A DNA stretch of 44,089 nt from Terriglobales bacterium (GTDB lineage Bacteria; Acidobacteriota; Terriglobia; Terriglobales; Acidobacteriaceae), in contig JACQDD010000018.1 of assembly GCA_016201265.1 (NCBI GenBank), forward strand, positions 1 through 44,089, in the 5' to 3' direction. The notes beneath the pieces are model-generated. The model saw nothing but the letters and a program-made list of their open reading frames with translations. It made no database searches and was not told the DNA's origin. This document shows, piece after piece, positions 1 to 44,089 of this stretch. The position numbers were made by a program, and so were the translations under genes. Numbering within the stretch: the stretch's first letter is position 1; every line of letters starts with the position of its first letter.

Positions 1-2
1 TG

Positions 3-1682
3 CAGCAAGCGTTGGTAGCCGAGCCCGTTCCCCTGGCTCGGATCCTTCACCCCGGAGTTAAAACCAACCCGAAACCACAATCTGTAGGGGTTTGGTGAGT
101 GAAGCAGATACCCATCTGCTTAGAAAAGGAGCCTGGGAACCGATACCAATCGGCGGGAGAGATGGTCGTGGACCTCCGCCGGTCGGCCTCCCTCACCTCC
201 TTGACGCGTTTTTTGCCCCCGACACGGCGTTCGCGTAAACGATTATGGGTCCTCGCTGCGCTGCTTGTCGTCGTGGCACTTTTCGGCCTGATTCTCCGAC
301 TCAGTCCCCGGAACAGGGGTAACCGGTTCTGGGGCCGTAGTGTTGCTTCGACTAATACGGTGGCGGTCCTTCCCTTCCAGAACATGGGCCGGAGCAAAGA
401 TGCCGATTTTCTGCGTTTTGCAATCCCCGACGAAGTTGTAACCAGCCTGAGCTACTTTCCGTCGGTAGTGGTGCGGCCTTTCTCGGTGACGCGGAAGTAC
501 GTTGAGCCGGATGCGGATCCGGAGCGCATAGGTCGCGAGCTCCATGCAGTCATCATGATCACTGGGCAATTTCTGCAGGAAGGGGACCGGCTGACGATCA
601 CCGTGGACATGGTCGAGGCCGAAGGCAATCGTCTCCTGGTGCGGGGGACTGTAAGTGTTCCCGCTCAAGATCTCATCGCCATGCGAGCCGAAACCATATC
701 TCTGACCCGGAAACGGCTGCTGCCGATTCTAAACGCATCGGCACCGGCTGCTTCTCCCGCCACTGAGCCCAAGAACCGAGAAGCGTATGATCTCTTCCTG
801 CGTAGTGCCGCGCTGTCTCGCGATCCCTTGCCCAACAAACAAAGCGTCTTGCTGCTGGAGCGAGCCGTCGCACTTGATCCGGGCTACGCACCCGCCTGGG
901 CCGCCCTGGGCCGGCGCTACTACACCAGTTTCACGTGGGCGGGAAGCGAGGCGGAGTTTCTGCGCAGTCGTCAGGCCTATAAGCAGGCCCTCCGCTTGGA
1001 TCCGAATTTGGTCGAGGCAGCCGCCGACGTTGTGACCCAACGCGCGGAGATTGGCGATCTCAACGCAGCCTACGAGGAAGGCGTGGCCTTGGCAAAGCGA
1101 CGCCCCGACAGCGCCGCGGCCCACTTCGCTTTGAGCTATGTCCTGCGCTATGGTGGCCTGTTAGAAGAGTCGGCGCAGGAATGCGACCTGGGCCGCGCCC
1201 TGGACCCAAGCTTTTACAATTGTGCGCTTACGTTTATAGAGCTGTGAAGATACGACCGCGCCCAGGATTTTGGGGGCTTCGAGACCTTTCAAGCCTGGGC
1301 CGTGCCTCTTCGCCAGGGAAAAGCTGAAGAAGCCATCCGAACCATGCCCCAGGACTGGACCGTGCGCCGCTTCCTGGAGGCTTGTGTTCAACGCCGCCCG
1401 CAGCCGGAAATCAGCGTGCTCGCCGATACCGTGAGCCGCGAGAGAATGGGAAGTCATGATCCCGAAAGGAAGTACACGGGCGCCGGTTACCTGGCCTTCT
1501 GCGAACAACGCGAGTCCGCGTTGCGCCTGCTGCGCGCCAGCGTCGAGGGGAATTACTGCGCTTACCCGGCCATGGATACCGATCCCTTATTCGCCCACCT
1601 GCGCGAGGACTCGGAGTTCGGGAAGATCCGTTCTGCGGCGATCGAATGTCGCAATCGCTTCCTGGCACGCCGCAGCAACTGA
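3..1682 (+). pseudogene. Decayed PknB-type Ser/Thr kinase with TPR tail (5' end outside window)
   Basis: One reading frame runs from the window edge to 1682 but is cut by TGA at 96-98 and TGA at 1245-1247. The first part reads like the end of a protein kinase C-lobe (LEKEPGNRYQSAGEM, just after 99). Next come a single membrane segment (about 254-305), a TolB-like region starting VAVLPFQNMG, and TPR-like helices (ERAVALDPGYAPAWAALG, QALRLDPNLVEA). The frame stays coding-like after both stops. At 1245 a GGA glycine codon (family-like ELGRYDRA) would become TGA by one G-to-T change. Such kinases phosphorylate Ser/Thr in the cytoplasm, with a periplasmic sensor/TPR part. A GTG at 99 could start a kinase-less protein, but the second stop would still truncate it. 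Confidence 0.75.
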
Positions 1683-1727
1683 CGCGAAGAGCAGTGGGGA
1701 AACGGGAACTGGGCTCAGGACGCCCTC

Positions 1728-4700
1728 TCAAGCGCCGCAGCACTTCTTGTATTTCTTGCCGCTGCCGCAGGGACAGGGGTCGTTGCGGCCGATTTTTTCT
1801 CCGGAGCGGACGACTTGCTGAACAGTCTGCATGTCGCCGGCGCCGGCCATGCGGGCCTGTTCCAGTTCGCGCTTCTTCTTGCGCTGGAAGGCTTCTTCGA
1901 TGTCGTCCACCGAGGTCGCGATCTGGCGGGGTGGGCGATGGTTGCCGCCGCCTCGTCCGCCGGTGATGAGCGACGGTACGCCAGCTTCGAGCCCCTCGCC
2001 AGTCGGGCCTTCGGGTCCGCCGCCCGGCATGGCACCGAGATCCGGCGGGCGCTCCAGGATTTGCATCAGGTAGAGGATTCGGACCGTCTCCTCCTGGAAG
2101 CGTTGCATCATCTCCTCGAACATGTCGAAGGACTCGCGCTTGTACTCGACCAGGGGATCGTGCTGTCCGTAGCCGCGCAGGCCGATGCCTTCTTTCAGGT
2201 GGTCCATGCTGAGGAGGTGGTCTTTCCACTGCGCGTCAATCACGCTGAGCATGATGGTACGTTCGTGGTAGCGCATGGCTTCGGCGCCGATGAGCTTCTC
2301 TTTGGCGTCGTAGCGCTCTTTGAGCTTGTCGAAGATGGCGTCGCCCAGTTCCTGGCGATTCAGCGCATCCGGCTTTACGCCCTCGGCATAGATGTCCACG
2401 CCGAAGCGGGTAAAGACCGTTTCCTTCAGACCTTTGAGGTCCCAGTCGTCCACGTGGGCCTTGGACGGGCAGAATTGCTCGAGAAGATCGCCGAGAATGC
2501 CGGAGACGTAGTCTTCGATGATGAGGTCTTTCTGGTCCAAGCCTTCGAGCAAGCGCCGGCGCAGGCCATAGACGGCGACGCGCTGCTTGTTCATGACGTC
2601 GTCGTACTCGAGCAGGTGCTTGCGGGATTCGAAGTTCTGGCCTTCGACAGCCTTCTGCGCGGCTTCGATGCGGCGCGTGATCATGCGCGATTCGATGGGA
2701 ACGCCTTCTTCCATGCCCAGGCGCTGAAGCAGGTTTGAGACCCACTCCTTGGCGAAGATGCGCATGAGGTCGTCTTCGAGCGAGAGGTAGAAACGGGAAG
2801 AACCGGGATCGCCCTGGCGGCCGGCGCGTCCGCGAAGCTGATTGTCGATGCGGCGGGCTTCGTGACGCTCGGTGCCGAAGATGTGCAGGCCGCCTACGCT
2901 GGTGACATCGTTGTGGTCGCGGTCGGTGTCGGCTTTGTAGCGCGTGAAGATTTCGTTCCACTGATCGGTGGGCACGACGTACTCGTTGCCGGCGTAGTAC
3001 CAGAGAGTGCGGTTGGAGTCGTCAACATCGGCTCCGACTTTGCCTTGCGCGGCACGAATCGGCTGGGCGATTCCCTTCTTCACGCATTCCTGCTTGGCCA
3101 TGAATTCGGGGTTGCCGCCGAGCAAAATGTCGGTGCCGCGGCCAGCCATGTTGGTGGCGATGGTGACCATGCCTTTGCGTCCGGCCTGGGCCACGATTTC
3201 GGCTTCGCGCTCGTGATACTTGGCGTTCAGGACGACGTGCTTGATTCCCTTTTTCTTGAGCAGGTCGGAGAGACGCTCGGATTTTTCGATCGAGGTGGTG
3301 CCGACAAGAACGGGCTGACCGGTTTCGTTCAACCTATGGATTTCGTCGGCTGCGGCGAAATACTTTTCCTTCTCGGTGCGATAGACGATATCTGCATTCT
3401 CTTTACGCAGCAGCGTGCGGTTCGTCGGAATGACCGTCACTTCCAGCCGGTAAATCTTGTCGAATTCGGGGGCTTCGGTTTCCGCGGTACCGGTCATGCC
3501 GGCCAGCTTCTTGTACATGCGGAAATAGTTCTGGAAGGTGATGGTGGCGAGGGTCTGGTTCTCGCGCTCGATTTTGACGTTCTCTTTGGCCTCGATGGCC
3601 TGGTGCAGGCCGTCGGACCAGCGGCGGCCGGGCATAAGGCGGCCGGTGAATTCGTCGACGATGAGGACTTCGCCGTCTTTCACCACGTACTCGACATCTT
3701 TGCGGTAGAGCGCGTGCGCTTTGATCGCGGTATCGACGTGGTGCTTGAGCGCCCAGTTTTCCGGGTCGGCGATGTTGCCGATGCCGAGCAGCTTTTCAAC
3801 CTTCTCCCAACCCTCGTCGGTGACGGTGATGTTGCGATGTTTTTCGTCCACGACGAAGTCGCCGGTGAGTATCTTGGGCTCACCAGGCGCGGTGTCAATC
3901 TCTTCGCCTTTCTCCAGCTTGGGGATGATGCGGTTGACCTTGTAGTACTTGTCGGTGGACTCCTCGCTGGCGCCGGAAATGATGAGCGGGGTGCGGGCTT
4001 CGTCGATGAGGATGGAGTCCACTTCGTCCACGATGGCGAAATTGTGCATGCGCTGCACGCAGTCGCGCAGGTCGAACTTCATGTTGTCGCGGAGATAGTC
4101 GAAACCGAATTCGTTATTGGTGCCGTAAGTGACGTCGGCAGCGTATGCTTCGCGGCGCTCTTCGTCGTCGAGTTCGTGGACGATGACGCCGACGCTCAGG
4201 CCGAGAAACTTGTAGAGCTTGCCCATCCATTCCGAGTCGCGCTTGGCGAGGTAGTCGTTGACGGTGACCACGTGAACGCCGCGGCCGCTGAGCGCGTTGA
4301 GGTAAACGGGAAGCGTTGCGACCAGCGTCTTGCCTTCGCCGGTCTTCATTTCGGAGATTTTGCCTTCGTGCAGCACCATGCCGCCGATCAGCTGCACGTC
4401 AAAATGGCGCATGTTGAGGACGCGGCGTCCAGCTTCGCGGACGATGGCGAAAGCCTCGACCAGAAGTTCGTCGAGAACTTCGTTCAGCGCCTGATTGCGC
4501 TCGGTATCGATTTGCTTCTGGCGGTCGGAGTCGGCGTCGGGTTCGTCGGGGATATGGCTGAGACGCTCCTGAACGCGGGCGCGAAATTCCTCGGTCCTGG
4601 CGCGCAGCTGGTCGTCGGAGAGCTTCTGCATCTCCGGTTCAAGCGCATTGATGGCCTCAACGCGAGGCAGCATGCGCTTGATTTCGCGCTCGTTCCTGGT

Positions 4701-4733
4701 GCCGAAAACCTTGCCTAGCAGGGTGTTGATCAA
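1728..4733 (-). CDS. secA: Preprotein translocase ATPase SecA
   Basis: SecA is the cytoplasmic ATPase that drives unfolded preproteins through SecYEG. The protein is 1001 residues, normal to long for the family. The Walker A motif MKTGEGKT lies at residues 129-136 and the DEVD box at 236-239, followed by [13 protein letters not shown]. The protein cross-linking domain and helicase motifs ([25 protein letters not shown]) are present, and the C-terminus carries the zinc-binding SEC-C motif [13 protein letters not shown]. Translation appears to start at TTG (4733), preceded by an AAGGA Shine-Dalgarno sequence about 8 nt upstream. It is convergent with the decayed kinase gene, 45 bp apart. The long open frame on the opposite strand (2862-4718) is a composition shadow. 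Confidence 0.98.
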
Positions 4734-4847
4734 AAGCGAAATCCTTCAGAGGGACACTGGCCCCAGAGTATGACTTAGAGCCTAGCACATTAGATGCTAA
4801 GGGCATCGGGGAGGACGGAGAGACCGGGGAAAGCGTTCGTCCCTGTG

Positions 4848-5270
4848 TTACAGGAACGGATTCTCGACCGCCAGATCGCCGAAGCGACGGCCATGCTGCA
4901 GGTCCTCGCTGTAGAGAATCTCACAGCGCCCCTGGATTGCAGCCGCGACGATGAGAGAGTCGTACCACGAGAGCCGGTTCGCACTCTGCAGCCGGAGCGC
5001 TTCCAGAAACAGCCCAGTCGACGACGGAATTCTCATCATCGGCAGCAAGATTTTGAAAAAATACAACTCCAGCTCAGTCACCGTCATCGTGGCCCTGAAC
5101 TGCCGCAGGCTGACGTTCATAAATTCCTGCACAACCTGGTAACTGATAATACCCAGTCCCGAAGTCACTCCGCGCGTGACCAATGACTCGGCTACTTGTG
5201 CTTTTCGCGGCTCGACCGGATCGAGCGAATAGACGAAGATGTTGGTGTCGAGGAAGTATCTATCGCTCAT
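4848..5270 (-). CDS. vapC: PIN-domain toxin, VapC type
   Basis: A 140-residue PIN-domain protein, the family of Mg-dependent ribonucleases that act as VapC toxins. The N-terminal FLDTNIFVYSLD supplies the first acidic active-site residue. A central conserved Glu (VVQEFMNVS) and a C-terminal acidic pair (LSWYDSLIVAAA, ILYSEDLQHG) follow. The start codon overlaps the upstream antitoxin gene by 11 bp (5260-5270), which implies translational coupling, usual for TA pairs. The RNA target cannot be read from sequence. Confidence 0.9.
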   Translation of the reverse strand: MSDRYFLDTNIFVYSLDPVEPRKAQVAESLVTRGVTSGLGIISYQVVQEFMNVSLRQFRATMTVTELELYFFKILLPMMRIPSSTGLFLEALRLQSANRLSWYDSLIVAAAIQGRCEILYSEDLQHGRRFGDLAVENPFL

Positions 5271-5481
5271 TCATCTGGTCACGCGTAAACTTGCGCCCCG
5301 CGTTCACATGGCGGAGGCTGTTGTAAAGCTCTTTGACCTCGGCGACGCTCACGCGACGGGATCCGTACTGAATAAGCCATTCCCGGAAAGCATCGATAAG
5401 AGCCCTGTGCTCGCTGCGGGCAACTTCTCGGGCACGTTCAATGGCAGCCTCGTCAGCACTAAAGGTAATGTTCTTTTGCAC
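5260..5481 (-). CDS. VapB-type antitoxin partner of the PIN toxin
   Basis: A small protein of about 73 residues that begins VQKNITFSADEAAIERARE and contains ALIDAFREWLIQYG. This resembles short ribbon-helix-helix antitoxins found with PIN toxins (KNITFSADE..IERAR..A). It should neutralise the toxin and repress its own operon. I chose GTG at 5481 over the further ATG at 5562 because family proteins begin at this point and a promoter -10 lies 6 nt before the GTG. The C-terminus overlaps the toxin gene by 11 bp. The part after about residue 45 (VSVAEVKELYNSLRHVNAGRKFTRDQ) would be the toxin-wrapping tail. Confidence 0.75.
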   Translation of the reverse strand: MQKNITFSADEAAIERAREVARSEHRALIDAFREWLIQYGSRRVSVAEVKELYNSLRHVNAGRKFTRDQMNER

Positions 5482-5487
5482 GAGGAT

Positions 5488-5517
5488 AGTGTACACGAGA
5501 TTCGTGCAATCACGCAA
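5488..5517 (-). promoter_or_regulatory. Candidate leaderless promoter of the VapBC pair
   Basis: On the minus strand TTGCGT (5517-5512) is followed after 18 bp by TACACT (5493-5488), then 6 nt, then the GTG start. Transcription would begin at or next to the GTG, giving a leaderless message. There is no Shine-Dalgarno sequence. The word TTGCACGAA occurs in this spacer and again in direct orientation near 5648-5656, so it may be an operator half-site. Confidence 0.4.
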
Positions 5518-5679
5518 TCTCTTTGCTCGATGGCTTCGATTATCCAGACGAAATTGTTGCAACTTGCAATAATTTTGTCGCCCATTTTACCGGAAAAATA
5601 CGATTTCCACAGGCTTCAGAGTGAGTGATTACACTATTGGTGTACTTGCACGAAAATCGCAGTCCCGAGAAACCTACGT

Positions 5680-5961
5680 ATGAAAAAGACCGGCAAGTCT
5701 CTCGCTAGCTTCTACCAGATTGGTGTGCGAAGCGCCTACTATCACAACGATGGAAACTGGTATTGGAACTTGAAGCAGTTTCCCGGAGCTTACTTCGAAG
5801 CTCAAGGATGTGTTGTGTTTGAGACGGACAAAGACTACCGCGAGTGCGTATACCTTAGCATCGGCCCCAGAAATACCGGCGTTCGCAACAAGAACGTGGG
5901 TATGGGGATTTCGGACATACCGGGATATAGAAAACTCGATCCTCCGCCCATGTCTGTGTGA
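5680..5961 (+). CDS. Small protein of unknown function
   Basis: A 93-residue protein that I do not assign to a family. It is rich in aromatic residues (YYHNDGNWYWNLKQFPGAYF) and has a central block GCVVFETDKDYRECVYLSIGP and a tail GISDIPGYRKLDPPP. The pattern of W, FPGAYF, VVFETDKDY and IPGY looks like a folded soluble domain that elsewhere forms the end of larger proteins, possibly nuclease-associated; that is an impression, not an assignment. No signal peptide or membrane segment is seen. The frame is open upstream back to 5629, but no better start is visible. It sits alone between the TA pair and the acyl-ligase gene. Confidence 0.6.
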   Translation: MKKTGKSLASFYQIGVRSAYYHNDGNWYWNLKQFPGAYFEAQGCVVFETDKDYRECVYLSIGPRNTGVRNKNVGMGISDIPGYRKLDPPPMSV

Positions 5962-6055
5962 AGCGAACTGATCCACACTGGCCTGGCTGTGGCTGCTCCA
6001 CCGCACTGGATTGGCTTCGGCTGCCCTTCCCTGTATCATTTCGCCCTTACCGACC

Positions 6056-8839
6056 ATGCCTACCTTCTACGAGCGGTTCCAGGAATCGGCCCGGCAGTTT
6101 CCCAACAATGTAGCGCTGGAGATTCAGCGGCAGGAGCGGGTTGAGAGCCTTACCTTCGCCCAGCTTCAGGGTATGGCGGAGAGCGTCGGGCGCTGGCTGG
6201 CAGGACGGGTGGAACGGGATGCCCGGGTTGCGATCCTGGCGGCGAACCATCCGCGGTGGGTAGCGGCTTATCTGGGGATCATCTGCGCGGGCCGGGTGGC
6301 GGTGCCGCTTGACACGGCTTTCCACGCTGACCAGGTTAGGAAACTGCTGAAGGACAGTGGGGCGTCCGTGTTGTTCTGCGACGCGAAACATCTGGCCTTG
6401 GCGCAGGAGGCGGTGGAAGGATTGGCGGTGGGCCTGGTGATGACCTCGGCCGCGGATGAACAAGCGGGGCTAGCTAATGCAACGAATCCCACTCAGGGTG
6501 GAGGCCGCAGGCTCGCGGGTGATCTGGATTCGATCTTCGCGGCGGGCTCGGAGGGGTTCAAGCCGGTGGTCCCTGCGGAAGCTGACCTGGCGGCGCTGCT
6601 CTACACCTCCGGCACGACCGCCGACCCCAAGGGCGTGATGCTGACCCATGCCAACCTGGTGGGCGAAGCGAATTCGGTCTTCGGCGCGGTCACGATCGGT
6701 CCCAGCGACGCGCTGCTGGGAATTCTTCCGATGTTCCACGTGCTGGCCCAGATGGCGAATCTGTTCCTGCCCCTTTTCAATGGCTCGCGAGTCGTCTACC
6801 TGGAGACGTTGAACACGACCGAACTGGTGCGCGCCCTGCAAGAACGGGGCATCACAGTTTTTGTGGTGGTTCCGCAGTTCTTCTACCTGATCCACGAGCG
6901 CATCTTCAAAGAACTGAATAAGCGAGGAAAGTTCACGGTCTCGCTGGTGCGTGCGCTCATGGGGCTGAACCGGTTGCTGCGCAGGTTCGGGATCAATGCG
7001 GGCAAGGCGCTCTTTGGAAAGATTCACGCCACGTTTGGTAAGCGCATGCGCTACCTGGTGACGGGCGGCTCGCGCTTTGATACGGCGGTCGCGCGCGATT
7101 TCTATTCCTTCGGAATTGACGTGCTGAATGCGTACGGGCTGACAGAGACCTCTGGAGGCGCGTTCGTCAATCGTCCGGGAAAAATGGTGATGGGATCAGT
7201 GGGACCCCCGTTGCCCGGAGTTGAAGCGAAGATCATTGATCCGGAACCGGTGGAAGAAGGCGGTCCGGCGGCCGGGGAGATCGCGCTGCGCGGAGCGATC
7301 GTGATGAAGGGTTACTGGAATCGTCCCGACGCCACCGCTGAAGTGTTGCGCGACGGCTGGCTCTACACCGGCGACCTGGGCTACTTCGATTCCGGCGGGA
7401 ATCTGTTCATCACCGGGCGGCGCAAGGAAGTGATCGTGCTGGCCAACGGCAAGAACGTGTATCCCGAGGAGATTGAGGTTCACTACCAGAAATCGCCGTT
7501 TATCAAGGAAATCTGCGTGATGGCGCTGGAGGCGCGGCCGGGGGATCCGACGTCGGAGCGGCTGTACGGCGTGATCGTGCCGAACTTCGAGGTGCTGCGC
7601 GAACGCAAGATCGTGAACTTGAAAGAGGCGATTCGTTTTGACATCGAGGGCTTGGCGCACAAGATCGCCTCGACCAAACGGCTGGGGAGCTACGAAATCT
7701 GGCAGGAAGACCTGCCGCGCACGACGACGCGCAAGCTGAAGCGCTTTCAGATCGAAAAGAAAGTGCGCGACCTGCAAAAGAGAGGCGGGCCGGGCGAAGC
7801 GGAGGTCGGCACAGAAAAACCGATTACGGACGAGGAGAAGGCCTGGCTTGAACGCGACGACGTAAAGCGGGCGCTGGAAGTTGTGCGAGAGTCGGCGCGG
7901 AACAAGCTCGGGGAAATCCGCCCTGGCCATAACCTGGAGCTCGATCTGGGCCTTGACTCGATGCAGCGGGTCGAGCTGCTCACCGCGCTCGAACAGCAAC
8001 TCGGCGGCGACGTGCCCGAGGCGCAACTGGCGGAAATCTACACGGTGCGCGACCTGATGGACGCGGTTCTGGAGAGCGCGGGCCGGGGCGAGGGCGGCGC
8101 CAAAGCGGCGGCGCCGGCGTGGTCCACGATTCTCGCGGAGCCGGTGACCGATCCCGAGGTCCTGGGGCTGGCACGTCAGCAGCCTTTGGCGGAACTCTTT
8201 TTCTTCCTGCTGGGACGGTTCCTCTATCTGGTTGGGCTTGATCTTTATCACTTGAAGGTGCGGGGCCTGGAGAATCTGCCGGAGAGGGGGCCCTACCTGC
8301 TGTGCTCGAACCACCAGAGTTATTTTGACCCGATAGCGATGGGGGCTGCGTTGCCGTGGCGCCTTTTCCGCGGCACGTTCGCACTGGGCACGAGCGACAT
8401 TTTTGGCCAGGGATTCATGCGGCGGCTGGCACGGTGGATTCGCGTCGTCGTGCTCGATCCCGATGCCAACCTTATCCCCGCGATGCGCGCCGGCGCCTAC
8501 GGCCTACGGCAGGGGCGGGTGCTGGTGCTCTACCCGGAAGGCGAACGTTCGGACACGGGCAAGCCGAGGGTGTTCCGCAAAGGCGCGGCGATTCTTTCCA
8601 TTCACGAGCAGGCACCGATTGTGCCGGTCGCAATTGAAGGTTTTTATGAGGCCTGGCCGCGGCATCAGAAGTTTCCCAAGCTCGCGAATCTGCGGCTGGT
8701 GTTCGGCAAACCGATTGTGCCGCCGCCGGTCAGCGAGGCCAGTGAAGCGGCCTATGACAGATTAACGGCGGAGCTGAAAGCGCGCGTGGTTGGGATGTGG
8801 GAGGAGTTGCGGGGAAAAGGTAGTTCTCCGGCGGTTTAG
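6056..8839 (+). CDS. Three-domain acyl-activating enzyme: AMP-ligase, acyl carrier protein, PlsC acyltransferase
   Basis: About 927 residues. Residues 1 to about 560 form a fatty acid AMP-ligase/acyl-CoA synthetase domain with the P-loop YTSGTTADPKG near 180-190 and TGDLGYFDSGG, TGRRKEVIVLANGKNVYPEE further on. Residues about 590-670 form an acyl carrier domain with the phosphopantetheine serine at about 635 (LGLDSMQRVELL). The C-terminus is a PlsC-type acyltransferase with NHQSYFDP (His about 753, Asp about 758) and YPEGERS near 830. The likely job is to activate a free fatty acid, load it on the built-in ACP arm and pass it to a lysophospholipid or glycerol-phosphate acceptor. E. coli Aas has the acyltransferase first and no internal ACP. 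I prefer ATG 6056 to the TTG at 6011 because the conserved fold starts at TFYERFQESA. Confidence 0.9.
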   Translation: MPTFYERFQESARQFPNNVALEIQRQERVESLTFAQLQGMAESVGRWLAGRVERDARVAILAANHPRWVAAYLGIICAGRVAVPLDTAFHADQVRKLLKDSGASVLFCDAKHLALAQEAVEGLAVGLVMTSAADEQAGLANATNPTQGGGRRLAGDLDSIFAAGSEGFKPVVPAEADLAALLYTSGTTADPKGVMLTHANLVGEANSVFGAVTIGPSDALLGILPMFHVLAQMANLFLPLFNGSRVVYLETLNTTELVRALQERGITVFVVVPQFFYLIHERIFKELNKRGKFTVSLVRALMGLNRLLRRFGINAGKALFGKIHATFGKRMRYLVTGGSRFDTAVARDFYSFGIDVLNAYGLTETSGGAFVNRPGKMVMGSVGPPLPGVEAKIIDPEPVEEGGPAAGEIALRGAIVMKGYWNRPDATAEVLRDGWLYTGDLGYFDSGGNLFITGRRKEVIVLANGKNVYPEEIEVHYQKSPFIKEICVMALEARPGDPTSERLYGVIVPNFEVLRERKIVNLKEAIRFDIEGLAHKIASTKRLGSYEIWQEDLPRTTTRKLKRFQIEKKVRDLQKRGGPGEAEVGTEKPITDEEKAWLERDDVKRALEVVRESARNKLGEIRPGHNLELDLGLDSMQRVELLTALEQQLGGDVPEAQLAEIYTVRDLMDAVLESAGRGEGGAKAAAPAWSTILAEPVTDPEVLGLARQQPLAELFFFLLGRFLYLVGLDLYHLKVRGLENLPERGPYLLCSNHQSYFDPIAMGAALPWRLFRGTFALGTSDIFGQGFMRRLARWIRVVVLDPDANLIPAMRAGAYGLRQGRVLVLYPEGERSDTGKPRVFRKGAAILSIHEQAPIVPVAIEGFYEAWPRHQKFPKLANLRLVFGKPIVPPPVSEASEAAYDRLTAELKARVVGMWEELRGKGSSPAV

Positions 8840-8845
8840 ATCGCC

Positions 8846-8908
8846 TTACCTCAATGGCTGAAACCCGCAATTAGGAAGAGCGCTGATCGCGGCGCTGAAG
8901 GCTGCGCC
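8846..8908. repeat. Dispersed palindromic repeat, copy 1 of the GGGCT-AA-AGCCC type
   Basis: TTACCTCAATGGCTGAAACC at 8846 resembles ATACCTCAGGGGCTAAAGCC at 14654. Both copies are followed by a second hairpin with a CTGAAG-type loop, here GGCGC / GCGCC at 8891-8908. The copy lies between the acyl-ligase gene and the convergent HD-GYP gene and may help terminate both. It looks degenerate compared with the 14654 copy. Confidence 0.5.
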
Positions 8909-8966
8909 ACCCAACGGCAAGAAATCCTAGGGCAAGGAATGCGGGATAAGGAAATCTTCAGAAGGA

Positions 8967-9884
8967 TTACGCGCCGGCGCTGGCGCCCCTTGCGCTTTCC
9001 CCGCACACCTTGACGAAAGCGTCGACGACGCCGCTGTGGAATTTTTCGCCGGAGGCCGACAAAATCACGCCTTCGGCCTCCTGTGGCGAGACGGCTTTGC
9101 CCTCGGCGCCGTGGGTCAGGCGCTGATAGGTATCGGCCACGGCGAGAATGTGCGCCTCAATGGGTACGTTGACGGCGCGCGCACCCTGCTCCAGCAAGAT
9201 CTGCTGCGCCACGATGATGGGCAGCACACGGCGGAGGCGTCCGCCCATGGTCTGCGCCCGCTCCCCCGGCTTTTTCTGCCCTTTCCGAAGGCTGGCGATG
9301 ACCTCGGCACGGGTCACGTTGGCCGCCTTGTAGAGGATGTCGTTGCTGATGCCGAGCTTGCTCAGATCGCGCAAAAGAGCGGCCGAGCGCACGCACTCGA
9401 TGCGGTCAGAACCGAGATCCATTGCCTCGGCAATCTTGGTGGCGAGCAGAGCAACGCGGCAGGAATCGTCCTCGCTGTATTTGTCGCTAGCCAGGAAGTG
9501 CTGCAAAACGACCAGCAAGCTGCCGAAGCTCTCGCGAATATCGGCGGTCATGGCCAGCTTGCGCTCGTAGAGCGTACCCATAGCGTAGCTGGTTACGGTC
9601 AGCATACCGGCCCAGATGGCGAAATTGAAGAAGCGCTCACCCGGGAGTATCAGGGTGCGATGGGCGGGAAGCAGGTTGTTGACAAAATTGAGCAGGATAA
9701 CCAGAAACACGCTGGCAAACGCGGTCAAAGTCGCGTGGCGGCGTCCGAAGAAATAGGCCGAGTAGAGCGTAGGCAAGAAGTAGAAACAGAGCGCCATGGG
9801 CAATGAGTCGGCGAAGAATTGCAGCGTCGCAGCGATCAGGAACAGCGACAGCAGCAGCAGGAGTTCCTTGGTGACTTTACTCAT
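8967..9884 (-). CDS. Membrane protein with degenerate HD-GYP domain
   Basis: A 305-residue protein with about four hydrophobic segments in residues 7-106, then a cytoplasmic domain. The domain follows the HD-GYP layout: VALLATKIAEAMDLGSDRIECVRSAAL, then LRDLSKLGI where active proteins have HDIGK, then IEAHILAVADTYQRLTHG and a C-terminal SGEKFHSGVVDAFVKV. The first conserved His is replaced by Cys (DDSCRVALL), the HD pair is RD, and no GYP motif is seen. It is therefore unlikely to hydrolyse c-di-GMP and more likely acts as a binding or scaffold protein. A 4-TM sensor-like N-terminus suggests a signal-transduction role. It is transcribed alone. Confidence 0.75.
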   Translation of the reverse strand: MSKVTKELLLLLSLFLIAATLQFFADSLPMALCFYFLPTLYSAYFFGRRHATLTAFASVFLVILLNFVNNLLPAHRTLILPGERFFNFAIWAGMLTVTSYAMGTLYERKLAMTADIRESFGSLLVVLQHFLASDKYSEDDSCRVALLATKIAEAMDLGSDRIECVRSAALLRDLSKLGISNDILYKAANVTRAEVIASLRKGQKKPGERAQTMGGRLRRVLPIIVAQQILLEQGARAVNVPIEAHILAVADTYQRLTHGAEGKAVSPQEAEGVILSASGEKFHSGVVDAFVKVCGESARGASAGA

Positions 9885-10054
9885 AATTAGGCCTTAGCCG
9901 CATGCCACGCGGCCAGCCGCACAACGATCCTCGCGGCCGCAGCGCACGGAAGTAACAGACACGTCTCCCGTCACTGATTGAATGCTGAGGCAAGTTGGGG
10001 CGGGAACAAAATTACCGAGGTAATGAGGACCAAGCTCGACTCCAAGCAAGAACC

Positions 10055-10080
10055 GGCGGACAGGGGTGTCCGCCCCACAC
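10055..10080. repeat. REP-like palindrome, copy 1 (GGCGGACA / TGTCCGCC)
   Basis: GGCGGACA at 10055-10062 and TGTCCGCC at 10067-10074 form an 8-bp stem with a GGGG loop, followed by CCACAC. It abuts the pit stop codon (10082-10084). Other copies are at 11866-11889 (left arm decayed) and 21666-21691 (opposite orientation). The 9885-10054 space upstream shows no gene. Confidence 0.8.
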
Positions 10081-10081
10081 T

Positions 10082-11131
10082 TCAGGCCTGCGCCTGGAAG
10101 AGGTGGATGAGCCAGTAGGTGCCGGCCGCCATCAGCGCGGAAGCGGGGATGGTCACGATCCAGGCCCAGACGATGCGGGTGGCCACTCCCCAACGTACGG
10201 CCGAGAAACGGTGAACGGAACCTACGCCGACGATAGCGCCGGTGATGGTGTGGGTGGTGGAGACTGGGATCCCGGCCAGCGCGGTTCCAAACAGAGTAAT
10301 GGCGCCGGCGCTCTCGGCACAGAAGCCTCCGACCGGCTTCAGCTTGGTGATCTTCTGGCCCATGGTGTGGACAATGCGCCAGCCGCCGAAGTAGGTTCCG
10401 GCGGCGATGGCGGCATTGGCGGCCAGAATAATGGGCCAATGGAAGTGTCCCCAACTGCCGAGCATGTCCTGCTTGCTCATGAAGCCGCCGGTGTACATGG
10501 CGCCGGCGATGATGCCCATGGTCTTCTGGGCGTCGTTGCCGCCGTGCCCGAGACTGTAGCAGGCGGCCGAGAGCAGTTGCAGCTTGCGGAACCAGGTGTC
10601 CACCTGCTGCGGGGCCTTGTGGCGCAGCAGCCAGTACACGGCGATCATGAACAGCAGGCCGAGGGCCAGGCCGAGGACGGGCGCAACCACTATGAAGATC
10701 AAGGTCTTGTACCAACCGGAGGCAATAATGACGGAAAATGAGGATCGCAATCCACTGTGCACGGTGGCGTGCATCATGGCGGCGCCGGCATAGCCGCCGA
10801 TGAGGGCGTGGGAAGAAGAAGTCGGCAGGCCCCACCACCAAGTCAGCAAGTCCCAGACAATGGCGCCGAACAGGCCGGCGAGCACGACGTATTGATTGAC
10901 ATCGTCGAGGCGGATCATGCCGCGGCCGATGGTCTTGGCGACGGCCGTTCCCAGGAAGAAGGCGGCAAGAAAGTTAAACGCCGCGGCCCAGACCACCGCC
11001 AGCTTGGGCGAGAGTACACGGGTGGAGACCACGGTGGCGATGCTGTTGGCGGCATCGTGAAAGCCATTCAGGAAGTCGAAAATCAGTGCCATCACGATGG
11101 TGATGGCTACGAGAAGCACATCTGCGTTCAC
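10082..11131 (-). CDS. pit: Low-affinity inorganic phosphate transporter, PiT family
   Basis: An inner-membrane transporter of 349 residues with about ten hydrophobic segments, somewhat shorter than E. coli PitA. Both PiT signature repeats are present: FLNGFHDAANSIATVVSTRV near the N-terminus and HGGNDAQKTMGIIAGAMY past the middle. A further PiT-type stretch is STTHTITGAIVGVGS near residue 285. PiT proteins import phosphate, usually as a neutral metal-phosphate complex with a cation. It follows the DUF47 gene by 36 bp on the same strand, so the two are almost certainly an operon. The stop codon touches a REP-like palindrome. Confidence 0.95.
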   Translation of the reverse strand: MNADVLLVAITIVMALIFDFLNGFHDAANSIATVVSTRVLSPKLAVVWAAAFNFLAAFFLGTAVAKTIGRGMIRLDDVNQYVVLAGLFGAIVWDLLTWWWGLPTSSSHALIGGYAGAAMMHATVHSGLRSSFSVIIASGWYKTLIFIVVAPVLGLALGLLFMIAVYWLLRHKAPQQVDTWFRKLQLLSAACYSLGHGGNDAQKTMGIIAGAMYTGGFMSKQDMLGSWGHFHWPIILAANAAIAAGTYFGGWRIVHTMGQKITKLKPVGGFCAESAGAITLFGTALAGIPVSTTHTITGAIVGVGSVHRFSAVRWGVATRIVWAWIVTIPASALMAAGTYWLIHLFQAQA

Positions 11132-11167
11132 CTGACTGGGCTCCTTGATGGCATGAATTCCGGAGAT

Positions 11168-11782
11168 CTAGGCGCTCTTCAGCACGATCGCTTCCAGTAC
11201 GTTGGCGGCATCTTCGGCCTTGTCGGTCGCGTACTCGAGCACCTCATAGAGTTCTTTCATCTTGATGAGCTGGATCGGATCTTTCTCGTGCTCGAAAAGG
11301 GCGCCAATGGCCTTGCGGCTGACGTCGTCGGCTTCATCTTCGAGGCGGTTGATCTCGTCGCAGTGCTTAAGGACGCCGTCGTTTTTTTCCAGCAGCGAGA
11401 CCCCGCGGGCCAACTCCTCGGCTTGCAGTACGATGAGGCCCGCCAGTTCGGCGGCGGCCACCGGGGGTTGCGAGATTTTGTACATCACCAGCCGGACGGC
11501 GGCGGCATTGACGAAGTCGAGGACGTCGTCGAGCGAGGAGGCCAGCCGGTGGATGTCCTCGCGATCAAAAGGTGTAATGAACGTAGTATTCAGCTTTGCG
11601 ATGATAGCGTGAGTGGCCCGGTCGCCTTCGTGCTCGATTTCCTGCATCCGTTCCACGCGTTTTTCCAGATCGTGCGGGTCCTCCAGGATGCTGCGCAGAA
11701 GGATCGCACCAGCGTTCAGGCTCGTGGAGAGTTCGGCGAATAAGTCGAAGAACTTGGTTTCCTTCGGAATAAAACGGATCAT
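11168..11782 (-). CDS. DUF47 (PhoU-like) phosphate transport accessory protein
   Basis: A 204-residue all-helical protein of the DUF47/TIGR00153 family (Pit accessory protein). It begins FIPKETKFFDLFAELS and contains MQEIEHEGDRATHAI, FITPFDREDIHRLASSLDDV and a matching second acidic cluster (CDEINRLEDEADDVSRKA), the metal-binding E/D-rich helices of the PhoU fold. It is expected to regulate the downstream Pit transporter at the membrane. The gene order DUF47-pit is common in bacteria. Start ATG 11782. Confidence 0.93.
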   Translation of the reverse strand: MIRFIPKETKFFDLFAELSTSLNAGAILLRSILEDPHDLEKRVERMQEIEHEGDRATHAIIAKLNTTFITPFDREDIHRLASSLDDVLDFVNAAAVRLVMYKISQPPVAAAELAGLIVLQAEELARGVSLLEKNDGVLKHCDEINRLEDEADDVSRKAIGALFEHEKDPIQLIKMKELYEVLEYATDKAEDAANVLEAIVLKSA

Positions 11783-11865
11783 GACACCTGAGTCGGAGTG
11801 GAGTTGGAAAACCGAGAACTATCTCACGCCGGAGCACAACGACGCAAGGACGAGCGACGAGGGTG

Positions 11866-11889
11866 TAGACAGGAGTGTCCGCCCCACAC
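11866..11889. repeat. REP-like palindrome, copy 2 (left arm decayed)
   Basis: The right arm TGTCCGCCCCACAC (11876-11889) is identical to the right half of the copy at 10055. The left arm reads GGTGTAGACA in place of GGCGGACA. It lies between xerC and DUF47, 5 bp from the xerC stop codon. Confidence 0.7.
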
Positions 11890-11894
11890 AACCA

Positions 11895-12827
11895 TCACTT
11901 GGCGCGGGGATGAGTCTGGTCGTACACGTTCATGACGTGCTTGACCGAAAGCTGGGTGTAGCGCTGGGTGGTGGCCAGCCGCTCGTGGCCAAGCAATTCC
12001 TGGATGGCGCGCAGGTCGGCGCCTTCTTCCAGCATGTGGGTACCGAAGGCGTGGCGCAGAGTGTGGGGGTGGACGTCGGGTGAGAGTCCTTTTGCGACGG
12101 CGATGCGTTTGACGATGCGCCCGACGCTGCGGGTGGTGAGGCGGCCGCCGCGTTGGTTGACGAGCAGGGCTGGCGTCGTCTTCTTGAGCGTCGCGAGCAG
12201 TTGCTGCCGCCAGGGCAGGTAGGTGGCGAGAGCGGCGCGCGCTGCTCCGCCGAAGGGGACGTAGCGTTCTTTCTTGCCCTTGCCGCGGATCAGGATGGCT
12301 TCCGCGCTCAGGCGGATGTCATCGAGGTTAATGCCGACCAGTTCCGAGTTGCGAATCCCGCAGCCGTAGAGCAGTTCGAGCATCAGGCGGTCGCGTTCGG
12401 GGAAGGAAGCGGCTTCGGGCATTTTGCCGTCGAGCACGAAGTTCATCTCTTCGATGGTTGGGACGCGCGGAAGTTTCTTGGGTAGGCGTGGGGTGGATAC
12501 GAGCTTCGCGGGATTCTGCTCGACCACGCCTTCCTGCGCCAGCCAGCGATAAAGCGAACGCACGGCTGCCAGGGCGCGGGCAACGGAGGTCTTGCCCAGT
12601 CCTTTGTCGTAGAGATGAGAAAGAAAGCCCCGGATGGTGATGTGGTCAATCGTCTTCCAGTCGCGCGAGCCGATGTAGGCCGCAAAAGTGTCGAGATCGC
12701 CGGTATAGGCCTTGATGGTGTGCGCGGAGGCGTTGCGCTCGCAAAGATGGCGGAGGAACGAGTCGGTGGCGAGCTCGACGGGCGTGCGTTTCGTTCTTGC
12801 AGCTTCGTTCATGAGATTAGAGAACAT
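11895..12827 (-). CDS. xerC: Tyrosine recombinase XerC
   Basis: A 310-residue tyrosine recombinase with an N-terminal SAM-like DNA-binding domain (residues about 15-105) and a C-terminal catalytic domain. Catalytic residues are visible: Arg in [12 protein letters not shown], Lys in [11 protein letters not shown], His and Arg in [14 protein letters not shown], His in [16 protein letters not shown] and the nucleophile Tyr near 290. The Xer pair resolves chromosome dimers at dif during division. It lies directly downstream of xerD on the same strand, 165 bp apart, and the gap is filled by a palindromic heptad element that ends 1 nt from the 12827 start. ATG 12812 is an alternative start. Which of the pair is XerC and which XerD is judged by resemblance only. 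Confidence 0.85.
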
Positions 12828-12828
12828 T

Positions 12829-12989
12829 CACCACAGAGTCACAGAGACACAGAGAAAGTCAGAAGGCAGAAGGCAGATTGCAGAAGTGAACCCCTCACCG
12901 CGCACCTCTGCAATCTGACCTCTAACCTCTGCCCTATTGCCATTGACCTATTGCCATGCCTTTCTCTGTGCCTCTGTGTCTCTGTGGTG
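12829..12989. repeat. Heptad-palindrome element A (nested double inverted repeat)
   Basis: The outer arms, 12829-12857 and 12961-12989, pair at 27 of 29 positions and are built of CACAGAG-type units. The inner arms, 12860-12886 and 12905-12931, pair at about 21 of 27 and are built of 7-nt AGAAGGC/AGATTGC units. A third 7-nt set (CTATTGC, CATTGAC, CTATTGC) fills 12934-12954. The element occupies the whole xerD-xerC gap, leaving 3 nt to the xerD stop and 1 nt to the xerC start. Confidence 0.85.
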
Positions 12990-12992
12990 GAA

Positions 12993-13916
12993 TCAGGGCC
13001 TCGCTTTCGCCCTCGGATGATGTTTCGCGTAGACGCTCTTCAATCGGTCGAGCGCGACGTGGGTATAGATCTGCGTGGTCGAAATATCAGCGTGGCCGAG
13101 GATCGTCTGCACCGTGCGCAGGTCGGCGCCGTTCTCGACCATGTGGGTGGCGCAGGAGTGGCGCAGCATGTGCGGGCTGGCGTGGCGTCCCGATCCGAGG
13201 GAAGCCTTTCCTACCAGTTGCCAAACGCGCTGGCGGGTCAGGCGGCGTGCGCCTGTACCTAGAAAGAGGAGTGGCGACGTTCGTTTCCTGGCTAGCACTT
13301 CCCTGCTGTTGTTCAAGTATTGCTCTAGGGCTCGCTGGGCCGGGACACCGAGCGGCACCATGCGTTCTTTGTCGCCTTTGCCGCGCACCAGGATGTATCC
13401 CATGTCGAGCTTTAGGTCTTCCAGACGGGCGTTGGCGACTTCGGAAACGCGCACGCCGCTGGCGTAGAGCAGTTCGAGCATGGCGCGATCGCGGAGGGCG
13501 AGGGCCTGGGCGCGGGCAGTGTCATTGCGCGGCTGGGTTGCGGCGAGCGTGGCCTCGACTTCGTCGCGGCTGAGCGATTTGGGCAGCACCTTCCACTGCT
13601 TGGGAGAATCGATGTTGAGGGTCGGGTCCTTGTCGATTTTTCCGTCGAGCAGCAGGTATCGATAAAGATGGCGGATGGCCGAGAGCTTCCTCCCCACGGA
13701 GCGGCCGTCGAGCTGGTTGGAGAATAGGTCCTGAATGAAGTCGCGGACGTCTTCGCGGCGGGCACTGGTCAGAAGCTGGCGGCGCTCCTCCAGAAAGTCG
13801 GCGAACTGGGCAAGGTCGCTGGTGTAGGCCGTGATCGTCAACTTGGCGGACCCGCGCTCTACCCGCAGATAGTCGAGAAAGGACGCGAGCGCCCGGGAGT
13901 CGGCGGCGGAGGCCAT
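12993..13916 (-). CDS. xerD: Tyrosine recombinase XerD
   Basis: A 307-residue tyrosine recombinase, partner of the adjacent XerC. The N-terminal core-binding domain starts LASFLDYLRVERGSAKLT. Catalytic motifs are Arg in YASGVRVSEVANARLEDL, Lys in VRGKGDKERMVPLG, His/Arg in SPHMLRHSCATHM, His in ILGHADISTTQIYTHV, with Tyr near 284. LLDGKIDKDPTLNIDSPK sits at the domain junction typical of XerD. Both proteins end in a similar tail (SVYAKHHPRAK and [11 protein letters not shown]), consistent with an old tandem duplication. The likely role is dif-site recombination with FtsK control. Start ATG 13916. Confidence 0.87.
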   Translation of the reverse strand: MASAADSRALASFLDYLRVERGSAKLTITAYTSDLAQFADFLEERRQLLTSARREDVRDFIQDLFSNQLDGRSVGRKLSAIRHLYRYLLLDGKIDKDPTLNIDSPKQWKVLPKSLSRDEVEATLAATQPRNDTARAQALALRDRAMLELLYASGVRVSEVANARLEDLKLDMGYILVRGKGDKERMVPLGVPAQRALEQYLNNSREVLARKRTSPLLFLGTGARRLTRQRVWQLVGKASLGSGRHASPHMLRHSCATHMVENGADLRTVQTILGHADISTTQIYTHVALDRLKSVYAKHHPRAKARP

Positions 13917-14020
13917 GCGACGAGTATAGAGGTCAGGAGGAATCGGAAAAGTAACGAGCGGGATGCGGGCGAGAGGTCCAGGTTATTTTGTGAAAGTCGC
14001 TCCGAAGGTTCTTCGTCGCT

Positions 14021-14026
14021 TAGAAT
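14021..14026 (+). promoter_or_regulatory. Candidate -10 box before the lipoprotein gene
   Basis: TAGAAT at 14021-14026 lies only 9 nt before the ATG at 14036, so the message would have a leader of about 3 nt. No convincing -35 or Shine-Dalgarno sequence is present. Confidence 0.3.
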
Positions 14027-14035
14027 AAAGCCATC

Positions 14036-14638
14036 ATGAACAAGGCCATTCCCGTTTTGATGATTGCCGCGGTCTCTCTCGCAGGTTGCAGCAAGTCTCC
14101 CTCTTCTTCGGCATCGTCGGCGAATGCCGGTGCTTCGACAAGCACTGGCGACCCGGTTGAAAAGAAACTGCAGGAGCTCGCCGGCAGCGGGGCGACAAAC
14201 TGCGGCCGTCTTAAATCGCAGGCGGAGGACCAGATGAACGCGGCTGGCAAGTGCGCGATGCAAGCCGCGCAAGCGAAGCGTCCGTTCTATGTCGCCTATG
14301 AGCTGCCGGGGATGATCGTGGCCGTGGCCGGCAACTCGGAAGGCAAGCTGTTTACGGTACAGTCTCAACAGAGCGCCAATGCCCAGCCCGGCAGCGCCGC
14401 GGGATTGGCCAGCGGAGCCTGCCCAGCGGAACTGCGCATGGCGCCGAGCGGGCGGGTCACTTGCTTTGCCCCGGGTACGTTCGGCATGGGCATGGACGCC
14501 AGTCATGGCGGCATGGCGATGCCGACGATGCCTCCCGCCATGGGCACAAACCCCCATAAGGGACTTGGCACCCCTCCACCGGGTCAGGCGAATCCGCACC
14601 AGCCGCAAGGCGCGAAGCCTCCGGCGAAGCAGCCGTAG
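14036..14638 (+). CDS. Putative lipoprotein of unknown function
   Basis: A 200-residue protein with a lipoprotein signal peptide: MNKAIPVLMIAAVSLAGCSK, lipobox LAGC, Cys at 18. A Ser/Ala-rich linker follows, then a small domain with four further cysteines (TNCGRLKSQ, GKCAMQAA, GACPAELR, VTCFAPG) that could form two disulfides. The C-terminal 60 residues are low-complexity Met/Gly/Pro/His (GMGMDASHGGMAMP, NPHKGLGTPPPG), possibly metal-binding. It should sit anchored at the outer or inner membrane facing the periplasm. I recognise no family. It stands alone, divergent from xerD. Confidence 0.75.
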   Translation: MNKAIPVLMIAAVSLAGCSKSPSSSASSANAGASTSTGDPVEKKLQELAGSGATNCGRLKSQAEDQMNAAGKCAMQAAQAKRPFYVAYELPGMIVAVAGNSEGKLFTVQSQQSANAQPGSAAGLASGACPAELRMAPSGRVTCFAPGTFGMGMDASHGGMAMPTMPPAMGTNPHKGLGTPPPGQANPHQPQGAKPPAKQP

Positions 14639-14653
14639 AATGTCGGCTCTTGA

Positions 14654-14719
14654 ATACCTCAGGGGCTAAAGCCCGCATTCTTGGACGGCGCGAGCGGCAC
14701 GACTGAAGTTCGTGCCCTC
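14654..14719. repeat. Dispersed palindromic repeat, copy 2 of the GGGCT-AA-AGCCC type
   Basis: GGGCT-AA-AGCCC (about 14662-14674) is followed by the hairpin GGCACGA / TCGTGCC (14696-14716) and CTCCCGAAAAC. It lies between the lipoprotein gene and the convergent M16 gene. The reverse-strand word GGGAGGGCACG reappears at the damaged nucleotidyltransferase start near 23720. Confidence 0.65.
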
Positions 14720-14744
14720 CCGAAAACCGATTTCTGAAACTGTT

Positions 14745-16205
14745 CTACTGTTGCGCGCCCGTATCTCCCGCGATCCCCGGCGGTGGCGCGGGGATCGTGA
14801 TATCCAGCTTGTTGACTGCGCCGAGCGAGGAGAGCGGCTTGTCGAATTCGCTGGTGTTGCCGACGACAAGCACCGACATCTGGTCGCGATGGATATATTT
14901 CGCCGCCACCCGCGCTACGTCTTCTTTGGTCACTTTCTCAATCGCCGCCTGATACTTTTCCAGAAAATCGAGCGGGTAGCCGTAGAACTCGTACGCCATT
15001 TTCTCTTGCAGCACTTTGCCGGGAGAGTCAAAGCGGAAGATGAACGAATTCAGGATCGCATCTTTGGCGCGCTTGATTTCGTCGTCGTTGATGGGCTTCT
15101 TGACCAGATCGGCGATCTCCTCCTCGAGCGCGTGGATCGCTTCCACAGTGCTCTGGCTTTTCGTGCTCATGATCAGACGCAGCATGCCGGGGTGATCCCA
15201 GGCCGTGCCGATTCCGCCGCCGACGGCGTAGGCCAGTCCCTTGGTGGTGCGGATGTCGCCGAAGAGTCGCGAGGAAAATCCGCCGCCGAAGGCTTCGTTG
15301 AAAACCGAGATCGCGAAATAGTCGGGGCTGTTGCGGGTGGTGCCGAGAGCGACCATATAGATGTTGCTCTGGTTCACGTCCGTTTTTTCGACCACGTAAT
15401 TGCCGGGCTTGGCAGGCGTGAGCGCAATCTCCGGAGCCTTCGCCACCGGACCTTTCGCCCAGGATGCGAAGGCTTGCCGGATGCGCGCTTCCATCGTCGT
15501 GGAGTCGAAGTCTCCGACCACACCCAAGATGATGTTGTTGGGATAAACGTAGGTGTGGTGCCAGTCCACCAGATCCTGGCGGGTGACTGCCGCAACCGTC
15601 GCGTATTCGGCGACGCGCGCGTAGGGGTTGTTGGCGCCGTAGGCTAGTTTCGCGGCTTCCCTTCCCGCAATTCCGCTGGGATCGTCGTTGCGGCGGGAGA
15701 TGCCGTCGTACATTCCCTTCTGGGCGATCTCGATTTTGTCGGCGCGGAATTCCGGGTTCTGGAGCAGGTCCCGGAACACCTTGAAAACGTCGTCCAGGTC
15801 GCCTTTCAGACACGACCAACTGATGGTGGTCGAGTCTCCGCTGCCGCCGGTCTCCACGCGGGCGGCGCGCTGCTCGAGGTAATCATCGAGCTGATCGCCG
15901 GTTTGAGACTTCGTACCGCCGGTGCGCCAGACTTCGCCGTAGATATCAATCAGCCCGGTCTTGTTCGCGGGAACTGTGCGACCGCCGCCGCGAATGCGAA
16001 CGACTCCGTCAATCAGTGGCAGTTCGTGATCTTCCTGCAGGAACACCACCATGCCGTTGGGCAGGGCGATACGCTTCGGCTGCGGGGGATGAAAAGCGGG
16101 TAGCTGAGGAATCGGCACCTGCTGCCAGGTTGCAGCCTGGGCCCAGAGCTGCACGTTGCCAAACACGAAGATGAGAGCGGAGAAAACGATCAGTGCGCGC
16201 TTCAC
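14745..16205 (-). CDS. M16-family peptidase-like protein, zinc motif missing
   Basis: A 486-residue exported protein with signal peptide MKRALIVFSALIFVFGNVQL. It has the M16 fold throughout (VVFLQEDHELPLIDGVVRIRGG, VLGVVGDFDSTTMEARIRQAF, FGGGFSSRLFGDIRTTKGLAYAV). At the place of the HxxEH zinc motif it reads KTGLIDIYGEVWRTGG, so it cannot bind zinc in the usual way. It overlaps the preceding M16 gene by 4 bp (16202-16205). Such inactive partners pair with an active subunit to close the peptide-binding chamber, as in mitochondrial processing peptidase and bacterial M16B pairs. Periplasmic location is inferred from the signal peptide. Confidence 0.9.
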   Translation of the reverse strand: MKRALIVFSALIFVFGNVQLWAQAATWQQVPIPQLPAFHPPQPKRIALPNGMVVFLQEDHELPLIDGVVRIRGGGRTVPANKTGLIDIYGEVWRTGGTKSQTGDQLDDYLEQRAARVETGGSGDSTTISWSCLKGDLDDVFKVFRDLLQNPEFRADKIEIAQKGMYDGISRRNDDPSGIAGREAAKLAYGANNPYARVAEYATVAAVTRQDLVDWHHTYVYPNNIILGVVGDFDSTTMEARIRQAFASWAKGPVAKAPEIALTPAKPGNYVVEKTDVNQSNIYMVALGTTRNSPDYFAISVFNEAFGGGFSSRLFGDIRTTKGLAYAVGGGIGTAWDHPGMLRLIMSTKSQSTVEAIHALEEEIADLVKKPINDDEIKRAKDAILNSFIFRFDSPGKVLQEKMAYEFYGYPLDFLEKYQAAIEKVTKEDVARVAAKYIHRDQMSVLVVGNTSEFDKPLSSLGAVNKLDITIPAPPPGIAGDTGAQQ

Positions 16206-17686
16206 TGGGCACCTCCTTGCGGGGGCGTGACAATGGTTGGGTGTTCGCCGGGCGGCGGAGGCGGTGGAGGGACGAACTCAATGATTCCGACGGTGCGATT
16301 GTCGGGCACGAAAGTTTGGTTGGCGACGCGGCGGATATCGGCCTTCGTGACCTTGTCGATCCGGTCCACCGAGCGGAACAGTTCCCGCCAGTCTTCATAG
16401 CGCGCCTGGAACAAGCCGAGGTTGAAAGCCAAGCCTTCGTTCGAGCCGAGCGAGCGAATCAAGTTAGCCTTCGACCGCGTCTTGATCATCTTCAGTTCCT
16501 CGTCCGAGATGTCTTCTTTCTTCAGACGCTCGATCTCGGCGTGGATGGCGTCGGCCATCTCCTGCGGCTTGTGCCCGGGAATCGGGAACGCATAGAAGGC
16601 AAACAGGTGCGGATATTTGCTGCCCGGCATGCCGGAGAATCCTGCCGAGTCAGAAGCAATCTGCTTGTCGCGCACTAAGGCGCGGTACAGGCGAGAGGTG
16701 CGGCCACTCGACATCAGGTCGGTGATGGCGTCGTACACGGCGTCATCCGGGCTGTGGTAATCCGGCCGGTGATAGCCCTCGATGTAGAGCGGCTGAGCCT
16801 GTTCGTGCAGCACCACGCGGCGTTCGGACTTCTGCGGCGGTTCCGTGGTGGTGGCCTCGTCGGGCGTGGAACGCGCGGGCAGGCGCGAGAAATACTTTTC
16901 GATGACGGGCAGCGCCTCGGAGGCCTTCACGTCTCCGACCACGGTGAGGACGATGTTCGAAGCGACGTAGTACTTGTCGAAGAAGTTCTGCGCGTCGGTC
17001 GCAGAGAACGAGTTCAGGTCCGACATCCATCCAACCGTGGGCCGGTGATACGGATGGGCCGAAAACGAGGCGGAGGTGAACTGCTCGATCAGCCGCCCGA
17101 TGGGATTGCTGTCAGTGCGCATGCGGCGCTCTTCGATGACCACATTGCGCTCTTTGTAGAACTGGCGCATCACCGGATGCAGGAAGCGCTCCGACTCGAG
17201 ATAGGCCCACAGCTCCAGCCGGTTGATCGGGAACGAGTAGTGGTATCCGGTTTCGTCATGATTGGTGAAGGCGTTCATGCCTTCGCCGCCCTCGCCTTCT
17301 ACGATCTTGCCGAACTCGTTGTTGTAGGGCGCGGAGAATTTGTCGGCGGCGGCGATGGCGTCTTTCCAGGCCTGCTCGAGTTGCTTGAGCTCCTGCTCGT
17401 CGCCCGCGTAGTCGCGCGTGCCGATTTTGTCGGTTCCCTTGAAGGCCATGTGCTCGAACATGTGCGCCAGGCCGGTTTTGGCCATCGGATCCTGGACGGA
17501 ACCCGCGTCCACGTGGGTGAAGAAGGAGAAAACCGGGGCCTCGGGACGCTCGCAGATGATGACCGTCAGGCCGTTCGACAGCTTCTTCGTGGTGATGCGC
17601 TTTTCGAAGGAGGCTACATCCTGGCTGAATACAAAAGAGGAAAGGCAAAGTAGAAGAGCAATCAGGTGAACTTTGCGGGACTTCAT
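16202..17686 (-). CDS. Zinc-dependent M16 peptidase, catalytic subunit
   Basis: A protein of about 494 residues starting at ATG 17686, chosen because it gives a signal peptide (MKSRKVHLIALLLCLSSFVF) and has GGAGGT just upstream; an ATG at 17767 adds an unlikely 27 residues. The M16 zinc motif HMFEH is at residues 75-79 (GLAHMFEHMAFKG), followed by the conserved region GEGMNAFTNHDETGYHY. The C-terminal half keeps the M16 inactive-domain pattern (SSGRTSRLYRALVRDKQIA). The C-terminus is proline-rich (PPPPPPGEHP). It is translationally coupled to the downstream inactive subunit and probably degrades peptides in the periplasm. Confidence 0.92.
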   Translation of the reverse strand: MKSRKVHLIALLLCLSSFVFSQDVASFEKRITTKKLSNGLTVIICERPEAPVFSFFTHVDAGSVQDPMAKTGLAHMFEHMAFKGTDKIGTRDYAGDEQELKQLEQAWKDAIAAADKFSAPYNNEFGKIVEGEGGEGMNAFTNHDETGYHYSFPINRLELWAYLESERFLHPVMRQFYKERNVVIEERRMRTDSNPIGRLIEQFTSASFSAHPYHRPTVGWMSDLNSFSATDAQNFFDKYYVASNIVLTVVGDVKASEALPVIEKYFSRLPARSTPDEATTTEPPQKSERRVVLHEQAQPLYIEGYHRPDYHSPDDAVYDAITDLMSSGRTSRLYRALVRDKQIASDSAGFSGMPGSKYPHLFAFYAFPIPGHKPQEMADAIHAEIERLKKEDISDEELKMIKTRSKANLIRSLGSNEGLAFNLGLFQARYEDWRELFRSVDRIDKVTKADIRRVANQTFVPDNRTVGIIEFVPPPPPPPGEHPTIVTPPQGGAQ

Positions 17687-17809
17687 TCCACCTCCAGCGG
17701 CTGGAACACAGTAGAAATTCGAAGGTACGTGGGCAATGTTGCGCTTGTCAAACACCCACCGGAGCAAGAGACGTTCCAGCGGTGTCTATGTGAGCAGTGG
17801 AGATCGGAC

Positions 17810-18733
17810 ATGAGGCACGCATTGTGGATGGCCCTGCTTCTGCTGCCTTGGGCTGCAACGGAGCTTCCCGCACAAGCCGCGCCAGACGGCACTCCCGAGC
17901 GGGCAATTCAGGACATGGCATTGGCCTCCAAACCGGAAGAAATCATGAAACACCTTCCAGTCTCTGCGCTCGATGCGGTCAAAACACTCGACCCTGAAGA
18001 CCGCCTGGCCTTCGAGACGAGCTTGATGTGGCGGCAGTCCTCGCCCGGCGAAAAGCCAGATCTCGAAATCCCCGGAGACGGGCACGCGTTCTTGGTGATG
18101 CACGGGCCTGAAGCACAATTGTCGGAAGCGTATCTGACGGATAGCGTCGTCACGGGCGGGGACGCCGTCCTGCGCTTCGCGGTGGGTGGGCCAGAGCGCC
18201 AAGGCCTGGAAGTTCAGGTCTGGATGCGATTCGAGGAGGGCGAGTGGCGCATCCGGGAGGTGGACACAGGCCGCTTCGGGCGGCGCATTCGATTCGATGA
18301 TCCGGAGTTTGTTGAGCGTTTCCGGAATCGGCAGCAGAAGGCAAACGAGTCCTTGGCTACCTCAACTCTTTACACCGTAAGTTATGCCTTGCAGCGCTAC
18401 GCCGAAGTTCGCCCGGATGTCGGGTTTCCCGATGATTTGTCACTGCTCGCCGAACCGATTTCCGGAGATGCCGATGATGACAGCGGGGACGTTTCGTTCT
18501 CGTTCTTGAGCGCGGATCTGGCGAGAAACGACTTTGTTCGCGAAGGATACCGCTTTCACTACCAGTTGATTCACGGCGGACCGCAGGGCGCTTACCTCAT
18601 AACGGCCCGCCCGGTCGATCGCGGCGAGAGTGGACGATCCGCTTATTGCATTGACGAAACCGCGCGCATCCACCAGACCGACGAGGATCGAGACGCCACG
18701 AGCGAGGATCCAGTGCTAAATGGCAACGAATGA
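17810..18733 (+). CDS. Secreted protein with pseudopilin-like C-terminal domain
   Basis: About 307 residues. The start at ATG 17810 gives a clear signal peptide (MRHALWMALLLLPWAATELP, cleavage after AQA); a longer frame from 17666 is not supported. The N-terminal half has a small alpha/beta domain (VQVWMRFEEGEWRIREVDTG) like periplasmic NTF2-type domains. The C-terminal half (STLYTVSYALQRYAEVRPDV, then GYRFHYQLIHGG, AYLITARPV, CIDETARIH) matches the head-domain layout of type II pseudopilins but lacks a prepilin peptidase site. Its function is unknown. It is divergent from the M16 pair and shares a 123-bp promoter region with it. Confidence 0.75.
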   Translation: MRHALWMALLLLPWAATELPAQAAPDGTPERAIQDMALASKPEEIMKHLPVSALDAVKTLDPEDRLAFETSLMWRQSSPGEKPDLEIPGDGHAFLVMHGPEAQLSEAYLTDSVVTGGDAVLRFAVGGPERQGLEVQVWMRFEEGEWRIREVDTGRFGRRIRFDDPEFVERFRNRQQKANESLATSTLYTVSYALQRYAEVRPDVGFPDDLSLLAEPISGDADDDSGDVSFSFLSADLARNDFVREGYRFHYQLIHGGPQGAYLITARPVDRGESGRSAYCIDETARIHQTDEDRDATSEDPVLNGNE

Positions 18734-18748
18734 AGGCTGGCTCACGCC

Positions 18749-18782
18749 GTTGGCAAGCCGTACTAAGGGATACGGTGCCAAC
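18749..18782. terminator. Strong hairpin between convergent genes
   Basis: GTTGGCA and CCGTA (18749-18762) pair with TACGG and TGCCAAC (18771-18782) around an 8-nt loop, with a 2-nt bulge. No T-run follows. A second palindrome, TGATCG-CTGG-CGATCA at 18825-18840, overlaps the amidohydrolase stop codon. Together they may act as a bidirectional terminator. Confidence 0.5.
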
Positions 18783-18837
18783 CAAGCCTGCGAGTCCGAA
18801 AGTCGGGCGACACGGGGCATCCGCTGATCGCTGGCGA

Positions 18838-20499
18838 TCAGCTCTCCCACACCCACTTCCCTCCCACCATCGTGCGCTCGATCGGGATGTTGATGATGTT
18901 GTACGGATCTTCTTTGAACACGTCGCGACCCAGCACCACGAGATCCGCGAGTTTCCCTGCTTCGATTGAGCCTTTCAAGTTCTCTTCGTAGGAGGCGTAG
19001 GCGCCGTTGATTGTGCCCACGCGGATTGCTTCTTCCAGCGTGATCTTTTGCTGCGGGCCCCAGACGTTGCCCTTGGCGTCGGTGCGCGTGACTTCGGATT
19101 GCAGGGCCATCATCGGCTCAAACGGCCCGGGCGGATAGTCCGATGCCTGCGTCGGGCGGATGCCGGCATCAATAAAACTGCGCAGAGCAAACATGTGATT
19201 CACCCGCTCCGGGCCGTACTCTTTCATTTTCTCGCCGTGGTAGTAGGCGTAGGTGGAGAACGGGGTCGGGATTGCGCCCAGTGCCTTGATGCGCGCGACC
19301 AGCAAATCGTTGACTACGGTGCAGTGCTCGAAGCGATAGCGTGCGTCACGCCGCGGCATTTCCTTCTGCAGACGCTCGTACACCCGCAGAGTGATGTCAA
19401 TCGCAACATCGCCATTGGCATGGGTGCCCAGTTGCCATCCGGCGGCGTGCGCCTTGCGCGCCTGCTGGTAGAGTTCTTCTTCCGGCGTGACGAGAATTCC
19501 GAAATCATCCGGCCGGCCTATATAGGGCTGCGAAAGGCGGGCCGTGCGTTCGGAGATCGAGCCATCACAGACCATTTTTTGTGCGCCGACTTTCACCCAT
19601 TCATCTCCCAGGCCGGTCTTCACGCCAGCCGCCAGCATCTGGTCCATGAACGCCTGGTAAATGTGGCAATACACGCGCATCGAGAGCTGGCCGGATTCGC
19701 GGGCGTCCTGGTAGGCGCGGAGGTCGTCCGGCGTGCCCTCGGCATCGGTCACCGAGGTGATGCCCGTGCGCGTCATCATTTTTGAGATCACCTGCACGCC
19801 TTCGCGGCGGTCGTCGCGCGTAAAGTTTGAGGGGATGGCCTTCTCGAAGACGTCTTTGCCATGCTCGCGGACATGCCCAGTCAGGCGGCCCGTGGCGGGA
19901 TCGCGATCATATCTGCCGCCCGGAGGATCGGGAGTTTTGTCATCCAGCTTCGCCAGATTGAGCGCTTGCGAGTTGACCCACGCCGTGTGTCCACCACGGT
20001 GTTCGACAAATACAGGATGGCCGGGGACGCCTGAGTCAAGATCTTGCAGAGTGAGCGGACGGCCCTCCGCGGTCTTCGTGTCGTCGTACTTGAACCCGAG
20101 TACCCATTCCCCCGGGGGCGTCTTGGCGGCGCGCTCGCGCAGGGCCTTCAGGATGTCGGCAATGGAGCGCAGGTCGCAATCCACCATGCGCAGGTGGGCG
20201 AGGCCAGCTGAAGCGGGATGCGAGTGTGCGTCGATGAAACCGGGCAGCACGGCCTTGCCGCCGAGGTCCACTTTCTTGGCGTTGCCGGCGGCGAGCGCGA
20301 AAACTTCTTCGTTCGATCCGATCGCCAGAAAGCGGGCGCCGGAAATCGCCACGGCTTGCGCGCGCGGCTGGCGGGCGTTCACTGTCCAGAAGTTGCCGTT
20401 GTAGAGGATAACCTCGGGCTCGGTGCGGTCGATGGCAAACAGCGTAGACCCGCCCAGGGCGCTTAAACCGTAGAGAAACTCGCGACGCGAAGCCGGCAT
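18838..20499 (-). CDS. Tat-exported amidohydrolase (Amidohydro_3, YtcJ-like)
   Basis: A 553-residue metal-dependent hydrolase of the amidohydrolase superfamily. The N-terminus MPASRREFLYGLSALGG is a Tat signal (SRREFL), so the folded enzyme is probably exported. The metal ligands H92-x-H94 lie in LPGFIDAHSHPASAG. Later ligands are in QLGTHANGDVAIDITL and YRFEHCTVVND, and the C-terminal cap reads LADLVVLGRDVFKEDP. Family members hydrolyse formamides, N-acyl amino acids or imides; the substrate here is not predictable. The start is preceded by AGGAG at a good distance. It is divergent from the polymerase-domain gene, with palindromic element B between them. Confidence 0.92.
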   Translation of the reverse strand: MPASRREFLYGLSALGGSTLFAIDRTEPEVILYNGNFWTVNARQPRAQAVAISGARFLAIGSNEEVFALAAGNAKKVDLGGKAVLPGFIDAHSHPASAGLAHLRMVDCDLRSIADILKALRERAAKTPPGEWVLGFKYDDTKTAEGRPLTLQDLDSGVPGHPVFVEHRGGHTAWVNSQALNLAKLDDKTPDPPGGRYDRDPATGRLTGHVREHGKDVFEKAIPSNFTRDDRREGVQVISKMMTRTGITSVTDAEGTPDDLRAYQDARESGQLSMRVYCHIYQAFMDQMLAAGVKTGLGDEWVKVGAQKMVCDGSISERTARLSQPYIGRPDDFGILVTPEEELYQQARKAHAAGWQLGTHANGDVAIDITLRVYERLQKEMPRRDARYRFEHCTVVNDLLVARIKALGAIPTPFSTYAYYHGEKMKEYGPERVNHMFALRSFIDAGIRPTQASDYPPGPFEPMMALQSEVTRTDAKGNVWGPQQKITLEEAIRVGTINGAYASYEENLKGSIEAGKLADLVVLGRDVFKEDPYNIINIPIERTMVGGKWVWES

Positions 20500-20538
20500 C
20501 TAGGACTCCTTTTGCGTGGGAAACTATACTAGCAATTC

Positions 20539-20634
20539 GTCGTTGGTCGATAGTCGCTGGTCGTTCGCGGTTCGCAAGAGCCGCTGCCTGACCCAAAGAT
20601 CCCAAGCGACTAGCGACTAGCGACCAGCGACTGC
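20539..20634. repeat. Heptad-palindrome element B
   Basis: The left arm 20539-20573 is made of 7-nt units GTCGTTG, GTCGATA, GTCGCTG, GTCGTTC and GCGGTTC. The right arm 20603-20634 uses CAAGCGA, CTAGCGA (twice) and CCAGCGA. The arms pair at about 24 of 29 positions. It lies in the divergent amidohydrolase/polymerase promoter region and ends 2 nt before the polymerase-domain ATG. Confidence 0.85.
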
Positions 20635-20636
20635 TT

Positions 20637-21656
20637 ATGCCTCCCACTATCGTCGAAGTCGAAGGGCGCAAGCTCAAGCTCTCGAACCTGGAAAAAGTTC
20701 TCTATCCCGCGACTGGCTTCACCAAGGGGCAGGTGATTGACTACTACGTCCGGGTTGCGCCGGTGCTGGTGCCGCATCTCGCCGGACGCCCGCTCACCAT
20801 GAAACGCTATCCCGAGGGCGTGGATCATGAATACTTCTTCGAAAAGAACGTGCCCATGCATCGTCCGGAGTGGGTGAAGACCGCGCCGGTGTGGAGCAAC
20901 AGCAATCATCGCACCATCCATTTCATTCTCGCGAACGATCTGGCGACGCTGGTGTGGATCGCGAACCTCGCGTCGCTGGAGCTGCATCCTTCCTTGTCAC
21001 TCGCGACCGACATTGAAACACCCACGATGATCGTGTTCGATCTCGATCCCGGGCCTCCGGCGAACATCGTGCAGTGCGCGCAGGTCGGGCTCTGGGTGCG
21101 GGCGATCTTCGACCACTTCGGCCTGCAGAGTTTTCCAAAGACCTCCGGATCGAAAGGGATGCAAATCTATGTCCCGCTGAATACGAAGACGAGCTACGCC
21201 GAGACCAAGCCCTTCGCCCACGCGGTGGCGCGTCTGCTGGAGCAAGAGCATCCCGAACTGATTGTCTCAGACATGAAGAAAGCAGTGCGCACCAACAAGA
21301 TCTTCGTGGACTGGAGCCAGAACGACGAACACAAGACGACCATCGGCGTTTATTCCCTGCGGGCCCGCGAGCATCCGACGGTCTCGACTCCGATCACCTG
21401 GGACGAAGTTGAGCAGGCGCTGAAGAAGAAAGATCCTGAGCGGCTGGTGTTCGAGGCACCGGATGTGCTCAAACGCGTGGAGAAGATGGGTGACCTGTAC
21501 GAGCCGGTCGTGAAACTGAAGCAGAAGTTGCCGCAACTGGCGGGGTTGGGGGCCAAGGTGGAGAAAGAAGAAGGCATCGCATTGGCAGCGGAGGCTGAGC
21601 GGGGACCGCGAGCGAAGCAGACGACGGCGACTGCGCCCAAGCGCCGCAAGGTATAA
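20637..21656 (+). CDS. Stand-alone LigD-type polymerase/primase domain
   Basis: A 339-residue PolDom of the archaeo-eukaryotic primase superfamily, as found in the NHEJ protein LigD. It starts KLKLSNLEKVLYPATGFTKG and contains YFFEKNVPMHRPEWV. Catalytic aspartates D135 and D137 are in VFDLDPGPP, the SGSKGMQIYVPL motif follows, and the third Asp is in KIFVDWSQND. These enzymes add ribonucleotides or fill gaps at double-strand breaks or during excision repair. There is no ligase or phosphoesterase domain here and no Ku gene in the window. The C-terminal 50 residues are charged and end in a basic stretch (TTATAPKRRK). The ATG is directly preceded by element B, and no Shine-Dalgarno sequence is seen. 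Confidence 0.93.
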   Translation: MPPTIVEVEGRKLKLSNLEKVLYPATGFTKGQVIDYYVRVAPVLVPHLAGRPLTMKRYPEGVDHEYFFEKNVPMHRPEWVKTAPVWSNSNHRTIHFILANDLATLVWIANLASLELHPSLSLATDIETPTMIVFDLDPGPPANIVQCAQVGLWVRAIFDHFGLQSFPKTSGSKGMQIYVPLNTKTSYAETKPFAHAVARLLEQEHPELIVSDMKKAVRTNKIFVDWSQNDEHKTTIGVYSLRAREHPTVSTPITWDEVEQALKKKDPERLVFEAPDVLKRVEKMGDLYEPVVKLKQKLPQLAGLGAKVEKEEGIALAAEAERGPRAKQTTATAPKRRKV

Positions 21657-21665
21657 TCCCGGCTC

Positions 21666-21691
21666 GTGTGGGGCGGACACTCTTGTCCGCC
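21666..21691. repeat. REP-like palindrome, copy 3 (opposite orientation)
   Basis: GTGTGGGGCGGACA (21666-21679), a CTCT loop, then TGTCCGCC (21684-21691). It is the reverse complement of the 10055 copy with a different loop. It lies 9 nt after the polymerase-domain stop codon. Confidence 0.8.
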
Positions 21692-21740
21692 AACAGTTGA
21701 AGATCAAGTTGCGAGCGAAGCGACTCGGATCGCGGGGTTT

Positions 21741-21775
21741 ACTTCTGCAATCTAACTTCTGACTTCTGCAATAAG
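21741..21775. repeat. Heptad element E, single arm
   Basis: Five 7-nt units: ACTTCTG (21741, 21755 and 21762), CAATCTA (21748) and CAATAAG (21769). Its reverse complement shares AAGTCAGAAG and AGATTGCAGAAGT with the inner arm of element A. I find no opposing arm. It ends 5 nt before the DUF72 ATG. Confidence 0.75.
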
Positions 21776-21780
21776 GGTCT

Positions 21781-22503
21781 ATGCCTCAACTTTACGTCGG
21801 CACCTCCGGATGGGCCTACCCGAGCTGGAAGCCGGAGTTCTATCCCGAGAAGGTCGCGCAGAAAAAGTTCCTGAACTTCTACGCGACGAAGCTGAATGCC
21901 GTCGAGGTCAACTACACGTTCCGACAGTTGGTGAAAGACACCACGGTTCAGAACTGGATCGTCGAAACGCCCGCGCATTTTCGTTTTGCGATCAAGGCGC
22001 ACCAGGTGCTGACGCACATCAAGCGACTGAAGGGCGCGGAAGAGTTCCTGAAGCGCTTTCTTGGGACGCTGGAAGGGCTGGAACGCGCGGGACGGCTTGG
22101 GCCGCTGCTGTTTCAGCTTCCGCCCAACTTCAAGGCCGACCAGGCAGTGCTTGCCGAGTTTCTGAAATCGTTGCCGCGTGTTGTCCGGGCTGCATTTGAA
22201 TTCCGCCACGATTCCTGGTTCACGGACGCCACATGGGAAGCGCTGCGCGAGCGCAACATCGCGCTCTGTGTCGCCGAGACCGAAGAGCGCAATACGCCCG
22301 ACGTGGTCACCGCCGACTATGCCTACTACCGCTACCGCAAGCCGAGCTACACGGCCGAAGAACGTAAGGTGATGGCCGGGCGCATCCAGGAGCATCTTGC
22401 CGCCGGGCGCGACGTCTTCGCTTACTTCAAGCACGAAGAGACGCCGGAGGGGGCGCTGTACGCAGTGGATGTGCTGCAGGCTGGCAGTACGTCGAGCGGG
22501 TAG
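21781..22503 (+). CDS. DUF72 (YecE-like) protein
   Basis: A 240-residue DUF72 protein with the TIM-barrel-like pattern of the family: YVGTSGWAYPSWKPEFYPE at the N-terminus, FYATKLNAVEVNYTF, then GRLGPLLFQLPPNF, AFEFRHDSWF and the C-terminal VFAYFKHEETPEGALYA. The biochemical role is not established; members often sit near DNA-repair genes, as here next to the polymerase domain. The start codon is preceded by heptad element E and an AGGG sequence. The last residues (LQAGSTSSG) look slightly frayed. Confidence 0.92.
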   Translation: MPQLYVGTSGWAYPSWKPEFYPEKVAQKKFLNFYATKLNAVEVNYTFRQLVKDTTVQNWIVETPAHFRFAIKAHQVLTHIKRLKGAEEFLKRFLGTLEGLERAGRLGPLLFQLPPNFKADQAVLAEFLKSLPRVVRAAFEFRHDSWFTDATWEALRERNIALCVAETEERNTPDVVTADYAYYRYRKPSYTAEERKVMAGRIQEHLAAGRDVFAYFKHEETPEGALYAVDVLQAGSTSSG

Positions 22504-22630
22504 GACTGGCTTGTTGATTTCGGGCGGGGCCAGCCACGTTTACTGGTGATAAAGGGATTTTGCGCCAGTTTGACAGGGCCCTCCCGCAGGAACTCTCTTG
22601 GTGTCCATTTACGAGTGATAGGATTACTTC

Positions 22631-22870
22631 ATGGCCAAAACACTGATGCAGTCTGTAGTCGGTCAACTCCAGAAGGAACGCACGCGACTTGAGGATGAAC
22701 TGCACCGCGTAACAGCTGCCCTAACTGCCTTCGGGAAAGCCTACATGCACGGGACCAAACCTAGACCTGCCGCGACTCGCAAGAAGCGGACTATTTCCGC
22801 TGCCGGACGCAGGAGAATCGCAGCCGCGCAGAAGGCACGATGGGCGAAGATTAGGGCAGGCAAGAAATGA
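22631..22870 (+). CDS. Small basic protein with ARWAKIRAGK-type tail
   Basis: A 79-residue protein. Residues 1-36 form a charged amphipathic helix (LQKERTRLEDELHRVTAALT), probably a short coiled coil. The rest is highly basic and ends SAAGRRRIAAAQKARWAKIRAG, a tail seen on many small uncharacterised bacterial proteins and suggestive of nucleic-acid binding. ATG 22631 is preceded by AGGA at 7 nt. The leader carries a direct repeat: TTTACTGGTGATA at 22539 and TTTACGAGTGATA at 22608. TTGACA at 22570 lacks a good -10. The specific function is unknown. Confidence 0.75.
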   Translation: MAKTLMQSVVGQLQKERTRLEDELHRVTAALTAFGKAYMHGTKPRPAATRKKRTISAAGRRRIAAAQKARWAKIRAGKK

Positions 22871-22986
22871 GTGGGCCGAGCGGTTCCGTCAGGGAGGCGC
22901 TGCGCGGTGCACCTACCGGAAGGTCTTCCACCAGTTGTTCCGTTTTGCTTGATCCCCTGGGGAACGGTTGCTGATTGGCTTGTGGC

Positions 22987-23724
22987 CTACAGACGCTTCT
23001 GCTCAAAGTCCTGGGCGGCTTTCGTCACATTCTCCGGCTTGCCGAGATCGAGCCAATAATATTCATCAGCCCGAAAGGCGAGGATCTGCTCTCCGCTGCC
23101 AGCGAGCCGCAGATATGAGGTGATGATCGAAAACACGCCTTCTTCCGTCATCATCGTCAGTAAACGTGGCGAAATCACGTGGATGCCGGAAAAGGCCAGC
23201 GCCGTCACCTGCCGGGACGGACGAGCAATCTCATCTTTCTCACCGCTTGTTACCCGCCGGCCGCAGAGTTGAAGCTGATCGTCGAAGAGAAGGTAGCGGG
23301 AAGTCTCCCGGTCCTGCACCGCCAAGGTGGCCAGCGCCTGATGTTCCTTATGAGATTGCACCATGCGGCGGAGATCGATGGTGCTGATGACATCGACGTT
23401 GTGCAGGAGGAACGGCTCTTCCCCACCACTGGAATCGTGCGGACGGTTGGCATCCTCCAGCAAGAACCAGGCGGCTTTCTTCAGACCGCCGCCGGTGTCG
23501 AGCAAAACGTCCTCACGTGAGACTTCAATCCGCATGCCGAAGTTGTCGTTCTTCTTCAGATAGTCGACAACCATGTCGGCGAAGTGATGCACGTTGACGA
23601 TTACTTCGCGAATGCCGAAATCGCGCAGGCGGGCGAGTGTGATCTCGAGCAACGTCCGCCCGGCGACTTCGACCAGCGCTTTCGGGCGATCGTCGGTGAG
23701 CGGGCGCAAGCGTGCCCTCCCCAA
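22987..23724 (-). CDS. MurU-like sugar-1-phosphate nucleotidyltransferase, N-terminus damaged
   Basis: A 245-residue protein from a TTG at 23724. It carries the nucleotidyltransferase pattern LRPLTDDRPKALVEVAGRTL, REVIVNVHHFADMV, LLDTGGGLKKA, FLLHNVDVIS and a C-terminal EYYWLDLGKPENV. Next to an AmgK-like kinase it should be MurU, which makes UDP-MurNAc from MurNAc-1-phosphate. The usual opening strand and the GxGTR nucleotide-binding loop are missing or altered: the sequence reads GLGRARLRPLT and no MKAMILAAG precedes it. Compared with a family-like coding sequence, the junction shows an extra GGAGGG and a 2-nt loss. The protein may be inactive, or the sequence may contain an error. Confidence 0.75.
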   Translation of the reverse strand: MGRARLRPLTDDRPKALVEVAGRTLLEITLARLRDFGIREVIVNVHHFADMVVDYLKKNDNFGMRIEVSREDVLLDTGGGLKKAAWFLLEDANRPHDSSGGEEPFLLHNVDVISTIDLRRMVQSHKEHQALATLAVQDRETSRYLLFDDQLQLCGRRVTSGEKDEIARPSRQVTALAFSGIHVISPRLLTMMTEEGVFSIITSYLRLAGSGEQILAFRADEYYWLDLGKPENVTKAAQDFEQKRL

Positions 23725-25156
23725 ACCCGACTCTTGAGTTGAGTTCCAGCCCGAGATGCCGCAGCACTACCTCCACTCCACTCCGGCCGCGCAGGTGTTT
23801 CGCCAATTGCTCGGCGAGATAGACCGAGCGATGCTGGCCGCCGGTGCAGCCGAACGACACCATCAGGTTTTTGAAGCCACGGCGCTGATAGTTGGTCACA
23901 CTGGCATCTACCAGCGACATGGCGCTGGCCAAAAACTGGTGCACATTCTCCTGTTGGTTGAGGTAGTCGATCACCGGCGCGTCTTTACCCGTGAGCGGCT
24001 TGAACTGCTCCTCGCGGCCGGGATTGGGGAGGCTGCGGCCGTCGAAAATGAATCCGCCTCCATTTCCAGTTTCATCTTTCGGCAGACCGCGGTGAAAGGA
24101 AAAACTGAATATCCGCACCGCCAGATGCGCGCCGCCAGCAGCCACGGTCTGCAACTTCTCTGAGGCCAGCATGCTGTTGAACGCGTCCATCAGCGTGGGC
24201 AGCGCGATGGGCAACTTGACGTTGTGCAGCAGCCAGCGCAGATTCTTCAGGGCGTAGGGCACACTCTGCAGGAAGTGCGCCTTGCGTTCATAGAAGCCGC
24301 GAAAACCATACGCACCCAGCGCCTGCATGATGCGGATGTAAACGTAGGCGTAGTAGTGCTGCATGAATGCTTCGCGATCGAGCACGATGAAACCTGCGAG
24401 CGTGTCGAGATAGTGATTGAGCAGTTGTTGGCGCAAGTTCGGCGGCAGATCGGCCTTGGCGTCGTAGAGAACCGAAGCGATGTCATATTGCAGCGCGCCT
24501 TTGCGGCCGCCTTGATAATCGAGGAAGAACGGCTGGCCATCGCGCAACATGACGTTGCGTGATTGGAAATCCCGATAAAGAAAATAATCGCGGCCGGCGG
24601 TCAGCAGAAATTTCGTCAAGCGGCCGAAATCGTCCTCCAGCGCCTGCTCATTGAACGCGATGCCCGCCAGCCTCAGGAAGTAGTACTTGAAATAATTCAG
24701 GTCCCAGGCGATGGACTGGCGATCGAAGCTGCCGCACGGATAGCACACTTTGTAATTCAAGTCGCGGGCCGCTTCGATCTGAAACCGCGGCAACATAGCC
24801 ACAACTTTGCGGTAGGCTTCCACCGCCTGGGGAGCGATGGTCTCGCCTGCGCGATTGGCCGAGAGAAACTCAAAGAGTGTTGTGTCGCCAAGATCCTCTT
24901 CGAGGTAGGCGCCATGGTTTAGATCTTCGGCATAAATTTCCGGCACCGGCAGACCGTGACGGCGAAAATGCCTGGAGAATTCGAGGAAAGCGACATTCTC
25001 CTCGCGCACGTCGTAGAGAATGCCGATCGCACTGATTGTTTCGTTCGCCAGCCGGATGATCTTGCGTCCCGAACCGCCGAGCTGGCCCTGCAGCGGCTGC
25101 ACTCGCTCCGCGGGGGAGTGAAAGTGGCGCTCAAAGAGATGTTTGAGAACGTCCAT
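23525..25156 (-). CDS. AmgK-like sugar kinase fused to RapZ C-terminal domain
   Basis: Residues 1 to about 320 form an aminoglycoside-phosphotransferase-like kinase close to AmgK (anomeric MurNAc/GlcNAc kinase). The catalytic loop YRDFQSRN puts Asp at 196, and FLDYQGG puts the metal Asp at 213. Residues about 347-472 match the C-terminal domain of RapZ (GGFIFDGRSLPNPG, KPLTGKDAPVIDYL, VSFGCTGGQHRSV), the part that senses glucosamine-6-phosphate and binds RNA in E. coli; the RapZ P-loop domain is absent. Residues after about 473 (NSRVGFGEGTLAPAHRR onward) are the neighbouring gene read in another frame, so the natural stop was probably near 23740. It precedes the MurU-like gene in a cell-wall sugar recycling pair. 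Confidence 0.85.
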   Translation of the reverse strand: MDVLKHLFERHFHSPAERVQPLQGQLGGSGRKIIRLANETISAIGILYDVREENVAFLEFSRHFRRHGLPVPEIYAEDLNHGAYLEEDLGDTTLFEFLSANRAGETIAPQAVEAYRKVVAMLPRFQIEAARDLNYKVCYPCGSFDRQSIAWDLNYFKYYFLRLAGIAFNEQALEDDFGRLTKFLLTAGRDYFLYRDFQSRNVMLRDGQPFFLDYQGGRKGALQYDIASVLYDAKADLPPNLRQQLLNHYLDTLAGFIVLDREAFMQHYYAYVYIRIMQALGAYGFRGFYERKAHFLQSVPYALKNLRWLLHNVKLPIALPTLMDAFNSMLASEKLQTVAAGGAHLAVRIFSFSFHRGLPKDETGNGGGFIFDGRSLPNPGREEQFKPLTGKDAPVIDYLNQQENVHQFLASAMSLVDASVTNYQRRGFKNLMVSFGCTGGQHRSVYLAEQLAKHLRGRSGVEVVLRHLGLELNSRVGFGEGTLAPAHRRSPESAGRSRRADVARDHTRPPARFRHSRSNRQRASLRRHGCRLSEEERQLRHAD

Positions 25157-25205
25157 GAAGGTGATTTCCGGCGATTCCGGTTCGACCAGCCACCGACAAA
25201 GATAA

Positions 25206-25391
25206 CATCGAGGGCACGATCCCGCGTCGGGCCCACTCAGGCCGGGAGGTCCGGCGAATTATCCATACGCGGAGCGGCTGTCGCGGTTGATCGCCAGTCT
25301 GCGGCAGAAGTACAGGATTGGCGGGGAGTATGGAAGCAGGCGCCGGCGAGGACATGTGGGCCATGCGGAACGGCAACTGGAATTGTTTTGA
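25206..25391 (+). other. Possible 3' remnant of a lost gene
   Basis: In the 302-bp gap between the AmgK gene and the TPR gene, one frame is open from 25206 to TGA at 25389. It reads like a real protein end (YPYAERLSRLIASLRQKYRI and ending RQLELF), with mostly G or C at third positions. No start codon or family is recognised, so it may be a degraded gene tail or chance. Confidence 0.25.
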
Positions 25392-25408
25392 GTAATCGAC
25401 AGGAGTTA

Positions 25409-25437
25409 TTGGTCGCAAATGTGGAGGGTGCTAACAT
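25409..25437 (+). promoter_or_regulatory. Candidate sigma-70 promoter of the TPR protein gene
   Basis: TTGGTC (25409-25414), a 17-bp spacer and TAACAT (25432-25437), with an extended -10 TG one base upstream. Transcription would start near 25444, 15 nt before the ATG at 25459. GGAG at 25447-25450 serves as Shine-Dalgarno. Confidence 0.5.
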
Positions 25438-25458
25438 ACACACATTGGAGCATGTGAA

Positions 25459-26070
25459 ATGGCCGATTCTTGGGCCAAACCCCTTGTGATCGCCTTGGCT
25501 GCATCCTCATTCTGGCTCCCGGCAAGCGCGCAACAGGATCCCGCTCCCCCAGCGGCACCGACGGTGACCCTGCAGGGCCCGCCACAGCCGATGGTATTCT
25601 CACATCCTGATCCGCTACCTTCTTCCGCAGACGCACCCGTGCCCGACCTCGGGACCCTGCCCTCCGTCCCTGACAAATCGAAGTCACTGCTCCGGCGCAA
25701 AGTTGAGGAGCTTGTTCCCAGATGTCTCTACGGGATCACTTATGTTTGTTGGTCTTTGCCTCCCGGAGTACCGCCACCCTTAGTCTCGGAGGTTGAGAGG
25801 GAATTCGCAAAAGATATGGAGGTCGGCGATTACAATTTCAAGACCGGGAGCTTCAGGGGTGCAGAGTTACGTTATCGTCACGCCCTGGACTACAAGCCCG
25901 ACGATCCCGAGGCAACCTTCAGACTGGCAGAATCGATCGCCAAGCAGGGTAGGAACGACGAGGCGCAAGATGCCTACCGGGCGTACTTGAAACTAGCGCC
26001 AACCGGGCCTTTCGCCGAAAAATCACGCAAAGCGCTGGGGCGGCTGGCAAAGAAGTCTGCGAACAAGTAG
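25459..26070 (+). CDS. Exported TPR-containing protein
   Basis: A 203-residue protein with an N-terminal signal peptide (LVIALAASSFWLPASA, cleavage near AQQ). A proline-rich linker (residues 24-75) follows, then a segment with two cysteines (PRCLYGITYVCWSLPPG) that could form a disulfide. Two TPR repeats make up the C-terminus: GDYNFKTGSFRGAELRYRHA and EATFRLAESIAKQGRNDEAQ, followed by a basic end. It is probably periplasmic and protein-binding. It is divergent from the AmgK gene. No operon partner is evident. Confidence 0.8.
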   Translation: MADSWAKPLVIALAASSFWLPASAQQDPAPPAAPTVTLQGPPQPMVFSHPDPLPSSADAPVPDLGTLPSVPDKSKSLLRRKVEELVPRCLYGITYVCWSLPPGVPPPLVSEVEREFAKDMEVGDYNFKTGSFRGAELRYRHALDYKPDDPEATFRLAESIAKQGRNDEAQDAYRAYLKLAPTGPFAEKSRKALGRLAKKSANK

Positions 26071-26077
26071 GGAGGAC

Positions 26078-26174
26078 TTCTCGAGGTCGCCATTGCGAGG
26101 ACCTTCGACCACGAGAAACCGAGATTTCTCTTGATTCAAAGGACTCCAGATCCCTCGCTGCGCTCGGGATGACA
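26078..26174. repeat. Intergenic hairpins incl. the CCCTCGCTGCGCTCGGG type
   Basis: TTCTCGAGGTCG (26078-26089) pairs with CGACCACGAGAA (26106-26117) with one mismatch. Further on, ATCCC (26150) and GGGAT (26166) flank TCGCTGCGCTC, a short palindrome I recall as common between genes in Acidobacteria and some other phyla. It lies between the TPR gene and the phosphatase gene. Confidence 0.5.
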
Positions 26175-26247
26175 ATTCAAGTTTTATCCAACAACATTCC
26201 GGGCATTCTCTTCGGCGGATCACCCGACTCCTGACTGACTCCTGCCC

Positions 26248-26253
26248 TATAAT
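26248..26253 (+). promoter_or_regulatory. -10 box of the phosphatase gene, near-leaderless
   Basis: A perfect TATAAT at 26248-26253 lies 12 nt before the ATG at 26266, so the leader would be about 6 nt and cannot hold a Shine-Dalgarno sequence. The -35 region is poor. Confidence 0.4.
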
Positions 26254-26265
26254 GATCACTCCCCC

Positions 26266-27429
26266 ATGCCCACAGCGCAGCAGGAAACCCGGCGCCAGCC
26301 CCGCTTGAAGGTGGAAGCCGAGCGCTTCTGGCAGCGCGTCAGCGAAGGGCTGGAAGTCAACCAGCTCTGGTCGCAGTTTGAAAAGGACGCGCGCTCGAGT
26401 TATCGCTTTTATTCCTCGGGGCTGGCAGGTCAGGCAGAAGGCGAGTCCGGTGTTCGCCGTGCCTGGCTTATTACCAAGGCGCTGTTCTGGGCCATCCTGG
26501 AAAAGCTGAGCCCGGCGCGGCGTGTGCTGCTGCTGCTCGCGCTGATTCTGCTTTTCTTTCCGGTTGGCGGATTCACCTTCGGCGCCAAGGCGGGCCAGGT
26601 CCACCTGGTCGAGTTCGACCTGCGGCTTTGGGGCGGACTGTTGCTGCTGGTCGTGCTGCTGCTCGAACTCGCCGACCGGGTGGTGATGAAGCGCGATCTG
26701 GAAATTGCTAAGGACATCCAATCGTGGCTTTTGCCGGGAACTCCGCTTCAACTTCCGGGTTATCAGATCGCCTATGCGACGCGTCCGGCCAATACTGTGG
26801 CCGGCGACTACTACGACGTCATCCTGCGTCCAGGAGAAACGCGCGGCGAAGACCGCGTGCTGTTCGTGGTGGCCGACGTGGTCGGCAAAAGCATTCCGGC
26901 GGCCATGCTGATGGCAACGTTCCAGGCCAGTCTGCGTACGCTTTCGAGCAGCCGTGTCTCGCTGGCGGACCTGGTCGCGGGGCTCAATCGCTATGCCTGC
27001 ACCAACAGTCAGGGCGGTGTGCGCTTCACGACGGCGTTCTTTGCGGAACTGGATCCAGTGACCGGCGCTGTGGTCTATGTCAACGCCGGGCACAACGCAC
27101 CCATTCTGCGGAAAAGCTCCGGAGTGGTCGAGCGCCTGGAGACGGGCGGCGTGCCCCTCGGGATTTCGACCGAGTTCACACATCAGGCAGGCACGGCGAA
27201 CCTGGGTGCCGGAGACTGGCTGGTCATCTTCACCGATGGAGTCGTTGAAGCAGTGAACACGAAGGGTGAAGAATACGAAGAACCGCAGCTCATTCGGCTG
27301 GTGGATGAGGCGGCAGCGAGTACCCCGGCAGAAATGCTACGCCGAATGTTGGGAGCACTGGACGCTTATGTCGGTCACACGCCGCAGCATGATGATATGA
27401 CGTGTTTGCTGCTGAAAAGAAGCACTTAG
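26266..27429 (+). CDS. Membrane-anchored SpoIIE-type PP2C phosphatase (RsbU-like)
   Basis: A 387-residue protein. The N-terminal 75 residues are soluble, then two hydrophobic segments (RVLLLLALILLFFPVGG and LLLLVVLLLELADRV). A SpoIIE/PP2C-like domain follows from about 147 to the end. Metal and active-site motifs are visible: ANTVAGDYYDVILRPGE, VVADVVGKSIPAAMLMA, NAGHNAPIL, FTDGVVEAVN and HTPQHDDMTCLL. These enzymes dephosphorylate anti-anti-sigma factors or related proteins in partner-switching pathways; no such partner is in the window. The last two codons and the stop lie inside heptad element C. Confidence 0.93.
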   Translation: MPTAQQETRRQPRLKVEAERFWQRVSEGLEVNQLWSQFEKDARSSYRFYSSGLAGQAEGESGVRRAWLITKALFWAILEKLSPARRVLLLLALILLFFPVGGFTFGAKAGQVHLVEFDLRLWGGLLLLVVLLLELADRVVMKRDLEIAKDIQSWLLPGTPLQLPGYQIAYATRPANTVAGDYYDVILRPGETRGEDRVLFVVADVVGKSIPAAMLMATFQASLRTLSSSRVSLADLVAGLNRYACTNSQGGVRFTTAFFAELDPVTGAVVYVNAGHNAPILRKSSGVVERLETGGVPLGISTEFTHQAGTANLGAGDWLVIFTDGVVEAVNTKGEEYEEPQLIRLVDEAAASTPAEMLRRMLGALDAYVGHTPQHDDMTCLLLKRST

Positions 27430-27510
27430 CACTTAGCCGTTAGCCTTTAGCCAGACACTGCAGGGAGGAGGATTTGGCTAGATGCTAAGTGCTAAATGCC
27501 AAGTGCCCGC
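27421..27510. repeat. Heptad-palindrome element C
   Basis: The left arm 27421-27455 uses units AGCACTT (twice), AGCCGTT, AGCCTTT and AGCCAGA. The right arm 27476-27510 uses GGCTAGA, TGCTAAG, TGCTAAA, TGCCAAG and TGCCCGC. The arms pair at about 25 of 31 positions. It fills the entire gap between the convergent phosphatase and oxygenase genes and supplies the phosphatase stop codon (TAG 27427-27429). Confidence 0.87.
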
Positions 27511-27512
27511 TT

Positions 27513-28601
27513 TCAACTTCCCGGCATGAGTTCGCGGTACATGCGGTGGAAGGCGTGGACGCCTCTTTCCTGCTTCACGCTGTAACGGCCGCTGTGGTAA
27601 CTGCGCGAATGCAGGTTTTTCTGCACGATTTCACAGATGGCGAGGTCTTCCATCTGGACCTCGTGGCTGAAATTTACGGACTTGCGGGCGGCGTCGGTTT
27701 CCAGGTCTTCTTCGGGCAAATACCACTCAAAGATCGCCAGCGTGCGCTCGGGCTCGAGCGGCAGGATCATGTTCAGTGACACGTTGTCGGGATAACAGTT
27801 CAGCATCCAATTGGGAAAAATCCAGAAATAATCGGCGGTCGAGTCTTCGCGCGCCTGCTGGTAGCGTCGCGGAGTGCTGTCGCCGGGCTGAGCGCCGCGG
27901 ATCGGGCTCCACTGCCGCACATGTTGTTGATAGGTTTCCACGGTGTAGGAACTGTAGTTCAGTTCGCGATTCAGCCCGGGGTGGACGCTGGGCAGGTGGT
28001 AGCCCTCGAGGTAGTTGTCAATGTAGGTCTTCCAGTTGCACTTCATGTCGTAAGTGCGGCGCTCGGAGAACTTCATGCGGCGGAAATCGAACTTTTCCGC
28101 CTGCGCGGGGAACTCGCCCAGATGTTCGCTTAGCGGGCCAGCTTCATGATCCAGGTTTACGAAGATCAGGTTGAACCATTCCGCGACCTGAACGGGGACG
28201 AGGCCAAACTCCCGCTGATCAAAGTGTTCGACGCCGTCAAACTCGGGGGTGACGAGCAAAGCGCCATCGAGACGGTAGGTCCAGCCGTGATAGCCGCAGC
28301 GGAAGAGCTTGCGGTTGCCGCAGCCGGAGGCGGGATTACCGGCGCGGTGGCGGCAGACGTTGTAGAAACCGCGCAGGATGCCATCGTCGCCGCGGACCAC
28401 GAGCAGCGGCTCGCCGACCAGGTCGAAAGTAAAGTAGTCGCCCGGATGGGAGACCTGGTGGGCGTGTCCGACAACTTGCCAGGCGCTGGAGAAGATTCGC
28501 TTCTTCTCTTCGTCGAAGAACTCCTTGGTGAAGTAGCGGGGAGCAGTCAAGGTGGACGCGCGCGCGATGTCGCGATCCGGATCCATTCGCAGGTTGATCA
28601 T
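27513..28601 (-). CDS. Rieske non-heme iron oxygenase, alpha subunit
   Basis: A 362-residue ring-hydroxylating-type oxygenase. The Rieske [2Fe-2S] ligands are C83-x-H85 (NVCRHRAGNP) and C102-x2-H105 (FRCGYHGW). The mononuclear iron triad is H202 and H207 in NYLEGYHLPSVHP plus D319 in MEDLAICE. The size and the motif NYLEGYHLPSVHP fit the group that includes choline monooxygenase and glycine-betaine or carnitine oxygenases rather than aromatic dioxygenases, but the substrate cannot be fixed from sequence. A reductase partner is not adjacent. It is convergent with the phosphatase, with element C between them. Start ATG 28601. Confidence 0.92.
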   Translation of the reverse strand: MINLRMDPDRDIARASTLTAPRYFTKEFFDEEKKRIFSSAWQVVGHAHQVSHPGDYFTFDLVGEPLLVVRGDDGILRGFYNVCRHRAGNPASGCGNRKLFRCGYHGWTYRLDGALLVTPEFDGVEHFDQREFGLVPVQVAEWFNLIFVNLDHEAGPLSEHLGEFPAQAEKFDFRRMKFSERRTYDMKCNWKTYIDNYLEGYHLPSVHPGLNRELNYSSYTVETYQQHVRQWSPIRGAQPGDSTPRRYQQAREDSTADYFWIFPNWMLNCYPDNVSLNMILPLEPERTLAIFEWYLPEEDLETDAARKSVNFSHEVQMEDLAICEIVQKNLHSRSYHSGRYSVKQERGVHAFHRMYRELMPGS

Positions 28602-28662
28602 GGCAGTGCTCGAAAGAACATCATTCTAGCGCGAGCGCTTCCATCGCGCCGGGATCTAACGG

Positions 28663-28739
28663 CCACCACGAAGGCACGGAGGAAGTCAGAAGGACTTGAT
28701 ACCGTTCATTCCTCTGTGTCTCCAGTGCTTCCGTGGCGG
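28663..28739. repeat. Heptad-palindrome element F
   Basis: CCACCACGAAGGCACGGAG (28663-28681) faces the rough inverted copy at 28708-28739 (reverse complement begins CCGCCACGGAAGCACTGGAG). Just inside the left arm is AAGTCAGAAGG (28683-28693), the same word found just inside the left outer arm of element A. It is upstream of the oxygenase gene. Confidence 0.75.
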
Positions 28740-28851
28740 ATTTGCACTGCCGCCACCCGAAGCCTCCGCCATTACTTCGGTTGGGACGCGCCGGTGACCG
28801 GCAGGGCGGAACTTGGCCCACCGTACGACCCAAAGCGCTTCCGCCTATTCC

Positions 28852-29061
28852 CAGCCCGGACTATTCATGAAGCCCGCTTTGAAGGGGCGCGTGTGAAAAT
28901 TGGGGCTTCAGCCCCTGGGGTCGGATTCCCTTTTCAACCCAACAGGAGGCTTCCAACGGCTCACCCCGGCGGCTAAGCCGGGATTCTTTTTGCTCCGCAT
29001 CGGCGCGGCTCAAAGCCGCGCCCCTTCAAAACCGTGCCATTGCTCATGAATAATCCGGGCT
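28852..29061. repeat. Composite 210-bp inverted-repeat element
   Basis: The left arm (28852-28890, AGCCCGGACTATTCATGA to AAGGGGCGCG) is an imperfect inverted copy of 29017-29061. Inside are further hairpins: GGGGCTTCAGCCCC (28901-28914), CCCGGC/GCCGGG followed by ATTCTTTTT (28965-28991, terminator-like) and GGCGCGGCT/AGCCGCGCC (29002-29022). It is non-coding on both strands. It fills much of the 764-bp gap from the oxygenase gene to the first pilin; the rest of that gap holds element F, unassigned sequence 29062-29290 and the pilin promoter. Confidence 0.8.
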
Positions 29062-29293
29062 AGAATCCCCGCCCGCTTCGTTGTTGCCGCAGACAAATCG
29101 GGGAGTCGGTCCTGGCCCAACCCGCAGGTTCGCGCCCGAGGCTTCCTGAATGTCAAAAATTGTCAGTGCCCGGTCTGGAAATGTCATATCGGTGTCAACG
29201 GGGAGAATTCTTGAGAGGTGACTGAAATCGGGAAGGTGCCTGAAAGGAAGGGCTTGTGGGCCAACCCGGCACTTACTTAGGTCACTTTCCCTC

Positions 29294-29309
29294 TGGCCCG
29301 CAGAATGCA
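29294..29309 (+). promoter_or_regulatory. Sigma-54 promoter of the first pilin gene
   Basis: TGGCCCG (29294-29300), 4 nt, then ATGCA (29305-29309) matches the TGGCACG-N4-TTGCA consensus except for two bases, and keeps the exact GG-N10-GC spacing. Transcription would begin near 29320, about 46 nt before the ATG. Pilin genes in several phyla are sigma-54 dependent through PilR-type activators. Confidence 0.65.
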
Positions 29310-29365
29310 ATAGTGACAGCCGAGTTGGTCATCCGACCATCACAGTCAAACGGAGACGAGAACAA

Positions 29366-29863
29366 ATGCGGAAACAGAAGGGCTTCTCACTAATCGAATT
29401 GCTGATCGTGGTGGCGATCATCCTGATCATCGCTGCTATCGCGATCCCGAACCTGCTGCGTGCGCGCATTGCGGCCAACGAGTCGGCTGCGGCCAGCGGG
29501 GTTCGCACCATTAACACAGCGGAAGTATCGTACAATTCTGCTTATCCGACGGTGGGCTATTCAACCACTCTTGCGCAGTTGGGCCCGGGTGGCGTTGCCG
29601 CCACATGTCCGAACCCGCCAGCCTTCGGAACGGCTTGCCTGATTGACGGCGTGCTGGCTGCAGGCGTTAAGGGCGGTTATACGTACGGGTATGCACCAGT
29701 TGTCGGCGGCGCCCTGAACACGGGTTACGCGGTCTCTGCAGACCCCACAACGGCGAACCAGACGGGTGTTCGCAGCTTCTGCTCCTTTGAAGATGCGGTG
29801 GTTCGTTACACCCCGAGTACGCCGCTAACCGCGACTTGTCCTCCCGCCACGCTACCGCTGTAA
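29366..29863 (+). CDS. pilA: Type IV major pilin, copy 1
   Basis: A 165-residue prepilin: short basic leader MRKQKG, prepilin peptidase cleavage before F7, Glu at mature position 5 (FSLIELLIVVAI), then the hydrophobic helix ending in IPNLLRARIAANESAA. The globular head has four cysteines (CPNPPAFGTAC, RSFCSFED, TATCPPA), probably in disulfides. After cleavage and N-methylation it would polymerise into the pilus through the machinery encoded at 35308-41167. ATG 29366 has GGAG 10 nt upstream. The gene lies behind a sigma-54 promoter and ends in a strong terminator. The N-terminal coding region is nearly identical to copy 2. Confidence 0.95.
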   Translation: MRKQKGFSLIELLIVVAIILIIAAIAIPNLLRARIAANESAAASGVRTINTAEVSYNSAYPTVGYSTTLAQLGPGGVAATCPNPPAFGTACLIDGVLAAGVKGGYTYGYAPVVGGALNTGYAVSADPTTANQTGVRSFCSFEDAVVRYTPSTPLTATCPPATLPL

Positions 29864-29880
29864 AGAACAGCTTTGGCGAG

Positions 29881-29942
29881 GTACCTGGGGAGGGTCCAAG
29901 CCATGGGAGCATCGGAGCAATCCGATGCTCCTTCTTTCTTTT
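29881..29942 (+). terminator. Conserved 3' element plus GNRA-loop terminator of pilin 1
   Basis: GTACCTGGGGAGGGTCCAAG (29881-29900, then CC) is conserved after both pilins. It is followed by an 11-bp perfect stem, GGAGCATCGGA (29906-29916) with TCCGATGCTCC (29921-29931), closed by a GCAA tetraloop, and then TTCTTTCTTTT. The rest of the 333-bp gap to pilin 2 (29943-30196) shows no clear feature. Confidence 0.9.
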
Positions 29943-30196
29943 GGGGCAAAATTCTGCTTTGGGACAAAAGCAAAGTATCGAACTGCGGCTTCCGGACTGA
30001 CACTTTCTGTCAAGGCGGCGCTTTGGCTCGGAGGGGAGGTGCCTCATCATTTTCCCAGGCGCAATGAACTTCCGTGGTACCAATGGCTTACGGGTTCGTC
30101 CCACTGGCCGAAGATGCCCTGCGGAACGGCCCCGCGCATGCATTTGAAAGAGTGACTGGCCCGGTTCTTAGCCGGAGCTACAGTATGGGAAACACT

Positions 30197-30712
30197 ATGC
30201 GGAAGCAGAAGGGATTTTCGTTAATCGAGCTGCTGATCGTGGTCGCGATCATCCTGATCATCGCTGCTATCGCGATCCCGAACCTGCTGCGGGCCAGGAT
30301 GGCAGCCAACGAGTCATCCGCCGCCGCGGCGATACGGAGCATTACCTCGGCTGAGGTTGCGTACTACGGTGCTTTCCCGACCATCGGGTATGCAGTTCAA
30401 CTCCAGGATCTCGGGCGCACTGCCCCGTGCGTCCCGGTGCCGACTAGCGCTTGCCTTCTCGACAACAACCTTGCTAATGCCGTCCCGGGAAGCGGGGGAC
30501 ACAGCGGCTACCAGTTCCTCGCCACCGGACTCAACTTTGGGAGCCCGCTTAACAGTGCTTTTGTGGCCGGAGCGACTCCGGTAACTCCAAGCAGTTCAGG
30601 AACCCGCGATTTTTGCTCGATCACGGATGGAGCGTTGCGCAGCCAAACAACGACGGGTGGAGTTCCCCCGAATACGCTCGCGGCTTGTCTGGCCTATGCT
30701 ATCGCGCAGTAG
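30197..30712 (+). CDS. pilA: Type IV major pilin, copy 2
   Basis: A 171-residue prepilin with the same leader and helix as copy 1 (MRKQKG before FSLIELLIVVAI; IPNLLRARMAANESSAA). The head differs: ITSAEVAYYGAFPTIGYAVQ, then cysteines in TAPCVPVPTSACLLD, RDFCSITDG and AACLAYA. A 40-nt-plus block of the helix coding sequence is identical to copy 1, while the heads have diverged, so the pair is a tandem duplication with a conserved or converted 5' half. I start at ATG 30197, directly before the leader peptide; ATG 30185 would add four residues. It has its own terminator and 3' element. Confidence 0.94.
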   Translation: MRKQKGFSLIELLIVVAIILIIAAIAIPNLLRARMAANESSAAAAIRSITSAEVAYYGAFPTIGYAVQLQDLGRTAPCVPVPTSACLLDNNLANAVPGSGGHSGYQFLATGLNFGSPLNSAFVAGATPVTPSSSGTRDFCSITDGALRSQTTTGGVPPNTLAACLAYAIAQ

Positions 30713-30726
30713 AAAAAGTTTGGCAC

Positions 30727-30787
30727 GTACCTGGGGGAGGGTACAAGCCGGAGAGAGCCCGGAAGAAATTCCGGGCTCTTTTCTTTT
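30727..30787 (+). terminator. Conserved 3' element plus GNRA-loop terminator of pilin 2
   Basis: GTACCTGGGGGAGGGTACAA (30727-30746, then GCC) matches the element after pilin 1. It is followed by an 11-bp stem (30754-30764 with 30769-30779, AGAGCCCGGAA / TTCCGGGCTCT), a GAAA tetraloop and TTTTCTTTT. Confidence 0.9.
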
Positions 30788-30895
30788 GGCTGCCCGAGCG
30801 GATTCATAGCTATCGCGAAGCGGAAAGCCAACCACATAGTTACCTCCGATAGGCGGGTTCCGTCACTGCCAACTCCTTGGCGCGGCGGCTTTGCT

Positions 30896-30901
30896 TATAA
30901 T
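30896..30901 (+). promoter_or_regulatory. -10 box of the ABC exporter operon
   Basis: A perfect TATAAT at 30896-30901 lies 31 nt before the ATG at 30933. No good -35 is seen at 16-18 bp, so this is a partial call. Confidence 0.4.
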
Positions 30902-30932
30902 TACTGTTCCGCTGAAGGATTCTTGGGTAGCC

Positions 30933-31874
30933 ATGGTTGCCATCGAAACGATCAATCTAGAGAAGACCTACGCGGTGGGTTTCTGGCGGAAGAAGCCGCG
31001 CGTGGCGTTGCGGCCGCTGAACCTGACGGTCGAGGAAGGCGAGGTCTTTGGCTTCCTGGGGCCGAACGGCGCCGGCAAGACGACCACGCTGAAGCTGCTG
31101 ATGGGGCTGGTCATCCCGACTGGGGGGACGGCTCGCATCCTGGGCAAGAATATCGACGAAGCGGAAATCAAAGCGCAGATCGGCTTCCTTCCGGAACAGC
31201 CCTATTTCTACGATTACCTGACAGCCAAGGAACTGCTCGAATACTATGCGCAGCTTTCCGGCGTGGAGCCTAAGGAGCGGACCCGCAAGATCGAGGCCAT
31301 GCTGGAGCGTGTGGGCCTGAAAGACGCCGCACGGGTCCAACTGCGGAAGTTCTCCAAGGGCATGCTGCAAAGGGTGGGCTTGGCGCAGGCCATCCTGCAC
31401 GACCCGAAAGTGATTTTTCTCGATGAGCCCATGTCGGGACTGGATCCCATGGGCCGGCGCGAGGTCCGCGACCTGATCGAAGAACTCAAGCAGCAAGGCA
31501 AGACCGTTTTCTTCTCGACCCACATCCTTTCCGACGCCGAAGCGCTGTGCGATCGGGTCGCGGTCATTCACCAGGGAGAACTGCGGGGGGTTGGCCACGT
31601 GGCCGAACTGACCTCGTCGGTTGCAGGCAAGGTGGAGCTGATTTGGAATGGAAGCGCCGTTCCGGATGGGTTCAGTGCACTGGGAGCGGAATGCCACATG
31701 AGCGGGGAGACGATACGCGCGGTGGTGCCGGAGGTGCAGCAGGAGGCGGCGCTGGAAATCCTGAGAAGGGAGCGGCTGCGGCTGAATTCGCTCACCCCCG
31801 TGCGCTCCTCGCTGGAAGAATATTACGTGCAAAAAGTGAGCCTGGCGGCCAAACCGGCGGGGGCGGCGAGATGA
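30933..31874 (+). CDS. ABC transporter ATP-binding protein
   Basis: About 313 residues from ATG 30933, which places the conserved [13 protein letters not shown] at the N-terminus; an upstream TTG at 30891 is less likely because it precedes the -10 box. Walker A GPNGAGKT is at 43-50, the signature is [14 protein letters not shown], Walker [14 protein letters not shown], and the switch His is in [16 protein letters not shown]. It is a type of ATPase paired with ABC-2 permeases for export of lipids, polysaccharide or drugs. It overlaps the permease gene by 4 bp and forms a three-gene operon. Substrate unknown. Confidence 0.93.
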
Positions 31875-32644
31875 GTCGAGTGGTGCGCATCGCCGCTAAC
31901 ACATTCCGCGAAGCCGTACGCGACCGCGTGCTTTATAACCTTATCGCATTCGCCCTGCTGCTTTCGGGGGCCGCGATCCTGGTGGGACAAATCTCCGTGG
32001 GCATCGAGCGGTTGGTGGTGGTGAACCTGGGGTTGACTGCGGTGTCGTTGTTCGGCGTGGTCATCGCCATCTTCATTGGCATCGGCTTGGTCTCGAAAGA
32101 GATGGAGAAACGCACGCTATACACGGTGCTCTCGCGCCCGGTGCGGCGCTGGGAATTCATCGTCGGCAAGTTCTTGGGGCTCACCGGGACGCTGTTCGTG
32201 AACACGTTTTTCATGGCCATCGGCGTCTTTGCGGCCCTGCTGTATGTTTCGCACAAGTTCCAATCGTCGGATGCCTGGATCCTGGTTGCGTTGTTCTTCA
32301 TCGTGCTGCAATTCCTGATTCTGTGCGCGCTGGCGCTGCTGTTCTCGTCGTTCTCATCCCCGCTGCTGTCGGCCGTGTTTGCCTTCTCACTGTTTGTGAT
32401 CGGCAGCTTCGCCGAGGATCTGCGCGGGTTTGCCAGGATGTCGCGGGGGCTGGCGCAAGGGCTGGCGACGACGGCGGCGTATCTGGTGCCGAACTTCTCG
32501 GCGCTGAACGTGATCGGGCAGGTAGCGCACGAACAACCCATCTCCGCGCATTTGATCGCCTACAACACGGCCTATGCGCTGGCGTATTCGGCGATGGCGA
32601 TCTGCGGCGCGGTGCTGATTTTCGAGCGCAGGAACCTGAAATGA
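31871..32644 (+). CDS. ABC-2 type permease
   Basis: A 257-residue membrane protein with about six hydrophobic segments, for example LYNLIAFALLLSGAAILVG and LTAVSLFGVVIAIFIGIGLV. The segment KEMEKRTLYTVLSRPVRRWEF is typical of NosY/ABC-2 permeases, where the cytosolic loop contacts the ATPase. ATG 31871 overlaps the ATPase stop (ATGA), and its own stop overlaps the next ATG in the same way, so the three products are made together. A longer frame from 31547 lies in the ATPase gene and is not real. Confidence 0.9.
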   Translation: MSRVVRIAANTFREAVRDRVLYNLIAFALLLSGAAILVGQISVGIERLVVVNLGLTAVSLFGVVIAIFIGIGLVSKEMEKRTLYTVLSRPVRRWEFIVGKFLGLTGTLFVNTFFMAIGVFAALLYVSHKFQSSDAWILVALFFIVLQFLILCALALLFSSFSSPLLSAVFAFSLFVIGSFAEDLRGFARMSRGLAQGLATTAAYLVPNFSALNVIGQVAHEQPISAHLIAYNTAYALAYSAMAICGAVLIFERRNLK

Positions 32645-33558
32645 GCGGGTCGCGCAAAGTTACGGTCACGACGAGCGTGCTCCTGCTGTTTTCCCTGGCC
32701 AGCTCGGTATTCCTGCTGAGACGGCTCGACCAGGTGCGCACCAGCGCGACGCTGGAAGAAGTCCTGTATCTGAATTCGCCCAAGTGGGTCAGGCGCCTGA
32801 GCCTGGGCTACACCGGCTTGCTGGCCGACATCTACTGGACACGCGCGGTGCAGTATTTTGGCAGCAAGCATGTGACTAGAGCGACGGACTACAAGCTGCT
32901 GTCTCCGCTGCTGGAAATCACAACGACGCTCGATCCCAAGCTGATCGTGGCGTACCAGTTCGGAGCCAACTTCCTGGCGCCGAAGCCGCCGAATGGGGCG
33001 GGCCAGCCCGACCAGGCCATCGCCCTGGTCGAGTACGGCATCCGGAATAATCCTGACAACTGGAAGCTGTATTACGAGCTGGGCTTCATCTACTACTACA
33101 TGGAATCAAAGGATTACGCGAAGGCCGCCGAGGCATTCGAGCGTGGCGCCAAAGTGCCGAATGCGCATCCGTTCCTGCGCGTGCTGGCAGCCCAGATGGC
33201 GCAGCACGCGGGTGAAATCCAGACGGCACGCATGCTGTGGCAGACAGCCTACGCAACCACCCAGGACGATCTGATCCGGAAAAACGCAGTCGCGCACCTG
33301 CGTGCCTTGAAGGTGGATGAGGACATCACGGAACTTGAGAAGCTGGTCGCTGCGTACCGGCAACAGACGGGGCTGCCGCCGTCGAGCTTCAACGTACTGA
33401 TCGGCGCGGGCAGGCTGCTCGGGGTGCCGGTGGACCCAGATGGGAAACCCTACAGACTGGTGGATGGCCGCATCGAGTTGCGAAACCCGGAGGATTTCCC
33501 GTTCGTGGAGAAGGGGCTGCCGCCCGGATACGAACCGGGGCTGCCAAAGTTCCACTGA
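32641..33558 (+). CDS. Membrane-anchored TPR-like protein of the ABC operon
   Basis: About 305 residues. A short N-terminal anchor (VTTSVLLLFSLASSVFLL) is followed by a helical-repeat domain: SLGYTGLLADIYWTRAVQYF, LEITTTLDPKLIVAYQFGA, NPDNWKLYYELGFIYYYMES and KAAEAFERGAKVPN fit TPR repeats. The C-terminus reads VPVDPDGKPYRLVDGRIELR. It overlaps the permease stop codon by 4 bp. The tight coupling suggests a periplasmic partner of the ABC exporter, though no named family is assigned. Confidence 0.8.
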   Translation: MSGSRKVTVTTSVLLLFSLASSVFLLRRLDQVRTSATLEEVLYLNSPKWVRRLSLGYTGLLADIYWTRAVQYFGSKHVTRATDYKLLSPLLEITTTLDPKLIVAYQFGANFLAPKPPNGAGQPDQAIALVEYGIRNNPDNWKLYYELGFIYYYMESKDYAKAAEAFERGAKVPNAHPFLRVLAAQMAQHAGEIQTARMLWQTAYATTQDDLIRKNAVAHLRALKVDEDITELEKLVAAYRQQTGLPPSSFNVLIGAGRLLGVPVDPDGKPYRLVDGRIELRNPEDFPFVEKGLPPGYEPGLPKFH

Positions 33559-33682
33559 GAGAGCCCCACCGGGGGACTCCGCCGGATTGCGGACCGCCCA
33601 AGCCCAATCCCAATCCTGATTCGAACCCGTAAACGAGCGCCGCCCGCCTTATCCCACACGAACGATTTGCTAGCATGCAGGC

Positions 33683-34474
33683 GTGGCGTCGTCTGGCTTT
33701 CCCCGACAACTTTGGACCGCCTTCCGCGGCTGGTGGCGGGAACAGGAACAGCAAAAAGGTGCTCCGGCCTCGCGTCTCGTGCTGGTTCGCGAGCTTTGGG
33801 GCTTCCTGCGCGACTCGACTCCGGAACGTCGTCGCCAGCGCTACGGCGACATGGAGTATGACTGGGAACATCGCGTCAATACGACCAGCGGCACCGTCGG
33901 CTGGCGCGAACGCCTGCTGGGAATATTTCATTCGCCATACCAACCGACCGATGCGGCGCTCTTCCAGGAGATGATGGCCAGCTTGCCGATCGACTTCCGC
34001 GAGTTCACGTTTGTGGACCTGGGATCGGGAAAGGGACGCACACTGCTGATGGCGTCGGAGTATCCGTTTCGGCGAATCGTGGGGGTGGAGATTTTGCCGG
34101 AGCTGCATCGGGTGGCACACCAGAACATTCGCGACTACAGGAGTCCGACGCAGAGGTGCACCCGGATCGAATCCATTTGTGCGGACGCGCGTGAGTACAC
34201 GCTCCCGGAGGAACCGCTGGTGCTGTATCTGTTCAATCCGCTGCCAACCGAGGGGCTGGGTAGGGTGATCGAGAACCTTGAGCGATCCGTTCAGCAGGTT
34301 CCGCGCGTGGTGTACGTGATCTACCACGATCCTCTGCTCGATGAAGAATTGAGAAGCCGTCGCTGGATGCAGGCGGTGCAGCGTACCGGCCAGTTCGCGC
34401 TATATTCCAACCACATTTCGCAACGTCCTGTGAAGGTCGCGACCGGCAAAGCGTCTAAAATGGAAGACTCATGA
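33683..34474 (+). CDS. SAM-dependent methyltransferase, class I
   Basis: A 263-residue protein. The SAM-binding motif I is FTFVDLGSGKGRTLLMAS, followed by RRIVGVEILPELHRVAHQN and the acidic motif ADAREYTLPEEPLVLYLFNP. The N-terminal 110 residues are a helical region (LVLVRELWGFLRDSTPERRR) that could bind the substrate. The start is uncertain: GTG 33683 fits, with a possible -10 TAGCAT 6 nt before it and no Shine-Dalgarno sequence, so the message may be leaderless. The stop overlaps the LolA start by 4 bp. Substrate unknown. Confidence 0.82.
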   Translation: MASSGFPRQLWTAFRGWWREQEQQKGAPASRLVLVRELWGFLRDSTPERRRQRYGDMEYDWEHRVNTTSGTVGWRERLLGIFHSPYQPTDAALFQEMMASLPIDFREFTFVDLGSGKGRTLLMASEYPFRRIVGVEILPELHRVAHQNIRDYRSPTQRCTRIESICADAREYTLPEEPLVLYLFNPLPTEGLGRVIENLERSVQQVPRVVYVIYHDPLLDEELRSRRWMQAVQRTGQFALYSNHISQRPVKVATGKASKMEDS

Positions 34475-35190
34475 TTCGGAAGATTCATCTCCGCGTAACC
34501 CTCCCCGCTGGCCGCCCACGTAGAATCCTCGCCAGGGTCTGGTGGATCTTGGCCTGCGCGTTGCTCCTTCTTCGACCGCCAATCACCGCCCGCGCGCAGG
34601 ACATTCACCAGACAGCCAAAGCCGTGGACGAGCACTACAACCGGCTGCGCACCCTCCAGACTGACTTTACGGAGATCTACCAGGGGGCGGGGATGGAACG
34701 GGTCGAGGCGGGGACCCTGTGGCTGAAAAAGCCGCGCAAGATGCGCTGGGAATACCGTTCTCCCAAAGAGAAGCTGTTTATCAGCGACGGGAAGGCGGTG
34801 TGGTTCTACCTGCCAGCAGAGCGGCAACTCCGGAAGACCGAGTTTCGGAAGTTGGACGACTTGCGCTCGCCACTCGCCTTCTTGCTTGGTAAGGCTAAAC
34901 TGGAGAATGAGTTGCAGGGACTCTCGAAGGTAGTGGATCAACCCTCGCTGGAACCGGGTAATACCCTGCTGAGGGGGGTGCCAAAAGCGATGGCGGATCG
35001 CGTGAGCGACGTTCTGCTCGAGATTACGCCCGCCAGCCAGATCGCCCGCATCGTACTGACCGAGGTGGACGGGACCACCACCGAGTTTCGTTTCAGCCGC
35101 CCCAAGGAGAATCTGGACCTGAGCGATGGCCGCTTTCAGTTCACCCCTCCCCCGGATGTAGAGACGGTCGAAGGAGAATTAGGACAGTAG
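34471..35190 (+). CDS. lolA: Outer-membrane lipoprotein carrier LolA family protein
   Basis: A 239-residue exported protein with an N-terminal membrane/signal segment (RVWWILACALLLLRPPITARA). The mature part follows LolA: LRTLQTDFTEIYQGAGMERV, GTLWLKKPRKMRWEYRSP, KLFISDGKAVWFYLPAERQL and late strands ARIVLTEVDGTTTEFRFS, with the final RFQFTPPPDVETV. LolA shuttles lipoproteins through the periplasm to the outer membrane, so this supports a diderm host. It is translationally coupled to the methyltransferase gene. The basic N-region before the hydrophobic core is long (about 22 residues). Confidence 0.9.
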   Translation: MIRKIHLRVTLPAGRPRRILARVWWILACALLLLRPPITARAQDIHQTAKAVDEHYNRLRTLQTDFTEIYQGAGMERVEAGTLWLKKPRKMRWEYRSPKEKLFISDGKAVWFYLPAERQLRKTEFRKLDDLRSPLAFLLGKAKLENELQGLSKVVDQPSLEPGNTLLRGVPKAMADRVSDVLLEITPASQIARIVLTEVDGTTTEFRFSRPKENLDLSDGRFQFTPPPDVETVEGELGQ

Positions 35191-35236
35191 TTTCGCAGGG
35201 TAGGCATCCGGTTACTTGCGTACCAGTGCCGTGAGC

Positions 35237-35247
35237 GTTACGGTAAC
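35237..35247. promoter_or_regulatory. Perfect palindrome before pilC
   Basis: GTTAC-G-GTAAC at 35237-35247 lies 60 bp before the pilC ATG. A partial copy, GGTTACTTGCG, sits at about 35210, and GGTAACTGCTTGCG runs on from the palindrome. It could be an operator; no protein can be named. Confidence 0.3.
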
Positions 35248-35307
35248 TGCTTGCGAAATCGAGTGTTAGACTAGCGGAAGGACCCGCAACCATAGTCAAG
35301 AACGCCC

Positions 35308-36516
35308 ATGGCAGAATTCCTGGTCAAAGTCGCCGACGAACAGGGCCACCTCAAGCACCAGGTGGAGCAAGGTTACTCGGAGGCCGAGGTCCACGACCGG
35401 TTCGCCCAGCAGGGGTACCTGGTGTACTGGGTGAAACCTCGGGGCCTGCTGACCACGGGCGGGGTGCAGCTGGGGCGGCGCAACCGGCTGAAAGCGACCA
35501 CGTTCCTGATTTTCAACCAGCAGTTTCTAACCCTGATGAAGGCCGGGTTGCCCATCCTGACGGCGCTCGACTTGCTGATCAAGCGGCAGCGCGACAAGTT
35601 CCTCTTGCAGTTGCTGGAAAACGTCCGCGACCGGGTCAAGGGGGGCGAGTCGCTGTCGGATGCTTTCTCGGCCCAGCGCGTCTTTCCCAAGATGTACACC
35701 ACCACCCTGATGGCGGGCTAGAAGAGCGGCAATATGGAAGAAGTGTTGAGCCGCTATATCCAGTATCAGCGGCTGGTGCAGACCTTCCGAAAGAAGCTGG
35801 CGGTATCGCTGGTGTATCCGGCGTTGCTGGTATCAGTGGTGACGGTAATGATGATCTTTCTCGTCACTTACGTGGTGCCCAAGTTTGCCGACCTGTTCAG
35901 CAACCTGGGAGCGGAGCTGCCCGCGATTACCGTGTTCATGCTGGCGGTGGGGCTGAACGCTCAGAAATACGCCTGGGCGGTGGCACTGGCGCTGATTGTG
36001 GGCGGGACTCTGCTGTGGCGGTGGAAACAGAGCGATCGCGGGGCCGAACGCCTGGACCAGTTCCTGCTCTCTATGCCCTTGCTAGGAGAAATCCGGCTGA
36101 AGTACCAGGTGGCGAATTTTTCACGGATTCTTGCGACCCTGCTTCAGGGCGGATTGCCGCTGGTGCCGGCCATGGAAACAGCGGGCGCGTCTATGAGCAG
36201 CCGGCAGATTCTGAACGGCATCCTGAGCGCGACCGAACGGGTACGCGAAGGCCAGGGTCTGGCAAAAAGTTTGGAAGCGCAGAAGATTTTTCCCGACCTG
36301 GCGGTGGAGATGCTTGAAGTGGGTGAATCGACCGGGGCATTGCCGGCGATGCTGAGTTCGGTGGCAGAGTTTTACGAGGAAGATGTGCAGACGGCTCTGG
36401 GCGCGGCCATGGCGCTGATCGAGCCCATGATTCTGATCGTGATGGCGGTGGTGGTGGGAGGCATCCTGATCTCGCTCTATCTGCCGATCTTTACCCTGGG
36501 ATCGGGGATCCACTGA
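35308..36516 (+). pseudogene. pilC: Type IV pilus platform protein PilC, interrupted by an amber codon
   Basis: A single frame of about 402 codons encodes PilC, the inner-membrane platform of the type IV pilus, but TAG at 35719-35721 cuts it. The break falls in the first T2SF domain: KMYTTTLMAG, stop, KSGNMEEVLSRYIQYQ. Homologues read GE(K/R)SG here, so a GAG Glu codon became TAG by one G-to-T change. Both T2SF domains are otherwise intact (FLIFNQQFLTLMKAGLPILTAL and FSRILATLLQGGLPLVPAMETAGAS), with membrane segments VTVMMIFLVTYVVPKF and MILIVMAVVVGGILISLYL. ATG 35734 could restart a 260-residue C-terminal piece. Either the gene is broken or split, a suppressor reads the codon, or the base call is wrong. 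Confidence 0.85.
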
Positions 36517-36556
36517 AGGCGTCCGAGGCGGTTTTGGAAGTACACTGGTAGTGAGA

Positions 36557-38233
36557 ATGGCGGAAAAGAAAACAGTCGTGGTGAACGGTGGCAACGGCGG
36601 GCGGCTGGCGCCGGAGCCTGCGGCCAGCGCTGGTGATGAACTGGAGCGGGCACGGGATATCGCCCGGCGCTACCGCTGCGAGTTCATCGATCTGAGCGAC
36701 TTCCAGCTGCACCACGATCTGTTTGAAAAAATCCCGGTCCACCTGATGTTCCGCTATAACTTCGTCCCGCTGGAGGAGACCGCGGACGGACGGCTGGCCA
36801 TTGCGATCGCCGATCCCAGCCAGCTCATGATGATCGACGAGATCAGCCTGCTGCTGGGCAAGCGCATCGTCACCAAGGTTTCGACCCTCAAGCAGATCTC
36901 CGAGATTCTCAAGAAGACGGAACAGTCGAAGCGCGTGCTGGAAGACGCCAGCGAAGGCTTCACGCTCGACGTCATCCGCGAGGACGAATCCGGCAACGAC
37001 GAGACCATCTCGATTGACAAGCTGACGACGGGGACGGGCGATATGAGCCCGATCATCCGCCTGGTGGATACGACCATCTTCACCGCCCTCCAGAGGCGGG
37101 CCAGCGACATCCACATCGAGACGCGCGACGACTCGGTGGTCATCAAGTTCCGTATTGACGGCGTGCTGACCCACGCCATGCCGCCCATCGGCAAAGAGCA
37201 CCACTCGACCATCATTTCCCGTATCAAGGTCATGAGTGAGCTCGATATTTCCGAGCGCCGCGTGCCCCAGGACGGCCGCTTCCGGGTGAAGTACAACGCG
37301 CGCGCCATCGACTTCCGCGTCTCGATCATGCCCTCGATCCACGGCGAAGACGCCGTGCTGCGCGTGCTCGACAAGGAGTCAATGAGCGAGAAGTTCCGCA
37401 AGCTCACGCTCGACGTGGTGGGCTTCGACGAAGCGGACCTGCGCCGCTTCCGCCGCTATATCAAGGAGCCCTACGGCATGGTGTTGGTCACAGGGCCGAC
37501 GGGCAGCGGAAAGACGACTACGCTCTACGCAGCTGTCAACGAGATCAAGAACGACGAAGACAAGATCATCACCATTGAAGACCCGGTTGAATATCAGGTG
37601 CGGGGGATCACGCAAATCCCGGTCAATGAGAAAAAAGGCCTGACGTTTGCGCGCGGGCTGCGGTCCATTTTGCGTCACGATCCGGACAAGATCATGGTGG
37701 GCGAAATCCGCGACACCGAAACTGCGCAGATCGCGATCCAGTCGGCGCTCACCGGACACCTGGTCTTTACCACCGTCCACGCCAACAACGTGGTGGACGT
37801 CCTGGGACGCTTCCTGAATATGGGCGTGGAGCCGTACAACTTCGTGTCGGCGCTGAACTGCATCCTGGCGCAACGGCTGGTCCGCGTGATCTGCGACTCC
37901 TGCCGGACCGCGGTGCACTACCCGCCGGAGGTGCTGGAGGTGAGTGGGCTCGACCCGCAACACTGGGCGCAAGTGCCGCTCTATGAGGGCCAGGGCTGCA
38001 TCGAGTGCGCGGGCACCGGCTTCAAGGGCCGCACCGCCATCCATGAACTTCTGGATTTGACCGACCGCATCCGCGAGATGATTCTGGCCAAGAAGCCGAC
38101 GTCGGAGATCCGGCGCGCCGCCCGCGAAGAGGGCATGCGGTTCCTGCGCGAGTCGGCGCTGGATAAAGTGCGGGCGGGGGTAACCACGCTGAAGGAGATC
38201 AACAAGGTTACGTTCATCGAGACGTTCCGCTGA
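36557..38233 (+). CDS. pilB: Type IV pilus extension ATPase PilB
   Basis: About 558 residues. An N-terminal GspE-type domain (RYRCEFIDLSDFQLHHDLF, RYNFVPLEETADGRLAIAIA) precedes the secretion ATPase core. Walker A GPTGSGKTTTLY starts at residue 313, the Asp box is EDPVEYQVRGITQIPVNE, Walker B is IMVGEIRDTETAQIA and the His box is TGHLVFTTVHANN. A zinc site (ICDSCRTAV and GCIECAGTGFKGR) near 455-495 is typical of PilB and absent from PilT. It powers pilus assembly from the cytoplasmic face. It follows pilC by 40 bp; ATG 36557 is chosen, GTG 36551 is an alternative. Confidence 0.95.
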   Translation: MAEKKTVVVNGGNGGRLAPEPAASAGDELERARDIARRYRCEFIDLSDFQLHHDLFEKIPVHLMFRYNFVPLEETADGRLAIAIADPSQLMMIDEISLLLGKRIVTKVSTLKQISEILKKTEQSKRVLEDASEGFTLDVIREDESGNDETISIDKLTTGTGDMSPIIRLVDTTIFTALQRRASDIHIETRDDSVVIKFRIDGVLTHAMPPIGKEHHSTIISRIKVMSELDISERRVPQDGRFRVKYNARAIDFRVSIMPSIHGEDAVLRVLDKESMSEKFRKLTLDVVGFDEADLRRFRRYIKEPYGMVLVTGPTGSGKTTTLYAAVNEIKNDEDKIITIEDPVEYQVRGITQIPVNEKKGLTFARGLRSILRHDPDKIMVGEIRDTETAQIAIQSALTGHLVFTTVHANNVVDVLGRFLNMGVEPYNFVSALNCILAQRLVRVICDSCRTAVHYPPEVLEVSGLDPQHWAQVPLYEGQGCIECAGTGFKGRTAIHELLDLTDRIREMILAKKPTSEIRRAAREEGMRFLRESALDKVRAGVTTLKEINKVTFIETFR

Positions 38234-38299
38234 GGCTGGTTACGGTCCAGATTGGCCAGTGGTCCATCCCCGGCACCCTCCGAGGTAACTGTTCTCCTC

Positions 38300-38566
38300 A
38301 TGAAGGTAGGCGATATTATCAGGGGTATTGAAGCAGGCAGGGCTCACGCAGTGAACTACATCGCTATCTACGAAAAATCGCATACCGGATGGGCGGCTTA
38401 CGTTCCCGATTTGCCCGGAGTGGTTACGACTGCCCGCACGAAAGAAGAAGTACGCTCCCTGATTCAAGAGGCAGTTGAGTTCCATCTGGACGGCTTGCAG
38501 GAGGATCAGCTTCCGATTCCCGAGCCGAGCGCTGAAGCAGAGGTTATTTCGGTTCCGCAGCGATGA
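38300..38566 (+). CDS. HicB-like antitoxin fused to a HicA-like N-terminal stub
   Basis: A protein of about 88 residues from ATG 38300. From residue 18 on it is a HicB domain: VNYIAIYEKSHTGWAAYVPD, LPGVVTTARTKEEVRSL, AVEFHLDGLQEDQLPIPEP. Its first 12 residues, MKVGDIIRGIEAG, look instead like the start of HicA toxins (MKVRDIIK.IEADG). HicA normally lies directly before HicB, so an in-frame deletion of most of hicA would give this fusion. A GTG at 38351 could still start HicB alone. No HicA is present, so it is an orphan, possibly regulatory, antitoxin. Its stop overlaps the pilM ATG by 4 bp, inside the pilus cluster. Confidence 0.75.
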   Translation: MKVGDIIRGIEAGRAHAVNYIAIYEKSHTGWAAYVPDLPGVVTTARTKEEVRSLIQEAVEFHLDGLQEDQLPIPEPSAEAEVISVPQR

Positions 38567-39459
38567 CTAGCTCAACCAAACACGCTTCCCGCCCGCCACT
38601 GGCCTGCGAAATTGCCGCCGACCGCGTGCTCGCCGGGCGCGGCGCCAATGCCGGCCGCATGGTGGAGGTGTGCTCCGCCCGCGAACTGGCTCCCGGCACA
38701 GTGGTACCCGACCTGATCGAATCCAACCTGCGCGACGGAACCGCCGTCCGGCAAGCGATTGAGAGCGCGTTGGGCAGCGTCAGCGGACACTCGCGCGACG
38801 TCATCGCGATTCTGCCCGATACCGCGGTGCGGGTGGTGCTTCTGGATTTTGAGGCGCTCCCGTCGAAACGTGAGGAGGCTGAAGCAGTCGTGCGCTTCCG
38901 CCTGAAGAAATCGCTTCCCTTTAACCTGGACGATGCGCGCATCTCCTATCACGCGCAGACGGGCGGCACGGGTTTGCGGGTAATCGCGGCGGTGGTTCTG
39001 AACAGCGTTCTGCAGGAATACGAATCCGCGTTCCGCGATGCCGGCTATAACCCGGGAATGGTCATGCCCTCGATGCTCGCCGCCCTGGGAGCGGCCGACG
39101 CGGAGCGGCCCACGCTGGTGGTCAAGGTGGACGCGCGCACCATCGGCATCGCGATTCTCGATCAGGAGCAGTTGCTGCTGTTCCGCACTCTGGAGAATGT
39201 CCGCGGGGTCACGATCACCGGCGAGCAACTGGCGGAAGAAGTCTATCCCTCGGTGGTGTTTTTCCAGGACACATACAACTTGAACATTGACCGGGTTTAT
39301 GTCGCCGGGCTGCCCGAGTCGGGCGGCGCGGCGCCCGCGCTCAAGGCACAGACTGGAGCGCACGTCGAGGAACTGGTGGCTGCTTCACAAATCGGATCCA
39401 CGACCGGCTCGGTTCCGCGCTGGCGGATGGCGGGCGTGGTGGGAGCTCTGATCTCATAA
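38563..39459 (+). CDS. pilM: Type IV pilus assembly protein PilM
   Basis: A 298-residue actin-like cytoplasmic protein that binds the N-terminus of PilN and joins it to the ATPase complex. PilM features: ACEIAADRVLAGRG at the N-terminus, VIAILPDTAVRVVLLDFEALP, REEAEAVVRFRLKKSLPF, and later VVKVDARTIGIAILDQEQLL. It is shorter than typical PilM (about 350), mainly by loss at the C-terminus after YVAGLPESGG. It is the first of a tight pilM-N-O-P row, coupled to the hicB-like gene by 4 bp. Confidence 0.88.
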   Translation: MTSSTKHASRPPLACEIAADRVLAGRGANAGRMVEVCSARELAPGTVVPDLIESNLRDGTAVRQAIESALGSVSGHSRDVIAILPDTAVRVVLLDFEALPSKREEAEAVVRFRLKKSLPFNLDDARISYHAQTGGTGLRVIAAVVLNSVLQEYESAFRDAGYNPGMVMPSMLAALGAADAERPTLVVKVDARTIGIAILDQEQLLLFRTLENVRGVTITGEQLAEEVYPSVVFFQDTYNLNIDRVYVAGLPESGGAAPALKAQTGAHVEELVAASQIGSTTGSVPRWRMAGVVGALIS

Positions 39460-39461
39460 CC

Positions 39462-40046
39462 ATGCGTCTGGATATCAATCTCGCGACCCGGCCCTACGAA
39501 GATGCCCGCGAATTCTGGGCGCGCTGGGGACTGGGAGTTGGCCTGCTCGGCGCCTTGACGCTGGTCCTGGTGACGCTGGCGGTCCACGGCTGGGTGAAGG
39601 CGGGAAGGGATCGGCAGAGCATCCGGCAGTTGGAGCAGCAGATCGCGGAACGGGACAGCGAGCGGGGCAAAGCGCAAGCGTTTCTCGAACTGGACATCAA
39701 TCGCAGCACGCGGGACCAGTCACAGTTCCTGAATGGACTGATCCAACGCAAGGCTTTTTCGTGGACGCGGGTGTTCGAGGATCTGGAGCGCGTGATGCCC
39801 TCCAGCCTGCACGTGGTCGCGCTCAAGCCGGAACTGAATGACCAGAACCAACTGGAGCTGGAGATGAAGGTCGCGGGCGACAACCGCGCCGGCGCCGTGG
39901 AGCTGGTTCATCGCATGGAGGGTTCCAAGCATTTTCAGGGAACACAGCTCATCCTGGAAAACCAGGGTACGGAAAGCGGAATGGGCGTAGCGGCCACGAT
40001 TGTCGCTGTCTATGTTCCCGATGTGGCGGACAGGAGTGGAAAGTAA
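39462..40046 (+). CDS. pilN: Type IV pilus assembly protein PilN
   Basis: A 194-residue bitopic membrane protein. The N-terminal MRLDINLATRPYED is the PilM-binding motif of PilN. One membrane segment (LGVGLLGALTLVLVTLAVHGW) is followed by a coiled coil (RQSIRQLEQQIAERDSERGK) and a small periplasmic ferredoxin-like domain (FEDLERVMPSSLHVVALKPE). It pairs with PilO to connect the inner platform to the outer-membrane part. It starts 2 bp after pilM, and its TAA shares the A with the pilO ATG. Confidence 0.9.
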   Translation: MRLDINLATRPYEDAREFWARWGLGVGLLGALTLVLVTLAVHGWVKAGRDRQSIRQLEQQIAERDSERGKAQAFLELDINRSTRDQSQFLNGLIQRKAFSWTRVFEDLERVMPSSLHVVALKPELNDQNQLELEMKVAGDNRAGAVELVHRMEGSKHFQGTQLILENQGTESGMGVAATIVAVYVPDVADRSGK

Positions 40047-40585
40047 TGCCGGAATTACAGGATTCACGCCGCAAATTGAAGATCGCGATCGTGGCCATGG
40101 TGGCTGCCGATCTGGTTGCGGCTGCAGTCCTGTTCTCGCCGTTGGTGGGCTCGGCCGAATCGCGGCGGATCAACATGAGTCAACTGTCCGCGGAATTACA
40201 GAAGAAAACGCGGGAAGTGGAGCCGCTGCGCGGCGTGGACAAGAAGATCGTGCTGGCCAAAGGTCAGATCAGCCAGTTCTACAAGGATCGTTTTGCCGCC
40301 CGCGACTCCGATCTCGCCGGGGAACTGGGCAAAGTGGCCTCGGGGAACGGAGTGCGAATCCTGCAGGCGAAATACAAGCAGGAGGACGCAACCGGCGCCG
40401 GAATTGTTCCGGTGGAGATCGAAGGCAATTTTTCCGGCGACTACCTGCAACTGATCCGCTTCATCAACGCGCTGGAACGGTCTAAACAGTTCTTCACCGT
40501 GGACAGCGTGAGCCTGGCGGGCGAGAGCGCTGGACCCGTCAAGCTGGAAGTCAAGATGCACAGCTATTTGCGCTCAGGTGCCTAA
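40046..40585 (+). CDS. pilO: Type IV pilus assembly protein PilO
   Basis: A 179-residue bitopic protein: membrane segment AIVAMVAADLVAAAVLFSPL, then a coiled coil (MSQLSAELQKKTREVEPLRG) and a periplasmic domain (FYKDRFAARDSDLAGELGK, VEIEGNFSGDYLQLIRFINA, FFTVDSVSLAGES), as in PilO. It forms a heterodimer with PilN in the periplasm. The start codon overlaps the pilN stop by one base (TAATG), and the next gene follows without a gap. Confidence 0.88.
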   Translation: MPELQDSRRKLKIAIVAMVAADLVAAAVLFSPLVGSAESRRINMSQLSAELQKKTREVEPLRGVDKKIVLAKGQISQFYKDRFAARDSDLAGELGKVASGNGVRILQAKYKQEDATGAGIVPVEIEGNFSGDYLQLIRFINALERSKQFFTVDSVSLAGESAGPVKLEVKMHSYLRSGA

Positions 40586-41167
40586 GTGAAACTGGGAACC
40601 GAAAACCGGAAGCAAGTAATCGGGCTGGCAGTGCTGGCGGCGATTGCGCTGGTGACGACGGGCCGCGCGCTCTGGCCGTCGGCGCCACCGCCTCCGCCGG
40701 TTGCGCCGCAGAAGGTGTCGTCCAACCCGGCTCGGGCAGCCCTGCAGCGCACGGCATCGGGGAAGTTCGTGAAAGCAATGGAGCCGCGGCTTGATCCTAC
40801 CCTCGATCTCGATTTGCTGCGTCAGAGCGAGCAGATCAAGTACGCCGGAACGGCGAGAAATATTTTCGTGGCCGGATCCCTCCCGAAAATTGAGGAGGCA
40901 AGGGGCAACGGTACGACTGACAAACCGCCGGTTCCCACTCCGCCGGTTTACACTCCGCCGCCAATCAATCTGAAATTTTTCGGTTTCGCCAGTAAGCCGG
41001 GAGAGCCCAAGAAAATCTTCCTATCGCAAGGAGAGGACATCTTCATCGCCGCCGAAGGCGATATCGTTAACCGCCGCTACCGCATCCTGCACATCTCGCC
41101 CGCGGCCGTGGACATTGAGGACGTGCTCAACAACAACCGGCAGAGTATTCCGTTGACGCAAGGCTGA
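40586..41167 (+). CDS. PilP-like pilus alignment protein
   Basis: A 193-residue protein from GTG 40586, directly after the pilO stop. It has an N-terminal membrane/signal segment (VIGLAVLAAIALVTTGRAL), proline-rich linkers (APPPPPVAPQ and PPVPTPPVYTPPPINL) and a C-terminal beta domain (KFFGFASKPGEPKKIFLS, GEDIFIAAEGDIVNRRYRIL). The position after pilO and the layout fit PilP, which connects PilNO to the secretin, but it has no lipobox and the sequence match is weak. pilQ is not found in the window. Confidence 0.72.
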   Translation: MKLGTENRKQVIGLAVLAAIALVTTGRALWPSAPPPPPVAPQKVSSNPARAALQRTASGKFVKAMEPRLDPTLDLDLLRQSEQIKYAGTARNIFVAGSLPKIEEARGNGTTDKPPVPTPPVYTPPPINLKFFGFASKPGEPKKIFLSQGEDIFIAAEGDIVNRRYRILHISPAAVDIEDVLNNNRQSIPLTQG

Positions 41168-41277
41168 TTTGGTAATTCTGTAATCGGGTAATTTGGTAAT
41201 TTGAAGGCAAGTACAGAGTGGTTATGCGGTGTGACTTGAAATTGCGAAATTACAAATTTACCAAATTACACAATTCC
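41168..41277. repeat. Octad-palindrome element D
   Basis: The left arm 41170-41203 is made of 8-nt units (TGGTAATT, CTGTAATC, GGGTAATT, TGGTAATT). The right arm 41238-41277 uses GAAATTGC, GAAATTAC, AAATTTAC and CAAATTAC. The arms are complementary and AT-rich, unlike the surroundings. The left arm starts right after the PilP-like stop, and the right arm lies inside the first codons of the next gene. Confidence 0.85.
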
Positions 41278-42084
41278 TCTCGCGGCTACATTCTCATCAC
41301 CCTGATGCTGTTCTTTGCGCTGCTGGCGATCGCCGCCGTGGCGGTGCTGCCGGAAGTTGCCTTCCAGATCAAGCGCGACCGCGAAGAAGAGCTGATCCAC
41401 CGGGCGGTGCAATACTCGCGCGGCATCCGCAAGTACTACAAGAAATTCGGGCGCTATCCTTCGCGCGTCGAAGAACTGGAAAGTACGAACAACCTCCGGT
41501 TTCTGCGCAAGCGCTACAAAGATCCGATCACCGGGAAGGACTTCAAGATTCTGCACCTCGGCGAAGTGGGCCTGAACCTCCCGGGGCTGGGACAAGGCTC
41601 GGGGCAGGGTGCCAAACAGGGATTTGCAGGAGCGCCGGGCGGCGGAATTCGTGGGGCCGTTCCCGGGGATGCCAACCTTCCCCAGGTAACGGGGGTGCCG
41701 CAGTCGCTGAACACGGGGACGCCGAAACCCGCGGGCGGTGATTCCGAAAATCCGGATGCGCAAGCGGACTCGAAAACCTCTGAAACGTCAACTCCCGATT
41801 CCCCTCCGGGAGCACAGGTTTTTGGCGGCGGGCCGATTTTGGGCGTCGCCAGCGTCAGCAAGGCGAAGACGATCCGCGAGTTCAACAAGAAAAACCACTA
41901 TAACGACTGGCTCTTTATTTACGATCCCTCCACCGATCGCGGAGGCCTGCTGAACGCTCCAGTGCAGCCGGATCTGAACAAAGGCTTCGGTGCAGGGCAA
42001 CCCGGCGCCGGACAGGGGATGCCGGGCGCGGGCCAGGGTGGGACGCCTCCGCAGCCCGGCAATCAGGAACCTCCGGAAGAGTAA
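41224..42084 (+). CDS. Pseudopilin-like membrane protein of the pilus cluster
   Basis: About 286 residues. A hydrophobic helix after a glycine (SSRGYILITLMLFFALLAIA) resembles a type III/type II pseudopilin start, without the Glu5. It is followed by the pilin-like region FQIKRDREEELIHRAVQYSR, GIRKYYKKFGRYPSRVEELE and RYKDPITGKDFKIL. The C-terminal half is Gly/Pro/Gln-rich and disordered-looking (GAGQPGAGQGMPGAGQGG). ATG 41224 is used, but the first 18 residues (LKLRNYKFTKLHNS) are encoded by the right arm of element D, so the start may be displaced. It is last in the pil operon and ends before a strong terminator. Confidence 0.75.
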   Translation: MRCDLKLRNYKFTKLHNSSRGYILITLMLFFALLAIAAVAVLPEVAFQIKRDREEELIHRAVQYSRGIRKYYKKFGRYPSRVEELESTNNLRFLRKRYKDPITGKDFKILHLGEVGLNLPGLGQGSGQGAKQGFAGAPGGGIRGAVPGDANLPQVTGVPQSLNTGTPKPAGGDSENPDAQADSKTSETSTPDSPPGAQVFGGGPILGVASVSKAKTIREFNKKNHYNDWLFIYDPSTDRGGLLNAPVQPDLNKGFGAGQPGAGQGMPGAGQGGTPPQPGNQEPPEE

Positions 42085-42126
42085 TCTCAGAAAATTGGGG
42101 GAATGGGGTTAGCTTTGCGCGCGCGA

Positions 42127-42162
42127 AAAAGCCCTGCTTGGGAGCAGGGCTTTTAATTTTTC
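42127..42162. terminator. Bidirectional Rho-independent terminator
   Basis: AAAAGCCCTGCT (42127-42138), loop TGGG, then AGCAGGGCTTTT (42143-42154), followed by AATTTTT. The A-run on one side and the T-run on the other serve the pil operon (plus) and erpA (minus). Confidence 0.92.
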
Positions 42163-42217
42163 CTTTGTTCCCAACCGAGCTTTCTCAGTCTCCAGGCCCG
42201 GTTGCAAACCGGCCCCG

Positions 42218-42583
42218 TCAGGCCTGGAACGACGACCCGCAACCGCAGGTGCTTTTGACGTTCGGGTTCTCGAACTTGAACCCGGCTCCCTCGAGGCTTT
42301 CCACGTAGTCCACGTTCGCACCCGCCAGGTACATCAAGGAGGTGGCATCCACGTACACTTTGAGCCCGTCCATGTCGAAAACCTTGTCCATCATGCCGGC
42401 GCCGTTTTCAAAGGCCATGGAATACTGAAATCCCGAGCAGCCGCCGCCCTGGACGGAAAGCCGCAATCCCGCCGGAACCGGATTCTGCGCGGCCATGATT
42501 TCTTTGACTTTGGCGATTGCGCTCGGAGTCAGGGTAAGCGGCGCGGTTTTGGGCTTTACTTCGGGTGTGGTGGTCGTTGCCAT
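42218..42583 (-). CDS. erpA: Iron-sulfur cluster insertion protein ErpA (A-type carrier)
   Basis: A 121-residue HesB/IscA-family protein that receives Fe-S clusters and passes them to apo-enzymes. The three cluster ligands are C49 (VQGGGCSGFQYS) and C113 and C115 (STCGCGSSFQ). The core starts at LTLTPSAIAKVKEIM; the first 14 residues are a Thr/Pro-rich extension. ATG 42583 has AAGGAG upstream and an extended -10 promoter. It is divergent from the small membrane-protein gene and convergent with the pil operon. IscA and SufA are alternatives, but ErpA fits the C-terminal CGCG and the single-gene setting. Confidence 0.9.
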   Translation of the reverse strand: MATTTTPEVKPKTAPLTLTPSAIAKVKEIMAAQNPVPAGLRLSVQGGGCSGFQYSMAFENGAGMMDKVFDMDGLKVYVDATSLMYLAGANVDYVESLEGAGFKFENPNVKSTCGCGSSFQA

Positions 42584-42607
42584 CTCGATATCTCCTTTGA
42601 AAACCTG

Positions 42608-42616
42608 ATTATAGCA
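42608..42616 (-). promoter_or_regulatory. Extended -10 promoter of erpA
   Basis: On the minus strand TG-C-TATAAT (42616-42608) is an extended -10 with a perfect hexamer. The start would be near 42601, 18 nt before the ATG, with AAGGAG between. The -35 is poor, as usual for this class. Confidence 0.6.
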
Positions 42617-42703
42617 AACAGCTCCGCGCCGGCGGCATGGCCTTGGACAGGGGTCATCGTTCCGGCAACTGATCTTTAGATGCCGCTGCCGGAGAGAAGG
42701 TCG

Positions 42704-42732
42704 CTGCCAGTCTTGCCAAACGGGTCTATAAT
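42704..42732 (+). promoter_or_regulatory. Sigma-70 promoter of the small membrane protein gene
   Basis: CTGCCA (42704-42709), a 17-bp spacer and TATAAT (42727-42732). The start would be near 42739, which rules out the ATG at 42734 and leaves a leader of about 100 nt to ATG 42842. Confidence 0.6.
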
Positions 42733-42841
42733 CATGGCTAGTAAGGGCCCTTCCCCGAAATCCGCGACGGGGTGGAAATCAGCTTGGCGCGGCGGCAGCG
42801 GCAACTCGGGTATTGGCTCGATCTCAGCTCCGAGGTGGTGT

Positions 42842-43123
42842 ATGCCTTCAATGTTCGGGCTGCTGGTGGCGTGGGGTATTCTGACCGCGATCCTCGTCAT
42901 CCTCCTGATCTACAAAAGCACTCTCACCATGCACGAGGACGATCAGATTTTTCTGAATGAGTCCGAATCGCACATGGAGAGAGAGCAGGTGGAAATCCTC
43001 CGGAAGGTGAACAAGATCACTCCCATTCTGAAAGTGCTGGGCGCGCTATCAGGGGCGATGATCCTCGTCATTGCGGGATTGTTCATCTACCAGGGCCTGA
43101 TGATGGCTTCGACTCCACAGTAG
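42842..43123 (+). CDS. Small two-TM membrane protein of unknown function
   Basis: About 93 residues from ATG 42842, supported by GAGGTGG just upstream and by the promoter position; the frame is open further up but without good start signals. It has two membrane segments, MFGLLVAWGILTAILVILLI and LKVLGALSGAMILVIAGLFI, joined by a charged loop (LTMHEDDQIFLNESESHMER, EREQVEILRKVNKI). It is not assigned to a family. It lies before a flavoprotein gene on the same strand, 78 bp apart. Confidence 0.75.
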   Translation: MPSMFGLLVAWGILTAILVILLIYKSTLTMHEDDQIFLNESESHMEREQVEILRKVNKITPILKVLGALSGAMILVIAGLFIYQGLMMASTPQ

Positions 43124-43201
43124 AAGCCCAGCTCGGGGACTCGCGGGAATCTCCCGTCAGTGTCACCTCGGGGAGAGTTCCGCTAGGGGAGGGTTCCGGT
43201 A

Positions 43202-44089
43202 TTGCCGCCTGGCAGCTGGCCAACTCGTCCGCGCCCGGAATGGATACGCAATAGTCCCATCGCCATTGTTGGTGGAGGCCCCGCTGGCGCTTTCGCCGGA
43301 GCGCGGCTGGCGGCAGCGGGACACGAGGTTCTCCTCTTTGAAGAAAAACTGGCCTGGGAAAAGCCCTGTGGCGGGGGCCTGACGCACAAGACTCTGCAGC
43401 AGTATCCCTTTCTCGGCGAGGTACGGGCCGAATCCAAATTCATTGAACGTTGCGAATTGGTAAGTCCCTCCGGGCGGCGGGTTCGCTTTCACTTGCGCTA
43501 TCCGCTGGCCATCTTTTCCCGCTCAGCCCTGAATGGGTTGCTGTTGGAACGGGCCCGGCAGGCCGGCGTGGAACTTCGCCAAGAACGAGTGACGCGTATC
43601 TCGGGAGCGAGCAGAGACTGGTCTCTCACTACGCCTACGGGCGAATACCGCGCTGCGCGCCTGGTGCTGGCGGCGGGCGCACGCAATCCCTTCCGCGCCC
43701 AGTTCCTGTCGCGGTTCGCCCCTGACGACCTGATGGTCACGGCGGGCTACTTCATCCCTGGCCGCAGTGCGCTGGTCCAGATTCAGTTTCTGCAAGGAAT
43801 CACGGGTTACATCTGGGTCTTCCCTCGCCCCGACCACCTCTCCGCCGGGATTGCGGCCAAGATGGGCGAAATCTCGACCGCCGAGTTGCGCTGCAGGCTC
43901 GAACGGTGGCTTGCGAACAATGGTTACAGTCTGGAGGGAGCGCGTTTTTACTCGCACATTCTTCCGGCGCTTCGCGCTCGGACGCTCGAGACGGCAGAGG
44001 TCTGCGGCGACGGTTGGGCGATGATCGGGGATAGCGCTGGACTGGTGGATCCGATCACCGGAGAAGGCCTGTACTACGCCCTTCGCTCC
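43202..44089 (+). CDS. Geranylgeranyl-reductase-like FAD oxidoreductase (3' end outside window)
   Basis: 296 codons are visible, running off the window. The N-terminal Rossmann motif is SPIAIVGGGPAGAFAGARLA with the acidic end LLFEEKLAWEKPCGGG; CGGGLTHKTL matches the PCGGG motif of geranylgeranyl reductases. Further on are AIFSRSALNGLLLERARQAG and, near the edge, GDGWAMIGDSAGLVDPITGEG, the second FAD-binding motif. These enzymes reduce isoprenoid chains of quinones, lipids or chlorophyll, or hydroxylate. The start is TTG 43202, after GGGGAGGG at 8 nt; no ATG is available between the upstream TAG and the Rossmann motif, so the start is uncertain. Confidence 0.85.
   Translation, partial: MPPGSWPTRPRPEWIRNSPIAIVGGGPAGAFAGARLAAAGHEVLLFEEKLAWEKPCGGGLTHKTLQQYPFLGEVRAESKFIERCELVSPSGRRVRFHLRYPLAIFSRSALNGLLLERARQAGVELRQERVTRISGASRDWSLTTPTGEYRAARLVLAAGARNPFRAQFLSRFAPDDLMVTAGYFIPGRSALVQIQFLQGITGYIWVFPRPDHLSAGIAAKMGEISTAELRCRLERWLANNGYSLEGARFYSHILPALRARTLETAEVCGDGWAMIGDSAGLVDPITGEGLYYALRS

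Follow-up and report, generated by a model that had tools for sequence, protein, structure and literature searches.

A nested palindrome between xerC and xerD in a Terriglobales genome is probably a gene-less composite of two REPIN-like repeat families

The gap of about 160 bases (12829-12989) between a xerC-like and a xerD-like gene, in a window of 44,089 nt from a Terriglobales bacterium, contains one inverted repeat nested in another, here called element A. Element A is probably a gene-less composite of two REPIN-like palindromic families, in which tandem arrays would be mobile ends acted on by the proteins that gene-bearing members enclose. As judged from the flanks compared below, gene-bearing members of the octad family (CACAGAG-like cores, with a unit of 8-9 nt) enclose a GxxExxY/PDDEXK_3 nuclease-like gene, and those of the heptad family (7-nt arrays) enclose a gene for a four-helix-bundle protein (23S-rRNA-IVP/S23, Avd-like). 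Read along the minus strand, xerC comes first, followed by element A and then xerD; the features are as follows.

11895-12812, minus strand: xerD-like tyrosine recombinase gene, the downstream neighbour, given with its more likely start (the longest open reading frame starts at 12827)
12829-12861, plus strand: outer left arm, with a CACC end, three CACAGAG octads (cores at 12832, 12840 and 12848) and then AAAG
12860-12888, plus strand: inner left arm, with the heptads CAGAAGG CAGAAGG CAGATTG (CAGAAGTG)
12889-12902, unstranded: central loop, without counterpart in other octad/heptad composites
12903-12931, minus strand: inner right arm, with CAGAGGT, a variant of the inner-left heptads also found in L031, L059 and L200
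12934-12954, minus strand: CTATTGC heptad array (GGCAATAGGTCAAT on the minus strand), one-sided (right half only)
12957-12989, minus strand: outer right arm, with three CTCTGTG octads (12964, 12972 and 12980) and GGTG at the end
12993-13916, minus strand: xerC-like tyrosine recombinase gene, the upstream neighbour of element A

Both pairs of arms described in a first-pass annotation are real. The outer arms are 33 nt long and 91% complementary; their unit is an octad made of a CACAGAG core and one free base, with three cores per side. The inner arms are 29 nt long, 79% complementary and built of 7-nt units (CAGAAGG/CAGATTGC heptads). The two layers had been read as lying in register; they are not, since the outer layer repeats every 8 nt and the inner layer every 7. 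CTATTGC had been counted as a third vocabulary. However, its array had a single match at up to 3 mismatches in the 2.93-Mb assembly and is thus unique in the genome, so that a third heptad family was rejected. The reported spacing of 3 nt to the xerC stop held. The spacing of 1 nt to a start codon is doubtful, since it needs the ATG at 12827, which adjoins T 12828, itself part of the element end consensus TTCACC. The xerD start is probably at 12812, because the alignment with the congener G081 supports that ATG (CTCATGAACGAAGCTGC). No match to a GxxExxY gene was found between the outer arms of element A, and no four-helix-bundle gene between its arms.

The predicted RNA fold of element A reached -84.4 kcal/mol on the plus strand (z = -7.7) and -99.2 kcal/mol on the strand carrying xerC-xerD (z = -9.0), energies attained by no shuffle. 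Such a stable fold on the transcript strand would suit an element acting at the RNA level, namely a hairpin in the xerC-xerD transcript cut by RNase III, with the enclosed proteins as RNA-binding passengers and element A tuning xerD. The 23S rRNA intervening sequence (IVS) of Coxiella, with its S23p gene, tandem heptamers and RNase III cleavage (PMC4990558), and the weak Avd similarity of the four-helix-bundle protein (23S-rRNA-IVS/S23; TIGR02436, PF05635) point the same way. However, the spacer positions of the octads pair at chance level, the free base being complementary in 7 of 23 cases with 7.8 expected. The cores therefore seem to be conserved for their sequence and not for a perfect helix, which would suit their recognition as sequence, and maintenance of the outer-arm helix by compensatory change was rejected. 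The Rfam search of element A gave zero family matches, so the RNA family that the first-pass annotation had named as an alternative account of the full structure was not found. Neither an intrinsic terminator (a stem followed by a T tract) nor a promoter was found in element A.

We then compared the gap among relatives. The two recombinase genes are neighbours in most genomes of the family. Octad elements occupy the gap in G075, G076 and G077, and a degenerate one in G078, all without an inner layer. In 11 congeners the gap contains AATTTG/GTAATTTG heptad palindromes, in G028 a GTCATCCTGAG palindrome, and in G069, G073 and G071 it is only 23-38 nt long. The CAGAAGG inner layer was present in this gap only in the genome studied here among the congeners compared. 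The gap is thus not conserved as a whole, having other palindromes or none in congeners, and by this alignment it is a turnover site. Away from xerC-xerD, 3 genomes of the genus have a GxxExxY element at a locus where at least 8 others lack it, so turnover of the elements between species is seen in the comparison of these loci too. Since congener gaps are empty or hold unrelated elements, no fixed RNA role at xerD is indicated. The GxxExxY protein, moreover, is a member of a nuclease superfamily. We consider the RNA-level reading unlikely.

Returning to the composite of two families, the occurrence of the outer layer without the inner one in congeners agrees with a separate gain of the layers, although it does not prove the insertion order. 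The description of palindromes inserted within palindromes likewise stands insofar as each module is also found without the other at further places in the genome; stepwise insertion at xerC-xerD itself is unproven, because the loops show no relationship and the divergence of the gap hides any exact empty site or target-site duplication, neither of which was found there.

Both layers recur in this genome (a 2.93-Mb draft, 76% complete). CACAGAGNCACAGAG had 71 exact occurrences versus 4 for the reversed control. We located 37 octad clusters, 21 of them two-armed (20 of 48-191 nt and one of 426 nt), and the interiors of the two-armed clusters differ from one another. Element A matches this family in its inverted CACAGAG-core arrays, its 8-nt period and its TTCACC/GGTGAA ends. 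None of the short octad copies contained a coding remnant, and their origin as deletion products of GxxExxY-bearing elements was rejected for that reason. The CAGAAGG heptad pattern gave 138 matches at up to 3 mismatches versus 4 in the control, a genome-wide census that is an estimate. Element A matches the heptad family in its inverted 7-nt arrays, the sequence of which is that of gene-bearing copies in the same genome: the four-helix-bundle genes at C16 and C93 (L187, L188) have the heptads of the inner layer together with the GTGAACCC junction, and the CAGATTGCAGAAGTGAACCC junction of the inner left arm is common to both elements. At three further loci (L036, L046 and L051) heptad arms begin about 6 nt inside an octad arm, the right octad arm being kept only in L051. 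Six octad/heptad pairs were no more than 15 nt apart, where an assumed heptad count and an assumed intergenic share would predict roughly 0.3-0.5 in intergenic DNA. A further repeat family, the GTCATCCTGAGCGAAG/GATCCCTCGCT palindrome, was seen in L051 (about 1090-1160) and in the xerC-xerD gaps of G028 and G077, and is sometimes nested in octad elements.

The 426-nt octad element (L043/L094) encodes a GxxExxY protein (TIGR04256, PF13366 PDDEXK_3); the other two GxxExxY genes of the genome sit between different arrays (CACGAAGG and CGCGGAT). For each gene we took as flank score the best inverted match between its 5' and 3' flanks. In the genus, the median score of GxxExxY genes was 24 versus 9 for mispaired flanks, and 25 of 30 genes scored above the highest xerC control (13). 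We then examined 80 loci, 78 of them usable, from Acidobacteriota, Planctomycetota, Chloroflexota, Pseudomonadota, Bacteroidota, archaea and others. The results showed that 61 of the 78 exceeded the highest of 62 control pairs, taken from flanks further out in the same loci; since the loci had been retrieved as top matches of a query drawn from array-flanked genes, the family-wide enclosed fraction may be lower. Genomes in which CACAGAG arrays flank a GxxExxY gene had more octad sites than the others (p = 0.014, n = 3 versus 21). The left arm may also be translated, because it was open in frame with the GxxExxY domain at 14 of 25 genus loci (e.g., MIHHGDTETRSK). The arm vocabularies vary widely between loci. 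Across phyla they correlated weakly with protein similarity (r = 0.12, p = 0.03), and a vocabulary set by the protein was rejected, the strong within-genus correlation being confounded by shared loci. Among congeners with a same-looking downstream gene, GxxExxY arms of differing vocabulary were seen (L129 and L141 versus L125, L126, L127 and L130), with both arms changed together.

The flanks of four-helix-bundle genes behaved similarly: 30 of 34 genus loci and 26 of 29 loci from the phylum scored above controls, and period 7 was the commonest in their arms. At 14 named plasmid loci from cyanobacteria, Gemmatirosa, Bacteroides, Bernardetia and Sphingomonas, scored without a separate control, 13 reached 14 or more, the Sphingomonas locus being the one that did not. 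Plasmids of Anabaena sp. 90 and Pseudanabaena galeata carry two heptad-armed genes of this kind (L340, 468-836; L342, 474-833), each located between cas6 and cas4. The arms of the four-helix-bundle gene at C202 (L190) of this genome are in the AATTTG vocabulary, as in the gap of the 11 congeners. The window itself contains further heptad arrays: a palindrome at 20537-20634 (GTCGTTGGTCG...AGCGACTAGCGAC) in the vocabulary of the four-helix-bundle gene at C256 (L184), another at 27419-27507 (AGCACTTAGCACTTAGC...GCTAAGTGCTAAATGCC) in that of the gene at C56 (L183), and a one-armed CAGAAGT/CAGATTGC array at 21744-21775.

According to the results of family searches, the GxxExxY protein matches the PD-(D/E)XK family, and E19, D59, E69, K71 and Q83, which fit the PD-(D/E)XK pattern, were invariant in 13 of 13 sequences. 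Its AlphaFold model had good confidence (pLDDT 88). A fold search with it gave weak matches, led by the I-Bth0305I catalytic domain (E = 0.07), and a sequence search gave no solved relatives. A phage origin was rejected, since no GxxExxY protein was found in the phage collection. For the four-helix-bundle protein, no catalytic activity is known to us; XCC0516 of Xanthomonas campestris (PDB 2gsc) was identified as its relative. We know of no role for either protein, although GxxExxY and "S23" four-helix-bundle proteins are annotated in many bacterial genomes; nor do we know of an owner proposed for the heptad and octad palindromes, which have been noted before. Both proteins look to be under purifying selection, with dN/dS of 0.02-0.22 where dS could be measured, dS often being near saturation.

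Repeats of this kind could also arise passively, slippage and palindrome-prone replication building and copying the arrays, with both genes as accidental passengers. Tandem growth is seen in a long one-directional array of alternating CAGAAGT/CAGATTG heptads (L199, 388-510; C176:36387-36509), so arrays grow by tandem duplication too; the short copies have no gene remnants, and the vocabularies change from locus to locus. Nevertheless, the same two protein families recur within such arms across phyla, the selection on both families appears purifying, and nothing similar was found at xerC flanks or outer flanks. We regard a purely passive origin as very unlikely.

We infer instead that the GxxExxY and four-helix-bundle proteins mobilise the elements, and that gene-less copies are moved in trans. 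The arrays would be recognition ends of small mobile DNA, and the enclosed protein would recognise the paired arrays. The GxxExxY nuclease may act on DNA cruciforms or single-stranded hairpins, with the four-helix bundle as a nucleic-acid-binding partner. The proteins would spread either complete copies or short arms-only copies, in the manner of RAYT transposases with REPINs. Short intra-operon gaps such as xerC-xerD would tolerate insertions, and repeated insertion there would give rise to nesting. We counted two observations against a simple form of this mechanism, namely G075, with 32 octad sites and no GxxExxY gene, and the short copies without a coding remnant. The weak cross-phylum correlation of arm vocabulary with protein similarity and the lack of a known catalytic activity in the four-helix bundle also weigh against the mechanism. 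The wider proposal, that octad and heptad palindromes are the ends of two cross-phylum mobile families, driven by the GxxExxY nuclease and the S23/Avd-like four-helix bundle, with element A as a nested gene-less copy of both, is put forward tentatively, with slightly less than even confidence.

The octad and heptad elements might also be REPINs, with a RAYT (Y1 transposase) as their mover, since this genome has two Y1 transposase genes; the outline of REPINs is similar (PMC3116915). However, the Y1 gene whose flanks are complete is enclosed by a palindrome of its own, CCCACCCTCGCGTTCTTTGCAAGGGTGGG, and not by octads or heptads, which speaks against RAYTs as the mover, and the pairing of octads with GxxExxY genes recurs across phyla. 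This origin is therefore highly improbable. The Y1 transposase gene between its own REP-like palindromes at L351 (C198:20348-20671) offers a comparison for both families from within the same genome.

With each repeat type read as the gene-less form of an element that encloses a specific gene elsewhere, two poorly understood repeat classes gain candidate partner proteins. One protein family per repeat class gives a testable role to both repeats and proteins, the functional role being drawn from association statistics. Such a tie would further hint that 23S rRNA intervening sequences have a chromosomal source. In the open-licence literature we found neither a tie of octads to GxxExxY nor one of genome-wide heptad palindromes to four-helix-bundle genes; priority is uncertain, because subscription journals lie outside that literature.

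Several known repeats resemble those described here. Intergenic 7-nt tandem arrays, as in our heptad family, occur in Xanthomonas and Nostoc, with about 70 inverted pairs per genome in Xanthomonas (PMC4692102), and in Beggiatoaceae as TAACTGA repeats (PMC4679880); neither text mentions "S23" or "four helix". According to the part of PMC2700814 available to us, Geobacter metallireducens has inverted tandem octads (GTTGCTYN; TCTCCGTS[Y]) or heptads at variable distance (classes 1-3). The octad TCTCCGTS[Y] reads CACGGAG on the opposite strand and forms inverted pairs as here. Unlike our elements, these repeats were proposed as sites of IHF/HU-type regulators, and that part of the paper ties no GxxExxY or four-helix-bundle gene to them. 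The Coxiella 23S rRNA IVS with S23p (PMC4990558) shares the four-helix-bundle gene, the terminal inverted repeats and the tandem heptamers before the gene. In contrast, the elements described here are intergenic, outside rRNA (element A lies between xerC and xerD, outside any 23S rRNA gene), are found at many loci in many vocabularies, and are mostly gene-less. The REPIN-RAYT system (Bertels and Rainey 2011, PMC3116915) likewise has paired inverted repeats with a variable spacer in intergenic DNA, in many copies of which few carry a resident protein gene, and the RAYT of this genome shows the same gene-within-palindrome layout. The arms here differ in being tandem 7- or 8-nt arrays, and they enclose a GxxExxY (PDDEXK_3) or four-helix-bundle gene rather than a Y1 transposase gene. 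By this likeness, REPIN-RAYT is the closest working analogy for the two families.
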